Shown here piece by piece: positions 1-43,819 of a DNA stretch of 43,819 nucleotides. Position 1 is the first letter of the stretch. Every line of letters begins with the position of its first letter. The position numbers were made by a program, and so were the translations under genes. Location: positions 1 to 43,819 of the forward strand of contig NZ_JAEUOL010000288.1 of NCBI RefSeq assembly GCF_016789985.1, in the 5' to 3' direction. Source of the stretch: Accumulibacter sp. Lineage in GTDB: Bacteria; Pseudomonadota; Gammaproteobacteria; Burkholderiales; Rhodocyclaceae. The notes under the pieces were generated by a model. It saw only the letters and a list, made by a program, of their open reading frames with translations, made no database searches and was not told where the DNA came from.

Positions 1-53
1 GCGCCATCAACCGCTCTGACCAGCGCCTTTCGCTCAAACTCCATCTCACCCAT
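1..53 (-). CDS. Unknown protein, N-terminal fragment cut by the window start
   Basis: Reading the minus strand from an ATG at 53, an open frame of 17 codons (begins MGEMEFERKALVRAVDG) runs out of the window. A very good Shine-Dalgarno sequence, AGGGAGGG, ends 7 bases upstream of the ATG, which is the main reason to call it a gene. Nothing in so short a piece allows a family assignment. It lies just downstream of the cas2-like remnant on the same strand, so it could be linked to a CRISPR locus to the left, or could be what replaced it. Confidence 0.4.
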   Translation of the reverse strand, partial: MGEMEFERKALVRAVDG

Positions 54-93
54 CGGGTGACCCTCCCTCTTGGCCCCAAACCCTCATCAATGC

Positions 94-231
94 TCAGTTT
101 GCACCAATGCTGGGAGGTTCAACTGAGGAAAATAGGTTGAAACCCGTCAGGTAGCGCTGGACCCGCCGGCGGACGGCCGCATCGCAGACGTCGTAGCAGA
201 CCAGGAACAGGGTGCGCGTCGCATCACTCAT
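94..231 (-). pseudogene. Truncated cas2-like gene (N-terminal remnant)
   Basis: The minus-strand frame from ATG 231 encodes 45 residues. The first 31 contain LFLVCYDVCDAAVRRRVQRY, matching the start of Cas2: a beta strand ending in the YD metal-binding pair (Asp14), followed by a basic helix with an R-V-x-R-Y-L pattern. Cas2 proteins are about 90-100 residues, and the expected continuation (a GGQKS.YEC-type segment) is missing. After Gly30-Phe31 the frame enters unrelated AT-richer sequence and stops. I infer a deletion or insertion that cut cas2 after its first third. No CRISPR repeat array or cas1 is visible in the window. The family call rests on recalled motif similarity only. Confidence 0.5.
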
Positions 232-336
232 GGCGCCACGATAGGCCGTGCTGGCGCCGCTGTCCGGTTCGGCAAGCTTGCGGGGCTGGCGCAGTCGGGC
301 GGCATGCCCGGCGGCCCGTGCATGGTGTAGTAAAAC

Positions 337-353
337 TGTCGGAAATCTTTACA
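337..353 (+). promoter_or_regulatory. Putative enhancer element upstream of PEP-CTERM gene 1
   Basis: The 17-bp sequence TGTCGGAAATCTTTACA has a near copy, TGTCGAAAAAACTTACA, in the same orientation relative to the second PEP-CTERM gene (8169-8185, minus). In both cases its first base is exactly 80 bp before the first base of a -24/-12 promoter-like sequence. It is a loose dyad (TGT-N11-ACA). PEP-CTERM genes of floc-forming betaproteobacteria are reported to be controlled by RpoN with the PrsK/PrsR two-component system. I infer this is the binding site of such an activator; the protein itself is not in the window. Confidence 0.6.
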
Positions 354-416
354 CTCGCCCCCGCCAGGACCGGGGCATGGTTGGCAAGCGATTGTTTTCA
401 TGTGTCCATAAGGAGC

Positions 417-432
417 AGGCACGCTATATGCT
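417..432 (+). promoter_or_regulatory. Sigma-54 (-24/-12) promoter-like sequence, PEP-CTERM gene 1
   Basis: AGGCACGCTATATGCT fits the RpoN consensus TGGCACG-N4-TTGCW at all but two fixed positions, and keeps the GG at -24 and GC at -12 with correct spacing. Transcription would begin near 445, about 105 bases before the start codon. The paired upstream element begins 80 bp earlier. Confidence 0.6.
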
Positions 433-548
433 TGATTTTTCTCCGTCCGGCCACGGGTGCCCGGGGGTCGGCGACACTTGGGGGTGTCACGTGGTTCCCA
501 TCCCGCTGTTCGGGAACCGGTCGCGGTTGCGCATACGGAGGGCTGCAC

Positions 549-1427
549 ATGAACAAGACAAGAATCTTGCTGGCCGGGGTGGCACTTTCCATGGCGTCTC
601 TCGCCGAAGCAGTGCCGCTCATCCACTCGGCGGTGACTACCGGCGGTGCGGCAGACGCCGCCTTCAATGCGGTGATCAACTCGTTCCGCAGCACTCTGGG
701 GGGGGCGCTCAATGCTCCCGGAGCGTGCGCGCCGCCCTGCACCTCGGGCCGGCGGGAGATCAACTGGGATGCGGTGCCGGTGGGCTTCAGTTCGCCGAAC
801 GCGTTTCCGGGGGATTTCTTCAATGGCACGACCGGCGTGCAGCCGAACGGCCGGATTCGCGGCGCGACTTTCACCACGCCGGGAACCGGCTTCCGGGTGA
901 GCGCCAGCGAGTTTTCCGACGAAGCGGCCTTCGGCCCGGGCGAGTTCGATGCGTTCAGTCAGGCGAGAATGTTCGCCAGCCTGGGCAGCAACATCACCGA
1001 TGTCACCTTCTCCCTGCCGGGAAGCCCGGGCGTCGCGGCGACCGTACGCGGCATGGGCATCGTCTTCTCCGACGTCGATTACACGGGCAGCGCCTCGCTG
1101 GAATTCTTCGACGCCGGCGGCGGGTCGCTCGGGCTGTTCGACGTGGCGGGCGTCTTCCCGGCGGCGGACGGGCGCAACAGCCAGGGCTCGTTCTCCTTCC
1201 TGGGTGTCTCGTTCGACGCTGGCGAGCGGGTGGCACGCGTGCGCATCGTGTCGGGTTCGCACGGCATCGATGGCAACTATGTCGGCCTGGACGATGCGGT
1301 AGTGATGGATGATTTCATCTACGCCGAGCCGCAGGCGGTGCCCGAGCCTCTGACCAGCATTCTGCTCGGCGCCGGCCTGACCGGGCTGTTCGTCTCGCAC
1401 CGGCGCCGAGCCCTCATGACGCGCTGA
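549..1427 (+). CDS. PEP-CTERM sorting domain protein, exported
   Basis: A 292-residue secreted protein. It begins with a classical signal peptide (MNKTRILLAGVALSMASLAEA, residues 1-21). It ends in a PEP-CTERM signal: VPEP, a hydrophobic stretch (LTSILLGAGLTGLFV) and a basic tail (HRRRALMTR). Such tails are recognised and cut by exosortase (EpsH/XrtA type), and the products go to the cell surface or the exopolysaccharide matrix. The middle part has no catalytic motif I recognise; it looks beta-rich. The start is set by CGGAGGG seven bases before the ATG. A longer in-frame extension to 318 exists but lacks a signal peptide at its start. The gene stands alone, downstream of a sigma-54-type promoter. 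No exosortase gene is in the window. The specific role is unknown. Confidence 0.85.
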   Translation: MNKTRILLAGVALSMASLAEAVPLIHSAVTTGGAADAAFNAVINSFRSTLGGALNAPGACAPPCTSGRREINWDAVPVGFSSPNAFPGDFFNGTTGVQPNGRIRGATFTTPGTGFRVSASEFSDEAAFGPGEFDAFSQARMFASLGSNITDVTFSLPGSPGVAATVRGMGIVFSDVDYTGSASLEFFDAGGGSLGLFDVAGVFPAADGRNSQGSFSFLGVSFDAGERVARVRIVSGSHGIDGNYVGLDDAVVMDDFIYAEPQAVPEPLTSILLGAGLTGLFVSHRRRALMTR

Positions 1428-1782
1428 CCCGGCGCAGCGCGATGGCGCGGCCATCCGCAGCGCCGGGCCGTCCCGTCCGCCGGCTGACCGGTTGTTCCGT
1501 CCGGAGACGAGTCGGGCAGGACCGGCAGCAGGCGCGCGCCTCCGCGATCCCGGCGTGAATCTCGCCACATCCGGGTCCTGATCGTGCGCAAGCCGGCGTT
1601 TCATTCGGCCGAGGCAGCCGTCGATCTACGCCATCGATGTCCCTCGATGGCGGCCATCCAGTCGTCGCGCGCGGGTTTCGACAACGCCGGCGGCCCGCTC
1701 GAACGACGATTCCTTGTCACCCGGACCCGAAGCAAATCGGATCATTCCCGGAACGGGAAGATCCGGGGCTCATTCCTTTTGA
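1428..1782. other. Gene-poor stretch between PEP-CTERM gene and transposase remnant
   Basis: About 350 bases follow the PEP-CTERM stop with no open frame that has both a start with a ribosome binding site and recognisable protein content. Possible degraded mobile-element sequence, since it leads into the transposase tail, but I could not identify it. No clear terminator hairpin was seen after the PEP-CTERM gene. Confidence 0.4.
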
Positions 1783-2043
1783 GATGGTACGTCGCGTGGG
1801 GGCGACGGCCACCCGCGCGACGCCATTCTCCAGCAAATCGAGACCAGGGGACTTGTCGGCTGGAAGAACGACAATGCTTGCCCTCGACACAGCCCTTCCG
1901 AGAACATGAGGTACCGGTTCAAGCCACTCGGCGACGGCCTGTACTCCCGAACCTTCGAACGGCAGGTGAACGAAGCCCGCCTCCGAGCGGTGATCCTCAA
2001 CACCTTCACCTACCTCGGCATGCCGCAATCGGTCCGGGTAGGG
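1783..2043 (+). pseudogene. IS5-type transposase, C-terminal remnant
   Basis: After an in-frame stop at 1780, one frame reads through a segment typical of the end of IS5-family DDE transposases. It has DAILQQIETRGLVGW, then SENMRYRFKPLGDGLYSRTF, then a closing NTFTYLGMPQSVRV, where the family's usual N.MT.LGMP.S ending is recognisable. The start of the gene, the DDE core and both inverted-repeat ends are not visible. The frame continues past the normal end of such proteins without a stop until 2277, so the original end is also lost. This is a dead fragment, evidence of past IS insertion between the cas2 debris and the Hsp70 locus. The exact IS family is an inference from motif memory. Confidence 0.5.
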
Positions 2044-2087
2044 CGGTGCGCCCGCCGGGCTTGCCTGGCACGCTGGCGGTTTTGTCG

Positions 2088-2306
2088 CTACTCGACGGGA
2101 ATGATCAGCTTGTCCCAGCCCGATCCATCGTCATCGGGGCCGCCCTTGCCGGTCTGTCCGAGCCTGGCGAGACGCGCCTCGACTTCGGCAATCGATTCGG
2201 GGGTCACGCGCAGCGTCCGCCGTTCGGCGCCGTGGCGGCGTTCGGCCATTCCCGGTGGTGGTCCGGAATGGTTCTGACGGCGGTCTGTTCCTCGTTGCGC
2301 GCGCAT
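2088..2306 (-). CDS. Small uncharacterised protein, 72 residues
   Basis: A 72-residue frame downstream of the Hsp70-family gene on the same strand, 153 bases after its stop. It starts at an ATG with an almost perfect ribosome binding site (GAGGAGGG, 4 bases before the ATG). The protein is very basic and polar in its first half (R/H/E-rich, ERRHGAERR), has a short amphipathic helix (TPESIAEVEARLARLG), then GWDKLIIPVE at the end. No transmembrane segment and no known family that I recognise. A longer in-frame start at 2441 exists but has no comparable binding site. It may be co-transcribed with the Hsp70-like gene. Function unknown. Confidence 0.5.
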   Translation of the reverse strand: MRAQRGTDRRQNHSGPPPGMAERRHGAERRTLRVTPESIAEVEARLARLGQTGKGGPDDDGSGWDKLIIPVE

Positions 2307-2459
2307 TGCTCCCTCCTCGAAAATCGCCGAAAGCTGGTGGGGACGGCGACTTGTTGACACGGGCCAGCCGGAAAGCTCCTGCCCTGTTCCGGACCGCCAG
2401 CCCTGGTGGCGAGGGCGAGAAGACCCCTGTCCGGCTGGCATTATCGGTACAAAGCTCCT

Positions 2460-5240
2460 TTAATTCAAGCCGCTGTTTTCCCTGATCAGGCGCAGGCCGG
2501 CGGGCAGGGACTCACCAAACGCCCGCCGTTCGTCCGCCTTGTCGAGCGCGACCACGTTTCTCACCTGATTGCTCCAGGTGGCGCTGGCGTTGATCGCAGC
2601 CAGGCGGGCCAGCACCGATTGGCGCAAGTCGTCCGTCAGGTCGCGCGAACGGTCGCCGGTCAGGCGGGCAATCTGCGTTGCGGCGAAGGCAGCCGGCTCG
2701 AGTTTCTTCCAGTCGGTGGCCAGCAGGGCCTGCAACCAGCGGCCGGCAACCTCGGGAGGTACCACCTGGTGGACACTGCCGTAAAGCGCCTGACGTGCTC
2801 CCAGACGACCAAGTGCCCACCAGCCGAGGGGCTTTTCGGATGCCTTGCAGAGTCGTTCGAGCAGCCAGTCGCCGATCTCAGCCTTGCGCTCGATCGGCAG
2901 CCTTTCGAGCGATGCGACGAGGCGGAGCATGTCGTCATGGCTGCCGGCGATCGCCGCCGGCAGGCGCCCGCGCACTTTCGAAGGCTCGCTGCGCAGCCAG
3001 GGGGACAGCTCGAGTAGCAGTTGCTCCTGGGCAGAGGCCGGCAGGCCGCCGGCCGCCCGTCGCCATAGGGTCCACCATTCCGACCAGTTCTGGCTTTCGT
3101 TGACGTACTGGATGCCCTGCGGCAGCAGCTCACCAAGCTGTTCGATCCGCCATTCGTCAAGCGAGTCGCCAAGTCCCGGGCGCAGGCAGAAACCGGCGAG
3201 GTTGAGCCACAGACGCTCATGCTCCGGTGAGCGGCGCCGGCGCCTGGCGCGCTGCAGCAAGGCGTCGAAGAGCGCACGCAGCAAGGGCATTGCCCAGTCG
3301 TCGCGCTTGCCGAGCAGGTGTTCGAGATGAGCGCGCAGGCGTCGCACCTCCTTGCTGTCGGCCGGTTGCCCGCTGGCACCAAAAATGCGCTCGATGCATT
3401 GCACCGCATCGGCAAAGCGTGCCGGCAACTCGGGCGAAGCGGATTCCATGCTGCCACCTTCGCCACGCAACTGGAATTCGAGCAGCCAGCGCCGGCTCCT
3501 GTCGTCGCTCGCCACGCAGTGGATTGCGAGCGTGCCGACTTCGGTCATCGCTGTCGTCAACTGGACGCGCACCTCACGCTGGCTGCTTCCCGTCAGTCCC
3601 TGGACAACGGTGGCAATCGGCGGCAAACGAACGAATTCGTCTTCGTCGAGCGTCGCGATCTCACCCGGCTGGTAGTCAGTGTCGGCCACCGACGAGGCGA
3701 GGTGAAAGCGCACCGGTTGTCCGAGGCGCAAACTGAAGCTGCGTTCCGGCAGGGCGACTTCGTGACCTTCCTCGCTGCCCCGCGGCAGCAGGCAGATCCC
3801 GCGCCGCGGCTGACCCTGGTCTTCAAGCACCAGGAAATAGCTGCGCGCCGAGCCGCCGCCGATGCGTTGCCCGTGTCCCTGGCGGACCAGGGCATAGGCG
3901 ACCGCCCCGCGGGCTACGGCGATGTCCGGATTGTCATTGTGCAGAACGCGCAGTGGCTTCCCGCGCCACTGTGCGAGGGTGGTCTGCAGGCGCTCGGCGA
4001 GCGCGTCGGCACGGAAAACGCCGCCATTCAGCAGCAGACTGTCGGGCAGTGGCATCGCCTGCGTCTCGTCCGGCTCGGACAGCGCCTGGCGGGCGGCCTG
4101 CGCATGTCGTCTGAGGAAGGCGGCAACATGCCGGGTGATTGCCGGGTCAGCCGGGTAGGGCAGGCCGAACTCGACAATGGCGGCGCGTCGCTGCTGCAAG
4201 GGTTCGTCGACCGTCACCTGCGGGAAGAATCCGTCCACCAGCACCTGCCGGGTCTCGTCGCGCCGCAGCTCGACCGTCCGCGCCCCGCCGATCAGGCGCG
4301 CGCCACCGCCGAGCAGCGTCAGCAGCAGCGCTTCCGGAGCGTCGTCGGCCAGCAGTTGCTCCTTGGCGGCACGACAGCGCGCCGTCAGTTGTGAAAAGCG
4401 CGCCGCCGACAGGCGGCCTTCGCCGGCCGGCAGGCGCGCCTCGACGAGATGCGCCAGCGCGAGATCCATGTTGTCGCCACCGAGCATCAGGTGATCACCG
4501 ACGCCGATGCGGGTCAGTTGTGGCTGGCCATCGACGATTGCCACCTGGATCAGGGTCAGGTCGCTGGTGCCGCCGCCGACATCGCACACCAGCAGCAGCC
4601 GGGTTTCGGCGAGCTGCTCGGCGAGCTGTTCCTGATGGCGGAACAGCCAGTCGTAGAACGCCGCCTGTGGCTCCTCGAGCAGGCGCAGGCTGGGCAGTCC
4701 GGCCTGACGCGCCGCAGCCAGGGTGAGCGCACGTGCGCCTTCATCGAACGAAGCGGGAACGGTCAGGATCACCTGCTGCTGCTCGAGCGGCGCCTGCGGG
4801 AAACGGTGTTGCCAGGCGGCGCGCACGTGGGACAGGTAACTGGCGCTGGCGGCGACCGGCGAGACCTTGAGTACCTCATCGTCGGCACCCCAGGGCAGGA
4901 TGTCCGCCATGCGGTCTACCGCGGCGTGCGACAGCCAGCTCTTGGCGCTCGCCACCAGTCGCCCGGGAACCTGTGCGCCGAGGTCGAGTGCCAGGCGGCC
5001 GGTGATTGCCGGCTGGCTGCCCGCGGCGGCGGTCCACGGCAACTGGAGTTCGCCAGGGTCCAGCTCGCCGCTGGCCGGGTGGTAACGCACCGAAGGCAGC
5101 AGCGCTCGTGTGGCAACCTGTCCGGGCGCCACCAGTTGCTCGATTTCGAAGAGTTCGACCTGTCGTTTGCCGGGCGCACTGTAGGCGACGACCGTATTGC
5201 TGGTTCCGAGGTCGATGCCGACGATGTACTGTTTCTTCAT
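2460..5240 (-). CDS. Long Hsp70-family (DnaK-like) chaperone protein
   Basis: A 926-residue protein whose first ~370 residues form an Hsp70/actin-type ATPase. Phosphate 1 motif is GIDLGTSNT at residues 8-16, phosphate 2 is CDVGGGTSD at 219-227, and the adenosine motif includes LLNGGVFR further on. It differs from DnaK: there is no canonical substrate-binding domain or EEVD-type tail. Instead a ~350-residue, helix-rich C-terminal half follows, of the kind described as DUF3731 in bacterial Hsp70-like proteins of about 930 residues. Such proteins are usually encoded with a DUF2760 gene and a second Hsp70-like gene; neither is here. I chose the ATG at 5240 because the conserved ATPase begins at once; the frame extends upstream to 5459 but that part covers the uup start. 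Clients are unknown. Confidence 0.85.
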   Translation of the reverse strand: MKKQYIVGIDLGTSNTVVAYSAPGKRQVELFEIEQLVAPGQVATRALLPSVRYHPASGELDPGELQLPWTAAAGSQPAITGRLALDLGAQVPGRLVASAKSWLSHAAVDRMADILPWGADDEVLKVSPVAASASYLSHVRAAWQHRFPQAPLEQQQVILTVPASFDEGARALTLAAARQAGLPSLRLLEEPQAAFYDWLFRHQEQLAEQLAETRLLLVCDVGGGTSDLTLIQVAIVDGQPQLTRIGVGDHLMLGGDNMDLALAHLVEARLPAGEGRLSAARFSQLTARCRAAKEQLLADDAPEALLLTLLGGGARLIGGARTVELRRDETRQVLVDGFFPQVTVDEPLQQRRAAIVEFGLPYPADPAITRHVAAFLRRHAQAARQALSEPDETQAMPLPDSLLLNGGVFRADALAERLQTTLAQWRGKPLRVLHNDNPDIAVARGAVAYALVRQGHGQRIGGGSARSYFLVLEDQGQPRRGICLLPRGSEEGHEVALPERSFSLRLGQPVRFHLASSVADTDYQPGEIATLDEDEFVRLPPIATVVQGLTGSSQREVRVQLTTAMTEVGTLAIHCVASDDRSRRWLLEFQLRGEGGSMESASPELPARFADAVQCIERIFGASGQPADSKEVRRLRAHLEHLLGKRDDWAMPLLRALFDALLQRARRRRRSPEHERLWLNLAGFCLRPGLGDSLDEWRIEQLGELLPQGIQYVNESQNWSEWWTLWRRAAGGLPASAQEQLLLELSPWLRSEPSKVRGRLPAAIAGSHDDMLRLVASLERLPIERKAEIGDWLLERLCKASEKPLGWWALGRLGARQALYGSVHQVVPPEVAGRWLQALLATDWKKLEPAAFAATQIARLTGDRSRDLTDDLRQSVLARLAAINASATWSNQVRNVVALDKADERRAFGESLPAGLRLIRENSGLN

Positions 5241-5271
5241 CTGCTGCCGAAGGTTCGAGAAGGATTGCTGC

Positions 5272-5277
5272 GTTATA
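5272..5277 (-). promoter_or_regulatory. Extended -10 promoter candidate for the Hsp70-like gene
   Basis: On the minus strand TGCTATAAC supplies a TG-n-TATAAC extended -10 box. Transcription would start near 5265, about 25 bases before the ATG at 5240. No good -35 hexamer stands 17 bp upstream, and no heat-shock sigma-32 type promoter was recognised. Confidence 0.35.
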
Positions 5278-5445
5278 GCACAGCGTCGCTCGGCTTGCTG
5301 CCCCGATCCGTTGCCAGTCTGCGCTGCAGGCTTTCCCGGCGCGGTAGAATCGCGCAATTGCCGGGCAAGCCCGGCAACCGGCAAGTGCGCCGCGCGGCGC
5401 GCCGGATCCCGTTGCATCCATTCCTGAAGAAACCCGGTTACCCAG

Positions 5446-7374
5446 ATGCCGTATCTCATTCTCTCCGATGCTTCGCTCGCTTTCGGCCACGTGCCGCTGC
5501 TCGATCACGCCGATTTTCAGCTCGATGTCGGCGAAAGGGTGGCGCTGATCGGTCGCAACGGGACCGGCAAGTCTTCGCTGTTGAGTGCGCTCGCCGGTTA
5601 TGGCGGGCTGGACGACGGCAAGGTCTGGTGGCAGCCGGGCTTGCGCATCGGTTACGTCCCGCAGGAGCCGCCCCTTGATCCCGAACTGACCGTTTTCCAG
5701 GCCGTGGTGGCCGGCATGGGCGAGGTTTCGGAACTGCTGGCCGAATACCACGCCGTCGCGCAGGCACTCGCTGACGCCGGAGCCGATCAGGCGGTTCTGT
5801 TGGAGCACATGCATGTGTTGCAGAGTGAACTCGAGGCGAGGCGGGCCTGGTCGTTCGAGGCGCAGGCCGAGCGCGTCATCCAGCGCTTCTCGCTCGACGC
5901 GGACCGTCTGGTGGGCACGCTTTCCGGAGGACAGAAGAAGCGTCTGGCGCTGGCTCAGGCGCTTGCCATCTCACCCGATCTGCTGCTGCTCGACGAGCCG
6001 ACCAATCATCTCGACGTCGCGGCGATCGAATGGCTCGAGGAAATGCTTGTTTCTTCGGGGGTGACGCTGGTCTTCATCACGCACGACCGACGTTTTCTCG
6101 AACGGGTGGCGACGCGCATCGTCGAACTCGATCGCGGCAGCTTGCTTTCCTGCCCCGGCAGCTTCAGCGCGTATCAGGCGCGCAAGGAGGCGATGCTGCA
6201 CGACGAGGCGCTGGCCAATGCCCGCTTCGACAAGTTCCTGGCGCAGGAGGAGGTGTGGATCAGGCAGGGGATCAAGGCAAGGCGGACGCGCAACGAAGGA
6301 CGCGTGCTGCGCCTGGAGCGGCTGCGACGTGAGCGGGCAGCACGCCGTGACCGGCAGGGGAAGGTCGAGCTGGCACTCGATGCGGGTGATCGCAGCGGCA
6401 AGCTGGTGGCGCTGCTCGAGGGCGTGCATAAGGGCTTTGGCGAGAAGCGCGTGGTACGGGACTTTTCATGTCGTGTCCAGCGTGGTGACAAGATCGGCAT
6501 CATCGGACCGAACGGGGCAGGCAAAACGACCCTCCTGCGCCTGATTCTCGGCGAGTTGGCACCGGAGCAGGGCAGGGTCGAACTCGGCACGAAGGTGCAG
6601 GTTGCCTACTTCGACCAGTTCCGCAGCCAGCTCGACGAGCAGGCAACGCTGATCGAAGTCATTTCGCCTGGCTCCGATTATGTCGACATCGGTGGTCAGA
6701 AGAAGCACGTGATCAGCTATCTCGGCGATTTCCTGTTTGCGCCGCAGCGGGCGCGTTCGCTGGTCAGCTCCTTGTCTGGTGGGGAGCGCAACCGTCTCCT
6801 GCTGGCTCGCCTGTTCGCTCGCCCGGCCAATGTCCTCGTGCTTGACGAGCCGACCAATGACCTGGATATCGAGACGCTCGAACTGCTCGAGGAATTACTG
6901 CAGGACTACAGCGGAACGCTGTTTCTGGTCAGCCACGACCGCGCTTTCCTGGACAACGTGGTCACCCAGACGATCGCCGCGGAAGGGGATGGCATCTGGC
7001 GCGAGTACGCCGGTGGTTATCAGGACTGGTGCGACTATCAGGTCGCCAGACGCGGGGGAGTGACGCCGGTGGCGAGTCCGCCGCGCGACAGGGAGCCGCG
7101 CCCGGGTGAAGCGTCACGCCCGGGAAAGGCGACGCCGCCGACGAAAACCGCCACCGCCGGCAAGCTGTCCTGGAAAGAGACGCAGGAACTGGCCGCCTTG
7201 CCCGGGCGTATCGCGGAGCTGGAGGCGGAACAGAGGGCAATCGCCGAGCGACTGGCCGATCCCGCGCTCTATCAGTCGCCGCTGCAGGAAGTGCAGCGGC
7301 TGACGGTACGGCTGAACGAGATCGACCAGCAACTCCTGGCCCTGCTCGAACGCTGGGAGGCGCTGGAAGCCTAA
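5446..7374 (+). CDS. uup: ABC-F family ATPase Uup
   Basis: A 642-residue soluble protein with two ABC ATPase domains and no membrane segments. Domain 1 has Walker A GRNGTGKS (residues 36-43), signature LSGGQKKR and Walker B LLLLDEPTNHLD. Domain 2 has GPNGAGKTT, LSGGERNR and VLVLDEPTNDLD. The linker between them is basic, and a coiled-coil tail (about residues 570-642, E/L/R-rich) follows a charged, proline-rich hinge, as in E. coli Uup, which binds branched DNA and ribosomes. Length matches the family. The tail separates it from EttA. It is divergent from the Hsp70-like gene; its stop codon overlaps that of the convergent PEP-CTERM gene. The upstream TAGAAT at 5345 could be its -10 box, but the matching -35 is poor. 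Confidence 0.93.
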   Translation: MPYLILSDASLAFGHVPLLDHADFQLDVGERVALIGRNGTGKSSLLSALAGYGGLDDGKVWWQPGLRIGYVPQEPPLDPELTVFQAVVAGMGEVSELLAEYHAVAQALADAGADQAVLLEHMHVLQSELEARRAWSFEAQAERVIQRFSLDADRLVGTLSGGQKKRLALAQALAISPDLLLLDEPTNHLDVAAIEWLEEMLVSSGVTLVFITHDRRFLERVATRIVELDRGSLLSCPGSFSAYQARKEAMLHDEALANARFDKFLAQEEVWIRQGIKARRTRNEGRVLRLERLRRERAARRDRQGKVELALDAGDRSGKLVALLEGVHKGFGEKRVVRDFSCRVQRGDKIGIIGPNGAGKTTLLRLILGELAPEQGRVELGTKVQVAYFDQFRSQLDEQATLIEVISPGSDYVDIGGQKKHVISYLGDFLFAPQRARSLVSSLSGGERNRLLLARLFARPANVLVLDEPTNDLDIETLELLEELLQDYSGTLFLVSHDRAFLDNVVTQTIAAEGDGIWREYAGGYQDWCDYQVARRGGVTPVASPPRDREPRPGEASRPGKATPPTKTATAGKLSWKETQELAALPGRIAELEAEQRAIAERLADPALYQSPLQEVQRLTVRLNEIDQQLLALLERWEALEA

Positions 7375-8039
7375 ACAGCTACGCGCGTCTCGTCGCAGAC
7401 TCGGCGACCACGTTTGCGCGCGAGGCCGAGGCCCAGGAGTCCCAGACTGAACAGTGCGAGGGCACCTGGCTCGGGCAGGGAAGCGCCGTTCTGGCAGGTC
7501 ACGCATTGCAGGAGGACGTTGTCCACGATGACGCCGACGTTGTCGTTGCTGCTCGTTTCAAAGGCGACTTGGCTGGCGAAACCTGTACCACTGATGAATT
7601 GCAGGAAATGTTCGCCAAAGGGAGCGGAAGGAGGGAGTGTCAGTGTCACCGAAAACGCGCCAACGGACAGCGTGAACGTGTCGTTGGCGCCGCCGCGCTG
7701 GTTGCCGGAGATGTCCGCGCTCAACCTGTACGTCTCGCCGGCGAGGAAATTGAAGTTGGCATTGGAGGTGAGGCGCCCACCATTGCCGGTTGATCCGTCA
7801 AGATCGACACAGCCGCCGTTGCCACCCGCACAGCCGATGCCGAAGCCGCCCTGGCGAATGTAGTCGACGGTACCGCTGTCGACCGCCCAGTTGTTGAAGC
7901 TGCTGAAGTTGAGCACGCTGGCGTTGCTGTCCGAATTGAAGTCGTCCTGCAGCAACACTACCGAGGCCTGGACCGGTGCGGCGATCAAGCCAAGAACAAA
8001 CATGCCGGCGGCGACTGATTTCTTGAAGTTGGTGATCAT
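7371..8039 (-). CDS. PEP-CTERM sorting domain protein, exported
   Basis: A 222-residue exoprotein with a signal peptide (residues 1-25, KKSVAAGMFVLGLIAAPVQA). A jelly-roll-like, Gly/Asn/Ser-rich body follows, then a PEP-CTERM tail: LPEP, hydrophobic ALALFSLGLLGLGLA, then RKRGRR. The body has an early DDFNS segment and four Cys residues in two pairs (GIGCAGGNGGC, CVTC), typical of extracellular carbohydrate-binding folds; ligand unknown. The start is the ATG at 8039, which has AGGAAAGGG before it; an in-frame ATG at 8072 would put 11 polar residues ahead of the signal peptide. The gene has the same upstream element and -24/-12 promoter as the PEP-CTERM gene at 549. It ends tail-to-tail with uup, the two stop codons overlapping. 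Confidence 0.88.
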   Translation of the reverse strand: MITNFKKSVAAGMFVLGLIAAPVQASVVLLQDDFNSDSNASVLNFSSFNNWAVDSGTVDYIRQGGFGIGCAGGNGGCVDLDGSTGNGGRLTSNANFNFLAGETYRLSADISGNQRGGANDTFTLSVGAFSVTLTLPPSAPFGEHFLQFISGTGFASQVAFETSSNDNVGVIVDNVLLQCVTCQNGASLPEPGALALFSLGLLGLGLARKRGRRVCDETRVAV

Positions 8040-8089
8040 TGCTATTGCCCTTTCCTGGTTCATTTGATGCATTTGGTGCTCCAGGTGAA

Positions 8090-8105
8090 AGCAAATTGCG
8101 TGCTA
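8090..8105 (-). promoter_or_regulatory. Sigma-54 (-24/-12) promoter-like sequence, PEP-CTERM gene 2
   Basis: On the minus strand TAGCACGCAATTTGCT matches TGGCACG-N4-TTGCW at every fixed position except the second base (A instead of G in the -24 GG). The -12 TTGCT is perfect. The departure at -24 is the main weakness, because that GG is usually strongly conserved. Transcription would start near 8078, about 40 bases before the ATG at 8039. Confidence 0.6.
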
Positions 8106-8168
8106 GTCATGTTCATGGCTGATTTATCGGGATTTACACACCATTGCGTGGTCTGCAAGAGCGTCTGT

Positions 8169-8185
8169 TGTAAGTTTTTTCGACA
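8169..8185 (-). promoter_or_regulatory. Putative enhancer element upstream of PEP-CTERM gene 2
   Basis: TGTCGAAAAAACTTACA on the minus strand, a near copy of the 17-bp element at 337-353 and again exactly 80 bp (first base to first base) upstream of a -24/-12 sequence. The remaining upstream sequence to the benE stop at 8396 holds no gene I can support. Confidence 0.6.
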
Positions 8186-8395
8186 CCCGTTCGGTGGCCA
8201 GATGAAATGGGTGGGAGGCATGTCCGCGGTCATGTGATGTGTCCACCAAGCGGCAGGACGCCAGCCAGCCCTGCTTGCCACTGACTCGATTGGCGCGCAG
8301 CGATACCCGGCTGCCTTGGCCGGTGACGCGCGCGTATGGCGTCGTACCGCCAGCTTCGCCTTACCCTGCGCGATCGATTCGTTTCGGGCCGGGCG

Positions 8396-9637
8396 CTAGT
8401 GCTGGCGGTCGGTCGGCGGATGGTCGGTGATGCCCGTCGTCGGCCCGGTGAGCGTGCGCGACCGGAAGCTGGTCGCCGTTCCTGCACGCAACACGAGCAG
8501 AGCCGCCAGACCGGCCAGCAGACCCCAGAAGGCGGAGCCGATGCCGGCCAGCGACAGGCCGGAGGCGGTGACCAGGAAGGTCAGCAGGGCCGGCTCGCGT
8601 TCGGCCTCATCGTGCAGTGCACTGGCCAGCCCGCTGCCGATGGTGCCGAGCAGGGCGAAACCCGCGATGGCCAGGACGAGTTCCTTGGGAAAGGCCAGGA
8701 ACAGAGCGCCGACCGTCGCGCCGAACAGTCCGATCAGCACATAGAAGCCACCGGCGGCGATCGCCGCCACATAGCGGCGCTCCGGATTCTCGTGTGCTTC
8801 GCGGCCCATGCAGATGGCCGCCGTGATCGCCGCAAGGTTTAGGGCGAAGCCGCCGAAGGGGGCGAGGAGCAGATTGGCGGCGCCGGTCCAACCAATCAGC
8901 GGCGAGATCGGCAGCTGGTAACCGGAGGCACGGATGACAGCGACGCCGGGGACATTCTGCGACGCCATGGTGACGATAAAGAGCGGCAGCGCGACGCCGA
9001 TCACTGTCTGCCAGGAGAATTGTGGGGCGGTGAAGACTGGCGTTGCCAGTGCGAGCTGCAGCCCGTCGATCCGCAACGATCCGTGCCCGCCGGCAATGCC
9101 GGTCCCGAGCAGCAGAGTGAAGACGATGGCGTAGCGTGGAAGCAGCCGGCGGCACAGAAGATAAGCGCAGAACATCGGGAAGACCAGCACGAACTGGCTC
9201 TGCATGGCGCTGAAAGCGTCAAGGCCGAAACGCAGCAGGACGCCGGCGAGCATGCCGGAGGCGATCGAGATCGGGATCCGCCCGATCACCCGTTCGAACC
9301 AGCCAGTGAAGCCGCATAAGGTGATCAGCGCCGCCGAGACGAGAAAGGCGCCGGTCGCCTCGGACAGCGAAATGCCCGCCGCACTGGTGATCAGCATCGC
9401 CGCACCGGGGGTGGACCAGGCGGTGAGCACCGGCGCCCGGAAGCGGAAAGAGAGAGCGATGCTGGTCAGGCCCATGCCAAGGCCGAGGGCGAACATCCAT
9501 GAGGCAGTTTCGCCAGCCGTCGCCTGCAGCGTCTGTGCCGCCTGAAAGACGATCACCGCCGAGCTGGTGAAGCCGACGAGGACGGCGACGAAACCGGCGA
9601 TCAGGGCGGAAAGGGAGAAGTCCTCGCTCAGACGCAT
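8396..9637 (-). CDS. benE: BenE-family membrane transporter (benzoate/H+ symporter type)
   Basis: A 413-residue inner-membrane protein made almost wholly of hydrophobic helices (about 11-12). Family features of BenE are visible: an opening LSALIAGFVAVLVGFTSSAVIVFQAA, then TAWSTPGAAMLITSAAG, which are the conserved early helices of this nucleobase/ascorbate-like fold. BenE of Acinetobacter and E. coli YdcO import benzoate or related acids by proton symport; the substrate here is not proven. The start is the ATG at 9637 with GCGGAG upstream; longer readings overlap the upstream gene. It lies 49 bases downstream of the patatin-like gene and could be co-transcribed. No benzoate catabolic gene is nearby. 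Confidence 0.85.
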   Translation of the reverse strand: MRLSEDFSLSALIAGFVAVLVGFTSSAVIVFQAAQTLQATAGETASWMFALGLGMGLTSIALSFRFRAPVLTAWSTPGAAMLITSAAGISLSEATGAFLVSAALITLCGFTGWFERVIGRIPISIASGMLAGVLLRFGLDAFSAMQSQFVLVFPMFCAYLLCRRLLPRYAIVFTLLLGTGIAGGHGSLRIDGLQLALATPVFTAPQFSWQTVIGVALPLFIVTMASQNVPGVAVIRASGYQLPISPLIGWTGAANLLLAPFGGFALNLAAITAAICMGREAHENPERRYVAAIAAGGFYVLIGLFGATVGALFLAFPKELVLAIAGFALLGTIGSGLASALHDEAEREPALLTFLVTASGLSLAGIGSAFWGLLAGLAALLVLRAGTATSFRSRTLTGPTTGITDHPPTDRQH

Positions 9638-9686
9638 GACTGCTCCGCAGGATGCCGGCCCCCTCCGGCCGGGGCGGTATTGATGG

Positions 9687-10559
9687 TCATGGGCGGCCTG
9701 CCTTGCGCAGCGCCTCACGAATCTGCGGCAGGGCCGCCTGTGCCGCCTTTTCCCCTTCGAGGATCGAGTCGTGGCGCGCCTGGAAGTCGGTCGAGCCAAC
9801 GTTGCCGACCTGGGGCCGGATCACCACCTCGGCTTCCTTGAGTTCATACCTGGCCAGGCTCTGGCCCATGATGGTGAAGGTCTGCATCAGAATGTCGAAG
9901 GTGCTGCGCACCGGCTGGTTGCCCGGACGAGCCGAGATATCCACCGCGATGACCACGTCGCTGCCCATCTGGCGTGCCGCACGTACCGGAATCAGGCTGG
10001 ACAGGCCGCCGTCCACATATTCGTGGCCGCTGATCTTCACTGGCTGGAAGACCCCCGGGACGGTGGCCGATGCGCGTACGGCCATGCCGGTGTTGCCGGT
10101 ACGGAAGACGATGCTCTCCCCGCTGTGCAGGTCGGTGGCTACTGCCCCGAACGGTTTCCTCAGGTTTTCCAGTGGACGTTGGCCAACCGCATCGTTGACG
10201 AACTGCTGCAGGGATTCGCCTTTGAGCACGCCACGTGCCGGCAGCGACCAGTCGCTGATCCTGCTTTCGTCGAGCCGGTGCGCCAGCTTCTGCAGCTCGA
10301 AACCATTGTGGCCGGCCGCATAGAGTGCGCCGACCACGGCGCCGGCGCTACTGCCGACGATGATGTCTGGAAAGATTCCTTGGCTTTCGAGCGCCTTGAT
10401 CACCCCGACGTGGGCGAAGCCGCGCGCCGCACCGCCACCGAGTGCCAGGCCAAGCTTCACCGGTTTGACGGCGGACGCTGCCGGTGGTGGAGGCGAGGTG
10501 GCCGCGCAGCCAGCCAGGGCAAGGGCGGCGAGGGCAGCGAGAAGCAGTGGGTAAGGCAT
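9687..10559 (-). CDS. Patatin-like phospholipase family lipoprotein
   Basis: A 290-residue predicted lipoprotein acyl hydrolase. The signal peptide ends in the lipobox LAGC, with Cys18 the lipidated residue. The patatin fold is marked by a glycine-rich oxyanion loop (LALGGGAARG, 38-47), the nucleophile elbow GSSAG (Ser71) and the catalytic DGG (Asp183) of the Ser-Asp dyad. It resembles the RssA group of bacterial patatins, but with an export signal, so it should act at the periplasmic face of a membrane. Substrate unknown (phospholipid or lysophospholipid likely). The ATG at 10559 has an ideal AAAGGAGG four bases upstream. It precedes benE on the same strand and is divergent from glgP. Confidence 0.88.
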   Translation of the reverse strand: MPYPLLLAALAALALAGCAATSPPPPAASAVKPVKLGLALGGGAARGFAHVGVIKALESQGIFPDIIVGSSAGAVVGALYAAGHNGFELQKLAHRLDESRISDWSLPARGVLKGESLQQFVNDAVGQRPLENLRKPFGAVATDLHSGESIVFRTGNTGMAVRASATVPGVFQPVKISGHEYVDGGLSSLIPVRAARQMGSDVVIAVDISARPGNQPVRSTFDILMQTFTIMGQSLARYELKEAEVVIRPQVGNVGSTDFQARHDSILEGEKAAQAALPQIREALRKAGRP

Positions 10560-10855
10560 TGTGCCTCCTTTCCGGGACACGGTTGACCATTCGGGAAATC
10601 CTGTGTGCGGGCCAGCCCCGCCGCTTTCGGGCAGGGCTCCAGCTCGCTCGCGGTCGGGGAGTTGATTTCTGTCCGCGCGGCGATGCGCGACGTCAGAGCC
10701 GGGGTTCGCCGCCACTCGACGGCGCCGACCAAAAAGCGGGCGAAGATGCACAGCCTTACACAATACTATAGACTCGCCGCTGGCGTGAGTCATTGGCGGG
10801 AGATTCACGATTTTCTCACACGAGGCTAAACCAAGAAAATTGCTGGAGTGCTGTA
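10560..10855. other. Divergent intergenic region, patatin gene / glgP
   Basis: About 296 bases without a supported gene. The AT-richer part at 10755-10850, including TACTATAGACT near 10766 and the stretch TTTTCTCACACGAGGC, is the likely promoter and leader region of glgP, but no -35/-10 pair with good spacing stands out. The patatin-side half is GC-rich and shows nothing clear. Confidence 0.35.
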
Positions 10856-13435
10856 ATGAACGACAAAATGAACGCCGAAAGTGGACCATCGACAATGCCG
10901 GAGCCCGACCTTCTGGTTGGGCGGGAAGACCGGCGCACCGGGCTCGGTGTGGACGCGCTGAAGCGCGCCCTGTTTGACAAGTTGGTGTACGTACAGGCGC
11001 GTTTTCCGCAGGTGGCGACGCGCCATGACTGTTTCGTGGCGTTAGCGCAAGCCGTGCGCGACCGTCTGTTGCAGCGTTGGGTACAGACGGCGCGCACTTA
11101 TCGTGACCAGGGAAGCCGTACCGTCTGCTACCTGTCGGCCGAGTTCCTGATCGGTCCGCAGCTCGGCAATAACCTGATCAATCTGGGGATCTTCGGCAAC
11201 GCCCGACAGGCGATGCAGGAACTCGGGCTCGACCTCGACATGCTGCTCGAACAGGAGGAGGAGCCGGGACTGGGCAACGGTGGGCTCGGCCGCCTGGCTG
11301 CCTGTTACCTCGATTCGCTGGCCACGCTGGAGATCCCGGCCATCGGCTACGGCATCCGCTACGAGTTCGGAATTTTCACGCAGGCCATTCGCGATGGCTG
11401 GCAGGTCGAACTGACCGACAAGTGGCTGCGCTCGGGTAGCCCGTGGCTCATCCACCGGCCGAGCATTGCATTCGACATCAAGCTCGGTGGCCATACCGAA
11501 CATCAGTACGAAGCCGTCGGCAATCGCCGCCTGCGCGTCCAGTGGGTGCCCGCGAAGGTGGTGCGGGGCACCGCCTGGGACATGCCGGTCCTCGGTTATG
11601 GTGTTAACACGCCGAACCGTCTGCGGCTGTGGAGCGCCGAAGCTCCCGAATCGTTTGATTTCGCCGCCTTCAACGCCGGCAACTACTTCCAGGCGGTCGA
11701 TGCGCAGATCTGCTCGGAAACCATCACCAAGGTGCTGTATCCCAACGACGAAACCGAAGCCGGCCAGGAACTGCGGCTCGAGCAGCAATATTTCTTCGTT
11801 TCCTGCTCGCTGCAGGACATGATCCGTCTGCAATTGCAGCGCGAGAACAATCTCGATCATTTCGACGAGAAGTTCGTCGTGCAGCTCAACGATACCCATC
11901 CGTCGATCGCCGTCGCCGAGTTGATGCGCCTGCTGGTGGACGAATACGCGATGGAATGGGAACAGGCCTGGTCGATTACCCGCCGCACTTTCGCCTATAC
12001 CAATCACACCCTGTTGCCCGAGGCGCTCGAGAAGTGGCGGCTGGAACTGTTCAGCCGTGTGTTGCCGCGCCACTACGAGATCATTTGCGAGATCAACGTC
12101 CGCTTCCTCGACGAAGTGAGGATTCGTTTTCCGTTTGATCATGCCCGGCTGAGAAGGATGTCCCTGATTGATGAGGACGGTGCGCGCTATGTGCGTATGG
12201 CTCATCTGGCCGTGGTCGGCAGCTTCGCGGTGAATGGGGTGGCCGCTCTGCACAGCGAACTGCTCAAGTCCGACGTGCTCAAGGACTTTCACGAGATGTG
12301 GCCGGAGAAGTTCAGCAACAAGACCAATGGCGTCACGCCGCGCCGTTTCGTTCTCCTCTCCAACCCGGCGATGTCGAACCTGATTGACGAGACTATCGGT
12401 GCCGGCTGGGTGACCGACATGGAGCGGCTGCGCGAGCTCGAGCCGCACGCCGACGACCCCGCGTTCCGCGCTGCCTGGCGGCGCATCAAGGCGGACAACA
12501 AGCTCAGGCTGGTCAACGAAATCCGGCGCTGTGCGCATGTGGACCTCGATCCGCAGACCATGTTCGACATCCAGGTCAAGCGCATCCATGAGTACAAGCG
12601 GCAGCATCTCAACCTGCTGCATGTGGTTTCCCTGTACAAGCGACTGAAGGACGATCCGACGCTCGAGGTGGCGCCGCGCACGGTCATTTTTGGTGGCAAG
12701 GCAGCACCCGGTTACATGATGGCCAAGCTGATGATCCGTCTGATCAACGCGGTGGCCGATCTGATTGGACGCGACCCGGCGATGCGCGGCAAGTTGCAGG
12801 TGGTCTTCTACCCGAACTACAATGTCAAGAACGCGCAAGCGATCTTCCCGGGTGCCGATCTGTCGGAACAGATCTCGCTGGCCGGCAAGGAGGCGTCGGG
12901 GACGGGCAACATGAAGTTCCAGATGAATGGCGCGCTGACCATCGGTACGCTCGACGGGGCGAATGTCGAGATCCGCGAGCAGGTCGGCGACGAGAACTTC
13001 TTCCTGTTCGGGATGGACGTTCCCGAAGTCAAGGAACTCAAGAGCAGGGGCTATCAGCCGCGCGCTTACTACGACGCCAACCCGCACCTGCGCGAAGTGA
13101 TCGACCTGATCGCCAGCGGGTTTTTCACCCGTGGCGACCGCGAGATCTTCAAGCCGCTGGTCGAGCATCTGCTCGATCACGACGACTACATGCTGCTCGC
13201 CGATTTCCAGTCCTACGTCGATTGCCAGGAAAAGGTGTCCACCGCCTATCTCGACCCTGAACGCTGGTCGCGGATGTCGATCCTCAACGTCGCCCGGTCC
13301 GGTTTTTTCTCCTCCGATCGCGCCATCCGCGAGTACTGTGACGACATCTGGAAGGTGAAGCCGGTGCGGATCGAACTGAGCGATCTGTCGGGTGACGATC
13401 TGCTGTTCAAGCGTGCCGCGACGGGAGCCGACTGA
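10856..13435 (+). CDS. glgP: Glycogen/starch alpha-glucan phosphorylase
   Basis: An 859-residue GT35 phosphorylase that releases glucose 1-phosphate from alpha-1,4-glucan ends. The N-terminal domain carries EEEPGLGNGGLGRLAACYLD, the hallmark of the family. The pyridoxal phosphate site is near the C-terminus (EASGTGNMKF, with the Schiff-base lysine, followed by NGALTIGTLDGANVEI). Length fits the bacterial/animal type rather than the short archaeal type. The ATG at 10856 has GGAG eight bases before it; an in-frame ATG lies four codons later. It is convergent with glgE, with a hairpin between. Beside glgE and glgM it forms a glycogen synthesis/degradation group. GlgP normally stalls near branch points; no debranching enzyme is in the window. 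Confidence 0.95.
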   Translation: MNDKMNAESGPSTMPEPDLLVGREDRRTGLGVDALKRALFDKLVYVQARFPQVATRHDCFVALAQAVRDRLLQRWVQTARTYRDQGSRTVCYLSAEFLIGPQLGNNLINLGIFGNARQAMQELGLDLDMLLEQEEEPGLGNGGLGRLAACYLDSLATLEIPAIGYGIRYEFGIFTQAIRDGWQVELTDKWLRSGSPWLIHRPSIAFDIKLGGHTEHQYEAVGNRRLRVQWVPAKVVRGTAWDMPVLGYGVNTPNRLRLWSAEAPESFDFAAFNAGNYFQAVDAQICSETITKVLYPNDETEAGQELRLEQQYFFVSCSLQDMIRLQLQRENNLDHFDEKFVVQLNDTHPSIAVAELMRLLVDEYAMEWEQAWSITRRTFAYTNHTLLPEALEKWRLELFSRVLPRHYEIICEINVRFLDEVRIRFPFDHARLRRMSLIDEDGARYVRMAHLAVVGSFAVNGVAALHSELLKSDVLKDFHEMWPEKFSNKTNGVTPRRFVLLSNPAMSNLIDETIGAGWVTDMERLRELEPHADDPAFRAAWRRIKADNKLRLVNEIRRCAHVDLDPQTMFDIQVKRIHEYKRQHLNLLHVVSLYKRLKDDPTLEVAPRTVIFGGKAAPGYMMAKLMIRLINAVADLIGRDPAMRGKLQVVFYPNYNVKNAQAIFPGADLSEQISLAGKEASGTGNMKFQMNGALTIGTLDGANVEIREQVGDENFFLFGMDVPEVKELKSRGYQPRAYYDANPHLREVIDLIASGFFTRGDREIFKPLVEHLLDHDDYMLLADFQSYVDCQEKVSTAYLDPERWSRMSILNVARSGFFSSDRAIREYCDDIWKVKPVRIELSDLSGDDLLFKRAATGAD

Positions 13436-13525
13436 AGTCGGGTTCGGGCGCTCCTCCACAGCGACCAGGGTAAGGACAGGCCGGGTTCTGGCCGGCACGT
13501 CGGTTACGGATGCAGCCCGGCCTGG

Positions 13526-13551
13526 TGCCGGCAGCTTCATGGCTGCCGGCA
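13526..13551. terminator. Hairpin between convergent glgP and glgE
   Basis: Perfect 10-bp stem TGCCGGCAGC / GCTGCCGGCA with loop TTCATG. It lies 90 bases after the glgP stop and 10 bases from the glgE stop, so it could serve both strands. There is no T-run on either side, so intrinsic termination is not certain. Confidence 0.45.
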
Positions 13552-13561
13552 GCCGGCGCCG

Positions 13562-15520
13562 CTACCAGCGGCGAATCTTGATGATGTGCGCCATCTTGGT
13601 GTCGGGAGCCAGCTCGACGTAGGCGGTTGGGCCGCTCCAGCGGTAACGTTCGTCGGAGAGCAGGTCGTGCGCCTGATACTGTTCACTCTCGTCGATACCG
13701 AAAGTGGCGAGCGGGATGTGCAGTAACGATCCGTGCTTGTGGAAGGGGTCGAGGTTGACCACGCAGACGATGATGTCCGACTTGTCCTCGGTCAGCTTGG
13801 CGTAGGCGAGGATGTTCGGATTTTCGGTCCCGAGGAAGACGACATTGTTGTAGCTCTGCAGGGCGGGGGAGGCGCGGCGGATCCGGTTGATTCGCGTGAT
13901 GATCTCGACGATGTTGCCCGGCGCTTTCCAGTCGCGAACCTTGATCTCGTATTTCTCCGAGTCGAGGTACTCCTCCTTGCCCGGAATCGCCTCGTTTTCG
14001 CACAGCTCGTAGCCGCTGTAGATACCATAGACGCTGGACAGGGTGGCCGCCAGTACGGCGCGCATGATGAAGGCCGGTCGGCCACCGAACTGCAGGATCG
14101 GTGGCAGGATGTCCGGGGTGTTGGCGAAGAAGTTGCCGGTGAAGTACTCCTTCATCTCGCCACAGGTCAGTTCGCTGACGTATTCCGTCAGGTCATGCTT
14201 GTGGTTGCGCCAAGTGAAATAGGTGTAGGACTGGGCGAAGCCAACCTTTGCCAAAAGGCGCATCATCTTTGGCTTGGTGAAGGCCTCGGCGAGAAAGATG
14301 ACTTCCGGGTGTTGCCGGTGCACTTCCCCGATCACCCATTCCCAGAAGGGCACCGGCTTGGTATGCGGGTTGTCGACGCGGAAGGTGGTAACGCCCTTGC
14401 CCACCCAGAACACGAAGATCTTCAGCATTTCCTGCCACAAGCCGGCACGGTCGTCGGTCGCGAAGTTGAGCGGATAGACGTCCTGATATTTCTTCGGGGG
14501 ATTCTCGGCGTACTTGATCGACCCGTCCGGGCGGTGGAAGAACCAGTCGGGGTGCTCGGCGACGTAGGGGTGGTCGGGTGAGCAGTTCATCACGTAGTCG
14601 AGCGCAATCTCGATCCCGAGTTTACGACAGGTCGCGACGAATCGGTCCCAGTCGTCCCAAGTGCCGAGTTGGGGTTCGAGTGCCATGTGGCCGCCGTGTT
14701 CGTTGCCGATCGCCCAGGGGCTGCCAACGTCGCCGGGCACGGTTACCAGGCTGTTGTTCTTGCCTTTGCGGAAGCTGTGACCGATCGGATGGACCGGCGG
14801 CAGATAGACGACGTCGAAGCCCATCGCCTTGATCTCCGGCAGACGGCGGATCGAGTCCTGCAGCGTGCCATGTCGGTAGGGCATGCTGCCCTGTGAGCGG
14901 GGAAAGAATTCGTACCACGCGGCAAAGCGGGTGACCGGCCGATTGACCATGATCGTCAGTGGCGGCGACAGTTGGTGGCCTTCGCTGCGATCGGGGTAGC
15001 TGGCCATCAGACCGCGCATGACGGTGCCAATCCCGAGATCAACCGCACCCTGCTGCTCGCCGGCTGCCATCGCACTTTCGATCGCGGCGATGAGACCAAG
15101 CATCCGGTTGCGGTCTTCTCCCTGCGCTGCGACGGCTGATTTTCTGAGGATCACCAGACCTTCGAGCAACTCACTGCCGAGGTTTGCGCCCGGTACGTTC
15201 TTCTTGCTGATCTCGTCCACCCATGACAGGTAGCGTTCGGCGTAGGCTTCGATGGCGTACTCCCAGTGCCCGATCGAGTTGACGAAGAACTCGCCGTACC
15301 AGCGGTCGTTGTCACCCTGCACCATCGGGCTTTCCTGCCACTGCGGGTCGCCTGCCGGGCGCACCTTGAGCACGGCCGCCAGCTTGTCATGCCCTTCCTT
15401 GTAAATATCTGCGCTGACGGCGACTTTCTCGCCGACAACCCGCTTGATGGGGAAACGCCCGCCGTCTATCTGCGGCTCGACCGCTTCGATGATCACGCGG
15501 GGGTAGTTCTTGGGAACCAT
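13562..15520 (-). CDS. glgE: Alpha-1,4-glucan:maltose-1-phosphate maltosyltransferase GlgE
   Basis: A 652-residue GH13 (subfamily 3) enzyme that transfers maltosyl units from alpha-maltose 1-phosphate to the non-reducing ends of glucan chains. An N-terminal beta-sandwich domain (about 1-120) opens with PRVIIEAVEPQIDGGRFPIK, typical of GlgE. The TIM-barrel part carries the GH13 signatures: DYVMNCSPDHP, FRVDNPHTKP with the nucleophile Asp, and FLAEAFTKP with the acid/base Glu. The closing beta domain follows. Of the two adjacent ATGs (15523 and 15520), the second is better spaced from AGGAG (7 bases). It lies 115 bases downstream of the GlgM-type gene on the same strand, which would supply its substrate. 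Neither treS nor pep2, the other source of maltose 1-phosphate, is present. Confidence 0.93.
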   Translation of the reverse strand: MVPKNYPRVIIEAVEPQIDGGRFPIKRVVGEKVAVSADIYKEGHDKLAAVLKVRPAGDPQWQESPMVQGDNDRWYGEFFVNSIGHWEYAIEAYAERYLSWVDEISKKNVPGANLGSELLEGLVILRKSAVAAQGEDRNRMLGLIAAIESAMAAGEQQGAVDLGIGTVMRGLMASYPDRSEGHQLSPPLTIMVNRPVTRFAAWYEFFPRSQGSMPYRHGTLQDSIRRLPEIKAMGFDVVYLPPVHPIGHSFRKGKNNSLVTVPGDVGSPWAIGNEHGGHMALEPQLGTWDDWDRFVATCRKLGIEIALDYVMNCSPDHPYVAEHPDWFFHRPDGSIKYAENPPKKYQDVYPLNFATDDRAGLWQEMLKIFVFWVGKGVTTFRVDNPHTKPVPFWEWVIGEVHRQHPEVIFLAEAFTKPKMMRLLAKVGFAQSYTYFTWRNHKHDLTEYVSELTCGEMKEYFTGNFFANTPDILPPILQFGGRPAFIMRAVLAATLSSVYGIYSGYELCENEAIPGKEEYLDSEKYEIKVRDWKAPGNIVEIITRINRIRRASPALQSYNNVVFLGTENPNILAYAKLTEDKSDIIVCVVNLDPFHKHGSLLHIPLATFGIDESEQYQAHDLLSDERYRWSGPTAYVELAPDTKMAHIIKIRRW

Positions 15521-15635
15521 CATGCTGCTCCTAAACTGTACCGGCTCGACCGGAAGAAGAGAATTCAAGAAAGAACGGGATGTTGCCACCGGTCCATCGC
15601 TGCCGGTGTCTGATTGTGACTGGCGCGAGAGGGGA

Positions 15636-16844
15636 TCACTTCACCAGAGAATCGTAAAGTTTCTTGGTTTGCTGAGCGATGCTCGACCAACTGAAGACAT
15701 CACGGGCACGCTTCTGACCCGCCGCGGCCATCGACTCGGCAAGCTCCGGATTGTCGAGGACCTTGTTGATCGCGTTCGCCAGGTCGCGCGAGAAAGCGTC
15801 CGGGTTGACCGGTTCGAAGGGCGCCACATGCAACTGTTCGAGCGGCACCAGAAAGCCGGTCACACCATCGACCACCACCTCCTTGATGCCGCCGACGGCA
15901 CTGGCCACGACTGCCGTGCGGCAGGCCATCGCTTCAAGGTTGATGATGCCGAAGGGTTCGTAGATCGACGGGCAGCAGAACACGGTGGCGTGCGAGTAAA
16001 GCTCGATGGCCTCCTCCTTGGTGACCATCTCCTGGATCCAGATCACATTGTTGAAGCCCTCGTGCCGCACGTGTTTGATTGCCGCCTCCATCTCGGCCAG
16101 GACTTCCCTGGTATCGGGTGCGCCAGCGCAGAGCACGACCTGTGCGTCGCGGTTGATGTAATGGATGGCGTTGACCAGATGCACGATGCCCTTCTGGCGG
16201 GTGATTCGGCCGACGAAAAGGACGATCGGCTTGCCGGGATCGACACCATACTTTTCGAGCGCCGTGGTTTCCTCGGTCGGGTGGTACTGGTCGACGTTGA
16301 TCCCGTTGTAGATGACCGTGATCTTCGCCGGGTCGATATCGAAATGCTCCAGGATATCGGCCTTGGTTCCCTCCGATACGGCGATCACCGCATCGGCCAT
16401 GCCCAGCGAAGTACGTTCGATCCACGACGACATGTCGTAGCCGCAACCGAGCTGCTCGCGTTTCCACGGCCGCAGCGGCTCGAGTGAATGTACTGTATGC
16501 ACCAGCGGGATACCGTAGAGGATTTTCGCCAGGATGCCACCGAGATGGGCATACCAGGTGTGCACGTGCACCAGGTCGGCATCTACCTGCTCGCTGAGCG
16601 TTTCGAGGTTGGTTTCGAAGGTGTCCAGGGCGCCGCTCAGCTTCTTGTCGACGTGAGCGAAACTGCCTTTGCCGAAGGGGAAACCCCTGACCCGCACACC
16701 GTCGGTCACAGTGTCCTGGTCACCAAAGGAACGGACTTCGACATGCATCAGTTTGGCCAGCTCGCCAGACAGATACTCGACGTGAACACCGGCCCCGCCG
16801 TAGACGTACGGAGGATATTCTCGCGTCAATAGCAGTACTTTCAT
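15636..16844 (-). CDS. glgM: GT4 glycosyltransferase of the GlgM / actinobacterial GlgA type
   Basis: A 402-residue GT4 glycosyltransferase. It opens with REYPPYVYGGAGVHVEYLS, the start typical of the family once named corynebacterial glycogen synthase. In mycobacteria that enzyme (GlgM) makes maltose 1-phosphate from ADP-glucose and glucose 1-phosphate. The donor-site motifs are present: FVGRITRQKG, and an E-x7-E pattern in SIYEPFGIINLEAMAC. It lacks the KTGGL motif and length (~480) of classical GT5 GlgA. Being directly upstream of glgE supports the GlgM reading, but a plain glycogen synthase function cannot be excluded from sequence alone. The start ATG at 16844 has only a weak AAAG as binding site. 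No glgC (ADP-glucose source) or glgB (branching) is in the window. Confidence 0.85.
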   Translation of the reverse strand: MKVLLLTREYPPYVYGGAGVHVEYLSGELAKLMHVEVRSFGDQDTVTDGVRVRGFPFGKGSFAHVDKKLSGALDTFETNLETLSEQVDADLVHVHTWYAHLGGILAKILYGIPLVHTVHSLEPLRPWKREQLGCGYDMSSWIERTSLGMADAVIAVSEGTKADILEHFDIDPAKITVIYNGINVDQYHPTEETTALEKYGVDPGKPIVLFVGRITRQKGIVHLVNAIHYINRDAQVVLCAGAPDTREVLAEMEAAIKHVRHEGFNNVIWIQEMVTKEEAIELYSHATVFCCPSIYEPFGIINLEAMACRTAVVASAVGGIKEVVVDGVTGFLVPLEQLHVAPFEPVNPDAFSRDLANAINKVLDNPELAESMAAAGQKRARDVFSWSSIAQQTKKLYDSLVK

Positions 16845-16911
16845 CGCGGCACTTTCTATGCTGTGGTTGTGGGTTGGGCGCGCCCGGGGCGCGTTGTCCG
16901 AAAGCCTTGCC

Positions 16912-16941
16912 ATTGTATCGGGAAAGGGGTTTGCCGGCCAA
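16912..16941 (-). promoter_or_regulatory. Sigma-70 promoter candidate for glgM-glgE
   Basis: Minus-strand TTGGCC (16941-16936), an 18-bp spacer and TACAAT (16917-16912). The predicted start of transcription near 16905 leaves a leader of about 60 bases before glgM. The leader contains the GGGCGCGCCC palindrome. The -35 box matches the consensus only in TTG and the C at position 5. Confidence 0.4.
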
Positions 16942-17061
16942 GTCGGCGGCTCCGCGAGCCGTATGGATGTTGCGGGGCAGCATGGGATTCGCCACCGCCG
17001 GCCGGGTTCCGCAAGGTTCGGCGAATCGTTCCCGGCGGGCCACGCAGGCAATCACTGCGGG

Positions 17062-17067
17062 TAGAAT
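17062..17067 (+). promoter_or_regulatory. -10 box candidate for tsaB operon, possibly leaderless
   Basis: TAGAAT lies seven bases before the tsaB ATG at 17075, so transcription from it would begin at or next to the start codon. No convincing -35 box and no ribosome binding site are visible. The alternative is that the operon is transcribed from further upstream. Confidence 0.3.
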
Positions 17068-17074
17068 AGGGCCG

Positions 17075-17752
17075 ATGAACCTGTTGGCCATCGAAACCTC
17101 GACCGAGCTCGGCTCCATCGCCATCTGGCGTGACGGCGAGCTGTTGCGGCGCGACTGTCCGTCAGGGCTGGCGCATTCGGAGACGCTGCTGCCGTTGATC
17201 CGGGCCAGCTTGCCGGCCGCCGGACTGGACTTCACCGACCTGCACGGGATTGCGTTTGCCGCCGGCCCGGGGTCGTTTACCGGCTTGCGCGTTGCGTGTG
17301 GCGTGGCGCAGGGGTTGGCTTTTGCGCTTGATCTGCCGGTCGTCGCGGTCGGCACGCTCGATGCCATGGCTCTGGCCACCGGCGCCGAGCGGGTGATCGT
17401 CCTGCTGGATGCGCGTATGGGGGAGGTCTATCACGGCTCGTTCGCAGCGGCTGGGGCGATGGCTCCGGCAGCGGTCTGTCACCCGTCAGAGCTGCCGATC
17501 CCCGATTCTGCAGGCTGGCTGGCTTGTGGCAACGGGCTGGCTGCCTATCCGTTGCTGCGCCAGCGCTTGTCCGCCTGCGTCAGCGCCTGGCAGCCCGATC
17601 GCATGCCCGATGCCGGTGCCGTGGCCTGCCTCGCGGCGCCACGCCTGGCACGCGGCGAGGGTGTCGAGGCAGCGGCCGTCGCCCCACTGTACGTCCGGAA
17701 CAAGGTGGCGTTTACGGTTGCCGAGCGCCTGGCAACGGGGGGCAGGGCATGA
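17075..17752 (+). CDS. tsaB: tRNA t6A37 modification protein TsaB
   Basis: A 225-residue ASKHA-fold protein, the inactive partner of TsaD in the complex (TsaB-TsaC/C2-TsaD-TsaE) that makes threonylcarbamoyl-adenosine at position 37 of ANN-decoding tRNAs. Family marks are LLAIETSTELGS at the start, HSETLLPLI and GPGSFTGLR, the TsaB signature. Length is typical. The next gene, rimI, begins inside its stop codon (ATGA), and the udg gene overlaps rimI in the same way, so the three form a tight operon. This TsaB-RimI order is common in proteobacteria. No ribosome binding site is seen at its start. Confidence 0.94.
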   Translation: MNLLAIETSTELGSIAIWRDGELLRRDCPSGLAHSETLLPLIRASLPAAGLDFTDLHGIAFAAGPGSFTGLRVACGVAQGLAFALDLPVVAVGTLDAMALATGAERVIVLLDARMGEVYHGSFAAAGAMAPAAVCHPSELPIPDSAGWLACGNGLAAYPLLRQRLSACVSAWQPDRMPDAGAVACLAAPRLARGEGVEAAAVAPLYVRNKVAFTVAERLATGGRA

Positions 17753-18225
17753 GCGCCGTGCTCGCACCGCGGGTCGAGATGGTTCCGCTGGGTCATGGCG
17801 ACATCGACGAGATGATCGAGATCGAGAACCGCGTTTACCCGTTTCCCTGGACGCACGGAAATTTCGCCGATTCGATCTCCTCCGGTTACAGTGCCTGCGG
17901 TTGCCGCATCGCCGGTGAACTGGTGGGCTACTTCGTGCTGATGGTGGTGCTCGACGAAGCACACCTGCTCAATATCAGCGTTGCCGAGAAACGACAGGGC
18001 ATGGGTTTCGGTGCCCGCCTGCTCGGCCACGCCATGACGACTGCCCGGCAGGCCGGAGCGGGCAGTCTGTTGCTCGAGGTGCGCCCTTCGAACAGCAAGG
18101 CACTGCAACTCTATCGCCATTTCGGCTTTCAGCAGATTGGTGTGCGCCGGGATTATTACCCGGCAGCGCAGGGAGCGGAGGATGCGCTGGTGATGCGGCG
18201 TCTGCTGACCAGGGTTTTGGTGTGA
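17749..18225 (+). CDS. rimI: Ribosomal protein bS18 alanine N-acetyltransferase RimI
   Basis: A 158-residue GNAT-family acetyltransferase. The acetyl-CoA binding motif RQGMGFGARLL follows the NISV strand, and the RimI-type motif EVRPSNSKALQLYRHFGF follows it. An early YPFPWTHGNF segment is also typical of RimI, which acetylates the N-terminus of ribosomal protein S18 in E. coli and acts more broadly in some species. The ATG overlaps the tsaB stop by four bases, and GGGGGGCAGG provides a binding site within tsaB. Confidence 0.92.
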   Translation: MSAVLAPRVEMVPLGHGDIDEMIEIENRVYPFPWTHGNFADSISSGYSACGCRIAGELVGYFVLMVVLDEAHLLNISVAEKRQGMGFGARLLGHAMTTARQAGAGSLLLEVRPSNSKALQLYRHFGFQQIGVRRDYYPAAQGAEDALVMRRLLTRVLV

Positions 18226-19088
18226 CTGGCGGCGAACCGCCCCGTCGGTCGCTGACGCGAGTCGAGACCCTGAGCGAGATCGGCCTGTCACCACAGTGGC
18301 GGCTGCGCTGGCAGCGGTCGGTGTGCCGTGTGCCGACGGATGCGACGACGAGTCCGATGACCGTTCCTGTGGCCGCCGCGACACCGGAGGCACGCACAGA
18401 TCCGGCGGGTTCCCGGGCATTCGCCGGTGCCGTTCCCGAGCGGTTGCAAGGGATCGCCAGCATGGCCTGGCCGGAACTCCGGCAGAGCGTCGCCACTTGT
18501 CGCACCTGTTGCTTGTGCGAGGAGAGGCGGCAGGCGGTACTCGGCGTCGGCGATGTCAACGCTGACTGGTTGTTCATTGGCGAAGGGCCAGGTGCCGAGG
18601 AAGACGCGCGCGGCGAGCCTTTCGTCGGCGTAGCAGGGAAGCTGCTCGACGCGATGCTGGCCGCGATTGATCTGCAGCGCGGACACGATGTTTACATCGC
18701 CAATGCGGTGAAGTGCCGTCCACCAGCCAACCGGACGCCCGAGCCCGCCGAGATTGCTGCCTGCCTGCCCTATCTCCGACGGCAGATCGCGCTGATCCAG
18801 CCCCGCCTGATCGTCCTGCTCGGCCGTGCCGCTGCCCATGCCGTGCTCGGCGATGTTGGTTCGCTGGCCAGCCTGCGCGGCCGCTCTCTCGAGTACACTG
18901 GGCCGGAACTCGATGGCCGGACGATACCCGTGGTTGTCACCTACCATCCGGCCTATCTGTTGCGCACCCTGCCCGACAAGGCAAAGGCGTGGGAAGACCT
19001 GTGCCGGGCGCGAGCGCTGATGCGCAGCGCCAAGGCAGCCGCTGGCGGGCCGCCGTCGCCACAGGCTGACGAGCGCGCAGGTCGTTGA
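18222..19088 (+). CDS. Family 4 uracil-DNA glycosylase (Fe-S)
   Basis: A 288-residue protein. After a ~90-residue variable, proline/alanine-rich N-terminus comes the type-4 UDG domain: the active-site motif GEGPGAEEDARGEPFVG and the HPAYLLR motif (leucine-rich intercalation loop). Cysteines suited to a [4Fe-4S] cluster are present: a C-x2-C within CRTCCLC, one in NAVKCRP and one in AACLPYL. These enzymes remove uracil from DNA to start base-excision repair. The likely start is the GTG that overlaps the rimI stop (GTGA); a later ATG at 18358 is also possible and would shorten the variable region. Last gene of the tsaB-rimI-udg operon. Confidence 0.9.
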   Translation: MTGGEPPRRSLTRVETLSEIGLSPQWRLRWQRSVCRVPTDATTSPMTVPVAAATPEARTDPAGSRAFAGAVPERLQGIASMAWPELRQSVATCRTCCLCEERRQAVLGVGDVNADWLFIGEGPGAEEDARGEPFVGVAGKLLDAMLAAIDLQRGHDVYIANAVKCRPPANRTPEPAEIAACLPYLRRQIALIQPRLIVLLGRAAAHAVLGDVGSLASLRGRSLEYTGPELDGRTIPVVVTYHPAYLLRTLPDKAKAWEDLCRARALMRSAKAAAGGPPSPQADERAGR

Positions 19089-19148
19089 ACATTCGGCGGT
19101 CGTCCCCATCTGCCGTCATGCGGTCAAACCCGAATCGAGGAGATACTC

Positions 19149-19808
19149 ATGCGCCTGCCAATCCCGGCCTTCATCCTGCTTTTCGTCAGCCTGCTTTCGG
19201 GCTGTGGCTACAATACCTTTCAGACCGCTGACGAAGCGATCAAGTCGGCCTGGTCCGAGGTGCTCAACCAGTATCAACGGCGCGCTGACCTGGTGCCGAA
19301 TCTGGTGGCCACCGTGCAGGGCTATGCGAGCCACGAGAAGGACGTTCTGACCCAGGTCACCCAGGCGCGGGCGCAGGTTGGCGCGATTCAGGCGACGCCG
19401 GAGCTGGTGAACAATCCGGAAGCCTTCGCCCGCTTCCAGCAGGCGCAGAGTGGTCTTTCGAGTGCCTTGTCACGATTGCTGGTGATTGCCGAAAACTATC
19501 CGCAACTCAAGGCCGACGCCGCTTTTCGCGACCTGCAGGCACAACTCGAAGGCACCGAGAACCGGATCACCGTGGCGCGCAATCGTTACATCAAGGCGGT
19601 CGAGAGCTACAACATCTCGGTGCGCACCTTTCCGAACAACCTGACCGCAATGATCTTCGGCTACGCGGTCAAGCCAAACTTCAGTGTCGAAAACGAGAAA
19701 GCGATCTCGAGCGCGCCGCAGGTGAACTTCAGCCAGTCGGCGGCGAGGACTCCACCGCCGGTACCGCCCACGCCGAGCGACAAGCCGTCACCAGCGACCA
19801 GTTACTGA
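19149..19808 (+). CDS. lemA: LemA family lipoprotein
   Basis: A 219-residue LemA-family protein. Its leader ends in LLSGC (Cys19 lipidated), which differs from the plain transmembrane anchor of many LemA proteins. The conserved LemA helical core begins with the ADEAIKSAWSEVLNQYQRR region and contains DLVPNLVATVQGYASHE and the later RFQQAQSGLSSALSRLLVIAE-like segment. The last ~35 residues are Pro/Ser-rich and disordered. LemA proteins commonly sit beside TPM-domain proteins, as here; the biochemical role is unsettled, with envelope quality control suggested. AGGAG at 19139-19143 lies five bases before the ATG at 19149. The next gene begins four bases after its stop. Confidence 0.92.
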   Translation: MRLPIPAFILLFVSLLSGCGYNTFQTADEAIKSAWSEVLNQYQRRADLVPNLVATVQGYASHEKDVLTQVTQARAQVGAIQATPELVNNPEAFARFQQAQSGLSSALSRLLVIAENYPQLKADAAFRDLQAQLEGTENRITVARNRYIKAVESYNISVRTFPNNLTAMIFGYAVKPNFSVENEKAISSAPQVNFSQSAARTPPPVPPTPSDKPSPATSY

Positions 19809-19811
19809 TCG

Positions 19812-20711
19812 ATGTCCCGCGCCCTGCGCCGGCTTGCCGCCTGGCTGTTCAGCCTGCTGTTGCTGGTCGGCGCCGGGTGTTCGTCCGCTGCCGAACAGCA
19901 GGTCATTCCCCCTTTGCGGGCACGGGTGACCGACCTGACCGGGACGCTGGACGTGGAGCAGAAGGGGCTTCTGGAGGCGAAACTGGCCGCTGTCGAGCGT
20001 GCCAAGGGAGCACAGATCGTACTCCTGGTTGTGCCAACGGTACAACCGGAAAGCGTCGAACAGTACGCGTTACGCGTCGTCGAGGTCTGGAAACCCGGCC
20101 GTCGGGGTGTAGACGATGGGGCGCTGCTGCTGGTGGCCAAGGACGACCGGAGAATGCGCATCGAAGTGGGCTACGGGCTCGAGGGCGTGCTCAATGACGC
20201 AACCGCGAAACGGATCATCAGCGAGCTCATCGCTCCACGTTTCAAACAGGGTGATTTCTACGGTGGCATCGATGCCGGCATCGATGCCATGATCAAGGTG
20301 GTCTCCGGGGAGGCATTGCCGGTACCGGGTGGTCAGGGGAGTCGGCCGGTCGATACCGATGCTGATCGCTTCGAGACCGGATTGCTCGCCGCTTTCGTCC
20401 TGGTGTTCCTGGTGGGCGGCGTGCTGCGGGCAATCTTCGGCCGGTTTCTGGCGGCCGGCATGGTTGGTGTGGCCGCCAGCGTGATCGCCTCGCTGTTGAT
20501 CTCCTCGCTCCTGGTCGCCGTCATCCTCGGGATCGTTGCCGGCGTTGTTTCCCTCCTGCTTGGCATGCGCGGCGGCGTCGGCTGGTCGTCGGGCGGTGTC
20601 AGTTGGGGCGCTGCCGGGCGATGGCATGGAAGCTCGTCAGGTGGCGGTGTGGGTGGCTTCCGTGGCGGCGGCGGGGATTTCGGTGGTGGCGGGGCTTCGG
20701 GAGCTTGGTGA
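19812..20711 (+). CDS. TPM domain membrane protein (YgcG type)
   Basis: A 299-residue protein. A hydrophobic leader ending in VGAGC (Cys23, possible lipobox) is followed by a TPM domain (about 35-165) with VTDLTGTL and GYGLEG..L.DA, the family's marks. Two or three membrane helices (about 195-255) come next, then an extreme glycine tail (GGGVGGFRGGGGDFGGGG). This is the standard architecture of YgcG-like proteins found with LemA. TPM domains have been called phosphatases in plants (TLP18.3), but the bacterial activity is not established. The gene overlaps the next by one base (TGATG). Confidence 0.88.
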   Translation: MSRALRRLAAWLFSLLLLVGAGCSSAAEQQVIPPLRARVTDLTGTLDVEQKGLLEAKLAAVERAKGAQIVLLVVPTVQPESVEQYALRVVEVWKPGRRGVDDGALLLVAKDDRRMRIEVGYGLEGVLNDATAKRIISELIAPRFKQGDFYGGIDAGIDAMIKVVSGEALPVPGGQGSRPVDTDADRFETGLLAAFVLVFLVGGVLRAIFGRFLAAGMVGVAASVIASLLISSLLVAVILGIVAGVVSLLLGMRGGVGWSSGGVSWGAAGRWHGSSSGGGVGGFRGGGGDFGGGGASGAW

Positions 20712-21208
20712 TGGATTTGAAGAGACTGTTTCGCCATCTGCTGCTGCCGCACTGGTGGGTACTCCGCGTCTTTCCGCCTGCCTTGCTGGGGCGGCTTGAA
20801 GAGGCCGTCGTGATATCGGAGCGGGCGCACCGTGGCGAGTTGCGTGTGGTTGCCGAGGCCAACCTGCCCTTGCCCGCCCTCTGGCAAGGGCTGTCAGCGC
20901 GCGCACGGGCAATCGAATTGTTTGCGCAGTTGCGGGTATGGGACACCGAGGAAAACAGCGGCGTACTGATCTACCTGCAGTTGATCGATCGGCGGGTCGA
21001 GATCGTTGCCGATCGCGGGATCGATGCCAGGGTGAGTCAGGATTTCTGGGCCGGCGTCTGCCGCCGGATGGAAGCGGATTTCCGGGCCGGGAACTTCGAG
21101 GGTGGGACGGCGGTGGCTCTGCAGACGATCACGCGGGCACTGCAGGAACACTTTCCGGCGCTCGCCAAGAACCCGAACGAGTTGCCGGATGCGCCGCTGC
21201 TGCTCTAG
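20711..21208 (+). CDS. Second, short TPM domain protein
   Basis: A 165-residue protein with a TPM domain (about 25-150). The opening (MDLKRLFRHLLLPHWWVLRVFP) is basic and tryptophan-rich but too short and charged for a normal signal peptide. The domain shows ISERAHRGELRVV and RVEIVADRGID; the latter parallels the RIEVGYGLEG strand of the preceding gene. It has no membrane tail. The ATG overlaps the stop of the upstream TPM gene, so lemA and the two TPM genes form one transcription unit. Its last four bases overlap the end of the convergent Lrp-type gene. A likely partner of the membrane-bound TPM protein; activity unknown. Confidence 0.87.
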   Translation: MDLKRLFRHLLLPHWWVLRVFPPALLGRLEEAVVISERAHRGELRVVAEANLPLPALWQGLSARARAIELFAQLRVWDTEENSGVLIYLQLIDRRVEIVADRGIDARVSQDFWAGVCRRMEADFRAGNFEGGTAVALQTITRALQEHFPALAKNPNELPDAPLLL

Positions 21209-21726
21209 CTCTCGGCATAACGCACCCGCTGGCGTGGCTTGCTCGGCTGCGTCAGGTGATCGAGTGGCAGGGCATGGGTCTGTTTCACCGTGTGCAGGGC
21301 AATGCTGGTCTTGACGCGAGCCACACCGGGCAAGCGTGGCAGCCGCTTCATGGTCAGTTCGGAAAAAGCCGCCAGATCGGGAACAACCATGCGCAGCATG
21401 TAATCGGCGTCGCCGCTGACCGAGAAGCAGTCCATCACTTCCGGCATCGACGCCACGGCTCCTTCGAAAGCTTCGGTCGCAGTGTCGTCATGTCGCTCGA
21501 GGATCACCTGGGCGAACGCGGTGACGCCAAGTCCCAGTGCAGCCGGGGCGAGGAGAGCGACGTAGCCAGCGATGACCCCATCTTCCTCGAGACGCTGGAT
21601 CCGCCGGCTGATCTGCGAGGCCGAAAGGCGGATCTGTTCGCCGAGCGTCGCATTGGTGGCGTTCCCCTTGCGTTGTAGGGCGTCGAGTAATGCAAGGTCA
21701 TAGCGGTCGATGGTTATTTTTGACAT
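21205..21726 (-). CDS. Lrp/AsnC family transcriptional regulator
   Basis: A 173-residue regulator. The N-terminal helix-turn-helix (about 8-60) has DLALLDALQRKGNATN and LSASQISRRIQRLEEDGVI. The C-terminal RAM/AsnC ligand domain contains VMDCFSVSGDADYMLRMVV, the amino-acid binding loop region. The last ~20 residues are basic and extend slightly beyond typical Lrp. Such proteins act as dimers to octadecamers and often regulate themselves. AGGA lies five bases before ATG 21726. Its promoter region holds a dyad (separate entry). The regulated genes cannot be named from this window; the effector is probably an amino acid. Confidence 0.9.
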   Translation of the reverse strand: MSKITIDRYDLALLDALQRKGNATNATLGEQIRLSASQISRRIQRLEEDGVIAGYVALLAPAALGLGVTAFAQVILERHDDTATEAFEGAVASMPEVMDCFSVSGDADYMLRMVVPDLAAFSELTMKRLPRLPGVARVKTSIALHTVKQTHALPLDHLTQPSKPRQRVRYAES

Positions 21727-21737
21727 GTTTTCCTGTC

Positions 21738-21758
21738 TGCGTGCATGTAATGTGCGCA
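21738..21758. promoter_or_regulatory. Imperfect dyad, possible Lrp-type autoregulatory operator
   Basis: TGCGTGCATGTAATGTGCGCA is an imperfect inverted repeat with TGCG...CGCA arms around an AT-containing centre. It lies between the predicted -10 box and the start codon of the Lrp/AsnC gene, where binding would block transcription. Autoregulation is usual in this family, but this exact operator is an inference. Confidence 0.35.
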
Positions 21759-21786
21759 GTATAGGGAAAATGTGCACCATGGCAAA
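21758..21786 (-). promoter_or_regulatory. Promoter candidate for the Lrp/AsnC gene
   Basis: On the minus strand TTTGCC (21786-21781), 17 bp, then TATACT (21763-21758). The -10 box is strong and the -35 weak. The expected leader is about 25 bases. Confidence 0.45.
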
Positions 21787-21833
21787 CAGTTCGTCGATTG
21801 TTCGCGCGTGCCGCCGTTCTTGCCTGGCGAGCT

Positions 21834-23096
21834 TCAGTCTGCGCTGTCGTCGAGATGGATGACGTCATCCCGGGTTTTCTGGTTCGCTTCATGGCGTTGC
21901 TTGACCAGCCACATGGCCCCGCTGACGAACAGACCAAACAGCGTGATCACCAGATAGATCGACAGCTCGGCACGAATCATGATGAAGTAGAGACCGGTCA
22001 TTGCCAGGATCGACAGATTTTCGTTGAAGTTCTGCACGGCAATCGAGTGACCGGCTCCCATCAGGATATGGCCCCGGTGTTGCAGCAGGGCATTCATCGG
22101 CACCACGAAGAAGCCGGAGAGGGTGCCGATCAGGACCAGCAGCGGAACCGCCAGCCAGGTGTGCTGGACGAAATTCATGATCAGCACGATGATCCCCATG
22201 GCGATACCGAGCGGGATGACGCGCACAGACTTGCGCATGGTGATCATCTTGGCGGCGCCGACGGCGCCGAGTGCCACGCCGACGGCTACCACCCCCTGCA
22301 GCATGCTCGACTTCGAGAGGTCGAGCTGCAGCGCGGTTTCGGCCCATTTGATCACAATGAACTGGAGGGTCGCACCGGCGCCCCAGAACAGCGTGGTCAC
22401 GGCCAGCGACACTTGGCCGAGGCGGTCACGCCAGAGGAGGATCAGGCAGTGGGTGAACTCGCGCAGCAGATACCAGGGGTTCTTGTGCAGCGCCCGGTGA
22501 TCGACACCCGTGTCGGGAACATGAAGGTTGAACAGCGCAGCGAGCAGATAGAAGGCGGCGACGAAACAGAGTGCCATTTCGCTGACCGTATCGACGCCGG
22601 TGTCGATCAGCGGAAAATCCCATCCGAGCAGGCTGTGCGCCAGCTCGGGCTGGATCAGCATTCCGCCGATGACGACGCCGAGAATGATCGCTCCGACCGT
22701 CAGGCCCTCGATCCAGCCATTGGCAACCACCAGCAGGCGGTGTGGCAGATACTCGGTCAGGATGCCGTATTTGGCCGGCGAGTAGGCCGCTGCGCCAAGG
22801 CCGACGACAGCGTAGGCCAGCAGGGGGTGAACGTCCCAGTACATCAGCGCGCAACCGAGAATCTTGATACCGTTGCTGATGAACATCACCCGCCATTTGG
22901 CCATCGAGTCGGCGAAGGCGCCGACGAAGGCGGCAAGCACGACGTAGGAGACGGTGAAGAAGGTTTTCAGCAGCGGTTCGTAGGCGGCGGGCGCGTGCAT
23001 TTCACGCAATGCCGCGATGGCGACGATGAGCAGCGCGTTATCAGCCAGCGCGGAAAAAAATTGCGCCGCCATGATGATGTAAAAGCCGAAGGGCAT
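21834..23096 (-). CDS. lplT: Lysophospholipid transporter LplT (MFS)
   Basis: A 420-residue inner-membrane MFS protein with about 12 helices. LplT features are clear: the opening FYIIMAAQFFSALADNALLIVAI, SPAKYGILTEYLP in the loop between helices, and VPMNALLQHRG late in the protein. LplT flips lysophosphatidylethanolamine into the cell for re-acylation by Aas; here no fused or adjacent acyltransferase gene is seen. The start at ATG 23096 has no visible binding site (AATAATATCTG precedes it). The alternative ATG eight codons on is not better. It is divergent from the LysR gene. A lplT-alr-radA neighbourhood is common in betaproteobacteria. Confidence 0.92.
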   Translation of the reverse strand: MPFGFYIIMAAQFFSALADNALLIVAIAALREMHAPAAYEPLLKTFFTVSYVVLAAFVGAFADSMAKWRVMFISNGIKILGCALMYWDVHPLLAYAVVGLGAAAYSPAKYGILTEYLPHRLLVVANGWIEGLTVGAIILGVVIGGMLIQPELAHSLLGWDFPLIDTGVDTVSEMALCFVAAFYLLAALFNLHVPDTGVDHRALHKNPWYLLREFTHCLILLWRDRLGQVSLAVTTLFWGAGATLQFIVIKWAETALQLDLSKSSMLQGVVAVGVALGAVGAAKMITMRKSVRVIPLGIAMGIIVLIMNFVQHTWLAVPLLVLIGTLSGFFVVPMNALLQHRGHILMGAGHSIAVQNFNENLSILAMTGLYFIMIRAELSIYLVITLFGLFVSGAMWLVKQRHEANQKTRDDVIHLDDSAD

Positions 23097-23260
23097 CAGA
23101 TATTATTAATGGAGCCGTTCTACGAGTGTTGGCCTTATACCATGAAAGAGACCAACGTGTTAGCGATTGGCGGAGCGGACTCGGCCGGCGCAGGCGGCGT
23201 ACTGGTCCGCTGGGCGCTTTTGTGTTTGAATCTAGCCTGCGGCTCAAAGAGGGGAGAGTG

Positions 23261-24163
23261 GTGGCTGATCGTCGATTACAGGTTTTTCACGCCGTGGCAA
23301 AACACCTTTCCTTTACCAAGGCGGGCGAGGCGCTGCATATGACACAGCCGGCCGTAACTTTCCAGATCAAACAGTTGGAGGAGCGTTTCAATACCCGCCT
23401 GTTCGAACGCGGTGGCGGGAGGATTTCACTCACCGCGGCTGGCGAACTGGTCCTTGACTACGCCGAGCGCATCCTCGGCCTGTCGAATGAGCTCGACATC
23501 CGGGTGGCCGAAATGACGGGGCAGATGAGCGGCAGCCTGCTGGTGGGAGCGAGCACGACGATTGCTGAGTTCATGCTGCCGCCGATCCTGGGCGAGTTCA
23601 ACGTACGCTACCCGCAGGTGCGCGCCCGTCTGACGGTCGCCAACTCGGAAGCAATCACCAGTGCGGTTGCGGCGCATACGCTGGACATCGGTCTGGTCGA
23701 GTCGCAGGAGAGTCACCCCAGCCTGCAGTGTGAGGTCTGTGGTGACGATGAACTGCAGGTGGTGTGCACGCCGAACCATCCACTCGCCAAACGTGGCGAA
23801 ATCGATGCACGCAGCCTGTTGGCGCACGATTTCATCGCTCGTGAGCCAGGCTCGGGTACCCGCGAAGTCACCGATGATTATTTCCGGGCCTGCGGCGTGG
23901 AGCCAGGGAAATTGAAGACACTGATGGAATTGTCCAGTCCGGAGGCACTGAAGGGTGTCGTGGCAACCGGTCTCGGTTGTTCGATCGTGTCGCGCGCGAG
24001 TTTCGAGAAGGAGCGGCAACTGGGAAGCCTGATCGCCATTCCACTGCGGCCGCGCCTGAAGCGCACCTTGTCACTGGTCTATCCAAAGGAGCGTTTTCGC
24101 TCCAAGGTGGTGCTGACCTTCGTCGAGTTTGCCAAAGCCAAGCTGCACGAGTTGTCCGTCTGA
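23261..24163 (+). CDS. LysR family transcriptional regulator
   Basis: A 300-residue LysR-type regulator. The winged helix-turn-helix (about 1-60) reads RRLQVFHAVAKHLSFTKAGE then MTQPAVTFQIKQLEERF. The effector domain (about 90-295) follows, with AREPGSGTRE in the ligand cleft region. The effector domain is of the kind seen in CysB/CbbR-like regulators for small inorganic or carboxylic effectors; the ligand cannot be named. The likely start is the GTG at 23261, five bases after the AGAGGGGAG binding site; GTG 23258 is the alternative. Upstream in-frame codons to 23126 give no family-like sequence. It ends inside the alr start (TGATG), so it may be co-transcribed with alr and radA. Confidence 0.88.
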   Translation: MADRRLQVFHAVAKHLSFTKAGEALHMTQPAVTFQIKQLEERFNTRLFERGGGRISLTAAGELVLDYAERILGLSNELDIRVAEMTGQMSGSLLVGASTTIAEFMLPPILGEFNVRYPQVRARLTVANSEAITSAVAAHTLDIGLVESQESHPSLQCEVCGDDELQVVCTPNHPLAKRGEIDARSLLAHDFIAREPGSGTREVTDDYFRACGVEPGKLKTLMELSSPEALKGVVATGLGCSIVSRASFEKERQLGSLIAIPLRPRLKRTLSLVYPKERFRSKVVLTFVEFAKAKLHELSV

Positions 24164-25281
24164 TGCCACGTCCGATCGCAGCATCGATCGATCGGGCGGC
24201 GCTGCGTCACAACTACCTGCTGGCCCGCCGGCACGCCAGCCGTGGGGGAGGGCGAGCGAAGGCATGGGCCGTGGTCAAGGCCAATGCCTACGGGCACGGC
24301 CTGCTGCGCGCTGCGGCAGCGCTCGCCGATGTCGCCGACGGTTTCGCCCTGCTCGACATCGATGAGGCGGTGAGGCTGCGCGAGGCAGGCATCCGGCAGC
24401 CGATTCTGCTGCTCGAAGGTTTTTTCGAGACAGCCGACTTGGCCGTTTGCCTCACACACGATCTCAGCGTGGTGATCCATCGCCTCGAACAACTGCAGAT
24501 GCTGCGACAGGCCAGGCTGCCGCGTTGCCTGCCAATCTACCTGAAACTGAACACCGGGATGAACCGTCTCGGTTTGAGCGCGCCGCAGCTACCGGCCGTC
24601 AGGCGCGAACTGGAGGCCATGGCGGCAGCCTCCGAACTCGGCGAGCTGACCTTGATGACGCATTTCGCCGAGGCCGATGTCGAGGGTGGCGAGCAGTGCA
24701 TCGACTGGCAGCTCGAGCGCTTTGCCGGGATGACCGCGGATTGGCCGGATGTCGCATCGTGGCAGGTCTCGATGGCCAATTCGGCAGCCATCCTGCGCTA
24801 CCCGAAGACCGCGCACGACTGGGTGCGCCCGGGGATCATGCTCTATGGGGGCAGCCCGTTTGCCGCCGAGGACGCCACCAGCCTGGACCTCAAACCGGTG
24901 ATGACGCTGCGTAGCCGCATTCTGGCAGTGCAGGAAATCGCGGTGGGCGAGCGGGTCGGCTACGGCGGGACCTTTGTCGCGCAACGGCCGACCCGGGTTG
25001 GCGTCGTCGCCTGTGGCTACGCGGATGGTTATCCGCGCCATGCGCCCGGCGGAACGCCGATCGTCGTCGCCGGCCAGCGAACGCAAACGCTTGGTCGCGT
25101 ATCGATGGACATGCTTGCCTGTGATCTCACCGACTGCCCGGCAGCGGGGGTCGACAGCCCGGTTGTCCTGTGGGGTGAGGGTATGCCGGCGGACGAAGTG
25201 GCGGCTGCCGCCGGCACCATCAGTTACGAGCTGTTCTGCGCACTGGCACGTCGTGTGCCGGTGTGCGACGTTCTGGCATGA
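24163..25281 (+). CDS. alr: Alanine racemase
   Basis: A 372-residue fold-type III PLP enzyme interconverting L- and D-alanine for peptidoglycan. The PLP lysine is Lys39 in VVKANAYGHG. The catalytic tyrosine lies in VGYGGTF near residue 267. The conserved LKLNTGMNRLG, MSMANSAAIL-like and RPGIMLYG motifs are present, and the C-terminal beta domain has GRVSMDML. Length is typical. The ATG overlaps the stop of the LysR gene by one base, and radA overlaps the end of alr by four bases, so translation is probably coupled. Confidence 0.95.
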   Translation: MPRPIAASIDRAALRHNYLLARRHASRGGGRAKAWAVVKANAYGHGLLRAAAALADVADGFALLDIDEAVRLREAGIRQPILLLEGFFETADLAVCLTHDLSVVIHRLEQLQMLRQARLPRCLPIYLKLNTGMNRLGLSAPQLPAVRRELEAMAAASELGELTLMTHFAEADVEGGEQCIDWQLERFAGMTADWPDVASWQVSMANSAAILRYPKTAHDWVRPGIMLYGGSPFAAEDATSLDLKPVMTLRSRILAVQEIAVGERVGYGGTFVAQRPTRVGVVACGYADGYPRHAPGGTPIVVAGQRTQTLGRVSMDMLACDLTDCPAAGVDSPVVLWGEGMPADEVAAAAGTISYELFCALARRVPVCDVLA

Positions 25282-26660
25282 CGCGTTCGGGCAGCAGTCC
25301 GAAGACGGTTTTCTCCTGCACCGAGTGCGGTGCCAGCGCTGCCAAGTGGCAGGGGCAATGTCCGGGCTGCGGGGTCTGGAATACGCTGGTCGAGACGATC
25401 GCCGAGGCACCTCCTGCGGCCGGCGCGCGGCGCTTCGTCGCGCTCGGTGGCGGCAGCGGTGGTGTACAGACACTGTCCGAGATCGAAGCGCGTGAAGAAG
25501 ATCGTTTGCCGACCGGTATCGGCGAGTTCGATCGTGCCCTGGGCGGCGGACTGGTCGCCGGCGGCGTGGTGCTGATCGGCGGCGATCCGGGAATCGGCAA
25601 GAGCACTCTGTTGCTGCAGGCGCTCGCCGGTCTGGCAACGAATCATCCTGTGCTCTACGTCAGTGGCGAGGAGTCCGGCCAGCAGATCGCGCTGCGTGCC
25701 CGGCGCCTGTCACTGGTGACCGGCAGGCTGCGGCTGCTGGCGGAGATCAATCTGGAGCGGATTCTGGCGACGCTGCAGGCAGTGCTGCCGCGGGTGGCCG
25801 TGATTGACTCGATCCAGACCCTCTGGTCGGAACAACTCGCTTCGGCGCCCGGTTCGGTTGCTCAGGTGCGTGAATGCGCTGCACAACTTACCCGACTGGC
25901 GAAACGGGCTGGCATCACGGTGATCCTGGTCGGCCATGTCACCAAGGAAGGCGCCCTGGCCGGGCCACGCGTACTCGAACATATCGTGGATACCGTGCTC
26001 TACTTCGAAGGCGACACCCATTCCAGTTTTCGCCTGATTCGTGCCGTCAAGAACCGCTATGGTGCGGTCAACGAAATCGGCGTTTTCGCCATGACCGACC
26101 GCGGATTGAAGATGGTGAGCAACCCCTCGGCGATCTTTCTTTCGCAACACGGGGTCGACGTTCCGGGTTCGTGCGTTCTGGTCACCCAGGAGGGCACACG
26201 TCCGTTGCTGGTCGAGGTTCAGGCGTTGGTCGATCAGGCGCATGGCAACCCGCGGCGCCTCACGGTGGGCCTCGATGCACAGCGTCTGGCGATGCTGCTG
26301 GCCGTCCTGCACCGCCATGCCGGTATCGCCTGCTTCGATCAGGACGTCTTCGTGAACGCTGTCGGCGGGGTCAAGATCAGCGAGCCAGCGGCCGATCTCG
26401 CAGTTGTCCTGGCGATCGTATCATCACTTAAAAACAAATCGTTACCAGAGAAACTCGTCGTGTTTGGTGAAGTCGGACTGGCGGGTGAAATCCGCCCGGC
26501 GCCACGCGGTCAGGAACGCCTCAGGGAAGCCGCCAAACTTGGCTTCACGCGCGCGCTGGTGCCCGAGGCGAATCGACCACGCCGGGCGGCCGCCGACATC
26601 GAGGTGATTCCGGTACGGCGAGTGGAAGAAGCCGTAGGACGTTTGCGCGAGCTCGAATGA
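25278..26660 (+). CDS. radA: DNA repair protein RadA (Sms)
   Basis: A 460-residue protein for branch migration in recombinational repair. It has a four-cysteine zinc finger (Cys14, 17, 28, 31: CTECG...CPGCG), a RecA-like ATPase with Walker A GGDPGIGKST, the RadA motif KNRYG (usual form KNRFG) and a C-terminal Lon-protease-like domain from about residue 320 (GGVKISEPAADLA). The start ATG overlaps the alr stop (ATGA); an earlier in-frame start at 25263 lies inside alr. The Phe-to-Tyr change in the KNRFG motif is conservative. Possibly transcribed together with alr. Confidence 0.95.
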   Translation: MTRSGSSPKTVFSCTECGASAAKWQGQCPGCGVWNTLVETIAEAPPAAGARRFVALGGGSGGVQTLSEIEAREEDRLPTGIGEFDRALGGGLVAGGVVLIGGDPGIGKSTLLLQALAGLATNHPVLYVSGEESGQQIALRARRLSLVTGRLRLLAEINLERILATLQAVLPRVAVIDSIQTLWSEQLASAPGSVAQVRECAAQLTRLAKRAGITVILVGHVTKEGALAGPRVLEHIVDTVLYFEGDTHSSFRLIRAVKNRYGAVNEIGVFAMTDRGLKMVSNPSAIFLSQHGVDVPGSCVLVTQEGTRPLLVEVQALVDQAHGNPRRLTVGLDAQRLAMLLAVLHRHAGIACFDQDVFVNAVGGVKISEPAADLAVVLAIVSSLKNKSLPEKLVVFGEVGLAGEIRPAPRGQERLREAAKLGFTRALVPEANRPRRAAADIEVIPVRRVEEAVGRLRELE

Positions 26661-26735
26661 GGCGGCTTGCCTACGGGCGGTCTGCCAGCCTCCAGTCGGC
26701 AGCTTTCTGGCGGCGCCCCGGGGCTGTCCAAGGGA

Positions 26736-26756
26736 GGAACCCGCCGCAGCGGGTCC
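26736..26756. terminator. Hairpin between radA and the third PEP-CTERM gene
   Basis: GGAACCCGC / GCGGGTCC with loop CGCA and one bulged A. It lies about 75 bases after the radA stop and just beyond the end of the convergent PEP-CTERM gene. No T-run follows, so it is a weak candidate for termination of either strand. Confidence 0.3.
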
Positions 26757-26774
26757 TCGGGATGTTTGGCAGGC

Positions 26775-27356
26775 TCAGGTGGTCCGTCGCGACAGTCCGT
26801 AGCCGGCGAGCGCGAGACCGAGGCCGAGCAGGGCGAGTGCGCTGGGCTCGGGGATGGCGAGGAGCAGCGGATTGTCGGACGAGAGACGGACGGCGCCACA
26901 ACCGCGACAAGTGTCGTACTCCGGTTGGCTTACCGCCATCTTGAGCGTCCAGTCACCTGCCGTATTCGACAGCGTGGCGAAGTTGAAGTCGAGAACGTGC
27001 GGGCTGTAGTCAAGGGGGAGATAGGTGGTGCTGCCAATGGATGTTCCGTTGAGGAAGAAGCCGAACTCCAGTGGCGCGGTTCGCCAGTTTGACTGCCATG
27101 CCGGGTCGCCCAGATTAAGTGTCAACTGCAGGCGGCTCACCGTCGCCAAGCCGGTACCCGAAAATGTCTGGCTGGCTTGCTGAATCTGTTCGCCCGCCCG
27201 GTCCTGTTCGAAATAGATGCCACCCTGATTGACGCCGCCCAACCCGGCCTGACTGAAATTGCTGGTATAGCTTGGGCTTGCCGTTGCCGGCAACGCGCTG
27301 CACAGCGACGACATCAGGAGTGCCGCCCTCATTGGCTTGCTGCTGATCGTGTCCAA
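26775..27356 (-). CDS. PEP-CTERM sorting domain protein, exported
   Basis: A 193-residue exoprotein with a signal peptide (about 1-26, RAALLMSSLCSALPATA). A beta-rich central part has a paired cysteine motif (CRGC). The C-terminal sorting signal is IPEP, hydrophobic ALALLGLGLALAGYGL, then SRRTT. The likely start is TTG at 27356, six bases after AGGGAGGA; a later ATG at 27332 would leave a shorter signal peptide. Unlike the other two PEP-CTERM genes here, it lacks the TGTCGR...TTACA element and a -24/-12 sequence, and has a sigma-70-like promoter instead. Function unknown. Confidence 0.87.
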   Translation of the reverse strand: MDTISSKPMRAALLMSSLCSALPATASPSYTSNFSQAGLGGVNQGGIYFEQDRAGEQIQQASQTFSGTGLATVSRLQLTLNLGDPAWQSNWRTAPLEFGFFLNGTSIGSTTYLPLDYSPHVLDFNFATLSNTAGDWTLKMAVSQPEYDTCRGCGAVRLSSDNPLLLAIPEPSALALLGLGLALAGYGLSRRTT

Positions 27357-27537
27357 TATTCGTCCTCCCTGAATACTTCACGTGTGAGGCGCTCGGGCGA
27401 GTCACCCCGGTTCGGCGCGTCGAGGCAGGCTTTGCCCGAACCCTCCCCAGAGTTCGCTTCTCCAGACCCATCTCCCGAACAGCCGACGGTGCCAGTTGTG
27501 CGGCAGATTGGGTTCCGACCTGTGTCGACCCTTGTTA

Positions 27538-27566
27538 ATTCTAGCAGTTGGAATGTCCGGGGTCAG
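27538..27566 (-). promoter_or_regulatory. Sigma-70 promoter candidate for PEP-CTERM gene 3
   Basis: On the minus strand CTGACC (27566-27561), 17 bp, then TAGAAT (27543-27538) with an extended TGC before it. It predicts a leader of about 175 bases to the TTG start. The leader has no obvious riboswitch structure. Confidence 0.45.
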
Positions 27567-27651
27567 CCCAATGATGCGGCCGTGCGCAAGCTGCCCGGGG
27601 CTGTGTCACACTGGCGTCCGGGCAAGCTGACAAACTGAACGCGGACAGATC

Positions 27652-30192
27652 ATGCAACTGATCCTCTTCTCCTGGCGAATGCTGCAACGAGACGCGCGCG
27701 GCGGCGAGTTGCGCCTGCTGGCGACGGCTCTGGCGGTGGCCGTGGCAGCCCTGAGCGCGGTCGGTTTCTTCGCCGATCGCGTGCGGCAGGCTCTGGACCG
27801 CGAATCGCACCAACTGTTGGGCGCGGATCTCCTGCTGACTGCCGACCAGCCGTGGGCGACGAAGGTCGCCGACCAGGCTCGGGCGCGCGGGTTGCAGGTG
27901 GTCGAGACCCGGACTTTCCCGAGCATGGTGACGCACGGCACGGGCGAACAGGCGAGCGCGCAACTGGCGGAAATCAAGGCGGTCGGCGCCGCTTACCCGC
28001 TGCGCGGTGCGCTGCGCATCGCACCGGCACTCAACGCGCCCGACGCACCGACGCGCAGCATTCCCGCTCCCGGAACGATCTGGATCGATGAGCGTCTGGC
28101 GTCGGCTCTCGGTGCACGGGTCGGCGATCAGGTCGCGGTCGGACAGAGCGCCTTGCGGGTCGATGCCGTGCTCACTCTGGAACCCGACCGCGGGATCAAC
28201 TTCTTCAGCGTTGCGCCACGCCTGCTGATGAACCTTGACGATCTGCCGGCCACTGCCTTGCTGCAGGTCGGCAGTCGGGTCACCTATCGTCTGCTGGTGG
28301 CCGGCGAATTGCCTCTGGTCAGGCGCTTCCAGCGCGACATCGAGGCGCGGCTGGCACGTGGGCAGCGGATCGAGGACCCGCAGAACGGTCGACCCGAGAT
28401 CCGCAGCGCGCTCGAGCGGGCGCAAAAGTTTCTCGGTCTTGCGGCACTCCTCACCGTGGTGCTGGCGGCGGTGGCCGTTGCCCTGGCATCCCGTCGCTAT
28501 GTGCAGCGTCATCTCGACCCCTGTGCCGTGATGCGTTGTCTGGGCGCGACGCAGGGTTTGCTGCTGCGCCTCCATCTCGGACAGTTCGCCGCGCTCGGGC
28601 TGCTCGCGGCATTGTTCGGTTGCGGGCTCGGCTATTTCGCGCATTTCGTCCTGCATGCCTGGCTGGCACAGTTGCTCGCCACACCGTTGCCGTCGCCCAG
28701 CCTGCTGCCGGCGCTGCAGGGCATGACGGTTGGCCTGTTGCTGCTCTTCGGTTTTGCCGTGCCGCCACTGCTGCAGCTCAATCGCGTTCCGACGCTGCGC
28801 GTTCTGCGGCGCGAAATGGGCAGCCCGCAGCGCGGTCTGCTCGGTGGTTATCTGCTTGGCTTCCTCGCCCTGATCGGGCTCATGTTCTGGGTGGCTGGAG
28901 ATCTTGAACTCGGCGCCTGGGTGTGTGGAGGATTCAGCCTCGCTTTGCTGATCTTCGCGCTGATTGCCCGGATCGCCATCAAACTGGCAGCTGCACTGCG
29001 TGGTCGCGGAAGAGCGGCGACCCGAGGGGCGGGAGGAGTCGGCTGGCGTTACGGTCTGGCCAGCCTGGAGCGGCGCGCCGGCGCCAGCGTCATCCAGATC
29101 GTCGCGCTGGCGCTCGGCTTCATGGCGCTGCTGCTGCTCACGGTGGTGCGCGGCGACCTGCTCGACGCCTGGCGCCGTGCCGTTCCGCCCGAGGCGCCGA
29201 ATCGTTTCGTGGTGAACATCCAGCCCGACCAGGTGGAAGCGGTGGGCGCCCTGCTGGTGGCGCAGGGTCTGTCACCCGAACTGGCGCCGATGGTGCGAGG
29301 ACGTCTGATGCGCATCAATGGTGTCGAAGTCAGTGCCGCCAGCTACACCGATGATCGTGCTCAGCGGCTGATCGAACGTGAGTTCAACCTGTCGATGCGC
29401 CCGGATTTGCCGGCGGGCAACAGTCTCAGTGCCGGACGTTGGTTTTCGCGTGCCGACCTCGAAGGCAAGGGCGAGCCGGTAGCTGCTTCGGTTGAGGATG
29501 GTTTGGCCAGGACGCTTGGTCTGGGCGTCGGCGATCGCCTGGAGTTCGCCGTTGCCGGCGAGAAGATCGACATGACGGTGGTTGGTCTGCGCAAGGTCAA
29601 CTGGGACACCATGCGCGCCAACTTCTTTGTGCTGACCCCGCCGGCGGTGCTGGCTCCTTATCCGGCCAGCTGGATCACCAGTTTCTATCTGCCGCCCGAG
29701 CAGGCCGGCTTCGTCAATCGTCTGGTGCGAGAGTTTCCCAACCTGACGGTGATCGATGTCGCCGCCATCCTGCGTCAGTTGCAGTCGATCATGGATCAGG
29801 TGGCGCGCGCGGTGCAGTTCGTCTTTCTCTTCACCCTTGCTGCCGGCCTCCTTGTCCTGCACGCCGCCTTGGCTTCGGCCGCCGAGGAGCGGCGTTACGA
29901 ACTCGCGGTGATGCGCGCTCTGGGAGCCCGCCGCGAGCAGTTGCGGCGGGTTCTGCTGGCCGAATTCGCCGCGGTTGGTGGACTTTCCGGTCTGATCGCC
30001 GCTCTCGCGGCAGTTGCCGTCGGCCAGTTTCTGGCCCGTCAGGTGTTCCGCTTCGAGGTGGCGATCGAACTCTGGCTGCTGCCGGCCGCGGTCTGTGGCG
30101 GTGCTGCGCTGGTGACGGGGGCGGGCTGGTTCGCCGCCACCCGATTGCTGCAGAGTGCGCCGCTCGAGGCGCTGCGCGCAGGAAGTGGCTAG
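27652..30192 (+). CDS. FtsX-like ABC transporter permease (YbbP type)
   Basis: An 846-residue inner-membrane protein. One helix near the N-terminus (about 22-44) is followed by a periplasmic MacB-PCD-like domain (about 50-260). Three helices (about 265-380), two more (about 400-450), a second FtsX unit with another periplasmic domain, and three closing helices (about 720-830) follow. The region with ALASAAEERRYELAVMRALGARREQLRR is the FtsX coupling helix motif that contacts the ATPase. Ten helices in two halves matches E. coli YbbP, which pairs with the ATPase YbbA and is often near tesA. No ATPase gene is adjacent, so its partner must be elsewhere. Likely role: lipid or lipoprotein-related export; not proven. 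Confidence 0.88.
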   Translation: MQLILFSWRMLQRDARGGELRLLATALAVAVAALSAVGFFADRVRQALDRESHQLLGADLLLTADQPWATKVADQARARGLQVVETRTFPSMVTHGTGEQASAQLAEIKAVGAAYPLRGALRIAPALNAPDAPTRSIPAPGTIWIDERLASALGARVGDQVAVGQSALRVDAVLTLEPDRGINFFSVAPRLLMNLDDLPATALLQVGSRVTYRLLVAGELPLVRRFQRDIEARLARGQRIEDPQNGRPEIRSALERAQKFLGLAALLTVVLAAVAVALASRRYVQRHLDPCAVMRCLGATQGLLLRLHLGQFAALGLLAALFGCGLGYFAHFVLHAWLAQLLATPLPSPSLLPALQGMTVGLLLLFGFAVPPLLQLNRVPTLRVLRREMGSPQRGLLGGYLLGFLALIGLMFWVAGDLELGAWVCGGFSLALLIFALIARIAIKLAAALRGRGRAATRGAGGVGWRYGLASLERRAGASVIQIVALALGFMALLLLTVVRGDLLDAWRRAVPPEAPNRFVVNIQPDQVEAVGALLVAQGLSPELAPMVRGRLMRINGVEVSAASYTDDRAQRLIEREFNLSMRPDLPAGNSLSAGRWFSRADLEGKGEPVAASVEDGLARTLGLGVGDRLEFAVAGEKIDMTVVGLRKVNWDTMRANFFVLTPPAVLAPYPASWITSFYLPPEQAGFVNRLVREFPNLTVIDVAAILRQLQSIMDQVARAVQFVFLFTLAAGLLVLHAALASAAEERRYELAVMRALGARREQLRRVLLAEFAAVGGLSGLIAALAAVAVGQFLARQVFRFEVAIELWLLPAAVCGGAALVTGAGWFAATRLLQSAPLEALRAGSG

Positions 30193-30322
30193 CCGGGTTT
30201 GCCCTTGTCGTTGGCCGCCCGCGATCCGTTATCATATGAGTCGCCAAAGCGCGCGGCTGCCGACCGATATGGTGGGTGGCACGACACGTTTTTCAACTAC
30301 ACTGCGGGAGAGGGGTATCGTC

Positions 30323-31294
30323 ATGAGCGGGAAGACATTGCTGGTGTTGCGGCACGGGAAGTCGGACTGGGGCACCGGTCACGAGGATTTTCACCGGCCG
30401 CTGGTTGATCGGGGCCGTTTGGGCAGCCAGAAAATGGGGGCCTGGATCAAGCGCCAGAAGCTGGTGCCGGATGTGGTGCTCAGTTCCCCGGCCGAGCGGG
30501 CGCGTGCGACCACGGTGGCGGCCTGCAAGGCGATGGGTCTGCCGTTGAAGACCGTGCGCTGGGATGAGCGGATCTATGCGGCACCGGTCGAGGACTTGCT
30601 GGCGGCGCTGGCTGACTGCCCGAAAAGCGCCCGGCGGGTGATGGTCGTCGGCCACAATCCAGGGCTGGAAGAACTCGTCGAGTATCTGAGCGAAGGTCAA
30701 CTGGAAATTCCGGACGATGGCAAGCTGCTGCCGACCTCGGCCCTGGCGCAGTTGGAAATGGTGGAAGGCTGGCAGGATCTTGCGCGTGGCTGCGCCAGTC
30801 TGATCTCGGTGACGCGTCCCGGGCAGGTACCCGACGAACTGGCGGTCGAGAGTGACGAGGAGATGGAGCGTGGTCCGGTGCCGGACTACTTCTTTACGCA
30901 ATCGGCGGTACTTCCCTACTGCCTGGTAGAAGACAAGTTGCAGGTGATGCTGATTGCCTCGCGCAAGGGAACGCGCTGGGTGGTGCCCAAGGGCGTCAAG
31001 GAGCCCGAGTTGTCGCTGCGCGATTCAGCCAGCAAGGAGGCGCTGGAGGAGGGTGGGGTGCGTGGCCGCGTAGACGACGAGGCGATCGGCCATTACGACT
31101 ACCGCAAATGGGGCGGCGTCTGCTCGGTGGCCGTGTTTCCCATGGAAGTGACGGAAAGCGTGCCCGAAGACGAGTGGGAGGAGAGTCACCGTGAGCGGCG
31201 CTGGGTCGAGCCCAAGGAAGCGAAGCGCCTGCTGGATGAGCGCGCACTGCGCAAGCTGGTGGACAAGCTGGAAAAGCGGTTCGGCAAGCACTGA
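30323..31294 (+). CDS. SixA-like histidine phosphatase fused to a Nudix hydrolase
   Basis: A 323-residue two-domain enzyme. Residues 1-165 are a SixA-type histidine phosphatase: LRHGKSDW with the catalytic His11 in RHG, SSPAERARAT, and the second His111 in VVGHNPGLEE. Residues 190-315 are a Nudix domain. Its box (224-246) keeps the catalytic glutamates E239, E242 and E243 in KEALEEGGV, but has Leu230 for the usual Glu and Lys238 for Arg. The segment SRKGTRWVVPKG resembles diphosphoinositol/dinucleotide polyphosphate type Nudix enzymes. Mycobacterial MutT1 carries the same two folds in the opposite order. The ATG at 30323 has GAGAGGGG before it; a longer reading to 30155 overlaps the permease. 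Substrate unknown; a phosphorylated or pyrophosphorylated small molecule is likely. Confidence 0.87.
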   Translation: MSGKTLLVLRHGKSDWGTGHEDFHRPLVDRGRLGSQKMGAWIKRQKLVPDVVLSSPAERARATTVAACKAMGLPLKTVRWDERIYAAPVEDLLAALADCPKSARRVMVVGHNPGLEELVEYLSEGQLEIPDDGKLLPTSALAQLEMVEGWQDLARGCASLISVTRPGQVPDELAVESDEEMERGPVPDYFFTQSAVLPYCLVEDKLQVMLIASRKGTRWVVPKGVKEPELSLRDSASKEALEEGGVRGRVDDEAIGHYDYRKWGGVCSVAVFPMEVTESVPEDEWEESHRERRWVEPKEAKRLLDERALRKLVDKLEKRFGKH

Positions 31295-31321
31295 TCTGCA
31301 GCCTGGCCGGCGCCTGGATGT

Positions 31322-31480
31322 CTAGAATCCGGCCCGTTCTTCCGCCAGCCAGGTTTCTATTTCGAGGAAGTCCTTCTGGTTCTGGCGGATGACCAGGAAG
31401 AAAACCAGAGCCAGGAGCAGCGCGAAAAAAATGATCGGGAGTTCTTGCCAGCCCAGGGTCTGCAGCAGTTCAAGATTCAT
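31322..31480 (-). CDS. Small single-span membrane protein, 52 residues
   Basis: A minus-strand frame from ATG 31480 to TAG encodes 52 residues: a short amphipathic start (MNLELLQTLGWQELP), one clear membrane helix (about 16-31, IIFFALLLALVFFLVI) and a charged tail rich in Gln/Glu (RQNQKDFLEIETWLAEERAGF). The binding site GGAG lies 6 bases before the ATG. Composition and codon use look coding. It resembles no family I know; small proteins of this design often regulate larger membrane complexes. It lies downstream of serA on the same strand (149-base gap) and convergent with the SixA-Nudix gene, whose stop is 27 bases away. Confidence 0.6.
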   Translation of the reverse strand: MNLELLQTLGWQELPIIFFALLLALVFFLVIRQNQKDFLEIETWLAEERAGF

Positions 31481-31629
31481 TGCCTTCTCCGGTCTTCGGT
31501 GCGCCGGCCCGCTCCGGGAGCAGGTGCCGGCCTGTCAGACTTCCGGTCAGACCTGCCGTTGCGCACGCCGGTTCCCGTGCGGGGCCGCCAACATGATATG
31601 GCGGCGAGCCCCACTGCACCACCGCAGAC

Positions 31630-32802
31630 TCAGATGACGCGCACACGGATCACATGAGCCACTGCCTTGATCGCGCTGACCACGCCTTCCGCCGGTTCCC
31701 GCTCGACATCCATGATGTTGAAGGCGAGTTCGCTGCGGCTCTTGTTCACCATGTCGACCACGTTGACCCGGTTGTCCGCCAGAATCGACAGGACGTTGCC
31801 AAGGACTCCCGAGACGTTGTCGTTGGCGAAGGTGATGCGCGAAGTGCCCGGACTGCGCTCCATGGCGATCTTCGGGAAGTTCACCGAGTTCACGATGTTG
31901 CCGTTCTCGAGGTAGTCGATCAGCTGGTTGGCTGCCATCACCGCGCAGTTCTCCTCCGATTCCTCGGTGCTGGCGCCGATGTGCGGCATGGCGATGATCT
32001 TCGGATGGCCGAGCAGGGCCGGTTCGGGGAAATCGCAGACGTACCTGCCCAGCCGTCCAGCATCCAGACTGCGCAGCACGGCTGCCGGATCGACGATCAC
32101 ATCACGGGCGAAGTTGAGCAGCACGGCGCCCGGCTTGATTATCGCCAGGGTGTCGTCGTTGATCATGTGCCGCGTCGCGTCGACCGCCGGCACGTGCAGC
32201 GAGACATAGTCGGAACGGGCGAGCAGCGACTGCAGGTTCTCCATCCGGCCGACTTCGTTCGACAAACGCCAGGCGGCATCAATCGACAGGAGCGGGTCGA
32301 AACCGATCACCGTCATGCCCATCGCCAGAGCCATGTCGGCGACCATCGAGCCGATTGCTCCGAGGCCGACGATACCGAGCGTCTTGCCGCGGATCTCGCT
32401 GCCGGCAAAGCGCGCCTTGGCTTTCTCGACCAAAGGCGACATCTCGGCCGAATCCTTGATCCCGGCCAGCGACTGGACGTAGTTCATTCCGTCGACGATG
32501 CCGCGGGCGCTGAGCAGCATGCCGGCCATCACCAGTTCCTTGACGGCGTTGGCATTGGCTCCCGGGGTGTTGAAGACGACGATACCCTGCTTGCCGTATT
32601 CGGCGACCGGCACATTGTTGACGCCGGCTCCGGCGCGGGCGACCGCCAGCAGGGTGGCAGGCACCTCGACGCCCTGCAGCTTCTGGCTGCGCAGCAGAAA
32701 GGCGTCCGGATGTGCGATATCGCTGCCGACTTCATACGATTGACGTGGAAAACGGTCCAGGCCCTTGATCGAGATCTGGTTGTAGGTTCTTACCTTGTAC
32801 AT
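31630..32802 (-). CDS. serA: D-3-phosphoglycerate dehydrogenase
   Basis: A 390-residue NAD-dependent dehydrogenase for the first step of serine synthesis. The Rossmann motif GKTLGIVGLGAIG is clear, RAGAGVNN and NTPGANANAVKELV belong to the catalytic domain, and the catalytic His is in MPHIGASTEES. The C-terminal ~75 residues form an ACT domain (VLGNVLSILADNRVNV), which suggests feedback by serine. Length is intermediate between plain and long SerA; no intervening ASB domain is present. The ATG at 32802 has no strong binding site; the frame extends upstream to 32853 without family-like sequence. It follows serC by 61 bases on the same strand. Confidence 0.93.
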   Translation of the reverse strand: MYKVRTYNQISIKGLDRFPRQSYEVGSDIAHPDAFLLRSQKLQGVEVPATLLAVARAGAGVNNVPVAEYGKQGIVVFNTPGANANAVKELVMAGMLLSARGIVDGMNYVQSLAGIKDSAEMSPLVEKAKARFAGSEIRGKTLGIVGLGAIGSMVADMALAMGMTVIGFDPLLSIDAAWRLSNEVGRMENLQSLLARSDYVSLHVPAVDATRHMINDDTLAIIKPGAVLLNFARDVIVDPAAVLRSLDAGRLGRYVCDFPEPALLGHPKIIAMPHIGASTEESEENCAVMAANQLIDYLENGNIVNSVNFPKIAMERSPGTSRITFANDNVSGVLGNVLSILADNRVNVVDMVNKSRSELAFNIMDVEREPAEGVVSAIKAVAHVIRVRVI

Positions 32803-32863
32803 GGCGATGTGACTCGGGTGGAGTGGTGGAGGTGCTGGGGATGGTGGCCGCAAGGACCCGGTG

Positions 32864-33979
32864 TCAGGCGGTGACCTGTGCGTAGGCCCAGGCCAGCCAG
32901 GGCATCAGCGCCTGCAGGTCGGCACTGTCGATGGTGGCGCCGCACCAGATGCGTATCCCCGCCGGTGCGTCCTTGTAAGAGCCGATGTCGAAGGCGACGC
33001 CCTCGCTGTCGAGCAGTTTGACCATTTTCTTGACCTGTTCGGGGTCGATCTTGACGCTCAGGCAGACGCTGGTGTTGGAACGTGTTGCCGGATCCCGGGC
33101 GAGGAAGGAAATCCAGTCGTTGGCGGCGACGAAATCGGCGATCACTGCCAGGTTGGCTTCGCTGCGCGCGATCGCCGCCTTGACGCCGCCGATCGCCTCT
33201 ATCCATTGCAGTGCGTCGAGATAGTCGGCGACACAGAGCATCGACGGCGTGTTGATCGTTTCGCCGCGAAAGATGCCTTCACTCAGTTTGCCGCCGGAGG
33301 TCAGCCGGAAAACCTTTGGCAGTGGCCACGGAGGGTTGTAGCTTTCGAGGCGAGCAACCGCACGTGGGCCGAGGATCAGCATGCCGTGCGCACCCTCGCC
33401 GCCGAGCACCTTCTGCCAGGAGAAAGTCACCACATCCAGCTTGTCCCAGGGCAGATCCATCGCGAAGACGGCCGAGGTGGCGTCGCAGATCGTCAGTCCG
33501 GCCCGATCATCCGGGATCCAGTTGCCGTCGGGCACCTTGACGCCCGAGGTGGTGCCGTTCCAGGTGAACACCACGTCGTTGTCGAAGTTGACCTGCGACA
33601 GATCGACCAGATCGCCGTAGTCGGCTTTCAAGACCCGGGCGTCGGCCAGCTTGAGTTGCTTGACGACGTCGGTTGCCCAACCCGAACCGAACGACTCCCA
33701 GGCCAGAACATCTACGCCGCGTTGGCCGAGCAGCGACCAGAGGGCCATTTCCACCGCTCCGGTATCCGATCCCGGCACCACGCCGACCCGATAGCCGTCG
33801 GGCAGGCCGAGGCTGCGCGCCGTCTCCGAACAGGCCAGCGCAAGGGCTTTCTTGCCCAAGGCCGAGCGATGCGAGCGGCCCAGCGTGTTGAGCTGGAGCG
33901 TGCCGACATCATAGCCCGGGCGCTTGCTGCACGGGCCCGACGAAAAATTGGGGTTTCTGGGTTTTGCTGTGGGTTGCAT
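32864..33979 (-). CDS. serC: Phosphoserine aminotransferase, archaeal/alphaproteobacterial type
   Basis: A 371-residue fold-type I PLP enzyme converting 3-phosphohydroxypyruvate to phosphoserine. The opening [16 protein letters not shown] and [11 protein letters not shown] mark the second SerC class (as in Methanosarcina and alphaproteobacteria), not the E. coli class, which begins FNFSSGPAMLP. The PLP lysine is in [15 protein letters not shown], and the conserved Asp in [15 protein letters not shown]. The ATG at 33979 has AGAGG before it; the frame stays open upstream to 34441 but this is non-coding. It precedes serA, giving two steps of the pathway in one unit; serB is not here. Confidence 0.92.
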
Positions 33980-34059
33980 GATTGCCTCTGTCCGGGAAAA
34001 AGAGAAAGCGGGGTGGCATTTCCCCGCAGGTCTGCTGGCCTGCACGACACAAGCTGCAG

Positions 34060-34068
34060 ATTGTAACA
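34060..34068 (-). promoter_or_regulatory. Extended -10 promoter candidate for serC-serA
   Basis: On the minus strand TGTTACAAT gives TG-n-TACAAT. The predicted leader is about 75 bases before the serC ATG. The -35 region is not recognisable, as is common with extended -10 promoters. Confidence 0.4.
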
Positions 34069-34238
34069 GAGTGTCTTTTTGCCGGCAGCAGACCGCGTTC
34101 TGAAAGAGGAGATCAGCGAGTGCAGTCGACCGGTCGCGTGTCCGTGCTGCGGGCCGTCCTGACCGGCCGGACATGCTCTGCGCCGCGGTTCGGGAACCCG
34201 CTTGCGCGGCGGGAGAATGGGTGCGGTGAGCGATATTC

Positions 34239-34266
34239 CTCTTGTTCGCGCCGAAGCGTGTATAGT
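34239..34266 (+). promoter_or_regulatory. Promoter candidate for rhlE
   Basis: CTCTTG, 16-bp spacer, TATAGT. The -10 box is good, the -35 poor (T and G matches only in part). Transcription would start about 160 bases before the TTG start codon. Confidence 0.35.
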
Positions 34267-34432
34267 GCGGCCCGCGAGACGAGCTGCGTTTCATCCGGTC
34301 GGCAGTTCGTATCCGTGACGTTCTTCCCCCTTCCGGCACTGACCGATCGCCCCGAAGTTCCCACTCGGTCGCATGCACCTGAACCGGCTCTGCTGGCCTT
34401 GGACTGCAGCAGGCCGCTCGCAGGAGATTCTC

Positions 34433-35836
34433 TTGTCGCAATCGTTCTCCCAGCTCGGCCTGTCGGCCGAACTCACCCGCGCTGTCGCCGAACAGGGCTA
34501 CAGCGAGCCGACGCCGGTCCAGGCACAGGCCATTCCGCTGATTCTCGCCGGGCGTGATGTGCTCGCCGGGGCGCAGACCGGGACCGGCAAGACCGCCGGT
34601 TTCACCTTGCCGCTATTGCAGCGGCTGATCACGGCGGCCCCTCCGGCGTCGGGTGCTGGGGCTGCTCGACGACCCGTGCGGGCACTGATCCTGACCCCGA
34701 CCCGAGAACTCGCGGCACAGGTCGAAGAGAGCGTGTGCACCTACGGCCGGCACCTGCCGCTCAGATCGACCCTGATCTACGGTGGGGTGAACATCAACCC
34801 GCAGATCGACGCGCTGCGCCGCGGTGCCGATATCCTGGTTGCCACGCCGGGCCGCCTGCTCGACCACCTGCAGCAGCGCACGGCCAATCTGGCACAGGTC
34901 GAGATCCTGGTGCTTGACGAAGCCGACCGCATGCTGGACATGGGATTCATCCGCGATATCCGGCGCATTCTCGCGCTGTTGCCGGTGCGCCGCCAGAACC
35001 TGCTCTTCTCGGCCACTTTCTCCGACGAGATCCGGCAGCTTGCCGACGGCTTGCTGCACGCACCGGCGCTGATCGAAGTGGCACGGCGCAACGCCGAATC
35101 CGAACTGGTTGCGCAGCGCGTTCACCCGGTTGACAACTGGCGCAAGCGCGAACTGCTGACGCATCTGCTGTCCTCCGGTGACTGGCGCCAGGTCTTGGTG
35201 TTCACGCGCATGAAGAGCGGCGCCAACCGTCTGGCCGAGCAGTTGTGCAAGGCGGGCATCGAGGCCACCGCGATTCACGGCAATAAGAGCCAGCCGGCAC
35301 GGACGCGGGCGTTGACCGGCTTCAAGGCGGGCACGGTGCGCGTCCTGGTGGCGACGGATATCGCGGCGCGCGGTCTGGATATCGAGGAACTGCCCCACGT
35401 GGTCAACTTCGAGCTGCCGAACGTGCCCGCCGATTATGTTCATCGGATCGGGCGGACCGGTCGGGCGGGGAGCACCGGTGAGGCGATCTCGCTGGTTTCA
35501 GCGGAAGAGAAGCCGCTGTTGGCCGACATCGAGAAGCTGCTCACGCGGCGTATCGAAAGCCGGGTCGTGCCCGGTTTCGAACCTGGTCAGCCGCCGCCAG
35601 CCGCCGTGGTGAACCCACCGGTCGAGCGTAGCGGCGGCGATCTCCAGCGACGCAACTCTGGTGCCCATTCCCGATCGGTGCCGTCGCGTCCGCCGGGGTC
35701 GGTGACGCCGCCGGCACGCCCGGGCGTGTCTGTGCCACCAGCGACGCGTGGCAATCCACCGTCGCAGCACGCCGGATCCGGCGCTGCTGCCGCCTCGCCT
35801 GCGCTCTTTCGTAGCCCGAGCCGACGCGGCGGCTAG
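34433..35836 (+). CDS. rhlE: DEAD-box RNA helicase RhlE
   Basis: A 467-residue ATP-dependent RNA helicase. All core motifs are present: Q motif ([13 protein letters not shown]), motif I AQTGTGKT, Ia [32 protein letters not shown] and [12 protein letters not shown]. The opening SFSQLGLS is RhlE-like. A ~100-residue low-complexity Pro/Arg/Ser tail follows, typical of RNA-binding extensions. I choose the TTG at 34433: it lies six bases after CAGGAG and directly precedes the conserved start; the ATG at 34373 would add 20 residues with no family match. RhlE acts in ribosome assembly and mRNA turnover, often in the cold. The RRM protein gene follows after 53 bases. Confidence 0.93.
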
Positions 35837-35889
35837 GCGGTGAGCAGTGCCGCGGGCCATTCAATCCAGCATCAGATCAGGAGCCGACA

Positions 35890-36156
35890 ATGAACCTCTT
35901 CGTGGGCAATCTCGCACCCGAGACAGACGAGACGGAACTGACCGATCTGTTCAAGGCCTTTGGTCAGGTGAAGTCGGTGCAGGTGATGCGTGAGCTGTTC
36001 AGCGGCGTCTCCAAGGGCTTCGGATTTGTCGAAATGCCCGGGCGCGCGCATTCGCTTGCCGCCATCGCCGCCCTTGACGGTAAGGATCTGCACGGCAAAC
36101 CGCTGCGTGTCAACGAGGCGACGGCGCGCAGCAGTGGCGGTATGCGCCACCGCTAG
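35890..36156 (+). CDS. Small RRM-type RNA-binding protein
   Basis: An 88-residue single RNA-recognition motif. RNP2 is LFVGNL (residues 3-8) and RNP1 is KGFGFVEM (about 42-49), with the two aromatic residues used for RNA stacking. A short basic tail follows (SSGGMRHR), much shorter than the Gly-rich tail of cyanobacterial Rbp proteins. AGGAG lies seven bases before the ATG. It follows rhlE closely, which fits a joint role in RNA remodelling, and is followed by a strong hairpin. Confidence 0.92.
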   Translation: MNLFVGNLAPETDETELTDLFKAFGQVKSVQVMRELFSGVSKGFGFVEMPGRAHSLAAIAALDGKDLHGKPLRVNEATARSSGGMRHR

Positions 36157-36162
36157 ACCTGG

Positions 36163-36202
36163 CGGCTGCCCGGAGCGCGATCGGCCGCGCTCCGGGCAGC
36201 CG
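36163..36202 (+). terminator. Perfect 17-bp hairpin after the RRM gene
   Basis: Arms CGGCTGCCCGGAGCGCG (36163-36179) and their exact complement (36186-36202) around loop ATCGGC. It begins seven bases after the RRM stop. No T-run follows, so it may be a Rho-independent-like barrier, an mRNA stabiliser or a bidirectional element. It probably ends the rhlE-RRM transcript. Confidence 0.6.
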
Positions 36203-36272
36203 TGCAGAACTGGTGTCGGCGAGCGTCCTGTGGCATGCTGCGCCGCTTGGCAACCGGGTCGACCAGAAAGGC

Positions 36273-36743
36273 ATGCAGCGGAAGAATACAGCGGGAAGTC
36301 GCCGGCTGTCCGGCAATGGCGGGGCGACGGGTGCTTGCCCCTGTGGCAGCCGGCGGCCGTACGCGGACTGCTGCGGGCCATTGCACGACGGTGCGCCGGC
36401 CGCCGATGCGGCGGTGCTGATGCGCTCGCGTTACTGCGCCTACGTCGTGGGTGCCGGGGACTACCTGTTGGCGACCTGGCACACGGACACCCGCCCGTTA
36501 CGCGTCGAGCTTGCTCCAGTCCCTCGTTGGCTCGGTCTGGAGCTCAGGCGTCACCTGCCGCTCGGCTCCGACGCCGCGACCGTCGAGTTCGTCGCTCGCT
36601 ATCGCGTGTCCGGTCGTGCCGGGAGATTGCACGAAATCAGCCGCTTCGTCCGCGAGGATGGTCGCTGGTTCTACGTCGATGGTGAATTCCCGAGACCCAA
36701 TGAGCGCAGCGCAGTACTGCGCGGTGCTGCCGGCCAGGGTTGA
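36273..36743 (+). CDS. YchJ family SEC-C motif protein
   Basis: A 156-residue protein (from ATG 36273). The SEC-C zinc motif ACPCGSRRPYADCCGPLH, with C-x-C-x8-CC, stands near the start. The YchJ domain follows, with LMRSRYCAYVVGAGDYLLATWH, the family hallmark, and a closing FVREDGRWFYVDGE. The fold is NTF2-like; no activity is established. The start is uncertain: a GTG at 36213 would add 20 residues, and the ATG has AAAGG placed too close for ideal spacing. The stop lies within a 12-bp tandem repeat. Confidence 0.82.
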   Translation: MQRKNTAGSRRLSGNGGATGACPCGSRRPYADCCGPLHDGAPAADAAVLMRSRYCAYVVGAGDYLLATWHTDTRPLRVELAPVPRWLGLELRRHLPLGSDAATVEFVARYRVSGRAGRLHEISRFVREDGRWFYVDGEFPRPNERSAVLRGAAGQG

Positions 36744-36760
36744 GAAACGGGTTGAGAAAC
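36737..36760 (+). repeat. 12-bp tandem duplication at the ychJ-type gene end
   Basis: Two exact adjacent copies of GGGTTGAGAAAC, followed by a further GGG. The first copy contains the TGA stop of the upstream gene; the second copy lies in the spacer before truC. It looks like a recent slippage duplication. Confidence 0.8.
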
Positions 36761-36791
36761 GGGCCTGGAAAAGGTACCGGCACGGAGCGAC

Positions 36792-37577
36792 ATGCTTTCC
36801 ATCATTTTTCGCGACGAACACCTGGTGGCCATCGACAAGCCGGCCGGTCTGCTTGTACACCGCACGCCGATCGACGCACGCGAACGTCGCTTTGCGCTGC
36901 AGATGCTGCGTGATCAGCTCGGCTGCCGGGTCCATGCGGTGCACCGGCTCGACAAGGGAACTTCGGGTGTCCTGCTGTTCGCCCTGAGCAGTCAGGTCGG
37001 TCGTGCGTTGAGCGCCATGTTCGCGGAGCGGCAGCTTGGCAAGAGCTATCTGGCCGTCGTGCGAGGTCATCCGCCGGCGGTCGGCGAGATCGACCATCCG
37101 TTGCGCCGCTGCTTCGACCCCGATGTGGCGGGCGGCGAAGCTGCACGCGCCAGCGTGCAACAGGCGATCACCCGCTATCGCCGTCTCGCCACCATCGAAC
37201 TGCCGCACCGGGTCGACCGCTACCCGAGCAGCCGCTACGCTTTGCTCGAACTCGATCCGCTGACCGGGCGCCAGCACCAGTTGCGTCGGCATCTCAAGCA
37301 TATCGCCCATCCGGTCATCGGGGACGCGACCTATGGCAAGGGAGCGCATAACCGACTGTTCCGGACACTGTTCGGTTGTGACCGGCTGCTGCTGGCTTGT
37401 GCCGAGTTGCGCCTGGAGCATCCGGTGACGGGGGTTGCACTGACGCTGACGGCGCCATTGACCAGGGATTTTCTTCGCCTGATCGAGCGCTTCGACTGGA
37501 TCGGCGCGTTGCCTCGTCCATGGCTGCCGGGCGCGGCTGGTCTTTCCAACCGTGCCGGGGCTGGGACGGCAGGGTAG
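36792..37577 (+). CDS. truC: RluA-family tRNA pseudouridine synthase TruC
   Basis: A 261-residue pseudouridine synthase. The catalytic motif is HRLDKGTSGVLLFA with Asp54. The opening IIFRDEHLVAIDKPAGLLVH and GRQHQLRRHLKHIAHPVIGD are the conserved RluA-type motifs. Length and the absence of an S4 domain fit TruC (tRNA position 65) rather than RluC/RluD, though the exact target is inferred. It begins 48 bases after the YchJ-type gene. The last ~20 residues are Gly/Ala/Arg-rich and may be non-essential. Confidence 0.87.
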   Translation: MLSIIFRDEHLVAIDKPAGLLVHRTPIDARERRFALQMLRDQLGCRVHAVHRLDKGTSGVLLFALSSQVGRALSAMFAERQLGKSYLAVVRGHPPAVGEIDHPLRRCFDPDVAGGEAARASVQQAITRYRRLATIELPHRVDRYPSSRYALLELDPLTGRQHQLRRHLKHIAHPVIGDATYGKGAHNRLFRTLFGCDRLLLACAELRLEHPVTGVALTLTAPLTRDFLRLIERFDWIGALPRPWLPGAAGLSNRAGAGTAG

Positions 37578-37664
37578 GAGGCGGCGGGCAGTGCCTGGCG
37601 AACGACCGTTTTCTCGGCAAGGACCTGCGGCTGTCAGGGTGGTCGCGTCTTGCGGGCGTCGAGC

Positions 37665-38375
37665 ATGACCTGGCAGGTCCACAGCGAGATCTACGGCGAG
37701 GTGCCGCTGCTGATCGTGCGCCCGCCAGGCAGCGCCGCATGCTTGCCGACCGTGCTGTGGTTTCACGGTTTTGGCGCCACCAAGGAAGTGCACCTGCCAG
37801 AGTTGAAGAACCTGGCCGGGCGGGGATTACTGGCGGTCGGTATTGATGCGCCGGCGCATGGTCGGCGGTGTCGCGCCGATCTCGAACAGCAGTTCAGCGG
37901 GATGCCGGGAGACAATCCACAGCTCTTCCGGCAGATTGTCGACCAGGCAATTGGCGAGCTGCCAGGGCTGATCGACCAGTTGGTGGCGCGTGGTCTGACC
38001 GATCAGGAACGGGTCGCCGTCGCCGGCGTTTCAATGGGAGGCTGCATTGTCTATGGAGCAATCGCCGCCGAGCCACGGCTCCGCGCTGCAGCGGCGCTGC
38101 TCGGTTCACCCGCATGGGTGCAGCCGGAGAGCGAGCATCCGGCTCTGGCGCGTTTTCACCCGACTGCCTTGCTGTCGATCACCGCTGGACAGGATACCGT
38201 CATCCCTCCCGCTGCGGCACATGCCCTGCACCGCAGGCTCGCACACTTCTATCGGGAACAGCCGGAGCGTCTCGGCTACCAGGAGATGGCGGGAGCCGCC
38301 CACTTCATGTCGGCGCAGGAGTGGGCCAGCGCAGTGGGGCAGGCATGTGCCTGGCTGACCCGTTTTCTGTCGTGA
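37665..38375 (+). CDS. Alpha/beta hydrolase (serine esterase/peptidase fold)
   Basis: A 236-residue soluble hydrolase. The oxyanion strand is TVLWFHGFGATKE, the nucleophile elbow is AGVSMGG (G-x-S-x-G), the acidic residue is probably in TAGQDTVIPP, and the histidine in MAGAAHFMS. The prolyl-oligopeptidase-like dienelactone/esterase group fits best. No signal peptide. The ATG at 37665 begins the family-like sequence; the frame opens at a TTG at 37650. Substrate unknown. It faces the convergent PaaI-type gene. Confidence 0.85.
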   Translation: MTWQVHSEIYGEVPLLIVRPPGSAACLPTVLWFHGFGATKEVHLPELKNLAGRGLLAVGIDAPAHGRRCRADLEQQFSGMPGDNPQLFRQIVDQAIGELPGLIDQLVARGLTDQERVAVAGVSMGGCIVYGAIAAEPRLRAAAALLGSPAWVQPESEHPALARFHPTALLSITAGQDTVIPPAAAHALHRRLAHFYREQPERLGYQEMAGAAHFMSAQEWASAVGQACAWLTRFLS

Positions 38376-38534
38376 GGGTTTGTGTGGGTCGCTGGTCATG
38401 GTGATGAAGTACCCGCCGGATGGGATTCAGCGCCGGGTAGCCGTTGCGTGTTGGCCACGATGGTGCCGCCAGGGAGCGGCGTCGCTGCCTGAAGGATCGT
38501 CGGGCGGTCATGGCCGGGCGTCGAACTGTCGGCT

Positions 38535-39059
38535 TCACTGGGGATTGCCCTCGACCCGGCTGGTGGTTGGGCCGGCGGCGGCCGGACGAGCTTCCTCGGC
38601 CTCGAGGCCGGCGATGACTTCACCCGCGATGCGGTAGGATTTGCCGCGGAACAGGGCGATGACCTTGCCCTGATGATTACGGATGGTCGTGTCGTAAACG
38701 CCGGTACGTCCGGTGCGCGAACGCTCCTCGCATTCGGCTTCGAGAACTTCTCCCTCTGCCGCCGGGGCGAGGAAGTCGATATGGCAGGCCGAAGCCACCG
38801 TGTTGCGATTGTAGGCGTTGCAGGCATAGGCGAAGGCCGAGTCAGCGAGGGTGAAGAGGTAGCCGCCGTGGCAGATGTGATGGCCGTTGACCATGTCCGG
38901 CCGAACGACCATCGTCATTCGCGAATAACCCGGGCGGACGCTGAGGATCTCGAGGCCGATCAACCGGCTTGCCGCATCGCGGCTGTACATCGCTTCGGCA
39001 GTCTGTTCGGCGAGGCGCACGGCGGCTTCCGAAGCCGCTGTGCCGATGTTCTTGGGCAT
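38535..39059 (-). CDS. paaI: PaaI-type hotdog thioesterase
   Basis: A 174-residue hotdog-fold thioesterase. The family signature is NGHHICHGGYLFTLADSAFAYACN, with the catalytic Asp in the LADSAFA helix. The strand SACHIDFLAPAAEGEVLEAE follows, and the ending RTGVYDTTIRN fits hydroxyphenylacetyl-CoA thioesterase PaaI of phenylacetate degradation. The last ~25 residues are extra and disordered (Ala/Pro/Thr). No other paa gene is in the window, so the substrate could be another acyl-CoA. The ATG at 39059 has AGGAAG before it. Confidence 0.87.
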   Translation of the reverse strand: MPKNIGTAASEAAVRLAEQTAEAMYSRDAASRLIGLEILSVRPGYSRMTMVVRPDMVNGHHICHGGYLFTLADSAFAYACNAYNRNTVASACHIDFLAPAAEGEVLEAECEERSRTGRTGVYDTTIRNHQGKVIALFRGKSYRIAGEVIAGLEAEEARPAAAGPTTSRVEGNPQ

Positions 39060-39148
39060 GACACTTCCTTGGGGAAAAACTCCGGTGACGCGATTTCCGT
39101 GATCGAGCCTGGGCGCTGCGGCGTGTGCATGCCGCGCGCACAGCGCGT

Positions 39149-39177
39149 TTGGTGTTCCTCAGGGCTTCTGCTAGAAT
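39149..39177 (+). promoter_or_regulatory. Promoter of tRNA-Ser
   Basis: TTGGTG, 17-bp spacer, TAGAAT with a TGC extension. It lies 12 bases before the tRNA 5' end, as expected for a tRNA gene with a short leader. Confidence 0.6.
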
Positions 39178-39189
39178 CCGCATCCTTCC

Positions 39190-39280
39190 GGAGAGATGGA
39201 TGAGTGGTTTAAGTCGCACGCCTGGAAAGCGTGTTTAGGATGATATCCTAACGCGGGTTCGAATCCCGCTCTCTCCGCCA
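39190..39280 (+). tRNA. tRNA-Ser (anticodon GGA)
   Basis: A 91-base class II tRNA with encoded CCA. The acceptor stem GGAGAGA pairs with TCTCTCC, G is the discriminator, the anticodon loop is CTGGAAA giving anticodon GGA (reads UCC/UCU), a long variable arm (TTTAGGATGATATCCTAA) follows, and the T loop is GGTTCGAATCC. It is a common site for integration of mobile elements, but the right side shows no integrase gene. Confidence 0.95.
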
Positions 39281-39493
39281 GACGGCTTGGCAGAGCGTGT
39301 CCCGGGAGCTTCCTGCCACTGCCCGAGTGGGCCGATGAAGATCTGGTGCCGCAGCGGTGTGGGTCTCGCCCCTCGGCGTCGGGTGGCTTGAGGCGCGTGC
39401 TGAAGGTGACGGGGCTTGAGGGCGGAGGCGCGCCGGTCGCTGTCGCTGGCGGCAGTTGCCGCCAGGCACGGCGTAGCGCGGGAGGGTCATGTC

Positions 39494-39541
39494 ATGTCGC
39501 CGCTGGCCAGACAACAGCACTGGGATATTCGAGTCGATTGA
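39494..39541 (+). CDS. Possible 15-residue leader peptide before the capsule genes
   Basis: A short frame (MSPLARQQHWDIRVD) with a strong GGGAGGG binding site about 7 bases before its ATG. Its TGA stop overlaps the TTG start of the KpsS-like gene (TTGA). This would couple translation of the capsule gene to that of the leader. Alternatively the binding site serves nothing and the capsule gene begins further upstream. No stem-loop of attenuator type was recognised. Confidence 0.35.
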   Translation: MSPLARQQHWDIRVD

Positions 39542-40761
39542 GGCGTTCCTTCCTATTTCTGCAAGGGGTCTGCTCCCCCTTCTTTGCCCGACTGGCCGAT
39601 CGTCTGTCGGCCGACGGCCACCGGGTTTTCAAGATCAATTTCAACGCCGGTGATCTGTTGTACTGGGGTGGCCGGCCGGCCTGGAATTATCGCGGCAAGC
39701 TTGCCGGGCTGCGCGCCTTTCTCGACGAGAAATATCGGCAACAGGGCATCACCGATCAGGTGCTCTTCGGCGATCGACGCCCGGTGCACCGTCCGGCGGT
39801 CGATCTTGCGTCGTCGCTGGGCATCCGCACTCATGTCTTTGAGGAGGGCTACCTGCGCCCGCATTGGGTGACGCTCGAACGCGAGGGTGTCAATGGGCAT
39901 TCGTTGCTGCCGCGCGACCCGGACTGGTTTCGCCGGGTGGGCGCACGATTGCCGGACTACCGCAACGGCAAGCCGTTCCATGCGCCGTTCAGCGCGCGTG
40001 TGGCGCATGACGTGTGCTACCACCTGGCGGGGGTCGCCAACCCGGTCCTGTTCAGCGCCTACCGGACACATGCGCCGGTGAATGCCGCCATCGAGTATGC
40101 CGGTTACCTCAAACGCTTCGCGCTCCTGCCGCTCTACAGGCGGCAGGACGATGCCTTGATCGATCGCCTGATTGCCGGGCGGCAACCGTTCTACCTGCTG
40201 CCGCTGCAGCTCAATGGCGATGCCCAGATTCGTGACCACTCCCGCTTCAACGACATGAACGATCTGATGGAGTTCGTCATGGCGTCATTCACCCGCCATG
40301 CGCCGGACAATGCGCGGCTGCTGATCAAGAATCATCCCCTGGACATGGGTCTGCGCAACTATCGTCGGGTGATTGCCGGTCTGGAAAAGCGTTTCGCCTT
40401 GACCGGACGCATCGATTATATCGAGAGCGGGGATCTGGGGAAGCTGCTGCCCGCAGCGCGCGGTGTGGTGACCGTCAATAGCACGCTGGGCTGCCTCTCC
40501 GTGGGCGTCGGCTGTCCGACGGTGGCCCTGAGCGATCCGATCTACAATCTGCCGGGCCTCACCTTCCAGGGGAAGCTCGACGAGTTCTGGGGCAATCAGA
40601 GCAGGCCGGAGGCTGAATTGTTTCGCTGTTTCCGCAATGCGGTGATCCACACGACGCAGGTGAACGGCGGATTCTACTGTCGCGACGGTATCAGCATGGC
40701 GGTGAATGACAGTTTGCGCCTGCTCGAGCCCGAACGTTCGCCGCTGGACGAGTTGCTTTGA
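39538..40761 (+). CDS. KpsS-like capsular polysaccharide export protein
   Basis: A 407-residue protein of the capsule synthesis/export family (KpsS, LipB, RkpJ). Its opening RSFLFLQGVCSPFFARLADRL is typical of the family, followed by FNAGDLLYW and FEEGYLRPHWVTLER. Late on come HPLDMG and the stretch VTVNSTLGCLSVG. In E. coli KpsS is a Kdo transferase making the lipid-linked Kdo primer for capsule. The start is uncertain: the TTG at 39538 immediately precedes the conserved part; the frame is open to 39346 but without family-like sequence. The SDR gene begins inside its stop (TTGA). Confidence 0.87.
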   Translation: MRRSFLFLQGVCSPFFARLADRLSADGHRVFKINFNAGDLLYWGGRPAWNYRGKLAGLRAFLDEKYRQQGITDQVLFGDRRPVHRPAVDLASSLGIRTHVFEEGYLRPHWVTLEREGVNGHSLLPRDPDWFRRVGARLPDYRNGKPFHAPFSARVAHDVCYHLAGVANPVLFSAYRTHAPVNAAIEYAGYLKRFALLPLYRRQDDALIDRLIAGRQPFYLLPLQLNGDAQIRDHSRFNDMNDLMEFVMASFTRHAPDNARLLIKNHPLDMGLRNYRRVIAGLEKRFALTGRIDYIESGDLGKLLPAARGVVTVNSTLGCLSVGVGCPTVALSDPIYNLPGLTFQGKLDEFWGNQSRPEAELFRCFRNAVIHTTQVNGGFYCRDGISMAVNDSLRLLEPERSPLDELL

Positions 40762-41537
40762 GCCGGGACCGGGCGCCGCCTGGCAGGGTGCTGATCACCG
40801 GGGCCACCGGCGGCATCGGCGGCGCACTGGCAGCGGTCTATGCCGAGCCAGGACGGACGCTTGTTCTGCAGGGGCGCAAGGCCGATCGTCTGAACGTCCT
40901 GGCGGCGGACTGTGAGGCACGCGGCGCGAAGGTGTTGACCCAGGTGCTCGACCTTGGCGATCGGGCGGCGCTTGCCGCCTGGCTTGGCGGTTTGGCGGCG
41001 CAGGAGCCGCTGGATCTGGTAATCGTCAATGCGGGAGTGAATACCAGCATCGGGCCGGCGGGTGACGGTGAGCGCTGGGCGGCTGTGGAAGAACTGATCG
41101 AGGTCAACGTGCGCGCCGCCCTGGCGACGGTGGACGGCGTATTGCCGGCGATGCGCGCGCGTCGGTGTGGCCAGATCGCGCTGATCAGTTCGCTGGCGGC
41201 CTACCACGGCTTGCCGGTGACGCCCAGCTACTGTGCCAGCAAGGCGGCGCTCAAGGCCTACGGCGAAGCGATCCGCGGCTGGCTGGCCGGCCAGGGGGTA
41301 GGCGTCAGCGTGGTCATGCCGGGCTATGTCGAATCACCGATGTGCCGCGCCATGCCTGGTCCCAAACCCTTCCTGTGGTCGGCCGAACGAGCGGCTCGCC
41401 ATATCAGGCGCGGTCTGGAGCGCAATCAGGCGCGCATCAGCTTCCCCTTTCCGCTCAACCTGGGTACGTGGTGTCTGGCACTGTTGCCGCCGGCCCTCTC
41501 CCAACACATCCTGCGCTTGCTGAAGTACGGTGGCTGA
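40758..41537 (+). CDS. SDR family oxidoreductase in capsule cluster
   Basis: A 259-residue classical short-chain dehydrogenase. NAD(P) motif is TGATGGIGGAL, the NAG motif is NAGVNT, and the active site is Ser-Tyr-Lys: SSLAAYHG, then Y-CASK in SYCASKAALK. A hydrophobic C-terminal segment (LNLGTWCLALLPPALSQHILRLL) suggests membrane association. RkpH of the rhizobial rkp capsule genes is a comparable SDR. The start TTG overlaps the stop of the KpsS-like gene by four bases. Substrate unknown; a ketone from a fatty or oxoamine intermediate is possible given the neighbours. Confidence 0.85.
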   Translation: MSRDRAPPGRVLITGATGGIGGALAAVYAEPGRTLVLQGRKADRLNVLAADCEARGAKVLTQVLDLGDRAALAAWLGGLAAQEPLDLVIVNAGVNTSIGPAGDGERWAAVEELIEVNVRAALATVDGVLPAMRARRCGQIALISSLAAYHGLPVTPSYCASKAALKAYGEAIRGWLAGQGVGVSVVMPGYVESPMCRAMPGPKPFLWSAERAARHIRRGLERNQARISFPFPLNLGTWCLALLPPALSQHILRLLKYGG

Positions 41538-43107
41538 ATCGTTCTGCTCGGCGGCGGCAGGAGCGGCGGTCGGCGGAGCGGCTGTTTCCCTGCTCATCGA
41601 GCGTTTCCTGAGACCGTTCCCGACCGACTTCTGGCGACGACCACTGGCCGCTCTGGTCATCCACCTCGGGCTTTGGTTCCTGCTCTTCAGTTGTCTGCTG
41701 CTCGTCCTGCAGCGGCCGTTTTTTGCTGCCGGCGCGCTGCTGGCCGGCCTGCTCTTCGTGGTTCTGGTCAGCAACGCCAAGTTCGCTTCGCTACGCGAAC
41801 CGTTCATCTTTCAGGATTTCGAGTATTTCAGCGACGCCTTGAAGCATCCGCGGCTGTATCTGCCTTTCCTCGGCGCCGGCCGGGCCGGACTGGCGGTTTT
41901 GGCGTTTGCCGGCGCCGTGGCGGCCGGACTGGCGGTCGAGGAGCCATTGTCTGGGCGGTTGCCGGTGGCCGATTTCCTGGTCGGCGCGGCGATCCTGGCG
42001 CTGCTCGGGCTGTCTCTGCTCTGGCTGGGTGCGCGGTGCAGACCGGCAGTCAGTTTTGATGCCACGGCAGACCTGCAGCGGCTAGGTCTGGTGGCCACCA
42101 TGTGGCGCTATGGCGAAGAGGAACTGGTCGATTGCGCGGTCGTCTCGCCCTATCGCGATCTGACACCCGAGCGCTCGATGGCTGAACGCAATCGGCGTCT
42201 GGTAGTGGTGCAGAGCGAATCCTTCTTCGATCCGCGGCACCTGATTCCGGAGATTCGCCGGGACGTGCTGCGCGGGTTCGATGCTGTTCGGGCCGACGCT
42301 GTGGTTTCTGGCCAGCTTGCAGTTGCGGCCTGGGGTGCGAATACGGTTCGCACCGAGTTTGCTTTTCTGTCCGGTCTTGCCGCCGGGTCGCTCGCCGTGC
42401 ACCGTTTCAATCCCTACCGGCGGCTGGCCCGCCGGACGGAGCTGACGACCCTGGTCAGTTTCCTCAAGAGTTGCGGGTATCGGACGGTTTGCGTCCATCC
42501 CTACGCGGCCAGCTTCTATGCGCGGGACAAAGTCTATCCGCACCTCGGGTTCGACGAGTTTGTCGACATCCGGAGCTTCGACGGCGCGGCGCGCAGCGGT
42601 CCCTATGTCAGCGATCTGGCGGTTGCCGAGCGGGTTGCCGGCCTGCTGCGCGGGTCGCTGGAGCAGCCCTTGTTCGTCTTCGTGATCACCATGGAGAATC
42701 ATGGGCCGTTGCATCTGGAGACGGTATTGCCCGGCGACTGCGAACGTTATTACTCGACCCCGCCGGGGGTCGGCTGTGCCGAGCTGACGGTCTACCTGCG
42801 CCATCTCGCCAACGCCGACCGCATGGCTGGCCGGCTGCGCGACGAGCTGGAGGCGCTGCCGGGAACGGGCTGGCTGTGCTGGTTTGGTGATCACGTGCCG
42901 ATCATGCCCGAGGTCTACCGGAGGCTGGGCACCCCTGCTGGCCACACCGATTACTTTGTCTGGCGCAAGGGCGGTCAAAACAGTCCGACAAGGCGTCGCG
43001 ATCTGTCGGTCAGCGATCTGGGTTGCCTGCTGCTGCAGGAAATGGGTGTGTGCAGTTCGGCGACGAGCCATGTCGATATGCCGGACAAGGAATACCCACC
43101 TGCCTGA
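41530..43107 (+). CDS. LTA-synthase-like sulfatase/phosphoglycerol transferase
   Basis: A 525-residue membrane protein. Four or five hydrophobic helices (about 40-168) are followed by a periplasmic alkaline-phosphatase-fold domain of the LtaS/MdoB group. Motifs are VVVQSESFFD (metal-binding Glu230), TVRTEFAFLSG (likely nucleophile Thr275), and WFGDHVPIMPE (metal-binding Asp-His). These enzymes move phosphoglycerol or phosphoethanolamine onto envelope glycans. Here a capsule or lipid-linked precursor is a likely acceptor. It starts with GTG, overlapping the SDR stop by eight bases. It contains no export signal apart from the helices. Exact substrate unknown. Confidence 0.87.
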   Translation: MAESFCSAAAGAAVGGAAVSLLIERFLRPFPTDFWRRPLAALVIHLGLWFLLFSCLLLVLQRPFFAAGALLAGLLFVVLVSNAKFASLREPFIFQDFEYFSDALKHPRLYLPFLGAGRAGLAVLAFAGAVAAGLAVEEPLSGRLPVADFLVGAAILALLGLSLLWLGARCRPAVSFDATADLQRLGLVATMWRYGEEELVDCAVVSPYRDLTPERSMAERNRRLVVVQSESFFDPRHLIPEIRRDVLRGFDAVRADAVVSGQLAVAAWGANTVRTEFAFLSGLAAGSLAVHRFNPYRRLARRTELTTLVSFLKSCGYRTVCVHPYAASFYARDKVYPHLGFDEFVDIRSFDGAARSGPYVSDLAVAERVAGLLRGSLEQPLFVFVITMENHGPLHLETVLPGDCERYYSTPPGVGCAELTVYLRHLANADRMAGRLRDELEALPGTGWLCWFGDHVPIMPEVYRRLGTPAGHTDYFVWRKGGQNSPTRRRDLSVSDLGCLLLQEMGVCSSATSHVDMPDKEYPPA

Positions 43108-43155
43108 AGCACCGCGCGCCGGCGGGCGGCCCGAGGGCCGTTCCTGTCCGGCTCG

Positions 43156-43819
<664 letters not shown>

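Follow-up and report, generated by a model that had tools for sequence, protein, structure and literature searches.

The window, i.e., the whole stretch of 43,819 nucleotides of Accumulibacter sp. DNA analysed here, carries two PEP-CTERM genes on opposite strands, both coding for predicted surface-sorted proteins and each preceded by a 17-mer and a sigma-54-like promoter box. Their features are as follows:

337..353, + strand: motif 1 (17 bp) of the PEP-CTERM box of gene 1, where PrsR is predicted to bind (TGTCGGAAATCTTTACA, direct reading)
385..399, + strand: IHF-like site of gene 1 (CAAGCGATTGTTTTC; de novo matrix score, 13.2 bits), with a predicted bend centre 20 bp ahead of the sigma-54-like box
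417..432, + strand: sigma-54-like −24/−12 box of gene 1 (AGGCACGCTATATGCT, direct reading)
549..1427, + strand: gene 1, PEP-CTERM protein of 292 aa (TIGR02595)
7371..8039, − strand: gene 2, PEP-CTERM protein of 222 aa (start ATG at 8039) whose body is choice-of-anchor-C-like
8105-8090, − strand: sigma-54-like box of gene 2, with AG replacing GG at −24 (TAGCACGCAATTTGCT, direct reading)
8112..8126, − strand: doubtful IHF-like site of gene 2, its bend centre 19 bp before the box, at the expected place
8185-8169, − strand: motif 1 (17 bp) of the PEP-CTERM box of gene 2, where PrsR is predicted to bind (TGTCGAAAAAACTTACA, direct reading)

Both genes do belong to the PEP-CTERM family, as the initial annotation had proposed: TIGR02595 (cut-off 16) scores 24.8 bits for gene 1 and 21.5 bits for gene 2 in the genome search. 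With hmmscan, gene 1 reaches 20.3 bits and gene 2 gives no TIGR02595 match at E 0.001; the Pfam family PF07589 (cut-off 20.7) is slightly below its cut-off in gene 1 (19.8 bits) and above it in gene 2 (21.4 bits), and gene 2 also matches TIGR04362 at 43.4 bits, below the cut-off of that model. The window has a third PEP-CTERM gene (27332-26775), which was considered as a third copy and discarded, as a relaxed matrix scan finds no box at it; the same scan, over the whole window and both strands, returned no box pair beyond the two listed.

The distance from the start of the 17-mer to the start of the sigma-54-like box is 80 bp at both genes (337/417 on the + strand, 8185/8105 on the − strand), so that the identical geometry on opposite strands claimed at the outset holds, with both 17-mers and both boxes at the positions given above. 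The spacer, up to where the 16-mer box starts, is 63 nt in both cases. The 17-mer of gene 1 ends in TTTACA and that of gene 2 in CTTACA, one letter off, and both fit TGTCG-N7-TTACA; the −24 GG and −12 GC are present in the box of gene 1, and the box of gene 2 keeps the GC and has AG at −24. A combined pattern with a free gap of 55-70 bases has two matches in the 3.66-Mb genome, both in the window (reversed-pattern control, 0), a count that is partly by design since the box letters of the pattern were derived from the window sites themselves.

This motif pair was published in 2006, and the window pair is not new in kind. Haft et al. described the PEP-CTERM box as a 17-nt motif 1 ending in TTTACA, followed after 62.8 ± 10.6 nt by a motif 2 with −24 GG and −12 GC, i.e., a −24/−12 box (PMC1569441); the window promoters resemble it in their motif pair and in their spacer (63 nt versus a mean of 62.8), and the genome encodes PrsK, PrsR, and PrsT, as in the system of 2006 (PMC1569441). 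The available part of that article gives the mean, spread, and range of the spacer; IHF, a host factor, and phasing are absent from it, and “helical” appears in it only in the title of a reference.

Across the Accumulibacter genome, TGTCG-N7-TTACA occurs in 31 copies (30 distinct sites; reversed-pattern control, 0), and 25 of the 30 sites are accompanied by a sigma-54-like box (score of at least 17.9). Allowing one mismatch made the 17-mer useless as a detector (651 matches versus 341 in the reversed control). The enrichment ahead of PEP-CTERM genes, on which the initial annotation had staked its proposal, is clear: 16 of the 23 PEP-CTERM genes above the TIGR02595 cut-off have a strict 17-mer on the same strand at most 1.5 kb upstream of the domain, where 0.14 would be expected. 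The strict box is absent at the other 7 of 23, one of them in the window, and a relaxed box stands ahead of 2 more PEP-CTERM genes, at 113-114 bp.

The genome also holds the expected regulators, with prsK, prsR, and prsT adjacent to one another (859, 728, and 913 bits, respectively), a PrsR made of receiver, sigma-54, and Fis-type HTH domains, rpoN, and ihfA (TIGR00987, 149.6 bits). Eight NtrC-like matches in this genome exceed 260 bits, PrsR among them, so that the predicted activator is assigned by family, and one of the seven others might bind the 17-mer instead. We consider this improbable given the strong co-occurrence of PrsR and the motif, which is like the profile of 2006 (PMC1569441): in the class sample, with E 1e-130 as the weakest value accepted for PrsR, PrsR is found in 61 of 68 genomes with the combined motif versus 106 of 369 overall, among the matches listed (odds ratio of about 50). 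Seven of the 68 (G069, G223, G257, G266, G332, G333, and G405) have no PrsR over the cut-off, which speaks for another activator; one has to keep in mind that some of their matches may be due to chance and that genomes may be incomplete. Conversely, 45 of the 106 PrsR genomes have no strict combined match among those listed.

That the 17-mer would be an activator site working with a sigma-54 promoter is, thus, supported by sequence evidence. The initial annotation went further and took dependence on RpoN and PrsK/PrsR as known. The RpoN part agrees with one gene of Aquincola tertiaricarbonis, pepA, which is RpoN1-dependent, with a mapped start, a −24/−12 box, and a predicted enhancer upstream (PMC9850573); “known” is too strong for PrsK/PrsR, a dependence termed probable in that species, where plasmids carrying prsK or prsK-prsR failed to complement (PMC9850573). 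pepA is like the window genes in being a PEP-CTERM gene with a −24/−12 box and an upstream enhancer, and differs in that its evidence is experimental (PMC9850573). Neither IHF nor helical nor phasing appears in the accessible portion of that text.

In order to describe the spacing, we assembled promoters from the genus, class, and phylum scans, a longer-spacing scan, and earlier scans of the own genome, the latter, and not the class scan, providing the own-genome rows. From 255 sites, 200 had a box score of at least 18 and formed 192 spacer groups, 188 of which lie within 64-140 bp (the other four at 54, 155, 161, and 170). The genus, class, phylum, and longer-spacing scans used fixed letters in the 17-mer and in GGNA-N7-TGCT (TGGNA in the longer-spacing scan), so that the conservation of those letters is imposed; the spacing was free within 42-102 bp (genus and class), 66-126 bp (phylum), and 101-161 bp (longer-spacing scan). 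Reversed-pattern controls gave no match in the genus and longer-spacing scans, 2 in the class scan, and 7 in the phylum scan, against 61 real matches in the latter. The promoter set takes in all listed class rows other than a duplicate (G167:C2:179782) and, for G051, five of its seven rows. Among the 150 listed genus rows, which include orthologues within one genus, 22 were added to the set by hand, besides the automatically returned loci; the spacing was therefore recounted on all 150, unselected.

The 188 promoters, all with distinct spacers, show a comb of distances with peaks at 69, 80, 91, 102, 113, and about 136 bp and a period of 11.2 bp (95%, 11.0-11.4 bp; R = 0.75 at 11.18 bp). A jittered null on the first 159 promoters never exceeded 0.31 in 2000 trials, and of the 29 promoters added later, 24 are no more than a quarter turn away from the predicted phase (p = 2.7e-4). 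Off-comb distances (71-77, 84-87, and 94-98 bp) are found in 1 of the 150 unselected genus rows and in 9 of 106 rows of the class sample, in both cases among the matches listed; the genus rows are the cleaner of the two. The comb is seen again across families of the class, among the matches listed, and the eight matches listed outside the class, from four genomes, stand at 69, 82, 82, 83, 91, 91, 101, and 104 bp. The preserved helical phase proposed from two genes, thus, extends to 188 promoters, with 80 bp as one value of the comb rather than a fixed distance.

Two copies, all that the window holds, could be look-alikes arising by chance or by recent duplication of one promoter, with no regulatory meaning. 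The wider set leaves almost no room for this: the reversed-pattern controls in the own genome gave 0, the spacers are unrelated (192 groups for 200 sites), and the comb repeats across class families and beyond the class. We, thus, rule out chance and shared ancestry on the reversed-pattern controls, the unrelated spacers, and the comb of the unselected rows. Helical-turn clustering is also known from Vibrio qrr promoters, where 61 natural LuxO/sigma-54 enhancers have loop lengths that group at intervals of about 11 bp, between about 80 and 120 bp (PMC4740811); that set has it in common with the PrsR-type promoters and differs in its activator, its genes, and its restriction to one genus (PMC4740811).

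Expectation maximization on the spacers, run without a prior, yields a third element, TAActcaTTGATTTa, which equals the IHF consensus (WATCARNNNNTTR) used to identify it. The initial annotation had overlooked this IHF-like element. It reaches at least 7 bits in 143 of the 188 promoters (controls, 23-32), and 130 of the 143 copies sit in three 5-bp windows, that is, at fixed helical positions. With the bend centre placed where the IHF core has its W end, a choice based on structural knowledge and made after the positions had been seen, the predicted bend centres of the two orientations fall at common places, 11 bp apart. Of the 188 promoters, 159 served to train the matrix; among the 29 held out, 21 have the element (shuffles: mean 7.4, maximum 14), and with the reversed matrix 11 of the same 29 spacers reach 7 bits, 3 of them in the windows. 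In the own genome, no more than 12 of 23 promoters score 7 bits or more. The IHF-like copy is strong at gene 1 and doubtful at gene 2, where the candidate has seven of the nine consensus letters yet scores 1.8 bits by the matrix, i.e., background level.

The element could be read by HU, Fis, or a second regulator, or reflect intrinsic curvature, the PrsR/sigma-54 part being right all the same. The name IHF comes from the consensus only, the 7-bit element is present in 143 of 188 promoters with no good copy at gene 2, and in Geobacter two ihf deletions raised, and did not lower, one gene with a PEP motif (PMC7962754). We hold such a reader to be unlikely, as the element emerged de novo with the IHF consensus, the bend centres coincide for both orientations, and an IHF site between activator site and promoter is the usual arrangement at RpoN promoters (PMC7962754). 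The sigma-54 promoters of nifH and psp are examples of IHF-assisted promoters, and most of the PrsR-type promoters examined are like them in having an IHF-type site between activator site and promoter; in the papers found, IHF-assisted promoters are not linked with PrsR or PEP-CTERM genes.

At gene 2, AG at −24 together with the lack of a scoring IHF site might point to a decayed or very weak promoter copy. We find this rather doubtful: its 17-mer and 80-bp phase are intact, and AG replaces GG in 3 of the 25 own-genome promoters, the other two preceding PEP-CTERM genes at C66 (14.1 bits, below the domain cut-off) and C222 (above it). ATGC at −12 is found in 4 of the 25, gene 1 among them. The AG and ATGC listed initially as weak points are, thus, present, but as ordinary variants.

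Taken together, the box is very probably a PrsR site standing 80 bp before a sigma-54 promoter, with a spacer likely bent by IHF so that PrsR reaches the polymerase; binding by PrsR and by IHF is what we infer from the motifs. PrsK would phosphorylate PrsR, whose dimers would bind the 17-bp inverted repeat and assemble an AAA+ ring; IHF would bend the spacer and bring PrsR to the polymerase, and ATP hydrolysis by PrsR would open the sigma-54 promoter. A short loop would require activator, bend, and promoter on matching helix faces, so that spacers would evolve by whole turns (69, 80, 91, 102, 113, about 124, and 136 bp) and with a longer spacer the bend would step outward by one turn (−20, −31, −42). 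One-turn steps around a likely bending-protein site suggest that the DNA is probably looped to activate these genes. It is a reasonably good bet that, across proteobacterial families, the PrsR regulon as a whole is such a looped switch of PrsR site, IHF bend, and sigma-54 promoter in one helical register, the comb being an evolutionary ruler for the helical repeat that looped DNA has in living cells (11.0-11.4 bp). In the literature on the PrsR/PEP-CTERM system, as far as the accessible texts go, we found neither helical spacing nor IHF.

A floc-forming bacterium needs at least one PEP-CTERM protein to form flocs (PMC9850573), and the way in which PEP-CTERM genes are activated is understood only in part. 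With the comb and the bend site, a vague spacer of 63 ± 11 nt gives way to exact predictions: insertions or deletions of 11 bp should be tolerated and those of 5-6 bp should not, ihf mutants should be affected, and the bend site should be movable by one turn. Such a large natural set of promoters with unrelated spacers should also be useful to the physics of DNA looping. Finally, the sharper motif can serve to search for the regulon, genes without a PEP-CTERM tail included: no PEP tail follows 8 of 23 own-genome promoters and 66 of 144 elsewhere, by a tail pattern that is blind to VPxPA tails, and PEP-CTERM genes are, judging from these predicted promoters, not the sole targets of the box.

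The initial annotation had placed a 17-mer and a sigma-54-like -24/-12 box 80 bp apart, start to start, upstream of two PEP-CTERM genes on opposite strands; direct reading returned the same coordinates for both elements and 80 bp in both cases, and both genes are PEP-CTERM genes by their match to TIGR02595. Only these two promoter places were found in the window by a relaxed matrix scan of both strands. The combined pattern, allowing a gap of 55–70 bases and with box letters derived from these same two sites, has two matches in the entire genome, both inside the window (reversed-pattern control, 0).

Features of the two predicted promoters in the window (bend centres are counted from the box)
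549-1427, + strand: gene 1, PEP-CTERM by TIGR02595
8039 (ATG) to 7371, − strand: gene 2, PEP-CTERM by TIGR02595
385-399, + strand: IHF-like site of gene 1, a clear match at 13.2 bits, predicted bend centre at -20
8126-8112, − strand: candidate IHF-like site of gene 2, 7/9 consensus letters in the expected place, centre at -19, matrix score 1.8 bits

This pair of elements is the already published PEP-CTERM box, described in 2006 (PMC1569441). That paper describes a 17-nt motif 1 ending in TTTACA, a spacer and a sigma-54 motif 2, present at 99 of 167 proteobacterial PEP-CTERM genes and matched to PrsR, PrsK, and PrsT; the spacer, 62.8 nt on average there, is 63 nt at genes 1 and 2. In our genome, prsR, prsK, and prsT are neighbours on contig 21, where a gene for an EpsB-type sugar transferase precedes them, and RpoN and IhfA are encoded as well. 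PrsR carries receiver, sigma-54-interaction, and Fis-type HTH domains, a set that fits the inverted-repeat site.

The 17-mer alone, written TGTCG-N7-TTACA, was found 31 times in this genome (control, 0), which makes 30 distinct sites, since two copies at contig ends (C125:6235-6251 and C262:5277-5293, contig numbers) are identical in sequence and likely represent one locus split by assembly. A sigma-54-like box scoring at least 17.9 follows 25 of the 30, at distances of 67, 69, 80 (6), 81 (5), 82 (2), 90 (2), 91, 92, 101, 102, 104 (2), 114, and 136 bp. The suspected enrichment ahead of PEP-CTERM genes was indeed found: 16 of the 23 over-cut-off PEP-CTERM genes have the strict 17-mer on their own strand in the 1.5 kb preceding them, against 0.14 expected; a variant 17-mer precedes 2 more at 113–114 bp, and neither strict nor variant form was found before the other 5. 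Twenty-three own promoters carry a box scoring at least 18; the ORF behind them has a PEP tail in 14 cases and lacks one in 8, with one cut by a contig end; the corresponding counts behind 144 promoters of other genomes are 64, 66, and 14, and the non-PEP counts are too high, as the pattern used is blind to VPxPA tails. VPxPA-type sorting tails instead of PEP were seen at six promoter loci (L160-L163, L197, L198). As some non-PEP targets were found again in different genomes, the PrsR-box regulon seems wider than the PEP-CTERM genes; PMC1569441 likewise mentions a few box sites without a PEP-CTERM gene.

The combined motif recurs outside this genome: 38 of the 61 genomes in the relatives set have it, as do all 28 of the genus, 68 of the 369 in the class sample, and 24 of the 398 in the phylum sample (61 matches vs. 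7 for the reversed control). Of the 369 class genomes, 106 have PrsR over its cut-off, among them 61 of the 68 with the motif (Fisher p 1.5e-32). This leaves 7 motif genomes without PrsR over cut-off and 45 PrsR genomes without a strict match, so that many cases escape the strict pattern.

It had been guessed, from two equal distances, that helical phase is preserved between the 17-mer and the promoter, and this holds at a larger scale: across 192 promoters with distinct spacers, distances cluster in steps of about 11 bp, with main peaks at 69.1 (n = 16), 80.0 (98), 91.0 (42), and 101.8 bp (22), longer ones at 113.2 (6), 123 (1), and 136.5 bp (2), and 4 of the 192 inside the six trough ranges. 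Over the 188 promoters within 64–140 bp, the fit is best with a period of 11.18 bp (bootstrap 95% 11.02–11.36; R = 0.75). When each distance of the first set (159 promoters) was shifted by up to half a turn, R never exceeded 0.31 in 2000 trials, and 24 of the 29 later promoters fall within a quarter turn of the phase and period fitted on that set (p = 2.7e-4). Among the unselected matches listed, those at 71–77, 84–87, or 94–98 bp number 1 of 150 in the relatives set (R = 0.84) and 9 of 106 in the class sample (R = 0.69); three further class-sample matches among those listed lie at 42, 54, and 66 bp. A search at longer distances, read from coordinates, placed 13 of the 27 matches listed (5 of them from our own genome) at 101–104 bp, 6 at 112–114, 2 at 123–124, 3 at 133–137, and 3 elsewhere. 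Four genomes outside the class contribute 8 of the matches listed, with distances of 69, 82, 82, 83, 91, 91, 101, and 104 bp.

The spacer contains a third element. In promoter-aligned columns of the 80- and 91-bp classes, AA is conserved at -31/-30, as are T and G within -25 to -23. A prior-free EM search of the spacers alone returned TAActcaTTGATTTa (log-likelihood 310, best of 14 starts, vs. 68 on shuffled spacers, best of 8), which is the IHF consensus, WATCARNNNNTTR, in its opposite-strand reading. This de novo matrix reaches at least 7 bits in 143 of 188 spacers, compared with 23–32 in controls (reversed or permuted matrices, shuffled spacers, upstream stretches of equal length), and the predicted bend centre lies near -20, -31, or -42 from the box (three 5-bp windows) in 130 of the 143. 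Forward and reverse copies differ in start position and coincide in centre. The longer the spacer, the further out the centre: -20 for 69 and 80 bp, -20 or -31 for 91 and 102, -31 for 113, and -42 for 124 and 136 (6 promoters in all for the 113-, 124-, and 136-bp classes). Of the 29 held-out promoters, 21 score at least 7 bits, against a mean of 7.4 and a maximum of 14 in 200 shuffles, and 18 do so within the windows (shuffles: mean 1.7, maximum 6); with the reversed matrix, the two counts are 11 and 3. Our own genome is weaker in IHF-like sites (12 of 23, of which 11 in the windows), and the candidate at gene 2 is not supported on its own because of its low matrix score.

The sequence itself shows the three elements, how they are ordered and phased, and which genes lie behind them. 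By analogy with established bEBP biology, PrsK would signal to PrsR, PrsR would occupy the 17-mer as a dimer and build up its AAA+ ring, IHF would bend the spacer, and PrsR would remodel the sigma-54 closed complex. According to PMC9850573, an Aquincola PEP-CTERM gene with such a box is RpoN-dependent, PrsK/PrsR dependence not being demonstrated there. For 61 Vibrio qrr promoters, sigma-54 loop lengths have been described as clustering by helical turns (PMC4740811), and according to PMC7962754 RpoN promoters commonly have IHF placed between the activator site and the promoter. In the latter paper, two ihf mutants of Geobacter show a roughly threefold rise of a PEP-motif gene, a result that points opposite to IHF-assisted activation. 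We found no report of helical spacing and IHF at PrsR promoters in the PEP-CTERM literature searched, most subscription journals being outside the search; the texts of PMC1569441 and PMC9850573 use neither of the words IHF and phasing.

The window holds a third PEP-CTERM gene at 26775-27332 (−), encoding 185 aa with the tail IPEPSALALLGLGLALAGYGLSRRTT (24.9 bits); the relaxed scan found no PrsR box there, and this gene is a natural contrast to genes 1 and 2 in one window. Six neighbouring ORFs scanned between 2460 and 15589 added no PEP-CTERM sorting gene to gene 2: one scores over the cut-off as a BenE transporter, the sub-cut-off matches are DnaK-like, Uup-like ABC-F, patatin-like, and glycosidase-like, and one ORF has no match.

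Small proteins without a PEP tail and with a twin-arginine-like start (RRxxLKKAA.. / RRKFIKAAAYTAP..) lie behind PrsR-box promoters in several genomes (L023 and L041, on own contigs C105 and C216; L134, L156, L203, L227). A conserved small protein starting with MNILNNWK, with no signal visible by eye, follows the box at 88–91 bp in three genomes (L016, on own contig C51; L102, L219). Four other ORFs behind the box resemble, by eye, GGDEF-type diguanylate cyclases: in L124, L148, and L157 the C-terminus shows the resemblance, and L126, which is cut, has a start resembling those of L124 and L148; such GGDEF-like targets possibly link PrsR to c-di-GMP.
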